From positions 1-39,417 of the forward strand of contig NZ_JANEZT010000011.1 in assembly GCF_025403405.1 (NCBI RefSeq): DNA of 39,417 nucleotides, written 5' to 3'. This DNA is from Frankia tisae. GTDB lineage: Bacteria > Actinomycetota > Actinomycetes > Frankiales > Frankiaceae. Each line of letters opens with the position of its first letter. Within the stretch, counting starts at the first letter, position 1. The position numbers and the translations under genes were made by a program. Below the pieces are notes generated by a model. The model had not been told where the DNA came from, did not search any database, and saw nothing but the letters and a program-made list of their open reading frames with translations. Positions 1-39,417 of the stretch are shown here, one piece after another.

Positions 1-164
1 ACCATCACCAGCCATCCCCCACACCCCGGAAAACCAGAGCAGGAAGAACAACCAGCCAGGCCATGAACGAGGTAAAACAATTGGCACTGACAATCGGCAC
101 GCTGTTGAGTTCTCAAGGAGCAGGCGCTACCAGCTTTTTGCCCTTTCGGGCTTCGCTCTGGTGC
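1..164 (-). other. 5' leader of a ribosomal RNA operon (16S gene beyond left edge)
   Basis: Read on the minus strand, this stretch lies downstream of two tandem consensus promoters. It carries an actinobacterial-type boxA antitermination element followed by about 95 bases that run off the left edge. Actinobacterial rrn leaders have this order: promoters, small hairpin, boxA with the core TTGAGAACTCAA, then 16S rRNA. The 16S gene itself is not in the window, so its presence is an inference. The apparent 66-residue reading frame on the plus strand here overlaps these signals and is not a gene. Confidence 0.8.
96..151 (-). promoter_or_regulatory. rrn antitermination region (boxA plus upstream hairpin)
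   Basis: On the minus strand, positions 116-96 read TTGAGAACTCAACAGCGTGCC, which closely resembles the boxA element of mycobacterial and other actinobacterial rrn leaders. Just upstream, positions 151-140 form the hairpin GCCC-GAAA-GGGC, in the place where a boxB-like hairpin is expected. BoxA recruits NusB and S10 to protect rRNA transcription from Rho. The assignment rests on my recognition of the motif. Confidence 0.75.
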
Positions 165-170
165 TTCTTT

Positions 171-199
171 AACTTACCGGCCTCTTCGTTCGGTGTCAA
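171..199 (-). promoter_or_regulatory. Promoter-proximal rrn promoter (-35 TTGACA, -10 TAAGTT)
   Basis: On the minus strand a perfect TTGACA (199-194) is followed after 17 bases by TAAGTT (176-171). Transcription should start near 164. The -35 box sits inside the string GCGATTTGACACC, which is repeated exactly at the upstream promoter. This supports a tandem promoter pair made by local duplication. Confidence 0.75.
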
Positions 200-302
200 A
201 TCGCTTCGTTTTGAGCGAGATGACCCTTTTCGAACAGGTAGTACATTTTGCAGCGCACCCTAGACAATCTGCCTTGCGGTGATTGGCTCGAGCGATGTTT
301 CT

Positions 303-332
303 AGGTTACGAGCTTTGGCTAGTTGGTGTCAA
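303..332 (-). promoter_or_regulatory. Promoter-distal rrn promoter (-35 TTGACA, -10 TAACCT)
   Basis: On the minus strand TTGACA (332-327) is followed after 18 bases by TAACCT (308-303). It shares GCGATTTGACACC with the proximal promoter about 133 bases downstream. Tandem housekeeping promoters with near-consensus -35 boxes are typical of actinobacterial rrn operons. Confidence 0.75.
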
Positions 333-1095
333 ATCGCTCCGGCTTTCGATGATTTCCACCGAGCTGCCGGCGATTGCCACTTTCACACCTTATCGCACCG
401 TCCGCGGCCCGTTCCCTCGGGGGGTCGGTGCCCCCTCGGAGGAGATTGGTCCTGCGCGACATCAAGCTCTTTGCAGAGCTCATTGGGCGACGAAGGAGAA
501 CTATACACGAGGAGAGCCACCGTGGGCGAACCCAGGGGCATAACTTTCTGACACCGCCGATGACGGTGTGCTAGCCCTCGCCTCTGACGCAGAGGCCGGA
601 ACGGTTCCTGGCCTGCGGAGCCGCGCCAACTGACGCCGCCCGCCGGTCTGATCCCGTCTGCCCTGGTCAACGCATCACGCCCCGACCAGGTTCCCAGCCT
701 GCCGGCTCTCACCGCCGGCTGGTCCTGGAGTAGGTGGTTCCCGCATCGCCACAGCCCAAACCTGGTCGCGCAGATCGACGTCGATCGGTACTCCGGCCGC
801 TGGCGGGACCGGGCCGCTCGGCGGCGATGGGTCCCCCAGCCCGGTCGGAACACCCTGGAGCCGGCCGGCGCGTCGGATGCCACGAGACGCGCCGAGACAG
901 CGTTCCGGTCGCGTCCCGATGCCGAGCCCCAGCGCACCGGTCGCCCCTGAGTGACCCCGCATGCTGGGATGGAATTCGATGCGGGTGCCATGTCTCGATC
1001 GCCCGAATCTCGTCGGCAGCCAGCCCTGGCCGAGTAGGGCCAGGGGGCGGATCTGCAGGGCGGGACGGCCGCGGGTCTGGCGGAGGAGGAACACG
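333..1095. other. Gene-free stretch between rrn promoters and mftE
   Basis: I see no gene I can support here. Three short perfect hairpins lie in it: AGCTCT/AGAGCT at 465-480, ACACCG/CGGTGT at 551-569 and CCTCTG/CAGAGG at 581-595. A GTG at 522 with the ribosome-binding-site-like string GAGGAG at 510-515 opens a 9-codon frame (VGEPRGITF) that ends at 551, directly against the second hairpin. It could be a leader peptide or chance. The remaining long frames on both strands have no recognisable similarity. In other actinobacteria mftD precedes mftE; no trace of mftD is visible. Confidence 0.5.
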
Positions 1096-1836
1096 GTGTC
1101 GATGCTCGGCCGGGCCACCTGGCGGGAGCTCATGAACGATCGCCCTCTACTCGTGCTACCGCTGGGCAGTACCGAGCAGCACGGACCGCACCTCCCGCTC
1201 GACACCGACACCCGGGTCGCGTCCGCCGTCGCCCGCGGTCTCGCCGACCGCCTGGACCCCGTGCTCCTCGGGCCGGCCATGCCGTATGGGGCCAGTGGCG
1301 AGCACGCCGGGTTCCCCGGCACGGTCTCCCTGGGCACACAGGTGCTCGAGCAGGTGATCGTCGAGCTCGTCCGCTCGGCCGATGACACGGCCCGCGCCGT
1401 CATGGTGGTCAACGGGCACGGCGGGAACGCCGCCGCCCTGATGTCGGCGCGGCGGATCCTGGCCAGCGAGGGTCGCCCGGTGCATCTGTGGGCCCCGACC
1501 ACGGCCCTGACCCGGACCGCGGGCATCCCGGCGGCGGACCGCGACCTGCACGCAGGTCGCACGGAGACTTCGCTGCTGCTGCACCTGGCGCCGGACCTGG
1601 TGCGGCTGGACCTGGCGGCGGCCGGCCCCAGCCCGTCGCTCGACGAGCTCGTCGCCCAGGGCGTCGCCGCGCTCAGCCCCACCGGAGTGCTGGGAGATCC
1701 GGCGGGCGCGTCGGCGGCCGAGGGCGCCCGCCTGCTCGACGCCTACGTCGACGACGCCGTCAAGCGGTTGTTGAACTGGGCGCGGCGCCAGGGCATCACA
1801 CCCCCCGCGGACCGGTCCATGGACCGGTCCGCATGA
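1096..1836 (+). CDS. mftE: Mycofactocin system creatininase-family peptidase MftE
   Basis: This is a creatininase-family metallopeptidase of about 246 residues. In mycofactocin biosynthesis MftE cuts the MftC-modified C-terminal Val-Tyr unit off the precursor peptide MftA, releasing the core later oxidised by MftD. The family metal ligands are visible: E27, H29 and D38 in the segment GSTEQHGPHLPLDTD, H108 in NGHGGN, and E156 in the DLHAGRTE segment. The spacing of E27/H29/D38 matches the creatininase pattern. I chose the GTG at 1096 because GGAGGA (1085-1090) lies five bases upstream; an ATG at 1102 is the alternative. The gene overlaps the next start by four bases. mftA, mftB, mftC and mftD are not upstream, so this copy is separated from the rest of the pathway. 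Confidence 0.85.
   Translation: MSMLGRATWRELMNDRPLLVLPLGSTEQHGPHLPLDTDTRVASAVARGLADRLDPVLLGPAMPYGASGEHAGFPGTVSLGTQVLEQVIVELVRSADDTARAVMVVNGHGGNAAALMSARRILASEGRPVHLWAPTTALTRTAGIPAADRDLHAGRTETSLLLHLAPDLVRLDLAAAGPSPSLDELVAQGVAALSPTGVLGDPAGASAAEGARLLDAYVDDAVKRLLNWARRQGITPPADRSMDRSA
1807..1832 (+). promoter_or_regulatory. 26-bp perfect palindrome abutting the SDR start codon
   Basis: The arms GCGGACCGGTCCA and TGGACCGGTCCGC form a perfect 26-bp palindrome ending immediately before the ATG of the downstream SDR. It encodes a DRSMDRS repeat at the MftE C-terminus. In the mRNA it can fold into a very stable hairpin that would bury the ribosome-entry region of the SDR, for which I see no other Shine-Dalgarno. 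It may enforce translational coupling to mftE, or serve as a protein-binding site. Confidence 0.6.
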
Positions 1837-2639
1837 CGCGCGGCAATGGCGGCGCGGCCTCGTCGTCGGCACCCGTCGCGCTGATCACCGGGGCGGCCCG
1901 CGGCCTCGGTGCCGCGGTCGCCGACGCCCTCGACGCCGCCGGTTACCGACTCGTCCTCGCCGATCTGGCGGCGCCGGAGCCGCCGACGGAGGGCTACCCC
2001 TACGCGACCGGACGGGATCTCGACGCGGTCGCCGCCCGCTGCCGCGACGCGGTCGCGGTCCGCGCGGACGTCCGCCGGCAGGCCGACGTCGACGCGGCCG
2101 TCGCCGTCGCCGTCGAGCGCTACGGCCAGCTCGACGCGGCCGTCGCCGCCGCCGGCATCATCGCCGGCGGGCCCCCGATCTGGCAGACCGACGACGACTC
2201 CTGGCAGACGCTGCTCGGCGTGAACCTCACGGGTGTGTTCCACGTCATCCGGGCGACGGTTCCGGCGCTGCTCGAGGCCCCCGCCGGCCGGTTCGTCGCG
2301 GTTTCCTCCGCGGCGGGGACCCGACCGCTGGCCCGCCTGGCCGCCTACTCCGCCAGCAAGCACGGCGTCGTCGGGCTCGTGCGCAGCCTCGCCGCGGACC
2401 TCGCCGGGACGGCGGTGACGGCGAACGTCGTCTGCCCCGGTTCGATGGACACCACGATGTTGGCCGAGTCGGCCAGGATCTACGACCTGCCCGACCCCGG
2501 GGAGTTCGCCGACCATGCCTACCTGCGCCGCCTGCTGCGACCCGAGGAGGTCGCCGCTGCGGTCGCCTTCCTCTGCTCACCCGCGGCAGGCGGGATAACC
2601 GGTTCCGTGCTGGCCGCGGACGGAGGCTTCACCGGCTGA
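1833..2639 (+). CDS. Mycofactocin-coupled SDR family oxidoreductase
   Basis: This is a short-chain dehydrogenase of 268 residues with a Rossmann fold. It has the nucleotide-binding motif TGAARGLG (19-26), an AAAGI stretch in place of NNAG, and the catalytic pair Y172 and K176 (YSASK). After the second beta strand it carries an insertion containing the EGYPYATGRDLD string. Such insertions mark the mycofactocin-coupled SDR subfamilies, whose members keep NAD(H) bound and pass electrons to the peptide cofactor mycofactocin. The substrate, probably an alcohol, cannot be read from sequence. Its ATG overlaps the mftE stop (ATGA), so the two are co-translated, which strengthens the mycofactocin assignment. 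The gene converges with the ROK kinase gene 29 bases away. Confidence 0.85.
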   Translation: MTRGNGGAASSSAPVALITGAARGLGAAVADALDAAGYRLVLADLAAPEPPTEGYPYATGRDLDAVAARCRDAVAVRADVRRQADVDAAVAVAVERYGQLDAAVAAAGIIAGGPPIWQTDDDSWQTLLGVNLTGVFHVIRATVPALLEAPAGRFVAVSSAAGTRPLARLAAYSASKHGVVGLVRSLAADLAGTAVTANVVCPGSMDTTMLAESARIYDLPDPGEFADHAYLRRLLRPEEVAAAVAFLCSPAAGGITGSVLAADGGFTG

Positions 2640-2668
2640 CGGATCCCAGCCGAGGTACGGGCGGCGGG

Positions 2669-3733
2669 TCAGTCGGGCCAGCCGTAGCGATGCGGCGCCA
2701 GTACGAAAGCGGCGGCGCCCCGCAGCGCGATCCGGCCCGGGTCGTCGCTGCGCTCGATGCGCAGCCGCCGGATGAAGGCCAGGCCGGCATGGCGCCCGAA
2801 GCCGGCGAGCAGGGCATCCCAGAAGATCGGGCCGGACTGTGCGAATCCGCCGGCCACCACAGCCACCTCCAGGTCCAGCAGGCTGGCGCTGGCGGCGAGG
2901 CCCGCGCCGACGGCGGTTCCGGCCCGGGCAAGCTCCCGGCGGGCGATCTCGTCACCGGCCGCGGCCGCGGCGGCGAGGGTGTGGCCGTCAGCCGGCTGGC
3001 CGGCGGCGGGAGCCCAACCGGCCGCCCGCGCCCGGTGCACCGTCCGCGGACCGGAGGCCAGGGCCTCGACGCAGCCGCGCCCGCCGCACGGGCAGTCCGG
3101 TCCGTCGACGTCCACGACGAGGTGGCCGATGTGCCCGGCGTTGCCGGAGGTGCCGTGGAACAGCCGGTCGCCCAGCACAAGCCCGCCGCCGACACCGGTC
3201 GAGACGGTCACCGCGAGCAGGTTGCGCACGCCGCGCCCCGCTCCGGCCCAGTGCTCACCGGCGGCGAGTGCGACGCCGTCGTTGTGGACCAGTACGGGCC
3301 GCCCGGGGAACAGCTCCCGCAGCCGGGCGCGCAGCGGGAACGCCCGCCAGGACGGGATGTTCAGCGGCGACACCGCGCCCGCCGGCCATTCCATGGGGCC
3401 TGCACACCCGCAGCCGACCCCGCTGATCGCATCCGCCGCGATCCCGACGGACGCGAGCGCTTCGCCGACGCAGTCCCGTAGCGCGCCGAAGACCTCCTCG
3501 GCGGGCCCGCCCTCACCCGGCTCGCGCCCGCCCGGCGGGGCCTCGGGCGGACGGTGAGCAGGCACGGGGCGGCGGGCGGTGGCGCGGATGGTGCCGTCCG
3601 CGTCGACGACTGCTGCTGCGATCTTGGTACCGCCGATGTCCACGGCGAGCGCGGGCCCGGCACCGAGGTCCCCGGTTACGAGGCCCGATCCCTCCACCTG
3701 GCGCGATCCCTCCACTCGACCCGAACCCTCCAC
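2669..3733 (-). CDS. ROK family sugar kinase (glucokinase-like)
   Basis: This ROK-family kinase phosphorylates a hexose (glucose or an N-acetylated amino sugar) with ATP in the cytoplasm. The N-terminal phosphate-binding motif DIGGTK starts at residue 32. The central GTSGNAGHIGH segment and the zinc-binding cluster CPCGGRGC (with the preceding GH) are intact, as in active ROK kinases. The GTG start at 3733 gives 354 residues. The first about 20 residues are a VEGSG-type repeat made by duplicated DNA with in-frame GTGs at 3733, 3715 and 3697, so the true start is uncertain; none has a clear ribosome-binding site. It lies downstream of etfA on the same strand but behind a strong hairpin, so it is probably transcribed separately. 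Given the glycogen genes nearby, a glucokinase role is plausible. Confidence 0.85.
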   Translation of the reverse strand: MEGSGRVEGSRQVEGSGLVTGDLGAGPALAVDIGGTKIAAAVVDADGTIRATARRPVPAHRPPEAPPGGREPGEGGPAEEVFGALRDCVGEALASVGIAADAISGVGCGCAGPMEWPAGAVSPLNIPSWRAFPLRARLRELFPGRPVLVHNDGVALAAGEHWAGAGRGVRNLLAVTVSTGVGGGLVLGDRLFHGTSGNAGHIGHLVVDVDGPDCPCGGRGCVEALASGPRTVHRARAAGWAPAAGQPADGHTLAAAAAAGDEIARRELARAGTAVGAGLAASASLLDLEVAVVAGGFAQSGPIFWDALLAGFGRHAGLAFIRRLRIERSDDPGRIALRGAAAFVLAPHRYGWPD

Positions 3734-3764
3734 CTGCCGGGTGGAGGAAGAGGGAACAACAACG

Positions 3765-3804
3765 GCCGGGCTCCAGCCTCGTCGAGGACGGGTGGAGACC
3801 CGGC
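3765..3804 (-). terminator. Terminator hairpin downstream of etfA
   Basis: GCCGGGCTCCA (3765-3775) pairs with TGGAGACCCGGC (3793-3804) with one bulged base, and the loop contains a further small hairpin (CCTC/GAGG). On the minus strand it is followed by a T-rich run (GTTGTTGTT). It sits 21 bases after the etfA stop and separates etfBA from the ROK kinase. Confidence 0.7.
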
Positions 3805-3825
3805 CGTGCCGGTCCGGGAAACCGA

Positions 3826-4788
3826 TCAGCCAGCCTTGCGCTTCTCGATCGCCTCGGTGAGCTGCGGGACGACGTTGAAAAGGTCGCCGACCAGCCCGTA
3901 GTCCGCGAACTCGAAGATCGGCGCCTCGGGGTCCTTGTTGACGGCGACGATCGTCTTGGACGTCTGCATCCCAGCCCGGTGCTGGATGGCACCGGAGATG
4001 CCGACCGCGATGTAAAGCTGCGGCGACACCGTCTTGCCGGTCTGGCCGACCTGGTTCTGGTGCGGGTACCAGCCGGCGTCGGTCGCGGCACGCGAAGCGC
4101 CGACGGCCGCGCCGAGGGTGTCGGCCAGCTTCTCCACCAGCGTGAAGTGCTCCGCGGCACCGAGACCACGACCACCGGAGACGACGACCTGAGCCTCAGT
4201 CAGGTCCGGCCGGCCGGACTTGGCCTCGACCACCCGGTCGACGATCTTCGCGCCCTTGGCGGCCTCGGAGATCACGACGTCCACGATCTGCTCGGCCGGC
4301 GTCGACGGCGCGGCCTCGGGAGCCGTGGAGTTCGGCCGGACGACGACCACCGGCACGCCCTTGGTGACCTTCGAGGTGACGATCGTCGAACCGCCGAAGA
4401 TCCCCTGGGTGGCGACCAGATCCGCGGACAGCGCGGTGGCGTCCCAGATCAGGCCGGACTCGGTCTTGGCGGCGACCCGGGCCGCGACCTCACGGGAGTC
4501 CGCGGTGGCCGCGACCAGCACGGCCACGGGCGACGCCTCGGCAACCAGCTTGGCCAGCACCTCCGCCACCGGTCCGCCGATGTAGCTCGCGATGTCGTCC
4601 GACTCCGCGACATACACCTTGGCGGCGCCGTACTGGGCGAGGTACTCCTTGGCCTTCGCGTAGGTGCCCGGGGCACCGAGGAACACCGCGGACGGCTCGC
4701 CGAGCGTGCGGGCGAGCGTCAGCAGCTCGGCGGTGACCTTCTTGGGTTCACCGTCGGCGTGCTCGACGAGTACGAGAACTTCAGCCAT
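3826..4788 (-). CDS. etfA: Electron transfer flavoprotein alpha subunit (FAD-binding)
   Basis: EtfA is the alpha subunit of the soluble heterodimeric flavoprotein that takes electrons from acyl-CoA and related dehydrogenases and passes them to ETF:quinone oxidoreductase. The 320-residue protein has the N-terminal Rossmann-like domain and a C-terminal FAD domain. Characteristic motifs of the FAD domain are SGGRGLG (about residue 205), [13 protein letters not shown] (about 254) and [18 protein letters not shown] near the C-terminus. The start follows the etfB stop by 12 bases, and the pair forms one operon. The enoyl-CoA hydratase further right and the mycofactocin dehydrogenase on the left are plausible metabolic partners, but linkage is not shown. 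Confidence 0.95.
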
Positions 4789-4800
4789 CGAACAAACCCC

Positions 4801-5586
4801 TCAGATGAGCTTCTGCGCGGCGAGGAACTCCGCGACCTTCGTTCCGCCGTCGCCCTCGTCCTTGACGATCGTCCCGCTCGAACGCGGCGGGGCGGACTCG
4901 GACGTGACGACCGCCGAAGCGGCGCCCGCGAGGCCGACCGCGGCGCCGTCGAGCCCGGCGTCGGCGGCGGACAGCGTCGTCAGCGGCTTCTTCTTGGCCG
5001 CCATGATGCCCTTGAACGAGGGATAACGCGGCTGGTTGATCTTTTCGACGACGCCGACCACGACCGGCAGGCTCGCCTCGACGAGGGCGTAGCCGTTGTC
5101 GGCCAGCCGCTCGATCGTCACCTTGCTCGCGCCCGGGTCCACCGTGACCTTGCGGGCCTGGGTGAGCTGAGGCAGCCCAAGGCGCTCCGCCAGCAGCGCA
5201 CCGATGACGCCGCCACGGGCGTCCGACGCCTCGGAGGAGGTGATGACGATGTCCGGAGACAGCGTCGAGATCACCTTCGCGAGCGCCGCGGAGGTCGCCA
5301 GCGCGTCCGACCCGTGCAGCGAGTCGTCCGTGAGGTGAACGGCCTTGTCCGCACCCATCGACAGGGCCTTGCGGATCGTCTCGACCGCCTTGGCGGGCCC
5401 CATCGTCACGACGGTGACCTCACCCCCGTGCGCTTCCTTGATCTTCAGGGCCTCTTCGACCCCGTACTCGTCCATCTCGTTCATGACGTTGTCGACGCTC
5501 TTGCGGTCGACGGTCTTGTCCGCGGCGTCGAGCTTCTTCTCCGCCCAGGTATCGGGAACCTGCTTGACGGTAACGACGATGTTCAC
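4801..5586 (-). CDS. etfB: Electron transfer flavoprotein beta subunit
   Basis: EtfB is the AMP-binding beta subunit that pairs with EtfA. The 261-residue protein begins MNIVVTVKQVPDT and carries the segments NVMNEMDEYGVEEAL and VVTMGPAKAVETIRKALSMG, which are hallmarks of the family, and the acyl-CoA-dehydrogenase recognition-loop region follows later. It starts with GTG (5586-5584) behind GGAGG nine bases upstream. It is the first gene of the etfBA operon. A perfect inverted repeat lies just upstream (5613-5635) and could control the operon. Confidence 0.95.
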   Translation of the reverse strand: MNIVVTVKQVPDTWAEKKLDAADKTVDRKSVDNVMNEMDEYGVEEALKIKEAHGGEVTVVTMGPAKAVETIRKALSMGADKAVHLTDDSLHGSDALATSAALAKVISTLSPDIVITSSEASDARGGVIGALLAERLGLPQLTQARKVTVDPGASKVTIERLADNGYALVEASLPVVVGVVEKINQPRYPSFKGIMAAKKKPLTTLSAADAGLDGAAVGLAGAASAVVTSESAPPRSSGTIVKDEGDGGTKVAEFLAAQKLI

Positions 5587-5612
5587 GCCTTGGGGCCTCC
5601 GTAGCCAACATC

Positions 5613-5635
5613 CGATGTCAGTGCTCTTGACATCG
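5613..5635 (-). promoter_or_regulatory. Inverted repeat (candidate operator) upstream of etfB
   Basis: CGATGTCA (5613-5620) and TGACATCG (5628-5635) form a perfect 8-bp inverted repeat with a 7-base spacer, 27 bases before the etfB start. Its size and place fit a dimeric repressor site, for example a TetR-family fatty-acid regulator, but the regulator is unknown and no regulator gene is adjacent on this strand. Confidence 0.5.
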
Positions 5636-6100
5636 TCGCATCTGGGGCGCTCACACGCCCGATGATCGGCGGCGTGACGCGGACCGCACTGTGCCCCTGA
5701 CCTGGACAGCCGGATCAGGACGGGTAGCGACTACACGCCGTCACCGAGACTAGTCCGTGCGCCCCGCTACAGCCATACCCCGCGGCGTGCGCATCACGCC
5801 CGGCCAGTTCCGTACAGAGCGGGGCAAGCCCTCCCCCGATGGACATCACTTTCCGGAGTATTTGTCCGACGAGTCCGATATGCACGCGCATAAGTTCCAT
5901 GCAGGTGGATGTGCAGGTGACTGGCCATCCGCACTCCGCGGCCCTGACCGGGAGCCATCCCCTCCCATCGGCGAAGAGCCAGAGGCATCGGTCCCGGACA
6001 GGCGTGCAATTGCGCCGGGTTGTGCACACCCTCTTCCCTTGACAGTGACCGGTCCACTACTTTCTGCCCCAGGCGGTGCGCACGGCCGAGCCACCGCACC
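5636..6100. other. Divergent intergenic region between etfB and the TPR regulator
   Basis: This stretch of nearly 500 bases separates divergently transcribed units and contains no gene I can support. Overlapping short frames on both strands have no ribosome-binding sites or family features. A TTGACA occurs on the plus strand at 6039-6044, but no well-spaced -10 box follows it (TACTTT at 6058-6063 is only 13 bases away). The promoters for both units should lie here. Confidence 0.5.
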
Positions 6101-6114
6101 TTAGGTCGACCTAA
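6101..6114 (+). promoter_or_regulatory. 14-bp palindrome upstream of the regulator gene
   Basis: TTAGGTCGACCTAA is a perfect 14-bp palindrome 16 bases before the regulator's start codon and just upstream of its ribosome-binding site. Its position in the 5' leader fits autoregulation by the downstream HTH protein. It shares TTAGG/CCTAA ends with the IdeR/DtxR iron box, but the spacing is wrong for that site. Confidence 0.45.
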
Positions 6115-6130
6115 CTTCGACGGGGGACAG

Positions 6131-7504
6131 ATGTCGAATACGCCGTCCGACAATTCCGCACTCGCCAACCCCTTCGCGCGTCTGCTGGGCGAAGCCGGGG
6201 TATCAGACACCAGGTTCGCCCATCAGGTGAACGCCCGTGCCCGCCAGCAGCGCCAGATCGAGCTGGGCCTCGCCAGGACGACTGTCGGTCACTGGCGCCG
6301 GGGGATGCGCCCGCGCGACCCGATGGTCGCCGAGCTGGCGGCCGCCGAGATGTCAGCCGCCCTTGGCTACCCCGTCCTGCCGACCGACCTCGGCTGGCGC
6401 GGGGAGTCCTACCGCAACGACGACCTGGGGTTGTGCGGAGCGAACGCGCCCGTCGAGACCCTGCGCACCCTTGCCGGACTATCGGGACGAGACATGCGGC
6501 GACGTGACCTCCTGCAGGACGGATCTGCCTTCATCGCGTCCGCCTTCGCAGATCCGGTGCTCTCCAGCCTCACCGGCGTCGTCGACCGGATCGTCGGGGT
6601 GGCGCCGCCGGTCGCGGGCGGCGGCGCGCTGATCCGCGACGTGACCGCCACCTTCCGCAAACTGGACGCCAAGTTCGGCAGCAGCGAGATCCGCCCCCAG
6701 GCGGTCGGCTTCCTGCACGACCAGACCCGGGCCGCCCGCGACAACCACCCGAACCCGGACCTGTTCAGCGCCCTGGCGGAGCTGACCCAGTTCTGCGGTT
6801 GGCTCGCCCAGGACAGCAATCGCGAGGCACTCGCCCAGCGCTACTACATCCAGGCCCTCAGCCTCGCCGAGCACGCAGGCGACGCCATGCTTGCCGGACG
6901 GGTGCTGACCGGCATGAGCGACCAGGCCGCCCAGCTCGGCCATGCGCGCCAGAGTCTGGCGCTGGCCCGGGCCGCGCTGCGCCGCTCGGTGAAGCACTCC
7001 ACCAGCGCGGTGCAGGCCATGCTGTACGACAAGAACGCCTGGGCGCTGGCGCGCAACGGCGACGAGGCCGGATGCCGGCGTGTCCTGGACCAGATGGACG
7101 CGGCCATCGCCCGCGACGACGGCGACGGGCCGCCCTGGGCCGGCCACTACAACGCCGGCGACGCCGCCGAGTGCCGCGGTCACTGCCTGCTGCTGCTGGG
7201 CCGGTCCCGGGAGGCGGAGGACAGGCTGGTGCAGGCGCGTGCGCTGCAGGGGGCGGCCCGCGCCCGCACCCGCAGTTACGCCGAGGCCGACCTCGCGCTG
7301 TCCCGCCTGCGCCGGCCGGCGCCGGAGCTGGAGGGCGCCCTGGAAGCGGCCTACGAGGCGGTCTCCGTCGCCGGGCAGGTCTCCTCGCAGCGGATCGTGA
7401 AAAAACTGGCCGAGCTCGACGGGGCCCTCGGCGAGCACCCGACCGTCGCGGTTCGGGAGTGGCGCGAGCAGGTCCGGCCGCTACTGCAGTCCACCGCCGC
7501 GTAG
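6131..7504 (+). CDS. NsdA-like XRE/TPR transcriptional regulator
   Basis: This 457-residue protein has an N-terminal helix-turn-helix region (about residues 15-80, with RTTVGHWRRGMRPRDP as the likely recognition part). A long all-helical TPR-like array follows (about 190-440). The architecture resembles the Streptomyces NsdA family, which represses development and secondary metabolism, and similar actinobacterial regulators. I chose the ATG at 6131 because GGGGGA lies just upstream; the frame stays open further upstream to 6020 without a good start. The 14-bp palindrome before it may be its own operator. A strong terminator follows, so the gene is probably monocistronic. The exact role and ligand are unknown. 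Confidence 0.7.
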   Translation: MSNTPSDNSALANPFARLLGEAGVSDTRFAHQVNARARQQRQIELGLARTTVGHWRRGMRPRDPMVAELAAAEMSAALGYPVLPTDLGWRGESYRNDDLGLCGANAPVETLRTLAGLSGRDMRRRDLLQDGSAFIASAFADPVLSSLTGVVDRIVGVAPPVAGGGALIRDVTATFRKLDAKFGSSEIRPQAVGFLHDQTRAARDNHPNPDLFSALAELTQFCGWLAQDSNREALAQRYYIQALSLAEHAGDAMLAGRVLTGMSDQAAQLGHARQSLALARAALRRSVKHSTSAVQAMLYDKNAWALARNGDEAGCRRVLDQMDAAIARDDGDGPPWAGHYNAGDAAECRGHCLLLLGRSREAEDRLVQARALQGAARARTRSYAEADLALSRLRRPAPELEGALEAAYEAVSVAGQVSSQRIVKKLAELDGALGEHPTVAVREWREQVRPLLQSTAA

Positions 7505-7536
7505 CCGCGCACCCGTCGAGCCGCGGTCGAGCCGCG

Positions 7537-7562
7537 GTGGCCCGGCGCTCTCGCCGGGCCAC
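7537..7562 (+). terminator. Strong terminator hairpin after the TPR regulator
   Basis: GTGGCCCGGCG (7537-7547) and CGCCGGGCCAC (7552-7562) form a perfect 11-bp stem with the tetraloop CTCT, 32 bases after the stop codon. There is no T-run, which is usual for high-GC actinobacterial terminators. A direct repeat TCGAGCCGCGG precedes it. Confidence 0.7.
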
Positions 7563-7633
7563 CGGCGGGGGTCCCCGCCCGGTCATGAGGGTCACCCACC
7601 GCTCGGGCGCCCCGGCGAGCCGGGCACTCTGGG

Positions 7634-8707
7634 ATGGTGACAGCCGCGCAGGAGTCCGGACGCACGGCGCCGGACGGCAAGACCGCCACCGGACCGGGCG
7701 ACATCCCGGTCGCCGCCCCCGAGCCCAGGGCCCGGCCCACCATCCCGATCTCCACCGTCATCACGGTGATCGCCTGGGTGGTCGCGGCCGGCCTCGCCCT
7801 GCTCGCCCTCGGCCGGCTCGTCCACCTCGACGACGGTCTGGACTGGCCCTACTCGGCGATCAACGCCGTGACCCCACTGCTCTACCTGCCGGCCTACGCG
7901 ACGCTGGCCGTGGCCTTCGCCCTGCGCCGCAACCTGCTGCTGATCCTGTCGGTCGTGCTGGTCGCCGTCCATCTGTTCTGGGCGGTCCCCGAGGTGCTCC
8001 CGGGCGGCGCCGAGGACGCGCCCCAGGGATCGGCCAGGCTCCGGATCATGTCGGCGAACCTGCTCTACCGCAACACCCACGCCGACCGGCTCGGGGCACA
8101 GATCCGCTCGGCCAACCCCGACGTGCTCGTCCTCGTCGAACTCTCACCGCTGACGCTGTCCCGGGTGAACGCCTCCGGGGCACTCAACGGCTTCCCGTAC
8201 CGGGAGGTGCACCCGGACGCCGGCGCGTTCGGCGCGGCGATCTACTCCCGGTTCCCGCTGCGCGACGCCGCCACCCCCAGGATCGGCGGGTCGATGTCGC
8301 TGCGGGCCACCGTCGAGGTCGACGAGAACCGGCGTTTCGTGATGTACGCGGTGCACACCATCTCGCCGACGTCCGGCACGTACACCAACCGGTGGCGCAC
8401 TCAGCTCACCGCGCTGCGCCACGAGGCCCAGCACGCCACCCTGCCGGTGGTCATGGCCGGCGACTTCAACGCCACCCGCGACCACCGGCCGTTGCGCAGG
8501 CTCGACAGCGCCGGGGTCCGCGACGCGCACGACGTCGTCGGCGGCGGGTGGGAACCGACGTGGAGCGCCCGCTCGGTGCTGCTGCCGCCGGTGCTGCGTA
8601 TCGACCACGTGCTGGCCTCGCCCGCCTTCGCGGTCACCGGCTTCCAGGTCGGCCACGACTTCGGCAGCGACCACTTCCCGGTGATCGCCGACCTCGCCAT
8701 GAGGTAG
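7634..8707 (+). CDS. Membrane-anchored endonuclease/exonuclease/phosphatase (EEP) family protein
   Basis: The N-terminal third has a proline-rich cytosolic tail and about three hydrophobic membrane segments (about residues 37-60, 75-95 and 97-117). A C-terminal EEP-fold domain runs from about residue 135 to 357. The metal-site motifs are present in order: SANLLYRN, VLVELSP (catalytic Glu), AGDFNATRDH (about 275) and the terminal GSDHFPV (about 343-349). The catalytic domain probably faces the outside, as in other three-TM EEP proteins. The substrate, whether DNA, phosphoinositide-like lipid or another phosphodiester, cannot be told. The start is ATG 7634, with GTG at 7637 as an alternative; neither has a clear ribosome-binding site. 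It converges with the enoyl-CoA hydratase gene, leaving three bases between the stops. Confidence 0.8.
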   Translation: MVTAAQESGRTAPDGKTATGPGDIPVAAPEPRARPTIPISTVITVIAWVVAAGLALLALGRLVHLDDGLDWPYSAINAVTPLLYLPAYATLAVAFALRRNLLLILSVVLVAVHLFWAVPEVLPGGAEDAPQGSARLRIMSANLLYRNTHADRLGAQIRSANPDVLVLVELSPLTLSRVNASGALNGFPYREVHPDAGAFGAAIYSRFPLRDAATPRIGGSMSLRATVEVDENRRFVMYAVHTISPTSGTYTNRWRTQLTALRHEAQHATLPVVMAGDFNATRDHRPLRRLDSAGVRDAHDVVGGGWEPTWSARSVLLPPVLRIDHVLASPAFAVTGFQVGHDFGSDHFPVIADLAMR

Positions 8708-8710
8708 GGG

Positions 8711-9487
8711 TCAGCGGCCGGTGAAGTCGGCCTTGCCGGGGCCGTGAGCGATGAAGGACTCCATGCCGATCCGGCGGTCCTCGGTGGCGAACAGCCCGGC
8801 GAACAGAGCCGCCTCCAGGCGCAGGGCCTCGGCGAGGGCGAGCTCCGAACCGTCGTCGACGGCCTGCTTCGCCGCCGCCAGGGCCATCGCGGGTCCGTTC
8901 GTGTACCGCCCGGCGATCTCCCGGGCCCGCTCGTACACCTCTGCCGCGGGAACGACGACGTCGGCCAGCCCGATCTGGGCGGCCTCGCCGGCGCGCACCT
9001 GCCGGCCGCTGAAGATGAGGTCCTTGGCCCGCGCCGGGCCGATCAGCCGCGGCAGGCGCTGCGTCCCGCCGGCCCCCGGGATCACCCCGAGCAGGATCTC
9101 CGGCTGGCCGACTTTCGCGTTGTCGGCGAACACCCGGACGTCGGCGCAGAGCGCGAGCTCCAGCCCGCCGCCGAGGGCGAAGCCGGTGACCGCCGCGACC
9201 ACCGGCTTCGGGATGCGGGCCACCACCTCGAAGGTCGAGTTGAGGTCACCGACCCAGGCCGACGCCTCGGCGTATCCCATCGGCGCCATCTGCTTGATGT
9301 CCGCGCCGGCCGCGAAGACCCTCTCGCCGCCGTAGATGACCACCGATCGGACCGCCGGGTTGCGGGTCGCCTCGACGGCGGCCGCCCGCAGCTCGGCAGC
9401 GACGCCGGAGTCCAGCGCGTTCATCGGCGGCCGATCCAACCGGATGGTGCCGATTCCGCCGTCGACCTCGAGCCGCACGACGCTCAT
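8711..9487 (-). CDS. Enoyl-CoA hydratase/isomerase family protein
   Basis: This 258-residue crotonase-fold enzyme probably hydrates trans-2-enoyl-CoA in beta-oxidation. Both catalytic glutamates of true hydratases are present: E110 in FALGGGLELAL and E130 in GQPEILLGVIPGAGGTQ. The oxyanion-hole strand around residues 57-65 (FAAGADIK) is intact. I chose ATG 9487 because GGGAGGA lies eight bases upstream; an upstream in-frame extension to 9538 lacks such a site. The gene stands alone and is divergent from glgX. EtfAB nearby would take electrons from the preceding acyl-CoA dehydrogenase step. Confidence 0.9.
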   Translation of the reverse strand: MSVVRLEVDGGIGTIRLDRPPMNALDSGVAAELRAAAVEATRNPAVRSVVIYGGERVFAAGADIKQMAPMGYAEASAWVGDLNSTFEVVARIPKPVVAAVTGFALGGGLELALCADVRVFADNAKVGQPEILLGVIPGAGGTQRLPRLIGPARAKDLIFSGRQVRAGEAAQIGLADVVVPAAEVYERAREIAGRYTNGPAMALAAAKQAVDDGSELALAEALRLEAALFAGLFATEDRRIGMESFIAHGPGKADFTGR

Positions 9488-9772
9488 CCACGGTCCTCCC
9501 GACTTTGGCCCGCGCTGAGGAAGCCGGGCGCCCAACACCCGGCTGGCCCCACAGACCGTGCCGGAGTCGACGGCGACCCGGCCTGATCATCGGACATACC
9601 AGGATGGATCGCGCCGGCCGCCCGGGTCGGGTCGTGCGGGTCGGTGGGTGGTCGGAAGTCACGATAGGCCGACCGATGCTGATCTTCATGCGATCGGGGC
9701 GGCGGCCTCCGGGCGCAGCGGAGGTGCCCGATCGGCCGACCGGGGGCGAAGGCGTCGATTAACCTCACCGGA

Positions 9773-12073
<2,301 letters not shown>

Positions 12074-12128
12074 TCGACCGCCGGTTACAACCGCCGGCTT
12101 GCCGCCACCGCCACCGCGGCCGCGGCGG

Positions 12129-14687
12129 CTACGGGTTGGCGACGAGGCCCAGCTCGGCGACGCTGGCGGTGAGGTGGTGGCGGGGCAGCACCCGCACGGT
12201 GTAGCCGAACGGGCCGGTGCGGCCGAGGGGGATCGTGCCCTCGAAGCGGTGCCCGCCCTCGCCCTCGCCGACGAGCTGCAACGACAGCACCTCCGGGGCG
12301 AGGATCCGGTCGGTCTGGTCGATGCGCCCGAAGGAGGCGAGGACGTCGACGTCGCCGGGGGCGAGGCCGCCGAGGTCGACCGTGGCCCGCACCACCAGCG
12401 ACTGGCCCACCTGGGGGGTGTCGCCGAGCCCGGCGGAGTCGACGTTGAGCACCCGCACCCTCGGCCAGGCGGCGCGCACCCGGCTCTTCCAGCCGGCGAG
12501 GTCCCGGGCGCCCGCCAGGTTGTCGGCGGCGGCGGCCCGAGCGGAGACGCCGGCCGGCACGTAGTACCGCTCGACGTACTCCTGCACCATCCGGCTGGCC
12601 AGCACCTGCGGGCCGAGGCTGGACAGGGTGTGCTTGACCATCGCCGTCCAGCGCCGCGGCGGGCCGTCACCGGCGTCACGGTCGTAGAACCGCGGAGCGA
12701 CGGTGTTCTCCAGCAGGTCGTACAGGGCGGCGGACTCGATGTCGTCGCGCCGGTCGGGGTCCTCGACGCCGTCGGCGGTGGGGATCGCCCAGCCGTTCTG
12801 GCCGTCGAACATCTCGTCCCACCAGCCGTCCCGGATGGACAGGTTGAGGCAGCCGTTGAGCGCCGCCTTCATCCCGGACGTGCCGCACGCCTCCAGCGGG
12901 CGCAGCGGGTTGTTCAGCCAGACGTCCGAACCGGAGTACAGGAACCGCGCCATGCCGATGTCGTAGTCGGGCAGGAACACGATGCGCGCGCGCACGGCCG
13001 GGTCGTCGGCGAACTGGACGATCTGCTGGACGAGCTGCTTGCCGCCGTCGTCCGCGGGGTGGGCCTTGCCGGCGATCACCATCTGGATCGGCCGCTGCGG
13101 GTGCAGCAGTAGCCGGCGCAGCCGGTCGGAGTCGCGCAGCATCAGCGTGAGCCGCTTGTAGGACGGCACCCGGCGGGCGAAGCCGATGGTGAGCACGTCG
13201 GGGTCGAAGACGGACTCGACCCAGTCGAGCTCACCGGGGGCGGCGCCGCGCTCCAGCCAGGAGGCGCGCACCCGGCGGCGGACCTCGGCGACGAGCCGTT
13301 CCCGAAGCTGGCGGCGGGTGGCCCAGATGACCTCGTCGGGCAGGGCGGAGATCTTGGCGAAGCCGGCCGCGTCGTCGGCGAGCAGCCCGGGGCCGGGCTG
13401 GCGGTCGGCCAGCTCGATGACGGCCCGCGACACCCAGGTCGGGGCGTGCACACCGTTGGTCACCGAGCCGATCGGCACCTCGGCGGAATCGAACCCGGCC
13501 CACAGGTCCGCGAACATCTCCCGGCTGACGATGCCGTGCAGCTTGCTGACGCCGTTGGAACGCTGGGCGAGGCGCAGGCCCATGTGCGCCATGTTGAACA
13601 CGTTCGGGTCGGACTCGACTCCGAGCTCCAGGATTCGTTCCGCCGGCACACCGGGCCAGGAGTTGTCCCCGCCGAAGTGGCGGGCGACGAGGTCGCGGGG
13701 GAAGCGGTCGATGCCGGCGGGCACCGGGGTGTGCGTGGTGAACAGGGTGCCGGCGCGGGCGGCCTCCAGCGCCTCGCCGAAGCTGAGCCCGGTCTCGACG
13801 AGCTCGCGGATCCGCTCGAGGCCGAGGAACCCGGCGTGGCCCTCGTTGGTGTGGTAGACCTCCGGCGCGGGCGTGCCGGTGACCGCCGCGTAGGCCCGCA
13901 GCGCCCGCACACCGCCGATGCCCAGCAGCATCTCCTGCAGCAACCGGTGGTCGGTGCCGCCGCCGTAGAGCCGGTCGGTCACCCCCCGCTCGGCCGGCTG
14001 GTTGTCCTCGACGTCCGAGTCGAGCAGCAGCAGCGGGACCCGACCGACCTGCGCCTTCCAGATCTGCGCGTGCAGGATGCGGCCCTCGGGCAGCCCGACG
14101 GCCACCTTCACCGGGGTGCCGGCGGCGTCGGTGAGCTGGGTCAGCGGCAGCCCGTGCGGGTCGATGCCCGGGTAGCGCTCCTGCTGCCAGCCGTCGCGCG
14201 ACAGCGACTGGACGAAGTAGCCGGCCCGGTACAGCAGCCCCACACCGATGATCGGCACACCGAGGTCGCTGGCGGTCTTGAGGTGGTCGCCGGCGAGGAT
14301 GCCCAGGCCGCCGGAGTACTGCGGCAGCACCTCGGTGATGCCGAACTCCGGCGAGAAGTACGCGATCGCCGCCGGCGCGCCCGGCAGCTGCTGACGCTGG
14401 TACCACAGGTCGGCCGAGAGGTAGTCCTGGAGATCGTCCGCGACGCCGGTGAGCCGACGCACGAAGCGGCGATCCGCGGCGAGGGCGACGAGCCGGTCGT
14501 GATCGACCTCGCCGAGCAGGCGGACCGGGTCGCCCTTGGTGGCCCGCCAGAGCTCGGGGTCGACCGACTCGAACAGGTCCAGCGTCTCAGGGTGCCAGGA
14601 CCAGCGAAGATTCAGGACAAGTTCCCCCAGTGGAGCAAGCTGCTCGGGGAGCTGCGCACGGACGGTGAACCGTCGTAGGGCTCTCAC
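12129..14687 (-). CDS. glgP: Alpha-glucan phosphorylase (GT35)
   Basis: This PLP-dependent glucan phosphorylase releases glucose-1-phosphate from alpha-1,4 glucan ends. It is the 852-residue short type common in actinobacteria, with the N-terminal DUF3417-like region (NLRWSWHPETLDLF, about 28-41). The PLP lysine is K607 in EACGTSGMKAALNG. The GTG start at 14687 gives MRALRRFTVR, the usual start of the family. The start codon lies within an imperfect hairpin (14680-14701, GGCTC-T-CACG with CGTGAGCC), and no strong Shine-Dalgarno is visible, so initiation may be regulated. In GlgE-pathway organisms this enzyme can also make maltose-1-phosphate-related products, but the classical glycogen breakdown role with GlgX is the simplest reading. 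Confidence 0.93.
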   Translation of the reverse strand: MRALRRFTVRAQLPEQLAPLGELVLNLRWSWHPETLDLFESVDPELWRATKGDPVRLLGEVDHDRLVALAADRRFVRRLTGVADDLQDYLSADLWYQRQQLPGAPAAIAYFSPEFGITEVLPQYSGGLGILAGDHLKTASDLGVPIIGVGLLYRAGYFVQSLSRDGWQQERYPGIDPHGLPLTQLTDAAGTPVKVAVGLPEGRILHAQIWKAQVGRVPLLLLDSDVEDNQPAERGVTDRLYGGGTDHRLLQEMLLGIGGVRALRAYAAVTGTPAPEVYHTNEGHAGFLGLERIRELVETGLSFGEALEAARAGTLFTTHTPVPAGIDRFPRDLVARHFGGDNSWPGVPAERILELGVESDPNVFNMAHMGLRLAQRSNGVSKLHGIVSREMFADLWAGFDSAEVPIGSVTNGVHAPTWVSRAVIELADRQPGPGLLADDAAGFAKISALPDEVIWATRRQLRERLVAEVRRRVRASWLERGAAPGELDWVESVFDPDVLTIGFARRVPSYKRLTLMLRDSDRLRRLLLHPQRPIQMVIAGKAHPADDGGKQLVQQIVQFADDPAVRARIVFLPDYDIGMARFLYSGSDVWLNNPLRPLEACGTSGMKAALNGCLNLSIRDGWWDEMFDGQNGWAIPTADGVEDPDRRDDIESAALYDLLENTVAPRFYDRDAGDGPPRRWTAMVKHTLSSLGPQVLASRMVQEYVERYYVPAGVSARAAAADNLAGARDLAGWKSRVRAAWPRVRVLNVDSAGLGDTPQVGQSLVVRATVDLGGLAPGDVDVLASFGRIDQTDRILAPEVLSLQLVGEGEGGHRFEGTIPLGRTGPFGYTVRVLPRHHLTASVAELGLVANP

Positions 14688-14830
14688 GAAGACGTGAGCC
14701 TAGAGGAGTGCCGGTGACGTGGCCGCACCCGGGTTCGACCTGCGGGTTACGTTCTCCGAACAACTCACCGCCCGGCCGGGCGATCAGCCGGAATCCGCCG
14801 CGGTTGCGATCCCTGGGCGAGCGGGTTCTG

Positions 14831-16840
<2,010 letters not shown>

Positions 16841-16881
16841 GGTTCCTCCTGGACGAAACGGGGTGTGCTTGGCCACCGTCC

Positions 16882-16902
16882 CCGGTCTACCACGAAGACC
16901 GG
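16882..16902 (-). terminator. Hairpin between the HAD gene and acs
   Basis: CCGGTCT (16882-16888) and AGACCGG (16896-16902) form a perfect 7-bp stem with a 7-base loop, 13 bases after the HAD stop codon. It has no T-run, so it may be a weak or leaky terminator that allows some read-through into acs. Confidence 0.4.
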
Positions 16903-16915
16903 TCGCCGCCCAGGT

Positions 16916-17761
16916 TCATCCCGGGACGGCGGGAGTCGGATCGGGCCGGTCGGCGCGCACCCGGTCCAGCAGCACCGCCAGCACCTGTTCGCCCGCGACC
17001 GCCCCCGCGCCGGCGGTGACGGTGACGTTCGGCGCCGACCAGCCGAGTTCGTGCAGCTCACCGTGGGCGGGCCGGACGGCGGCGTCGGCGGCCAGCAGCA
17101 TCGGGATGTCCAGGACCGAGTCGCCGGCGGCCAGCAGCGTCGCCGTCCCGGCCCGGCGGACCACCTCGTCGACGGCCCGCTGTTTGGTCAGCACCGTCGG
17201 CACCAGGTACACCTTGCGGCCCTGCGCCGACACCGACCAGCCGCCCGCGCGGGCGGCCGCGGTGACGCCGGCCAGGTCCGGGATGGCGGGCCGGTCGTGG
17301 GCGACGAGGTAGACGAACAGGTCGTCGGCGGCGCGGACCGTCCGGGCCCAGCCGCCGGCGGCGAACTGTTCGGCGAGCGCCAGCATCTCGGCCAGCGGCG
17401 CGCAGGCGGCGGCCACCTCCGCCGCGATCCCGGCCGCCCAGGCCGGGTCGGGGGCGCCGTCGACGAGCAGGTGCCCGCCGTTGGCCGCGATCGCGTACCG
17501 CGGCCGGATCCCGAGATCCACCCGGCGGTACTGGGCGAGCGTGCGGGTGGTGACGGGGACGACGACGGCCCGGCGGTGCAGCTCGGCCAGCAGCGCGAGC
17601 TCCCGAGCCGTCGCGAAGGACAGCGGGGCACCGTCGAGCCGCTCGACCTCGACCAGCTCGGGCTCGGCGGTGCCGGCCGGCAGCAGCATCGAGCGCCGGG
17701 AGAAGATCAGCGTCTTGTCCAGGTCGAGGGCCACCAGGTGGCCGCCCCTCCCCGCCGTCAC
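16916..17761 (-). CDS. HAD-superfamily phosphatase of the Ter-associated cassette
   Basis: This HAD hydrolase has 281 residues. Motif I is ALDLDKT with nucleophile D13 and acid D15; motif IV is GDSVLDIP near residue 220, and conserved lysine/threonine elements lie between. HAD phosphatases of this type are part of the Ter-associated cassette that comparative genomics predicts to make a nucleoside-like metabolite, where they would remove a phosphate. The GTG start at 17761 overlaps the stop of the upstream StiP-like gene in a GTGA, so translation is coupled. Function within the pathway is inferred from context, not from the sequence alone. Confidence 0.8.
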   Translation of the reverse strand: MTAGRGGHLVALDLDKTLIFSRRSMLLPAGTAEPELVEVERLDGAPLSFATARELALLAELHRRAVVVPVTTRTLAQYRRVDLGIRPRYAIAANGGHLLVDGAPDPAWAAGIAAEVAAACAPLAEMLALAEQFAAGGWARTVRAADDLFVYLVAHDRPAIPDLAGVTAAARAGGWSVSAQGRKVYLVPTVLTKQRAVDEVVRRAGTATLLAAGDSVLDIPMLLAADAAVRPAHGELHELGWSAPNVTVTAGAGAVAGEQVLAVLLDRVRADRPDPTPAVPG

Positions 17762-19035
17762 GAAGCGTCCGAGATGTCCGGGACACTTGGGACATCCTGA
17801 GCACCCGAGAAATCCTGAACACCCGGGAGATCCGGGAGATCCGGGAGATCCGGGACGTCCGGGCGCCAACGCGCGTTCGGCGTGTGGAACACCGGCGCCG
17901 CACCGACCGGGCGCACCAGCCCGACACACGAGAACGGCAGGTCGGTCATCTCCTCGACCGGGACGCCGCGGTCGGCGGCAAGCGCCAGGACGTGCCCCAG
18001 CTCGTCGACGCGGTCCGGGTCGACGAGGATGCGCCAAGGCACGCGGCGCAGCAGCACCCGGGTGGTCTCGCCGACCCCCGGCTTCACCATGATCACATCC
18101 GGGATGTCGTAGGCGGCGGCGATCCGCTCCACCGCCGCCCAGCCGGCCCAGGTCGGCCGCCGGTCGGCCCGCCACAGCCGCGGCCAGGTCTCGGCGACCT
18201 CGTCCGCGACCGCGTCGAACTGCGCGACAACCGTGGAGATGAAGTGCCGGGACAGGTCGTGCGGCGCGAGCTCGCCGTAGAACTTCGCGCCGTGGAAGTC
18301 GTCCGGGCCGATGTGCTCGGCGTTGAGGACGGTCCGGCTGACCAGCCCGCTGACCGTGGAGTTCAGGCAGGCGCTCGGGATGAGGAAGTCGTCGCGGGTG
18401 CCGTACAGCGGCACGCAGCGCGCCGGGTCGGCGAGCACGGCGAGGGTGTCGTCGAGCCCGAGGCCCGCGACCGCGTCGCTGAGCACCCGCGTCATCACCC
18501 CCTTGCCGGTCCAGCCGTCGACGAACTGCATCGCCCCGCGGTCGAACCGGTCGGTCAGGTAGCGCACGGCGTTCATGTCCATCCCGCGATCCTTGATCAC
18601 GGAAATGGCGTGGTGTGGGGTGTCCAGGCCGTGTCGCCAGCCGTACCAGCGGCGCATCAGGATCCCGACCGGCGTCCCGGCCCGGGCGATCGAGACCAGG
18701 ACCGGCTCGGGCTTCGAGACCCGCACGAGCTCGGCGACCACCCCCGTGGCCAGCGCCACCCGCCGGGCCGAGCGCTCCAGCGCCTGGTGGTAGAGACGCA
18801 GGTAGCCGGCGTCGGGCTGGTATTCGACGGGCAGATCCTCGGAGTAGTGCCGGCCGGCCTGCATCGCCTCCTCGCGGTCCTCGGTGGGCCGTTCGAGGTC
18901 GACGGCGCTCAGATCGGTGAGCAGGAAAGTCACGTCGGCCGGGTCGTACGAGCCCGAGCCAATCGTTCCCGCGGGCACCCGGTCGCCCGCCTGCCCGGCC
19001 ACCGGGGTCGCCGGCCCGGAACCGGAGGCGCTCAT
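17758..19035 (-). CDS. StiP-like (cysteine protease StiP family) protein of the Ter cassette
   Basis: This 425-residue protein matches, by my recognition, the family annotated as cysteine protease StiP, found next to PRTase and HAD genes in Ter operons. Characteristic stretches are GSYDPADVTFLL (about 27-38), HYSEDLP, SIARAGTPVG (about 110) and KDRGMDMNA; a conserved cysteine lies in SACLNSTVSG and another in LPFSCVGL. The enzymatic reaction is not established to my knowledge, and the protease label may be misleading. The ATG overlaps the PRTase stop (ATGA). The C-terminal about 50 residues are a proline/aspartate-rich repeat tail encoded by 9-base tandem repeats, which looks like a local extension rather than part of the fold. 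Confidence 0.75.
   Translation of the reverse strand: MSASGSGPATPVAGQAGDRVPAGTIGSGSYDPADVTFLLTDLSAVDLERPTEDREEAMQAGRHYSEDLPVEYQPDAGYLRLYHQALERSARRVALATGVVAELVRVSKPEPVLVSIARAGTPVGILMRRWYGWRHGLDTPHHAISVIKDRGMDMNAVRYLTDRFDRGAMQFVDGWTGKGVMTRVLSDAVAGLGLDDTLAVLADPARCVPLYGTRDDFLIPSACLNSTVSGLVSRTVLNAEHIGPDDFHGAKFYGELAPHDLSRHFISTVVAQFDAVADEVAETWPRLWRADRRPTWAGWAAVERIAAAYDIPDVIMVKPGVGETTRVLLRRVPWRILVDPDRVDELGHVLALAADRGVPVEEMTDLPFSCVGLVRPVGAAPVFHTPNARWRPDVPDLPDLPDLPGVQDFSGAQDVPSVPDISDAS
17825..17860. repeat. 9-base tandem repeat in the tail of the StiP-like gene
   Basis: GGGAGATCC occurs three times in tandem (17825-17851), followed by a diverged fourth unit GGGACGTCC. It encodes a D-L-P repeat at the C-terminus. 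More degenerate copies (GGGACATCC, GAAATCC) lie at about 17780-17824. Such in-frame repeats are prone to slippage and length variation. Confidence 0.8.
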
Positions 19036-20474
19036 CGGGCCCGCTCCGGCAGGGTCCGCTCCGGCAGGTCCAGCTCGGCGGCGGCGTCCGGTGGCGGTCC
19101 GGCGGGTCGGGGGGCTGGCCGGTAGGCGGGCAGGGTGAGCACGGCGACCGGGGCGCAGCGGCGCAGCTCGGCGACGAGCCCCGCCGGGTCCGCGACCGCG
19201 GCGGGCGAGGCTGCGTCCGCGCCCGCGTCGACGATCAGGACGATGTCGTCGTAGGCGCCGGGACGGACGTTGTAGACGTGGCTGACCCGGCTCGGGTCGT
19301 CCGGCGCCGGGAAGGTGAGCGCAGCCCGGATGGCGTAGCCCTCGACGTCGACGGGATGGACCGGCGAGCGGGTCGTCGACTGGTAACGGACCTTGCCGGA
19401 GCCGCCGGCGGCGAGCGTGTCCGCGATCCGCATCGGGGTGTACATCAGTTCCTCCGTCCCCAGAACGAGTGTGCAGCCGCCCGGTCGAGTCAGCGCCGCG
19501 CGCACGGCGGCGGCGACCGGCGCCAGGACGTCGTCGAGCCGGCGCCGGTGGGCCGGTGACCAGCCATACCGGCCACCTTCTGGAAGGTCCGCCGGCCAGT
19601 CGGCGGTCAGCCACCGAACCGGATGGCCGATCACAGCGGGTCGGGACTTCTCCGCAGGCGGCGACTTCTCGGCAGGCGGCTCGGCAGACGGCACGGACGC
19701 GGAGAAGCGGGCGCGGATACTCGCCGCCCGGTCGGCGATCTCGGCCGGCACCGTGACGGTGGCCGCGATCAGGGCGACGACGTCGATCCGGACGCCGAGT
19801 TCGGCGGCGAGGTCGGCGAACGCGGTGCGCGCGGCGGCCGGGCGGGCGTCGACGAGGGTCGCCACCACGTAGCGCGAGCGGGGGGCGTGAGCGTGCAGGA
19901 TACGGATGGTGCCGAGGGCGGTCCGTCCGGTGGACAGTTCGTCGTCGACCAGCACGATCGGCTCGCCGCCGCGCAGGATCGCCGGATCCTGTGGGACCAG
20001 CCAGTGGTGGGAGGCGTGCGAGTGCGACTCGGTGAACTCCAGCACCGGCGGCACCTCGGGCAGGTCCCGCCGAGTGGTGTGCAGGTAATGGCTGCCCGCC
20101 AGCCCGTCGGCGACGGCGTGGCCGAGCGCCGTCGCCGTCTCGCAGTAACCGATGACGAGCGGCCCTGTCCGGGCTTCGTCGCCGGCTTCGTCGCCGGCCC
20201 CGTCCCCGGTGGGGAAGCCGGGTAGGGCCCGGACCTGGGCCGCGAGATCCGCCCCGGCGGCCAGGCCCGCGCCTGGCGCGACCGGCAGGTGCTTGCCGAG
20301 CACCCGGCTGACCAGCAGGTGGGCCCGGCGTGGGTTGCGCCGCAGGGCCAACCCCACCAGCGCGTCCAGGCCACCGCCGCGCACGTCCGCGCTCACCTCG
20401 ACGGCGAGCCCCAGCTCCGCCCACAGCCAGCCCGGGTCCGCGGGCACCGGCGTCGTGGGCGTGGGCGTGGTCAT
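19032..20474 (-). CDS. Phosphoribosyltransferase with C-terminal TRSP domain (Ter cassette)
   Basis: The N-terminal half is a PRTase-like domain: the PRPP-binding loop VLVDDELSTGRT (about 173-185) is intact and is preceded by the hood-type region GYCETATALGH. The C-terminal half (about 290-460) fits the TRSP domain found fused to this PRTase family in Ter operons, with GRYGWSP, VLGTEELMYTPMRIA and YDDIVLIVD. A charged, proline-rich linker with a PPAEKS repeat (about 255-275) joins them. Total length is 480 residues. It is predicted to join a base-like compound to ribose phosphate. The ATG at 20474 overlaps the aldolase stop, and its own stop overlaps the StiP-like start. Confidence 0.8.
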   Translation of the reverse strand: MTTPTPTTPVPADPGWLWAELGLAVEVSADVRGGGLDALVGLALRRNPRRAHLLVSRVLGKHLPVAPGAGLAAGADLAAQVRALPGFPTGDGAGDEAGDEARTGPLVIGYCETATALGHAVADGLAGSHYLHTTRRDLPEVPPVLEFTESHSHASHHWLVPQDPAILRGGEPIVLVDDELSTGRTALGTIRILHAHAPRSRYVVATLVDARPAAARTAFADLAAELGVRIDVVALIAATVTVPAEIADRAASIRARFSASVPSAEPPAEKSPPAEKSRPAVIGHPVRWLTADWPADLPEGGRYGWSPAHRRRLDDVLAPVAAAVRAALTRPGGCTLVLGTEELMYTPMRIADTLAAGGSGKVRYQSTTRSPVHPVDVEGYAIRAALTFPAPDDPSRVSHVYNVRPGAYDDIVLIVDAGADAASPAAVADPAGLVAELRRCAPVAVLTLPAYRPAPRPAGPPPDAAAELDLPERTLPERAR

Positions 20475-21679
20475 CGGGCGATCTCCGCACGGCCGTGGCC
20501 GCGGGTCGCCGCGAGCACCTCGACGAAGGTGTCGCCCTCGCGTAGGACCCCGAACGCCCTGGCCCGGCGCAGCACCGCCTCGGCCCAGGCTCGGTGCGGG
20601 CGCAGCTCGTTCATCTTGTTCGCGTAGCTGCTCGCGCGGACCCCGCCGGCGTCCCCGGCGAGGATCGCCTCGGCGTCGGTGAACTCCTCCTGGCTGACGA
20701 CGTGCAGCGCGTGCACGGCCGGGATGTGGCTGGGATGGATCACAGTCTTGCCGATCAGCCCGTTGGCCCGGTCCAGGACGACCTCCCGGATCAGGCGGTC
20801 GAGGTCGGCCGAGACCAGTGCACTGCGCATCCGGATCGCCTCCTGGCTGCCGTCGGCCAGGTCGGCCTGCGCGAACGGGGTCACCCGCAGCGAGCTGACG
20901 AACAGCCGCTCCGGCTGGGCGAAGTACTCCCACACGGGGCCGGTGACGATGTGGTCACCGCCGCGGGCGCAGATGTTCACGATGTCGGCGATGCAGTCGC
21001 GGACCACGGCGATGTCGTAGATCGTCAGGTCACGGCCGCGGCGCAACCCGAACAGCCCGCACAGGTCGGTGGCACCGAGCCGGATCGCGAGCACCTGCTC
21101 GGCGTGCTTGTCGACCAGTCGCCGCACGGCCATGAGCGCCTCGACGCGGGTCTCCCGATTGATCACCGGGGGGCTTTCGAGCACCGGCATGGCCCACAGC
21201 GGCCGGCCGATGATGTCGGACACCCGCAGCACCGCCTCCAGCGCAGCCTCGCCGCCCTCCTCGGCGAACTTGGGCAGGACGAAGCCCGCCAGGCAGCGGG
21301 CGCCGGTCGCGCCGAGCCGCGCGATCAGGTCGGGGATCTGCCCGACGGCACGCACCCGGACGAACAGCAGCGGCATGCCGTCGCCGGAGCGCGGCGGGTC
21401 GTCGGCGAGCGAGCGCAACGCCGCGACGACGTTGGCCTCGGCGGCGGCCACCTCGGTGTCGGCGATCGAATCCTCGAGGCAGAGCACCATCGAGTTCGCC
21501 CCCGCCGCGGTCTGCCGGCGCACGTCGGATGCCAGCTGGGGCCGCGTGCCCGGTGCGTACAGCGTCGCACCGAGCGCGGTGGCCAGCAGCCGGCGATCCC
21601 CGTCGACGGCGATCTCCTCCGGCGGCCGGTAGAACAGGGTCTCGATCGTCTCCGTGTCGAGGAAGGCGAAGTGGCGCAA
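20471..21679 (-). CDS. HpcH/HpaI aldolase / citrate-lyase-beta-like protein (Ter cassette)
   Basis: This TIM-barrel protein of 402 residues belongs to the HpcH/HpaI aldolase-CitE superfamily. Signature pieces are GANSMVLCLEDSIADTEV with the metal-binding acidic residues, LFVRVR, AGFVLPK, PVLESP and KTVIHPSHI. In Ter-linked cassettes a member of this group is thought to provide a C-C bond step in metabolite synthesis. It starts with TTG (21679) behind GAGGGGA. It is the first gene of a four-gene operon in which all junctions overlap by four bases. An ATP-grasp gene often found with this cassette is not in the window. Confidence 0.8.
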   Translation of the reverse strand: MRHFAFLDTETIETLFYRPPEEIAVDGDRRLLATALGATLYAPGTRPQLASDVRRQTAAGANSMVLCLEDSIADTEVAAAEANVVAALRSLADDPPRSGDGMPLLFVRVRAVGQIPDLIARLGATGARCLAGFVLPKFAEEGGEAALEAVLRVSDIIGRPLWAMPVLESPPVINRETRVEALMAVRRLVDKHAEQVLAIRLGATDLCGLFGLRRGRDLTIYDIAVVRDCIADIVNICARGGDHIVTGPVWEYFAQPERLFVSSLRVTPFAQADLADGSQEAIRMRSALVSADLDRLIREVVLDRANGLIGKTVIHPSHIPAVHALHVVSQEEFTDAEAILAGDAGGVRASSYANKMNELRPHRAWAEAVLRRARAFGVLREGDTFVEVLAATRGHGRAEIAR

Positions 21680-22109
21680 GCGACGGTCCCCTCGTCAGAC
21701 GCGGCAACGTCGCTCGACCAGGGCCCCGGGCGTCGCCCTGGTGAGCGGTCTGCGGAATCCGGGTGAACCGGCCGAGACCGCCAAGATCGTAAACGTCGCC
21801 TTTCGGGTGACGGTACCTGGCCCGGGGTGTCCGACGACAGAGGATGGCGGCGGTAAATCAGCCGACATGTGCCTGCCATCCGGACGTCGCCTACGGGCCG
21901 CCTACCTGCCATGACTGCCCTGCGCCCGATCGGTGGCGCATCGCTGGTCGCCCCGGCGCCACCGGGGCGGCGAGGTCTCCTCCCCTGGGCGGAGCGAGGG
22001 CCGGGCAGGCTTCCCGTGGGCACCGCGACCAAACGGCTGTGCCGCGATCGAGGCGCCATCTCGGTCAGCTAGATTGAGCGGTCTTCGGGGGAGGATCAAT
22101 GGTCAATCG
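21680..22109. other. Intergenic region upstream of the Ter biosynthetic operon
   Basis: No gene is supported here. On the minus strand TTTACGATCT (about 21785-21794) contains TACGAT, a plausible -10 box for the aldolase operon, but no convincing -35 box lies at the right distance. From about 22080 the base composition becomes clearly less GC-rich than the surroundings. A short plus-strand frame MVNR (ATG 22099, with GGGGAGGA upstream) ends over the GTG of the next frame. Confidence 0.4.
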
Positions 22110-22319
22110 GTGACGCACGCACACTATGTGGATGTCTCTCAGGTCTGGCTCCGCGTGAGCGCAGCTGTCCCATTCAATCACGAGCCTTTCACGGAAAATA
22201 TTACAGTTGTTCACGGTGGGCGACTCGGGCGCAGTTACGTGTACGGCGACGGTCTGCACAGTGACGAGATCGTGCTAGAGAGTGTGTTGCAACGCAGCCA
22301 ACCCGCCTCCCTGGAATAA
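22110..22319 (+). CDS. Small hypothetical protein in a lower-GC patch
   Basis: This is a 69-residue frame starting with GTG at 22110; it has mixed, protein-like composition (HYVDVSQVWLRV, GRSYVYGDGLHSDEI) and lower GC than its neighbours. I do not recognise a family. A better ribosome-binding site (GGGGAGGA, 22088-22095) serves an ATG at 22099 in another frame that runs only four codons before a stop overlapping this GTG. The 5' end may therefore be frameshifted. It precedes another damaged frame by 23 bases. It could be a remnant of an acquired gene. Confidence 0.3.
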   Translation: MTHAHYVDVSQVWLRVSAAVPFNHEPFTENITVVHGGRLGRSYVYGDGLHSDEIVLESVLQRSQPASLE

Positions 22320-22342
22320 ACGACAAACGGAATCCCGACACC

Positions 22343-22908
22343 ATGACGGACAACGCAAAGGTCGCCGCAGATGCTTTCGAGCGCCTCCTGAGAACCTCCC
22401 ATACCGAACTGGGTGCAGAACTGATCGACACCTATCGGATGGGTTTCCAAGCAGGCGAGACGGAGATCATCTTTACCGGTGTCGTGGATAAGCTCTGCGA
22501 GATGGAATACCCGGTGGACGACGCCGCCTGGTTCGCGGCGCGCGGACTCGCTGCAGGACAACCTGCGGTTGTGGTTGCTCGCGATCGAGATCGCGCCGGT
22601 GGTCCTCGAGTTCGTCCACGCACTTCAGTCGCGCTCGTATCACCATGCTCGGCGGCATAGCGGTGGCGAAGCACCGGCAGCAGGTGCGCATCGAGGTCGA
22701 GGGGGCGGCTGCGGAACGGCGGATCCGGGAGGTCGCGCGGCAGGCCCGCCGGTTCTCGATTCCCTGGATTCGGGACCGGTTCGCCGATGCGTTGACGTTC
22801 CCCCGCGGGGAACGTCCGCCGACCCGGATGATAAGGGTGCTCAAGATGGCACCGAACGCCTCGGCGCTCCCGCGGCCCCGGGTGATCGACTCGGAGGGCT
22901 TTCCCTGA
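22343..22908 (+). pseudogene. Frameshifted hypothetical gene (protein-like signal moves through three frames)
   Basis: Coding-like sequence starts at ATG 22343 (MTDNAKVAADAFERLL) and runs to about 22535. It then continues in a second frame (about 22540-22640, DSLQDNLRLWLLAIEIAPVV) and again in a third frame from about 22645 (MLGGIAVAKHRQQVRIEVEG) to the stop at 22908. Each segment has helical, charged composition and good third-position GC, while the other frames look random there. This fits one or two genes broken by single-base indels, or sequencing errors. I do not recognise the family. A strong terminator follows at 22927. Confidence 0.5.
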
Positions 22909-22926
22909 GGGCGCCGCTCAGACGAC

Positions 22927-22963
22927 GGCTGGCCGGGACGGATCCACTCCGTCCCGGCCAGCC
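22927..22963. terminator. Strong bidirectional terminator between convergent units
   Basis: GGCTGGCCGGGACGG (22927-22941) and CCGTCCCGGCCAGCC (22949-22963) form a perfect 15-bp stem with a 7-base loop. It lies between the plus-strand broken gene (ends 22908) and the minus-strand GH26 gene (ends 22973), ten bases from the latter's stop. Confidence 0.8.
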
Positions 22964-22972
22964 GGCGGCCGG

Positions 22973-24889
22973 TCAGCTCGATCCGGTGCCGAACAGCTTC
23001 TTGTACTCGGCGGCGGCCTTCGGGTTCTGGCCGCCGTTCGTGATCGTCGAGCAGACGTTGCCGGGGGTGGGGTCGCTGAAGTAGGCGTCGTAGCCCATCA
23101 CGTCGCCGGCCCCCTTGAACGTCTCGAACATCTTCTGGATGTAGAACGGGTTGTCGCCGCCGCCGTCACCGCTGCAGGAGGCCACGCCCCACTCACCGAC
23201 CCCGACCTTCTTGCCGTGCTCCCGGGCGAACCGGATCACGTAGCACAGGCCGTTGACGTCCTCGCACTGCTTGTTCCACGTCGCGTCGTCCTTCGACGGC
23301 GGGAAGTGGTCGTAGGCATCGATGCCGACGTAGTCGACGTACTGGTCACCGGGGTAGGCGCCCCATGGGCTGTTGCCGGTGGGCACCGGCGAGTTGTGCG
23401 CGTTGAACGTCCAGTCGATCTTCACCTGCGGGTCGGTGGACTTGATGGCCGCCGAGATCTTCTGGAAGCAGGTGCGGAACGTCGCCGGGTCGGCGTCGGT
23501 GTGCCAGTACATGAACGTGCCGTTGAACTCCCAGCCGATCCGGACGATGGAGTCGCCCCGGCCGTGCTCGACCAGGAAACTGCCCAGCTTCTTCCACTCG
23601 TTGTCGTACTCACCGCGGGCGCAGGCGCCGTTGTCGCCCTGCCCCTTCGGGTAGGTCGGCTCGCTGATCAGCAGTTTGCCGGCGAAACCCTTGAACAGGT
23701 CAACCGGCCAGCTCGGCTGCACGAGCCCGCCCCAACCCGAGGTGCGGTCGGTATAGACGTGGACGAGGTCGTTGGGCCGCCCCCGCCAGTTGCCGAAATC
23801 CGTGAGCTGCGCGAGCTGGTGCGACTGGAACCCGGACAGCCAGGGCAGGCCCGACTGGGCCCCGCCGCCGTCGATGTCCGGCGCGCCGCCGGCCGCCGGG
23901 ACGGAGGCGCCGGTCGTGGTGGTCGGGCCGGCGGACGGGACCGCCGGCAGCCCGGTGACCGACGGCGAGGCGGCCGGCAGGGTGGTCGCCGGCACAGTGG
24001 TCGCCGGCACAGTGGCGGACGGCGAGGCGGAGCCGAATGGCCGGTGGCCGCGGCTGCCCGCAGCCGCGGACGATGCGGGGCTGGGGAGCGGGCCGGGCGA
24101 CGCGGTGACGCCGGCGGTGGGCGACTGCTGCGGCGAGGCGCCTGGTGTCGGCGACCCCGCGGCGGCCGGGCTCGGCGACGCGGTCGATGGTGCGGTCGAT
24201 GGTGCGGTACCGGCGGTTCCGGTGGTGGCGTCGGAGCGCTGCACGGGCAGGTCGGGCAGTGCCGGCGCGGTCTTGAACTCCTGCGCGGCCGCCTCGGGGC
24301 CGGTCACGTCGAGGGCGCCGACGGCGGCGGCGGCGCCCTGGGTCGCCTTGACGTTGACCGTGCCCTTGAAGTCCGCCGGGACCCGGAAACCCAGAATGAA
24401 ACGGCCGTCGCCATCCGCCTTGGTCAGCGCGCTGGCGCCCAGGCTGGTGGTCTCGGCGGCGACGGTGACGTCGTCGCCGGCGGCGAAGTCACGCCCGCCG
24501 ACGAGCACGATGTCCTCGTCGAACAGGACCAGCGCGATCCGGTTGCCGGTCTGCGGGGTCATCGTGGAGATCGGGACCCCGGGCTGGGCGGCGGTGCCTG
24601 CGGGCTCGGTCGAAGCCGTCGGGGTGGCGCTCGGCGAGGCCGCGCTCGGCAACGTCGGGGACGGCTGGGAGCTCGGCGTCTCCCCCGCGGCCTGCGCCAG
24701 CGGGGTGACCGCCTGCAGCAGCCCGAGGACGAACACCGAGACCAGACCCAGCCGGGCGCCGGTTCGAACCGGCCGGCGGGCCCGGCGACGGCCAGGGCCG
24801 GATCGGCCGGATGCGCCACGAGGTCGATGGGACGGGGAGACCGAACGGCCGACCGGAGGGGACGGTCGGCGACGAGAGGTCGAGACCAT
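22973..24889 (-). CDS. Secreted or anchored GH26-family glycoside hydrolase
   Basis: This is a 638-residue extracytoplasmic protein. An arginine-rich N-terminus is followed by a hydrophobic segment (about 47-65, LVSVFVLGLLQAV) and an AQAAG cleavage-like site, so it is a long signal peptide or anchor. Residues about 75-350 are low-complexity Ser/Pro/Thr/Ala around a small beta domain. The C-terminal catalytic domain (about 360-638) is GH26-like, with acid/base E454 in RIGWEFNG and nucleophile E566 in GVGEWGV. GH26 enzymes cut beta-mannans or mixed-linkage glucans; the substrate is not certain. I chose ATG 24889; the frame stays open to 24961. The domain ends at the C-terminus with no extra binding module. 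Confidence 0.8.
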   Translation of the reverse strand: MVSTSRRRPSPPVGRSVSPSHRPRGASGRSGPGRRRARRPVRTGARLGLVSVFVLGLLQAVTPLAQAAGETPSSQPSPTLPSAASPSATPTASTEPAGTAAQPGVPISTMTPQTGNRIALVLFDEDIVLVGGRDFAAGDDVTVAAETTSLGASALTKADGDGRFILGFRVPADFKGTVNVKATQGAAAAVGALDVTGPEAAAQEFKTAPALPDLPVQRSDATTGTAGTAPSTAPSTASPSPAAAGSPTPGASPQQSPTAGVTASPGPLPSPASSAAAGSRGHRPFGSASPSATVPATTVPATTLPAASPSVTGLPAVPSAGPTTTTGASVPAAGGAPDIDGGGAQSGLPWLSGFQSHQLAQLTDFGNWRGRPNDLVHVYTDRTSGWGGLVQPSWPVDLFKGFAGKLLISEPTYPKGQGDNGACARGEYDNEWKKLGSFLVEHGRGDSIVRIGWEFNGTFMYWHTDADPATFRTCFQKISAAIKSTDPQVKIDWTFNAHNSPVPTGNSPWGAYPGDQYVDYVGIDAYDHFPPSKDDATWNKQCEDVNGLCYVIRFAREHGKKVGVGEWGVASCSGDGGGDNPFYIQKMFETFKGAGDVMGYDAYFSDPTPGNVCSTITNGGQNPKAAAEYKKLFGTGSS

Positions 24890-25392
24890 GCTCGCGCGCT
24901 GCCTTTCGGAGTTGGCGTGAGATGCACCCGCCGAACGCACTGCACACCGACAACGGAACATGGCCGGATCACGACCATCGATGGAACGTCCCCTCCGAGC
25001 GACCGCTTACGCGACCACCCAGCGCGCCATCAGAGCTCGACAACACCGCGGCGGGTGCGTCGACCGGGCTGCCACTGCGGCCCGTCCGTGATGCCGACCG
25101 CCTCCAACCTCGGGGTCAGGACGGTTCGACAGGTGCTCCGACCGGGTGCCGAACACCCACCTGGCCGGTGCTGGAACTACGTGTGATGGACCCAATCGTA
25201 AGGGGCACACCGCCTACAAGGAACAGCACTAGGACGAATACTTTCCGTAGTAGTGCCATCGTTGCAGATCTGGCGTGATATCTCCGCTCAGCGGCCACCA
25301 AAAGACAACTGTTAATCAAACCGCAGCATGGAGGGACCCAATCCGGCCGGAAAGATCTAGTCGAACGGATCTAGCCGAACGGATCGAGTCGA
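24890..25392. other. Intergenic region between the FN3 protein and GH26 genes
   Basis: Apart from the possible small membrane peptide (25116-25259) and the 14-base tandem repeat at 25355, nothing is recognisable. Part of it (about 25180-25350) is markedly less GC-rich than the flanking genes. The GH26 promoter should lie in its left part. Confidence 0.4.
25116..25259 (-). CDS. Possible small membrane peptide
   Basis: A 47-residue frame begins MALLRKVFVLVLFLVGGVPL, a positively charged end followed by one hydrophobic helix, and has a polar tail. It lies in a relatively AT-rich intergenic stretch between the FN3 protein and the GH26 gene on the same strand. No ribosome-binding site is visible and I do not recognise it. 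It could be a genuine small membrane protein or a chance frame. Confidence 0.3.
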   Translation of the reverse strand: MALLRKVFVLVLFLVGGVPLTIGSITRSSSTGQVGVRHPVGAPVEPS

Positions 25393-25394
25393 TC
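25355..25394. repeat. 14-base tandem repeat after the FN3 protein stop codon
   Basis: ATCTAGTCGAACGG (25355-25368) is followed by ATCTAGCCGAACGG (25369-25382) and a partial third unit ATCGAGTCGATC. It lies against the 3' end of the FN3/zinc-ribbon gene. The units are not inverted, so they do not form a terminator; the role is unknown. Confidence 0.7.
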
Positions 25395-28300
25395 AGCGAA
25401 CGACCAGATCCTCGTCGTCCGGATGCGTGACCGTCCAGCCGGTGGGATGCACCAGGACCGGCAACAGCCGGACACCCCACGGCAGCTGCGCCCCGTCCAG
25501 GGTGACGTCGATGGTGCGGGTGACAGCCTGATCGACGGCGGCCAGCCGGGACAGCTCATGGGCCTCGGCGGCCGCCCGCGGCGGCGTTGTGCCCGGCCGC
25601 GCGAACAGGATCAGTTCGCCGGCCGGGCCGGAGGTATGCACCTGGACCCGCATGGTCCGCCGCCGCCACCCGGAGCGGCTCACGGTGTAGGTGACCGTCG
25701 GCTGGATCAGCGGGACGGGATGCGGCGCAGGCGGCATCGGCCCGGTCAGCGCATCGTCGGCCCCGCCCCCCTGGGCATCGGGCGCGGTCGGGATCGGGGT
25801 CGGGGTCGGGATCGGGATCGGGGTCGGTGCCGCGCCCCCGGGAACGACCGGGCCGGGTGCACCGGGCACGAACCGCGCCTGCCACGCCTGCCACGCCTGC
25901 GCCGGGTCGCCCGCGACCGGTTCGCCGGCACCTGCCGGCGGGAGCAGGGGCACCGGCAGGACACCGAACGGGTTCGTGGGTGGGTGCTCCCCATGCGCGG
26001 GCCCCCGGGCACCGCCCGGCGGGTGGCCTGCCACCGGTTGGCGGGCGCCGACCGGCACGGGCAGCGGGAGGGCGCTGGTCCGCGGCTGGGCCGGGCCTCC
26101 CAGCGGATGCGCGGCGGTGATCGGATCCGAGCCGGACGCATCGGGCCCGGCGGCGGGCCGCCCCGCGAACGGACCACCGGGGATGCCTTCGGGCCCGCCC
26201 CCCGGTCCGCCGACGAGGTGACCACCGGTGGCGGGCCCGGACGCGGTGGGGGGCGGCGGATCGCTGCGGGTCGCGGGCCGGGCCAGCACCGCCACTCCGG
26301 CGGTCGCGACGCGGGCGATCCCGCCCGCCCGGTACATCGGGTAGGCGGCCACGTGGTAGGCCCACCCGTCCGCCGGGGCGGCGAGATGCCAGCCGCCCTT
26401 GATCTCCAAGCTGGTGTTGGTGACCTTGGCCCTGGCGGCATAGGGATCGTCCGGGCCGGTGGGCGTGCGGTCCCGCCGCCAGAGCACCCGCGCCTCGGTC
26501 ACCCCGGGTGGCATCTGGAAGGACAGCACGATCGACTCGCCGCGGTCGTCGGCGCGCAGGTCGCGCACGGGCTCGATCACCACATGTCGCACGGCCCGGC
26601 CGACGACAGCCGTCTCGCCCTGCACCGTCACCGGGGTGTAGATCACCTCGCCGACCGGAGCGGACTCCGCGGCCTGTCCCGTGCGGCTCGTGCCAACCAG
26701 GCGGACCGGTCCGGTGATGGCGGCGAGCTGGACGTCGTCGCCCTCGGCGCCGAGCCCGCCGACGAACAGCGGGCCGGAACCACGCAGCGGCAGCGGACCC
26801 GAGCCGGCGCCGGGCAACGGTAACGGACCCGAACCCGGCCCGAATCGCGGCCCGGTGCCTCCCGGCCCGCCGCCGACGCCGCCGACGCCCCCGGGGCCGG
26901 CGGGCGCCGGCGTCGCGTAGATCCGCACCTCCCAGCCGGGCGGCGGCGTCCAGCGCAGCGTGGTGCGCCCGCTGGTGGTGACCGCGGCGAGATCCTGCAC
27001 CGGCCTCGGGCGGGCGGTCACTTCGACCTCGGCCTCGGCGCCGGGCGTGCGGACGGGGTGCCCGGCCGCGTCGTGGTACTCGACGAAGACGTGGTAGCGG
27101 TACGTCGCGCCGACGACGACGTCCGTGTCGTGGAAGACCCCGCCGGTGACCCGGGCCCGCCGGGGTGGCTGGCTGACCGGCGAGCCGGGTGCGGCGGTCC
27201 GCTCGACCGTGACCACCGACAGGGCCCCGTCGAGCTGCCAGTGCAGCCGGATCCCGGCGGCGGTCCGCTCGGCGCGCAGCTCGGCGAGGTCACGGGTGCA
27301 GACCACGGGCTGCGTGGCGACCGGCTCGGAGCGGCGCTCGCCGCAGATCGCGGTGACCTCGTGGCGCACCGGCGTCCACGCCGGTGCGCCGGCGTCGTAG
27401 AGCTCGGTGGACCGGGTGGTGCCCAGGCTGCGCCGGCCCAGCGTCGCCGCGGCGCCCTCGACGAGCACGACGCGCTCCACCCGGTAGGAGACGGGCCCAC
27501 CGACCGACGGCGACGCCCGCCAGCGCAGCTGTACCGAGCCGTCGGGGCCGGCGACCGCGGCGAGGTCCGACGGCGACGACAGCGGCAGCGCCGCCAACGC
27601 CGCCAACGCCTCCCGGTTGTCCGCGGCGGTGGCGAGGACCGCGGCCAGGGCAGCCTCCTGGGCCTCGCGTGGCAGCGCCCGCGCGGCCTCCACCCGCCGG
27701 CGGATCACCGCCTGGGCGGCGATGAGCTCGGCCAGCACCTCGGCCGGGCCGCGGCCGTCCGGGCCGGGCACGTCCGCTGCCTGCGCGGCGAGCCAGCGAG
27801 CGTCGTCGAGGGCGGCGTCGGCCCGGCTGGCCGCGCGGGCCTCGGACAGGGCCCGCCAGCCGGCGTCGGCCGCGCCGAGCGCCGCGGAGACCCGGGCGCC
27901 GAGCTCCTCAGCGGCGCCGGCGACCGGACCGCCGACGGCGACCAGCACCGGATGCGCGGCGGCGAGCAGGTCGCCTGCCTCGCGGGGCCGCCCGCCCTCC
28001 AGCGCGCGGCGCACGGCGGCCAGTGCCTCCGCCGCCTCCCGAGCCTGGCGCAGGCTGTGCCCGCAGTGTCGGCAGACCACCGCGGCGGCCTCGGTCATCG
28101 AGCCGCAGGACGGGCAGGTCGCGTAGAGATCGGTGTCGCAGTACCGGCAGTGCCGGGCGGCGCCGGCCGCCTCCGGGCGCCCGCAACCGGGGCAGACGAC
28201 GTAGTCGACGACCCCGCCGACGTTGACCGCGGCGCCGAGCGTGCGCGCCACCCCGAGAACCACGGACTTCGCCTGCGCCGCGGTGAGACCGCGCCCGGTG

Positions 28301-29184
28301 GCCAGCGCCGCGCGGACGAGACCTTCGAAGGCGACGGCGGTGAGCTCGCCGTCGAGGACGACGTGTTCCTCCACCGCGGGACGCAGCTCGTCGGCCGCGT
28401 CCGCCATCAGGCCGACCGTGTAGGCGGCCGGGTCGCCCTCGACGAGCCGGGTCGAGACGAGGGCCAGCAGGTCGGCGGTGACCGTCTTCTCCCGGTCGTG
28501 CGGACGGCGGCTGTTGGCAGCCGCCACCGCGGCGTAGGCGGCGGCGAGCCGCTGCGGCGAGGCGTCGGGGGCGAGCCCGAGGAACGCCCACAGCGACGCG
28601 CTGGAGACCCGGTCCCCGCCACGCAGGGCGCGCAGTTCGGTGAGCCGCTCGGCGATCTGGCGGCGAACCTCGGGCGGCAGTGGCTCCACCCCACCGCCGA
28701 CGCCGTCCACGATGATCTGCTCCCGGCTGAGCCGGGCGTCGAACTCCTCGACGGTCACCCCGGCGGCGGCGGCAAGCCGGCGCAGTCCGTCGACGCGGGA
28801 GGCGGGAATGCCGCCGAAGCGATCCCGGACGGTGGCGAGGTAGCCGTCGACCTTGGCCAGCCGCTCCGCGTCACCGCTGCGCCGGGCGGCGAGGACGTGG
28901 GCGCGGACCCGCTCGCGGGACTCGGCGTCGCGCAGCGGCTCCTCCCACTCCCCGCGGCGGCGTACCAGCTCGGTGGCGAGCGTGGCGTACTTGGCCGAGT
29001 TGCGCTCCCGCTGCAGGAAGGCGAGGACCCGGACAAGATGGGCCCCGATGTCGGAGTCGGTGTACGGGACGGTGGGGTCGAGGCCGGCGATGAGAAAAGG
29101 GTCGGCGGTGTCCAGGGAGGAGCCCGCCCGCAGCGGTGCAAGCACCCGCTGGCGGTAGCCGCTGCCATCGAACGCCGCGCTCAA
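25393..29184 (-). CDS. Giant double-zinc-ribbon / FN3-repeat protein with J-domain-like segment (Ter-chaperone cluster)
   Basis: The protein has about 1263 residues and no confident family name. In order it shows: a helical N-terminal region (about 1-165); a segment at about 170-230 laid out like a J-domain (WAFLGLAPDASPQRLAAAYAAVA, then a loop with RRPHD, then a helix); a helical region; two zinc ribbons at about 330-375 (CPGC, CRYC, CPSC, CRHC); a long helical array; about four or five FN3-like beta domains (about 540-1000); a Gly/Pro-rich low-complexity stretch with IPIPTPTP repeats; and a C-terminal beta domain. There is no signal peptide or membrane segment, so it is cytosolic. I chose TTG 29184 because AAGGTGG lies just upstream. 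It shares strand and neighbourhood with the Hsp70, GrpE-like and TerD genes, which suggests a scaffold or co-chaperone role. Confidence 0.65.
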   Translation of the reverse strand: MSAAFDGSGYRQRVLAPLRAGSSLDTADPFLIAGLDPTVPYTDSDIGAHLVRVLAFLQRERNSAKYATLATELVRRRGEWEEPLRDAESRERVRAHVLAARRSGDAERLAKVDGYLATVRDRFGGIPASRVDGLRRLAAAAGVTVEEFDARLSREQIIVDGVGGGVEPLPPEVRRQIAERLTELRALRGGDRVSSASLWAFLGLAPDASPQRLAAAYAAVAAANSRRPHDREKTVTADLLALVSTRLVEGDPAAYTVGLMADAADELRPAVEEHVVLDGELTAVAFEGLVRAALATGRGLTAAQAKSVVLGVARTLGAAVNVGGVVDYVVCPGCGRPEAAGAARHCRYCDTDLYATCPSCGSMTEAAAVVCRHCGHSLRQAREAAEALAAVRRALEGGRPREAGDLLAAAHPVLVAVGGPVAGAAEELGARVSAALGAADAGWRALSEARAASRADAALDDARWLAAQAADVPGPDGRGPAEVLAELIAAQAVIRRRVEAARALPREAQEAALAAVLATAADNREALAALAALPLSSPSDLAAVAGPDGSVQLRWRASPSVGGPVSYRVERVVLVEGAAATLGRRSLGTTRSTELYDAGAPAWTPVRHEVTAICGERRSEPVATQPVVCTRDLAELRAERTAAGIRLHWQLDGALSVVTVERTAAPGSPVSQPPRRARVTGGVFHDTDVVVGATYRYHVFVEYHDAAGHPVRTPGAEAEVEVTARPRPVQDLAAVTTSGRTTLRWTPPPGWEVRIYATPAPAGPGGVGGVGGGPGGTGPRFGPGSGPLPLPGAGSGPLPLRGSGPLFVGGLGAEGDDVQLAAITGPVRLVGTSRTGQAAESAPVGEVIYTPVTVQGETAVVGRAVRHVVIEPVRDLRADDRGESIVLSFQMPPGVTEARVLWRRDRTPTGPDDPYAARAKVTNTSLEIKGGWHLAAPADGWAYHVAAYPMYRAGGIARVATAGVAVLARPATRSDPPPPTASGPATGGHLVGGPGGGPEGIPGGPFAGRPAAGPDASGSDPITAAHPLGGPAQPRTSALPLPVPVGARQPVAGHPPGGARGPAHGEHPPTNPFGVLPVPLLPPAGAGEPVAGDPAQAWQAWQARFVPGAPGPVVPGGAAPTPIPIPTPTPIPTAPDAQGGGADDALTGPMPPAPHPVPLIQPTVTYTVSRSGWRRRTMRVQVHTSGPAGELILFARPGTTPPRAAAEAHELSRLAAVDQAVTRTIDVTLDGAQLPWGVRLLPVLVHPTGWTVTHPDDEDLVVR

Positions 29185-29261
29185 GGATCCACCTTCGTCC
29201 CACGTGACCGCCGTGCCCGTCGAACAGACCGGCAACCGGCCCGTCTTCGGGCGCCGAACGC

Positions 29262-29282
29262 GGGGCGGCAGTTTACCGCCCC
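29262..29282 (-). promoter_or_regulatory. Inverted repeat upstream of the FN3/zinc-ribbon gene
   Basis: GGGGCGG (29262-29268) and CCGCCCC (29276-29282) are a perfect inverted repeat with a 7-base AT-rich centre (CAGTTTA), about 78 bases before the TTG start. A 12-base direct repeat, GCCCCACATCCG, overlaps and follows it (29278-29289 and 29294-29305, period 16). The cluster looks like an operator region, but the regulator is unknown. Confidence 0.45.
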
Positions 29283-29356
29283 ACATCCGGCAGGCCCCAC
29301 ATCCGAGAGTACGAAGCGGCGCCCCGCCCCGGGTCCCGGACGCCGCAGACGCCCAG

Positions 29357-29376
29357 CCTGATCCTTGTGGATCAGG
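29357..29376. promoter_or_regulatory. Perfect hairpin between the Hsp70 and FN3 genes
   Basis: CCTGATCC (29357-29364) and GGATCAGG (29369-29376) form a perfect 8-bp stem with the loop TTGT. It lies about 180 bases downstream of the Hsp70 stop and about 170 upstream of the FN3 protein start, so it could end the Hsp70 transcript or bind a regulator. The remaining intergenic bases (29185-29557) contain no gene I can support. Confidence 0.45.
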
Positions 29377-29557
29377 GGCCGGTATCACCGTCTGGCGGCG
29401 ATTCCCGACCCTGGCCGTGCGTCCCGGCTGACCCTACCGACTACAGGGCCGACACCCGGAAGCGCCTGCGTACGTGGGAAATTGGCAGCTCATAACACTT
29501 CTCGAGCGGGTTTTTCCTGGGCCGTGGGAGAAGTCCCTGGTCGCGGGATCGACCGGC

Positions 29558-31228
29558 TCAGTCCCGCTGCTTGAGCAAGCTGACCTTCGCCGACTCGATC
29601 GCGCGCATCTCCTCCGAACCAACCCCGGCACGCACCTGAAGGACCAGTGCGGTGGCGGCACCCTCGTGCGCCGCGGTAACCCGAATTGTCTGGTCCCCCG
29701 CCATCGAGAAGGTGACCTCGACCGGCGTGCCGCGCTGGTGACCCGGCGGAATCCCGGAGATTGCCCCGGCGACGATCACCTTGTTGTCGTCGATCTCCGT
29801 GGACTCGGCGGTCGTGCCCTGCTCGAAGACCCGGATGTCGACCTCGGCCTGATCGTCGGTCACGGTGTAGAAGGTGCGGGTGACCGAGATCGGCAGCGCG
29901 TCGTTCTGGTGAGCGAGGAAGGCCGCGACCGGCACGCCGCGGTCCTCCGCGAAGATCCCGAAGCCGCGCGAGGTGACGTTCGTGACCTTGGTGCGGACGA
30001 GGTCGACCACCGACGCGGTCGCGAGCCCCGCGGCGCCGGCGCTGGCCGCCGCCGCCTTCTCCACCGCGGCGTCGTCGGCCGCGGTGAGGTCCTGATCGGG
30101 CCGCAGTGCCCCGCTGGCCACCAGATCCGAGTGGACCTCGCGTTCGAGCGCCTTCTTCTGCCCGTACACCGCGGCGCCCTTGGCCACCGCCAGGTCCGGG
30201 TCGACGAGCCGGGACGTGAGCCCGAAGGACTCCCCCAGCCGGCGGCCGACCGCCGGGGTCTTGCTCATGCCGCCGACCAGCAGGCACAGGTCGATCTTCT
30301 CGACGCCCTTCTCCCGGGCCCGTTCCAGCACGGACCCGGTCAGATCCAGGGTGCGTCGCAACAGCGGCCCGGTGATCTCCTCGAACGTCGCCCGGGTCAC
30401 CGGCACGCTCACCCGCCTGCCCTTGTGCACGACGAGGACATCGACGCTGTCCCGCCCGGACAGCGCGAGCTTGGCGTCCTCGGCCGCGGTGAGCAGCTCC
30501 TGCTCGTCGTAGACGTCGTCGAGGGGGTCGCCCGCGTCGGGCTGCGCCTCGGTGAACTTCTGCGCCAGGTAGCGGACGAGCTCGTTGTCCCAGTCCGCAC
30601 CGCCGAGCTCATGGTCACCATCGGTGGCCACCACGGTGATCGCGCCCTCGCTGAGCCGGATGACCGTGGTGTCGAACGTGCCGCCGCCGAGGTCATAGAC
30701 CAGGACGGTCGACTCCTCCGCGCCGTCCTGGCCGAAACCGTAGGCGAACGCGGCCGCCGTCGGCTCGTTGATGATGTCGACCACGTTCAGCCCGGCCAGC
30801 TCACCGGCAAGCTTGGTGGCCTTGCGCTCCTCGTCGCCGAAGTACGCCGGCACGGTGATGACCGCGTCCGTGACCGGGATGCCGGTCGCCCGCTCGGCGT
30901 CGGCGGCGAGCGCCTTGAGCACGAGGCTCGACACCGCCGAGGCGCTGTACTCCACGTCGTGCGCGACGAAACGCCAGTCGGACGCGCCCATGTGCCGCTT
31001 GACCAGCCGCGCGACGTCGTCGGGGCGGATGCGGGCCTGCCGCTTGGCCTGGGTGCCCACCACGAAGGACGTGGTGCCCTCGCCACCGCCGTCGAACAGC
31101 ACGACCGACGGCGTCGTGGGCTGCGACTCGATGTTGCGGATCACGTCCGGCCGGCCGTACTCGTCGACCTGGGCGATGCAGGAGTAGGTCGTGCCCAGGT
31201 CGATCCCGAACACCTTGGTACCCGCCAC
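29558..31228 (-). CDS. Short Hsp70-family chaperone without C-terminal lid
   Basis: This is a DnaK-like protein of 556 residues. The ATPase domain is complete, with the phosphate-1 loop GIDLGTTYS (8-16), INEPTAAAFAYG, the phosphate-2 motif VYDLGGGTFD and the adenosine motif LLVGGMSKTPAV. A beta-type substrate-binding domain follows (to about 540, GVGSEEMRAIESAKVSLLKQRD region at the end), but the helical lid and disordered tail of housekeeping DnaK are missing. An unusual alanine-rich insert (about 395-425) replaces the normal interdomain linker region. GTG 31228 is the chosen start; GTG 31252 is possible. It lies 52 bases after the GrpE-like gene, in one presumed operon with the TerD-family gene. 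It is most likely a specialised, not general, Hsp70. Confidence 0.85.
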   Translation of the reverse strand: MAGTKVFGIDLGTTYSCIAQVDEYGRPDVIRNIESQPTTPSVVLFDGGGEGTTSFVVGTQAKRQARIRPDDVARLVKRHMGASDWRFVAHDVEYSASAVSSLVLKALAADAERATGIPVTDAVITVPAYFGDEERKATKLAGELAGLNVVDIINEPTAAAFAYGFGQDGAEESTVLVYDLGGGTFDTTVIRLSEGAITVVATDGDHELGGADWDNELVRYLAQKFTEAQPDAGDPLDDVYDEQELLTAAEDAKLALSGRDSVDVLVVHKGRRVSVPVTRATFEEITGPLLRRTLDLTGSVLERAREKGVEKIDLCLLVGGMSKTPAVGRRLGESFGLTSRLVDPDLAVAKGAAVYGQKKALEREVHSDLVASGALRPDQDLTAADDAAVEKAAAASAGAAGLATASVVDLVRTKVTNVTSRGFGIFAEDRGVPVAAFLAHQNDALPISVTRTFYTVTDDQAEVDIRVFEQGTTAESTEIDDNKVIVAGAISGIPPGHQRGTPVEVTFSMAGDQTIRVTAAHEGAATALVLQVRAGVGSEEMRAIESAKVSLLKQRD

Positions 31229-31280
31229 CGTCTGAACTCTTCCCTTCGCCACTCTCGTCAGCGTTCGCCGCCACCGCGAC

Positions 31281-33572
31281 TCAGCGCGACCGGTAGACCT
31301 CGGTCTCCGCGGGCCGGACGACGGTCGTCTCACCGCGGACGAAGCCGGGGCGCACGGTGCGGGCGATGGTCCCGTCCCGTCCCGGATCGTCCGTGGCCAC
31401 CCGCCGCAGACCCAGATGCCGCGCCGGGTCGAAGGTCCCGCCCGGTACCGCCGTGTAAGGCCGCACGTCCACGGCCAGGTCCAGCACCTGGAGCAGCTGC
31501 TTGCGCAGGATGCCGGCGACGCTTTGCGGATCGTCCGCCCCCAGGCTACCCATCTGATCGTGCAGCCGGATCAGGCCCCGCAGCAGCGGCGCCATCGCCT
31601 CGGTGAGCTCACCGGCGCGCAGCCGGCTGTTCTCCGCGTGCAGCCGGTCCACCAGCTCCGCGTCGTGGCGGCGCAGCCGGGCGAGCTCGTCGAGCTGGCT
31701 GGCGAGGCGCTCGATTGCCACCGCCTGGATCGCGCCGATCGACCCGGCCAGACCGCCGTCCCCCACCGGCCCGGGCCGTTCGGCGGCCTCGTCGCGGCCG
31801 GCGTGCTGGCCACGACCGTCTTCGCCCCCCCGACCGGCGCCCCGGTCGACTGCCACCGCCAACACCTCGTCCACATCGTCGTCGGGGCCGGAAACGGGCG
31901 AGCCCACCGGCCCGCCAAGGTGATCCGGGCCGCTGGGATGGGACGGGCCACCGCGGCAGCCCGAATCCGCCGGATCGCCTACGGCGTCGTATGTCGCGAG
32001 GGCATCGTCCGGGGGCAGGACGTCCTCGCTGCCGGCCCTGGCGTCCTCCCGCCGGCCGCCGGGCTCGGGAAGGTCGTCTCGGGGATACCCGGGGTACGGG
32101 TCGTCCCCGGGGCTCGGGCCTGAGGTGGCGTTCCCGCCCTCGTCCCGCTCAGCGGCACCGGAATACCCGCCGGGTGCAGGCGGGGTGCCAGTCGCCGGCG
32201 GTACCGCGAAACCGGCCGCTCGCAGCGCCTCGTCGTCGACGCCGAGCGCGGTCGTCTCGACCGCGTCGGACCTCCACGCCTCGGTTGCCGGCCCAGCGCC
32301 GCCCGCCGGCCCGGCGAGATCGGCGTACCGTCCGGACTCCGCCACCATCTGGTCGTCGGACTGCACTTCGTGCGGGTACTCGCCCGAGCTGTCGCGCTCC
32401 CCCGGCGCGAGCAGGTCCGGATAGTCCAGGCGGCGGGAGTGCTCAAGTTCCTGCGGGTACGGGCGCCGGCCGCCGTCGAACCGCGGGCCGCCCGGGTCCG
32501 ACTCGGCGTCCAGGTCGACACCCCCCGCCCATGCCTGCTCGACACGGCCGGGGTGGTCTGGATCCGCGAGGTCGGCCTCGTGGGCGAGGTCTTCCTGATT
32601 CGCGGCATCCGCCTGACGCCCGGGATCGGCCTGGTAGGCGGGGTCGGCCTGGTAGGCGGGGTCCGCTGCAGCGTGGTGGACGGATTCGGCCAGGTGCTGG
32701 GGGGCAGCGGCGTAATGCCGCGCGGCAGGCGGGTAACGCTCATCGAGGTAGCCGTCCGCCGGCTCGTCAGGCCAGCGCCGGCCGTCGTAACCGTCGGCGC
32801 CGAGCGCCACATCGACGGCATCCGTACTCGTCGCCGCGCCGCCGAGGTCGTCCGCTGTGGAGCCGGGGGCGTCATCAGAATGGCGGGGGCCGTCGACGGC
32901 GTGGGGGTCCAGGGCACCGGGGCGATCGCGCCCCGCGCGCACGTACGGGTCGAGCGGCGGGGCCGAGCCGAGCGCAGGCACCCCGAATCCGCGCACTCCT
33001 GTTGGCACGGACTCGTCCCAGTGGGTGCCGGGCCCGGGAGTCGCCCCCCCGCCAGCCTCCTGGGACCCGCCGGAGCGGTGGGTGCGCTCGGGCGGGGCGA
33101 AATAGTCCCCCGGGCCTCGGCCGGCCGGCCCCTGGTTCCAGCCACGAAGAAGGTCGTCGCGCAGGGGCCCGGCGTCCCGCTCCGACCGCTCGAAAGCTGT
33201 CTGGTCCGGCACAGCCCGGTCCGGCACAGCCCCGTCCTGGGTGGAACGATTCAGTCCTCGCCACGGCGAGTAACCGTCGGTGCCGTATGGCTCCAACCCA
33301 TCCCGCGCCCCCCGCGGGTCCCGTCCCGGGTCGCCGGTGGCCGACAGCGGATCCGGCTCCAACGGGTCGGGCACCAACGGGTCGGGCACCAACGGGTCGG
33401 GCACCAACAGATCCGGATCCGAGGGATCGGGAGCCTCCTCGCCCGGTGGGCCGGAGCGCGCCCCGCCGGGCGGGAACCAGCTTCCCCGGCCGCGGGGCGC
33501 GGGATCGCGGCGTGGCTGGAACATCGGGTATCGATCCTCCTCGCCGCCGGGCGGCGGGACCGGGGGGGTCAT
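31281..33572 (-). CDS. GrpE-like nucleotide exchange factor with long disordered N-terminus
   Basis: The last about 150 residues resemble GrpE. A coiled-coil helix (ERLASQLDELARLRRHDAEL) leads into a helical bundle (MAPLLRGLIRLHDQMGSL), and a beta-wing follows (FDPARHLGLRRV, then GTIARTVRPGFVRGETTVVRP), in the same order as canonical GrpE. GrpE exchanges ADP for ATP on Hsp70, and the next gene is an Hsp70. The first about 600 residues are acidic, Pro/Gly/Asp-rich, lack any fold signature and contain several tandem repeats (DPLVP, DPAYQA, AVPD), which is very unlike the about 200-residue housekeeping GrpE. ATG 33572 is used here; ATG 33524 has a better ribosome-binding site (AGGAGG, 11 bases away). 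It follows the TerD-family gene by 19 bases. Confidence 0.75.
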   Translation of the reverse strand: MTPPVPPPGGEEDRYPMFQPRRDPAPRGRGSWFPPGGARSGPPGEEAPDPSDPDLLVPDPLVPDPLVPDPLEPDPLSATGDPGRDPRGARDGLEPYGTDGYSPWRGLNRSTQDGAVPDRAVPDQTAFERSERDAGPLRDDLLRGWNQGPAGRGPGDYFAPPERTHRSGGSQEAGGGATPGPGTHWDESVPTGVRGFGVPALGSAPPLDPYVRAGRDRPGALDPHAVDGPRHSDDAPGSTADDLGGAATSTDAVDVALGADGYDGRRWPDEPADGYLDERYPPAARHYAAAPQHLAESVHHAAADPAYQADPAYQADPGRQADAANQEDLAHEADLADPDHPGRVEQAWAGGVDLDAESDPGGPRFDGGRRPYPQELEHSRRLDYPDLLAPGERDSSGEYPHEVQSDDQMVAESGRYADLAGPAGGAGPATEAWRSDAVETTALGVDDEALRAAGFAVPPATGTPPAPGGYSGAAERDEGGNATSGPSPGDDPYPGYPRDDLPEPGGRREDARAGSEDVLPPDDALATYDAVGDPADSGCRGGPSHPSGPDHLGGPVGSPVSGPDDDVDEVLAVAVDRGAGRGGEDGRGQHAGRDEAAERPGPVGDGGLAGSIGAIQAVAIERLASQLDELARLRRHDAELVDRLHAENSRLRAGELTEAMAPLLRGLIRLHDQMGSLGADDPQSVAGILRKQLLQVLDLAVDVRPYTAVPGGTFDPARHLGLRRVATDDPGRDGTIARTVRPGFVRGETTVVRPAETEVYRSR
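33360..33404. repeat. 15-base tandem repeat in the GrpE-like gene
   Basis: CAACGGGTCGGGCAC is repeated three times in tandem, with a diverged fourth unit, and encodes a D-P-L-V-P repeat on the minus strand. Other tandem repeats in the same disordered region are an 18-base unit at about 32627-32662 (DPAYQA) and a 15-base unit at about 33205-33240 (AVPD). All keep the reading frame. Confidence 0.85.
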
Positions 33573-33591
33573 CGCGAGGTACCGGCGTGTC

Positions 33592-34272
33592 TCACTTACG
33601 GCCGGCGGTCCAGTTCAGCCCCCAGCCGTATGCCTGGTCGAGTTCGCGGTGGCCGCTGACGTACCGGACCTCGCGGCTGACCGTGAAGTCATTGCCGGTG
33701 TTGGTCAGCAGGGCGATCGCACACATTCGTGCGCCGCCGGCCTGCTCGTCAAGGCGTACCTCGATCGGGGCACCCTGAGCGGGCGTCAGGGTTACCACTG
33801 CGTCGGCCTGGTCGAACGATGCCACGCCCTGGTAGATGAAGGCGAACACGAGCAGCCGGCGGATCTGGCCGATCTGCGCGAGGTTGACGTAGAGGTTCTC
33901 GCCGCCCACGGCGGCACCGGTCCGGTCGTCCGCGTCCAGATTGACGTAGGGGGGGCCGTCGAAGGAACCGAACGCGTCGCCCAACGCCTGGACCACGCCG
34001 GAGCGGCCGTCGGCGAGCTCGAACAGCGCGGCCAGGTCCAGATCGATGCCCCCACCGGCGGCGCCGAGCACCCGCTTGAGGAAGCCGCCTTTCTGCTGCT
34101 GGCCGCCGGCCGGATTCTGGTTCCAGTTGAGGTTGACGTGTAGCCGGCCGCCGCCGCCCTGCTTGCTCAGCGACACCGATGGCGCGGACTTCGTCAGCGT
34201 CACCTTGCTCAGCGAAACCGGTCCGGAGCCGGCCGGTGGCGCGCTGGGACGCTTGGAGTAATCGATGCCCAT
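33592..34272 (-). CDS. TerD-family protein (second copy, upstream of GrpE-like/Hsp70)
   Basis: This 226-residue TerD-superfamily protein carries the typical VSLSK motif twice near its N-terminus (residues about 19-39). An LHVNLNWN strand follows, and acidic loops typical of the calcium-binding TerD fold (IDLDLAALFEL, VNLDADDRTG, GGENLYVNL) come after it. It is larger and more diverged than the second TerD in the window and may be of the TerA/TerZ-like type. The ATG at 34272 has a very good ribosome-binding site (AAAGGAG). It is the first gene of the putative operon TerD-like, GrpE-like, Hsp70. TerD proteins are thought to sense metal ions or stress together with TerC-type membrane proteins; the exact function is unknown. 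Confidence 0.85.
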   Translation of the reverse strand: MGIDYSKRPSAPPAGSGPVSLSKVTLTKSAPSVSLSKQGGGGRLHVNLNWNQNPAGGQQQKGGFLKRVLGAAGGGIDLDLAALFELADGRSGVVQALGDAFGSFDGPPYVNLDADDRTGAAVGGENLYVNLAQIGQIRRLLVFAFIYQGVASFDQADAVVTLTPAQGAPIEVRLDEQAGGARMCAIALLTNTGNDFTVSREVRYVSGHRELDQAYGWGLNWTAGRK

Positions 34273-34313
34273 GGTCCGCTCCTTTGCGGTTGCCGGATTG
34301 GTGATCTGCAGTC

Positions 34314-34341
34314 GGTGGACGGATACGGCCGGTGGACGGAT
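34314..34341 (-). promoter_or_regulatory. Direct repeat upstream of the TerD-like/GrpE/Hsp70 operon
   Basis: GGTGGACGGAT occurs at 34314-34324 and again at 34331-34341, a period of 17 bases (about one and a half helical turns), some 42 bases before the start codon. It could be a binding site for a regulator of the operon. A GTGACATCG string follows upstream, but no clear -10/-35 pair is visible. Confidence 0.4.
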
Positions 34342-34479
34342 GGTCGCCGGCTACGCCGATGTCGCCCCGACGATGTCACATCCGCGGTGGACCGCTCCAG
34401 ACCGCGGCGCCCACGCGATGAGCGGGACGCCCGGCGGCCCACCGCCCACCGACCGCCCCCGCGGCCGGTCGCGGCGGCG

Positions 34480-35679
34480 TTACAGCGGCGTGCTCACCGC
34501 CTCGCGCGGCTGGCCCTGACCACCCTCGCCCTCGTCGTCCCTGATCGGGCCGGCGGAGTCGTCGGAGTCCGCATCGGCGTGCCGGCGGCGGTGCAGGATG
34601 GACGACACGAGCGCCACGCCGATGAAGGCCACTCCCACCAGTCCGGTGACGATCTCCGGGACCTCGGTCTCGATCGAGATGGCGAGGATGATCGCCAGCG
34701 CGCCGATGGCGTAGTGCGCGCCGTGTTCGAGGTAGATGTACTCGGACAGGGTGCCCCGGCGGACGAGGTACACGGTCAGCGACCGGATGTACATCGCGCC
34801 GATGCCCAGGCCGGTGGCGATGACGAAGATGTTCTGGGAGATCGCGAATGCGCCGACGACGCCGTCGAACGAGAACGACGCGTCGATGACCTCCAGGTAG
34901 AGGAACAGGAAGGCGGCCGCCTTGCCGGTGGCGAGCACCAGCTTCGGGGGTCCGGAGGAGCGCGGGGTGCCGGCCGACTTCCCGGCGTCCCCGGCGGCCT
35001 CGGCGTCGGCGCTGTCGTCGGCGTCGTCGTCCTCCTCGGCGCCGACCCCGCGCGCCTCGAAGAACTCCCCGAGGCCACGCACCCCGAGGTAGGTGGCCAG
35101 GCCGGCGACGCCCGCGGTCAGCACCTGCTGGGTGTTGTCACCGGCGAACGCCTCGCCCACGACGAGCAGCGCGACGAGGCCGATCACGGTCGGGATCACG
35201 TCGAGCTGGCCGGCGCGCCGCAGCGGCTCCTCCAGCTTCTTGATCCACTGAACCTCCCGCTCGGTGTCGAACAGGAAGTCCAGGAACAGCATGAACAGGA
35301 AGATCCCGCCGAACGCGGCGATCGCCGGGTGCGCGTCACCGAGCTTCTCCGCGTACTGCGCGCTGTCGTTGAGCGCCAGGTCGAAGACCTTGACCGGACC
35401 GATATGCGCGGTCAGCGCCACGATGATGATCGGGAAGAGCAGCCGCATGCCGAACACGGCGATGACGACGCCCAGCGTCAGGAAGAGCTTCTGCCAGAAC
35501 GGGTTCATCCGGCGCAGGATCGTCGCGTTGATGACCGCGTTGTCGAAGGAGAGGCTGATCTCGAGCACGGCGAGGATGGCCACGATGGCCGCATCCCGCG
35601 GGCTGCCGATCACCCCCGCTCCAACCACCCCGATCGCGGTGATCGCCAACGACCACCCGAAGATCCGCAAGGCGTGCAC
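34480..35679 (-). CDS. DUF475 / TerC-superfamily integral membrane protein
   Basis: This is a multi-pass membrane protein of 399 residues of the DUF475 group in the TerC/LysE-like superfamily. It has about seven to nine hydrophobic segments. The motifs LEISLSFDNAVINA (about 40-53) and EVIDASFSFDGVVGAF (about 265-280) hold the intramembrane aspartates typical of TerC, repeated in both halves. The central loop (about 210-243) is strongly acidic and probably cytosolic; it might bind metal ions. The tail is hydrophilic. I chose GTG 35679 (MHALRIFGWSL) with AAGGTG upstream; the frame is open to 35829, but that extension is low-complexity. TerC-type proteins export or sense metal ions; here it lies between two TerD genes, the classical Ter arrangement. 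Confidence 0.85.
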   Translation of the reverse strand: MHALRIFGWSLAITAIGVVGAGVIGSPRDAAIVAILAVLEISLSFDNAVINATILRRMNPFWQKLFLTLGVVIAVFGMRLLFPIIIVALTAHIGPVKVFDLALNDSAQYAEKLGDAHPAIAAFGGIFLFMLFLDFLFDTEREVQWIKKLEEPLRRAGQLDVIPTVIGLVALLVVGEAFAGDNTQQVLTAGVAGLATYLGVRGLGEFFEARGVGAEEDDDADDSADAEAAGDAGKSAGTPRSSGPPKLVLATGKAAAFLFLYLEVIDASFSFDGVVGAFAISQNIFVIATGLGIGAMYIRSLTVYLVRRGTLSEYIYLEHGAHYAIGALAIILAISIETEVPEIVTGLVGVAFIGVALVSSILHRRRHADADSDDSAGPIRDDEGEGGQGQPREAVSTPL

Positions 35680-36065
35680 GCCTATCAACACCTTCCCGGA
35701 CCGATCGCCAGACCCCGGTCGCGCCGCGCGGGCGGATCCGCGGTCCGTCGGATCCCGCCACGTCGCCTGAACTCGCCGGAGACCGCGTCGGCCCGCGGCC
35801 GGTTGGCCCGGAGCGGCGGTCGACGGCATCGTAGCTGCTCATCCGGTGGGCGCGACCTGACAAATGGGTTACACCGAATACGCACGCCCCTACCCGCGCA
35901 CTACCTCCACACACGCCAGGTGATGGGGCACGTTGCGTGGCCGCCGGTCGTCCCGGGCCGGCGGACGGGCGCCTGCGGAGTGGCCGGAGCCGGTCGCGGG
36001 ACCAGCCCCGGCCATCCGGTCGCCGGGCATGCTGCCCGGCGTGGTGCGCAGTGATGCGGACCGGG
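35680..36065. other. Intergenic region between terD and the DUF475 gene
   Basis: No gene is supported. It contains the terminator-like hairpin at 36022-36040 and the presumed promoter of the DUF475 gene. A TACGAT box (about 35829-35834 on the minus strand) is the best -10 candidate, but it lacks a well-placed -35 box. Confidence 0.4.
36022..36040 (-). terminator. Terminator hairpin after terD
   Basis: GCCGGGCA (36022-36029) and TGCCCGGC (36033-36040) form a perfect 8-bp stem with a 3-base loop, 25 bases after the terD stop. There is no T-run. It probably ends a monocistronic terD transcript. Confidence 0.6.
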
Positions 36066-36641
36066 TCAGACGTTGACGCCGAAGTCGCGGGCGATGCCGG
36101 CCAGGCCCGAGGCGTAGCCCTGGCCGACGGCGCGGAACTTCCAGTCCGCCCCGTGCCGGTAGACCTCGCCAAAGACCATGGCCGTCTCGGTGGAGGCGTC
36201 CTCGGTGAGGTCGTAGCGGGCGATCTCGGTGCCGCCGGCGCCGTTGACGATGCGGATGAAGGCGTTGCGGACCTGACCGAAGTTCTGCTGGCGTGAGTCC
36301 GCGTCGTAGATGGAGACCGGAAACACGATCTTGTCGATCTCCGTGGGCAGCGACGTGAGGTTCACGGAGATGGCCTCGTCGTCGCCCTCGCCCTCGCCGG
36401 TGAGGTTGTCGCCCTGGTGCTCGATCGCGCCCTCGGGGCTCTTGAGGTTGTTGAAGAAGACGAAGTGCCCGTCCGAGACGACCTTGCCGTCGGCACGGCA
36501 CGCGATGGCGCTGGCGTCGAGGTCGAAGTCGGCGCCGGTCGTGCTGCGCACGTCCCAGCCGAGGCCGACCACGATGTTGGTCAGGCCGGGCGCCTCCTTG
36601 GACAGCGACACGTTGCCGCCCTTGCTGAGACTGACTCCCAC
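36066..36641 (-). CDS. terD: TerD family tellurium-resistance / stress protein
   Basis: This canonical TerD protein has 191 residues. It starts [20 protein letters not shown], followed by the conserved strand IVVGLGWD. Acidic Ca2+-binding loops follow ([10 protein letters not shown], about 36-45; [15 protein letters not shown], about 83-97), then INKIVFP-like and [18 protein letters not shown] segments. TerD binds calcium and is proposed to form a membrane-linked complex with TerC and TerB in stress or metal responses. GTG 36641 is the start, chosen because AGGAGG lies four bases upstream. It stands upstream of the DUF475 gene on the same strand, separated by a terminator and nearly 390 bases. 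Confidence 0.95.
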
Positions 36642-37311
36642 TGTTCCTCCTGCTGTACGTCGACTGCGTTGTCTGGGGGCCACCACGCGGGGCGGCGGCC
36701 GCTGTACGGGAGCGCGGTACGCCCCCGGGTGACCCCGGTACCCCGGCGACCGGGCGCCGGCAGCCTACTGTCCGGCGCGAACGGCACGGTCACTCTCCGC
36801 CCGCGAAGCCACGTGCCGGGGTACGTGTTGCTCTGCGGGACGAACGAGTCACGCGCGAGGTTCCCACCGGCGGTCCACCCGTGACCGCGGCATCCCACCT
36901 GTCCGGGTCGCGCCCCCAGGTCGCGCTCCCCAGGACCCGGCCCCGACCCGCCATGACTCGATCGGGCGGTCACTTCACCCGCCGGTAACGCGGGTGGAAC
37001 ATGAACCATCCGGTCACCCAACGCATCATCAACAATGGGCGGGCCCACCAAACCCGCGCATGACCCGCCACTGTCACCGGTACGGCAGCGAAAGTGCACG
37101 CCGGACGGCACAACAGACGAGGTTCGGACGTTCGTGGGCGCCGCAACTGGGGAACATCGGCTCCGGCGGAACCATCCGGACGGGGCCGGCGGACCCACCC
37201 CAACGCCAACAATCACCCATCCGGAGGCCGCAGGCAGTTCACGCAGAGGTGTCGCTATTCGCCACGTGCAGGGCGGACCATTGAGGTGTGGTTCGTCTGG
37301 ATAAGGTCGCC
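36642..37311. other. Divergent intergenic region between terD and glgE
   Basis: This 670-base region between the divergent genes terD and glgE contains no gene I can support; the short frames present lack ribosome-binding sites and family features. It must hold both promoters. The only structured element I see is the inverted repeat at 36976-36996. Confidence 0.5.
36976..36996. promoter_or_regulatory. Inverted repeat in the terD-glgE intergenic region
   Basis: CACCCGC (36976-36982) and GCGGGTG (36990-36996) form a perfect 7-bp inverted repeat around CGGTAAC, 335 bases from terD and 315 from glgE. It could be an operator or a structural element; its target gene is unclear. Confidence 0.35.
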
Positions 37312-39321
37312 ATGATGATCGGACGTTCAGTAGGCCGGGTTGTCATCTCCGATGTGACCCCGGTCGTGTCGTGCGGGCAGTGGCCCGCGCGCGCGGTCGT
37401 GGGCGAAAATCTCACCGTCGGTGCGACCGTGTTCCGCGAGGGTCACGATCTCATCGGGGCGAACGTCGTGCTGTCTGGTCCCGACGGCCAGGGCACTCCG
37501 TTCATCCGCATGCATTCAGCGGGTGTCGGGACCGACCGGCTCGAGGCGGAGATCACTGCCGGCGACGAGGGCCTGTGGGGGTACCGCGTCGAGGCGTGGT
37601 CGGATCCGGTCGCCACCTGGCGGCACGGCATCGAGCTCAAGGTCGGCGCGGGGCAGAGCGTCGACGAGCTCGCGGTCGACTTCGAGGACGGCGCGCGCCT
37701 GCTGCTGCGGGCGCTGCCGGGCGTGCCGGAGGGGCGCCGCGCCGAACTCGCCCGGGCGGTGGCGGCGCTGCGGGACGACACCCGCGACGATCCCCACGAA
37801 CGGATCGCCGCCGCCCTCGACCCTCGGCTGGCGAGCCTGCTGGACGCCTTCCCGCTGCGCGAGCTGGTCACCCGTTCCTCCTTGTACCGGATCTGGGTCG
37901 ACCGGCCCCGGGCGCTGTACGGGAGCTGGTACGAGATGTTCCCGCGCTCGGAGGGGGCGACCCTCGACCCGCCGCGCTCGGGGACCTTCCTCACCGCCAC
38001 CGCACGCCTGCCGGCTATCGCCGCGATGGGCTTCGACGTGGTGTACCTGCCGCCGATCCACCCGGTCGGCGAGATCAACCGCAAGGGTCCGAACAACACC
38101 CTCGTTCCCGGCCCGGACGATCCCGGCTCGCCCTGGGCGATCGGCAGCGAGCACGGCGGCCACGACGCCGTGCACCCGGACCTGGGGACGATCGAGGACT
38201 TCGACCTGTTCGTGGCGCGGGCCCGCTCCCTGGGCATGGAGATCGCCCTGGATCTTGCCCTGCAGTGCGCGCCGGACCATCCGTGGGCGAAGCACCACCC
38301 GGAGTGGTTCGTCGTGCGCAGCGACGGCTCGATTGCCTACGCGGAGAATCCGCCGAAGAAGTACCAGGACATCTACCCGCTGAACTTCGACACCGACCCG
38401 ACCGGGCTGTACCAGGAGGTCCTGCGGGTCGTCCGGCACTGGACCGCGCACGGAGTGCGAATTTTCCGGGTGGACAACCCGCACACCAAGCCGGTCGAGT
38501 TCTGGGAGTGGCTCATCGGCCAGGTGAAGGCCACCGAGCCGGATGTGCTGTTCCTCGCCGAGGCGTTCACCCGGCCGGCGATGATGCACACCCTCGCCAA
38601 GATCGGTTTCACCCAGTCCTATACGTACTTCACCTGGCGCAACCAGAAATGGGAGCTCGAGGAGTACGCCCAGGAGCTGATCGAAGCCGCCCACTACATG
38701 CGGCCGAACTTCTTCGTGAACACCCCGGACATCCTGCCGGGCTACCTGCAGGAGGGCGGGCCCGCGGCGTTCCGGATCCGGGCAGCGCTCGCGGCCACGA
38801 TGTCGCCGACCTGGGGTGTGTACGCCGGATACGAGCTGTATGAGAATGCCTCGATCCGGCCGGGCAGCGAGGAGTACCTCGACTCGGAGAAGTACCAGTA
38901 CCGGCCGCGGGACTGGGTGGCGGCCGAGCGCGAGGGCCACTCCCTCGCGCCCTACCTGACCCGGCTCAACCAGATCCGCCGAGCCCATCCGGCGCTGCAC
39001 TGGCTGCGCAACCTGCACCTGCACCACGCCGACGGCGACGAGTTCATCGTCTACTCCAAGCGGCTGGCCGAGGTGGACGGTTCAGCCGGCCCAGGCGGTT
39101 CAGCCGACACCGTGCTCGTCATCGTCAACCTCGACCCGCACGAAGCGCGGGAGACCACAGTGCGCCTCGACATGCCCGCCCTGGGCCTCGGCTGGGACGA
39201 CTCCTTCGACGTGACCGACGAGATCACCGGCGAGACCTACCAGTGGAGCCGGGACAACTACGTCCGGCTCGATCCGTCGGTCGAGCCCGCGCACATCCTC
39301 ACCGTGCGGGCCCGGTCGTGA
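37312..39321 (+). CDS. glgE: Alpha-1,4-glucan:maltose-1-phosphate maltosyltransferase GlgE
   Basis: GlgE (GH13_3) transfers maltosyl units from maltose-1-phosphate to the end of alpha-glucans. The 669-residue protein has the N-terminal beta domain (DVTPVVSCGQWPARAVVGE, as in mycobacterial GlgE), a helical dimerisation region and the GH13 barrel. Nucleophile D388 lies in FRVDNPHTKP and acid/base E417 in FLAEAFTRP; their 29-residue separation equals that of the Streptomyces enzyme. Start is ATG 37312 with AAGG upstream; GTG 37288 is an alternative. The stop overlaps a possible plus-strand ATG (TGATG) at the edge, but the minus strand there looks like an L10 fragment. The usual neighbours treS, pep2 and glgB are not in the window, though they may lie to the right. 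Confidence 0.95.
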   Translation: MMIGRSVGRVVISDVTPVVSCGQWPARAVVGENLTVGATVFREGHDLIGANVVLSGPDGQGTPFIRMHSAGVGTDRLEAEITAGDEGLWGYRVEAWSDPVATWRHGIELKVGAGQSVDELAVDFEDGARLLLRALPGVPEGRRAELARAVAALRDDTRDDPHERIAAALDPRLASLLDAFPLRELVTRSSLYRIWVDRPRALYGSWYEMFPRSEGATLDPPRSGTFLTATARLPAIAAMGFDVVYLPPIHPVGEINRKGPNNTLVPGPDDPGSPWAIGSEHGGHDAVHPDLGTIEDFDLFVARARSLGMEIALDLALQCAPDHPWAKHHPEWFVVRSDGSIAYAENPPKKYQDIYPLNFDTDPTGLYQEVLRVVRHWTAHGVRIFRVDNPHTKPVEFWEWLIGQVKATEPDVLFLAEAFTRPAMMHTLAKIGFTQSYTYFTWRNQKWELEEYAQELIEAAHYMRPNFFVNTPDILPGYLQEGGPAAFRIRAALAATMSPTWGVYAGYELYENASIRPGSEEYLDSEKYQYRPRDWVAAEREGHSLAPYLTRLNQIRRAHPALHWLRNLHLHHADGDEFIVYSKRLAEVDGSAGPGGSADTVLVIVNLDPHEARETTVRLDMPALGLGWDDSFDVTDEITGETYQWSRDNYVRLDPSVEPAHILTVRARS

Positions 39322-39417
39322 TGGAACCGGAGCCGCTCAGCGAGCCCATCGGCGACAACGCCGCCCTTGACCACGAGGGCCGGGTTCGCGCGGGCGAAGT
39401 CGCGCAGGCCCTTGGCC
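39258..39417 (-). pseudogene. Fragment resembling ribosomal protein L10, truncated (extends past right edge)
   Basis: On the minus strand the last 57 bases (39416-39360) read AKGLRDFARANPALVVKGG. I recognise this as the central part of ribosomal protein L10 (RplJ), where an A-K-x-(I/L)-R-x-F-A-R-x-N-P-A-L-V-V-K-G-G stretch is typical. After it the similarity stops, and the frame runs about 33 unrelated codons into the 3' end of glgE, stopping at 39258. Real L10 has a further 70 or more residues here. It therefore looks like a 3'-truncated gene copy. The evidence is short and lies at the edge. Alternatively a plus-strand gene starting at ATG 39321 could overlap the glgE stop. Confidence 0.45.

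Follow-up and report, generated by a model that had tools for sequence, protein, structure and literature searches.

Organization of the locus

The window, that is, the whole stretch of 39,417 nucleotides of Frankia tisae DNA that was analysed, carries a gene for a giant J-like protein, an Hsp70 gene directly upstream of it and a GrpE-like gene that precedes the Hsp70 gene in this lineage, all on the minus strand. Ter-type stress genes (StiP-PELOTA, TerC/DUF475 and TerD) flank the operon. The genes, and the regions of the giant J-like protein that follow its J-like segments, are as follows.

17758..20490, minus strand: StiP-PELOTA gene (Pfam)
25393..29184, minus strand: giant J-like protein gene, ~1263 aa (open reading frame with an inferred start)
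26900..27579, minus strand: FN3-like region, approximate (weak Pfam fn3 match, E 0.38)
28054..28194, minus strand: double zinc ribbon (Pfam DZR, E 1.9e-5, under the curated cut-off)
29558..31333, minus strand: partner Hsp70, NBD and SBD-beta without a lid (Pfam HSP70, 1.3e-98; start codon uncertain)
30776..30778, minus strand: Asp codon at the DnaK R167 position (VVDIINEP)
31281..33572, minus strand: GrpE-like gene, with a GrpE-type C-terminal domain at 31284-31778
34480..35829, minus strand: TerC/DUF475 gene (Pfam)
36066..36686, minus strand: TerD gene (Pfam, 1.4e-84)

The J-like segment SASLWAFLGLAPDASPQRLAAAYAAVAAANSRRPHD is found on the minus strand within the open reading frame 25393-29388. 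The start codon is probably the TTG at 29184, because the orthologues have an (M)SAAFDGSGYR start in common. This start places the segment at residues 169-230, as in the numbering of the earlier sequence-only reading. The parts of the protein are arranged in the order J1-like segment, middle helical region, J2, zinc ribbon, FN3-like region and proline-rich tail, and the closest named relative, from Frankia gtarii, is 99% identical across the N-terminal region. The fn3 match is stronger in a homologue (L224:4804-7635) than in the window protein. A highly conserved motif, RFGGxPxxxxxGLRxLA, lies between J1 and J2 (28700-28860, minus strand, residues ~121-137).

The product of the GrpE-like gene is long and of low complexity, with a GrpE-type end. 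Pfam GrpE matches 12 of its 18 orthologues (best E 1.1e-6), and alignment of the domain with GrpE from the same genome by hhalign gave a probability of 97; a profile of the domain searched against the PDB returned weak helical matches only. Linkage to TerC was seen in 5 of the 12 loci outside the Frankiaceae, including Geodermatophilus and Pseudonocardia-type loci, some of the 12 being too short to reveal linkage. The literature searches made found no work on Ter genes with Hsp70. Most Frankiaceae have a second copy of the Hsp70/J-like pair. One such pair (G000:C35:50-4047, L225) has RPDR and HPRY loops, adjoins dapB and an M16 peptidase gene, and has no adjacent GrpE-like gene.

Fold and loop of the J-like segments

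The sequence-only reading had described a J-domain-like layout at 28495-28680, with RRPHD in place of HPD; J1, the GrpE-like gene, the GAP1-type relatives and the Ter setting do not figure in that finding. The features of this segment (J2), and of a possible second one (J1), are given below.

28351..28599, minus strand: J2 J-like domain, helices I-IV, model residues 195-277 (AlphaFold2, Foldseek/VIA, hhalign and PDB profile)
28579..28593, minus strand: J2 helix I, model residues 197-201, within SLWAFLGL (DSSP on the model)
28510..28557, minus strand: J2 helix II, model residues 209-224 (DSSP on the model)
28495..28509, minus strand: J2 loop RRPHD at the HPD position, followed by Arg230
28441..28494, minus strand: J2 helix III, model residues 230-247 (DSSP on the model)
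28351..28431, minus strand: J2 helix IV, model residues 251-277 (AlphaFold2)
28876..29112, minus strand: J1, possible second J-like fold, model residues 24-102 (DPFLIAGLD ... RNSAKY; VIA-align alone)
28987..29004, minus strand: J1 loop RNSAKY (RDHP[KR]Y in sister lineages)

In the AlphaFold2 model, helices I-IV of J2 have pLDDT values above 90, and the RRPHD loop sits between helices II and III. A model of J2 alone reproduces the helices, with pLDDT 93-97 over helices I-III. The interval proposed from the sequence takes in helices I and II and the loop, whereas helices III and IV lie just outside it. Comparison of the J2 family profile with an alignment of J-domains made from actinobacterial DnaJ gave hhalign scores of 35-37 (probability 90-92), compared with at most 17 in 60 column shuffles and at most 15 for other segments of the giant J-like protein. 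Since these scores are far above the shuffles and the segment is conserved with identical spacing in 73 family members, the likeness is not a chance match. The full N-terminal profile, searched against the PDB, gave 11 weak matches, 8 of which are J-domain proteins aligned at the same place and in the same register. When 394 genomes were searched in six frames with the family profile, three canonical HPD J-proteins of Frankia, orthologous to one another, were retrieved over helices I-II (E 6e-4 to 1e-3).

Fold searches agree with the predicted helix II/III hairpin. J-domains rank first among 350,542 chains searched by Foldseek: of the top 29 matches almost every one is a J-domain, with probabilities of 0.92-1.00 for the first 22, and the best E-value is 0.095. 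Structural comparisons by VIA gave Z 8.3 (rmsd 2.9 over 86) with 4wb7 and Z 7.0 (rmsd 2.1 Å over 60 residues) with E. coli DnaJ taken from its complex with DnaK (5nro_B). Such modest E-values and Z scores are what 90 helical residues would be expected to give, and the strength of the evidence lies in the concordance between the methods. Sequence profiles, the AlphaFold2 model and the fold searches together indicate that J2 is very probably a genuine J-fold, so the J-domain layout read from the sequence is borne out.

J2 resembles canonical DnaJ (PF00226) in the layout of helices I-IV, with helix I predicted to pack on the antiparallel II/III hairpin, and in the LGV..DAS motif. However, it lacks HPD, its helix II is ~3-5 residues longer ahead of the loop, the stretch from the motif to helix III is shorter, and the domain lies below Pfam detection. 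Pfam DnaJ gave no call on the window protein at E up to 5 or on the family members at E up to 10, and single-sequence searches of the window protein against Pfam, NCBIfam and the PDB did not call DnaJ. PP2A HEAT matches from the PDB single-sequence search were set aside as weak helical matches.

RRPHD is indeed present on the minus strand, and none of the 73 family members has HPD in this loop. Position 227, which by register corresponds to the His of HPD, is occupied by R, P, A or G, in no case by His; position 228 is P in 43 members and H in 27, position 229 is Asp in 69 and position 230 is Arg in all 73; Arg226 is present in most. The constant part of the loop is D229-R230 rather than a histidine. 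Across the wider family the pattern is x-P-D-R. PHDR belongs to the window's lineage, and sister lineages have RPD or PPD at the same site, by which alignment the PHD is derived and not a rearranged HPD. The idea of a scrambled but functional HPD was thus ruled out, the His not being conserved. The strong conservation of the loop does not agree with the "degenerate" J-domain that was offered earlier as one of two options.

For J1, VIA-align fits J-domains to residues 24-102, superposing 71-72 residues at rmsd 2.8-3.0 with Z 6.6-6.7. No profile support for J1 as a J-domain emerged from hhalign, run in several modes and with four alignments, so a J-like fold is put at even odds here; helical hairpins, moreover, match readily. 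Internal duplication of J1 and J2 was also considered and is unsupported, with hhalign scores of 11.6-17.6 at shuffle level. The J1 loop reads R[NSG]SA[KR]Y in the window's lineage and RDHP[KR]Y in sister lineages; position 64 is K or R and position 65 is Y in all 73 members, placing a basic residue where HPD has its Asp. A divergent family member (L230, G032:C54) has KKTY in the J1 loop and has lost a recognisable J2 helix I.

The partner Hsp70 at the Arg167 position

The Hsp70 encoded next to the giant J-like protein is lidless, as had been noted from the sequence, and PDB alignments of it end after SBD-beta. An Hsp70 gene lies immediately upstream on the same strand in 56 of 56 family loci, which span Frankiaceae (including the second copies), Geodermatophilaceae, Pseudonocardia and Nocardioides. 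An ORF antisense to the Hsp70 gene (29474-31606, plus strand) matches Pfam NAD-GH (PF10712), probably a spurious overlapping-frame family.

In ordinary Hsp70 machines the contact between the HPD aspartate (D35) and Arg167 is called invariant and central, the trigger of the system (PMC7289447, PMC13012618). The residue equivalent to R167 in the linked Hsp70s is Asp in 53 of 55 (22/22 and 31/33) and Gly in the other two, and in none is it Arg. All 25 DnaK-type proteins compared, namely the DnaK of the window genome and 24 of 24 from 20 other genomes, have Arg there. The 20 genomes were picked for yielding no member of the giant J-like family; among more distant Hsp70-like proteins the residue varies. 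The catalytic NBD residues (equivalents of D10, K70, E171, T199 and D201) are invariant in the 55 linked Hsp70s, and the linker is also altered. Judged from these alignments, both ends of the HPD-Arg167 contact are changed within one gene pair, which is the main result, and the loss of R167 lends direct support to the earlier suggestion that the J-like protein is an altered partner for an unusual Hsp70. The R167D change may be a single old event; because it may have arisen once, its association with basic loops is not statistically independent and is no covariation test.

Proposed mechanism and related systems

The favoured reading, with a probability of roughly 0.66, is that the giant protein is an HPD-less J-like co-chaperone dedicated to its own lidless Hsp70, docking through a charge-altered J-site, with the GrpE-like protein as exchange factor and third member of the module. 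J2 would be a J-fold without HPD in a large co-chaperone for the Hsp70 encoded directly upstream. An ordinary J-protein pulls on Arg167 of its Hsp70 through the HPD aspartate, and in this module neither side of the contact is the usual one. The Hsp70 would offer Asp (rarely Gly) at 167, and the J loops would offer the basic Arg230 and usually Arg226 of J2 and Lys/Arg64 of J1. Docking through this electrostatically altered site, with one or other J loop presumably facing Asp167 and a possible effect on the ATPase, would separate the module from the housekeeping DnaK/DnaJ, and the zinc ribbon and FN3 parts could provide binding to a target (client or partner). As helix II is longer than in DnaJ, the loop may fall short of position 167. 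The Ter linkage suggests a role in stress. A more specific version, in which the pair is orthogonal and the HPD-Asp/Arg167 switch is charge-inverted (Asp167 against HP(K/R) in J1 and R-x-x-D-R in J2), the contact still triggering ATP hydrolysis, is doubtful.

The strongest rival to the favoured reading shares the docking and denies the stimulation. The protein would be a docking-only type IV J-like subunit of the Pam16/Magmas kind, binding or orienting the Hsp70 or the other J-like domain without stimulating ATP hydrolysis, and the R167D Hsp70 would run without J-stimulation because, with R167 substituted, the intramolecular latch normally opened by HPD is gone. HPD is missing throughout the family, Pam16/Magmas with DKS in place of HPD does not stimulate (PMC8605242), R167 substitutions raise basal activity somewhat and render DnaJ stimulation ineffective (PMC7289447), and the altered linker of the linked Hsp70s points the same way. 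However, the loop shows strong conservation instead of drift, and its invariant basic residues would be unneeded for docking away from the site. This explanation is a serious one, held at somewhat less than even odds. The giant J-like protein is like Pam16/Magmas in having a predicted J-fold with HPD replaced, alongside an Hsp70 system, but it is bacterial, its J-like domains (possibly two in tandem) lie within one large FN3 protein, its loop is R-x-x-D-R, and its partner Hsp70 is also changed at R167.

A degenerate relic, in which the J-fold is a structural spacer in a scaffold without contact to Hsp70, would account for the lost HPD and for the unrecognisable helix I part of J2 in GAP1-type relatives, but it is unlikely given the adjacency to Hsp70 at every one of the 56 loci and the invariant loop residues. 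A convergent helical hairpin would explain the silence of Pfam DnaJ and the best Foldseek E-value, helical folds matching readily, but is very improbable against an independent sequence-profile signal in J-domain register and the dominance of J-domains in the fold search. Equally improbable is action in trans on the housekeeping DnaK rather than on the neighbouring Hsp70: the genome does encode a canonical DnaK and four J-proteins above the DnaJ cut-off, but the HPD that R167 of DnaK needs is missing, and it is the R167D Hsp70 whose gene is tightly paired with that of the J-like protein.

On the favoured reading of a dedicated co-chaperone, the best-known switch of Hsp70 biology appears to be rewired on both sides at once, a contact called invariant in Hsp70 machines being changed at both ends in one family. 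The tight gene pair across several actinobacterial families would serve as a naturally occurring experiment on J-domain triggering of Hsp70 and perhaps as an orthogonal chaperone pair; it would also connect a poorly understood conflict-system module with a Ter stress cluster.

Among the themes of GAP1-N2 GTPase conflict systems, Kaur et al. 2020 (PMC7159879) describe the joint occurrence of HSP70, GrpE and an FNIII protein that carries a DnaJ or TPR fusion. The window trio of HSP70, GrpE and an FN3 protein with a DnaJ-like N-terminal part resembles this DO-GTPase theme, the FN3 call being weak, but the window locus lies in a Ter cluster. The passages of that article that were consulted make no mention of HPD loss or R167 loss, and the literature searches made found nothing on GAP1-N2 with DnaJ beyond it. 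No GAP1 or GTPase gene turned up among those window ORFs and paralogue neighbours that were scanned with Pfam. The same genome carries, at G000:C699 (L224:1823-11397), an operon of a GrpE-like gene, a lidless Hsp70, a J1-like FN3 homologue and GAP1-N2-M-C (PF20013, PF20014, PF20052); its Hsp70 is 45% identical to the partner Hsp70 and has Asn at 167. Arg167 is lost in all the GAP1-type Hsp70s examined: Asn167 occurs with Thr (Arg in one) in the J1 loop, and Asp167 with Ser/Ala/Thr next to Arg. The J1-loop pairing is loose, and strict charge covariation between J1 position 64 and Hsp70 position 167, tested on these loci, was rejected. In the GAP1-type relatives helix I of J2 can no longer be recognised, whereas the window J2 retains a clear helix I motif.
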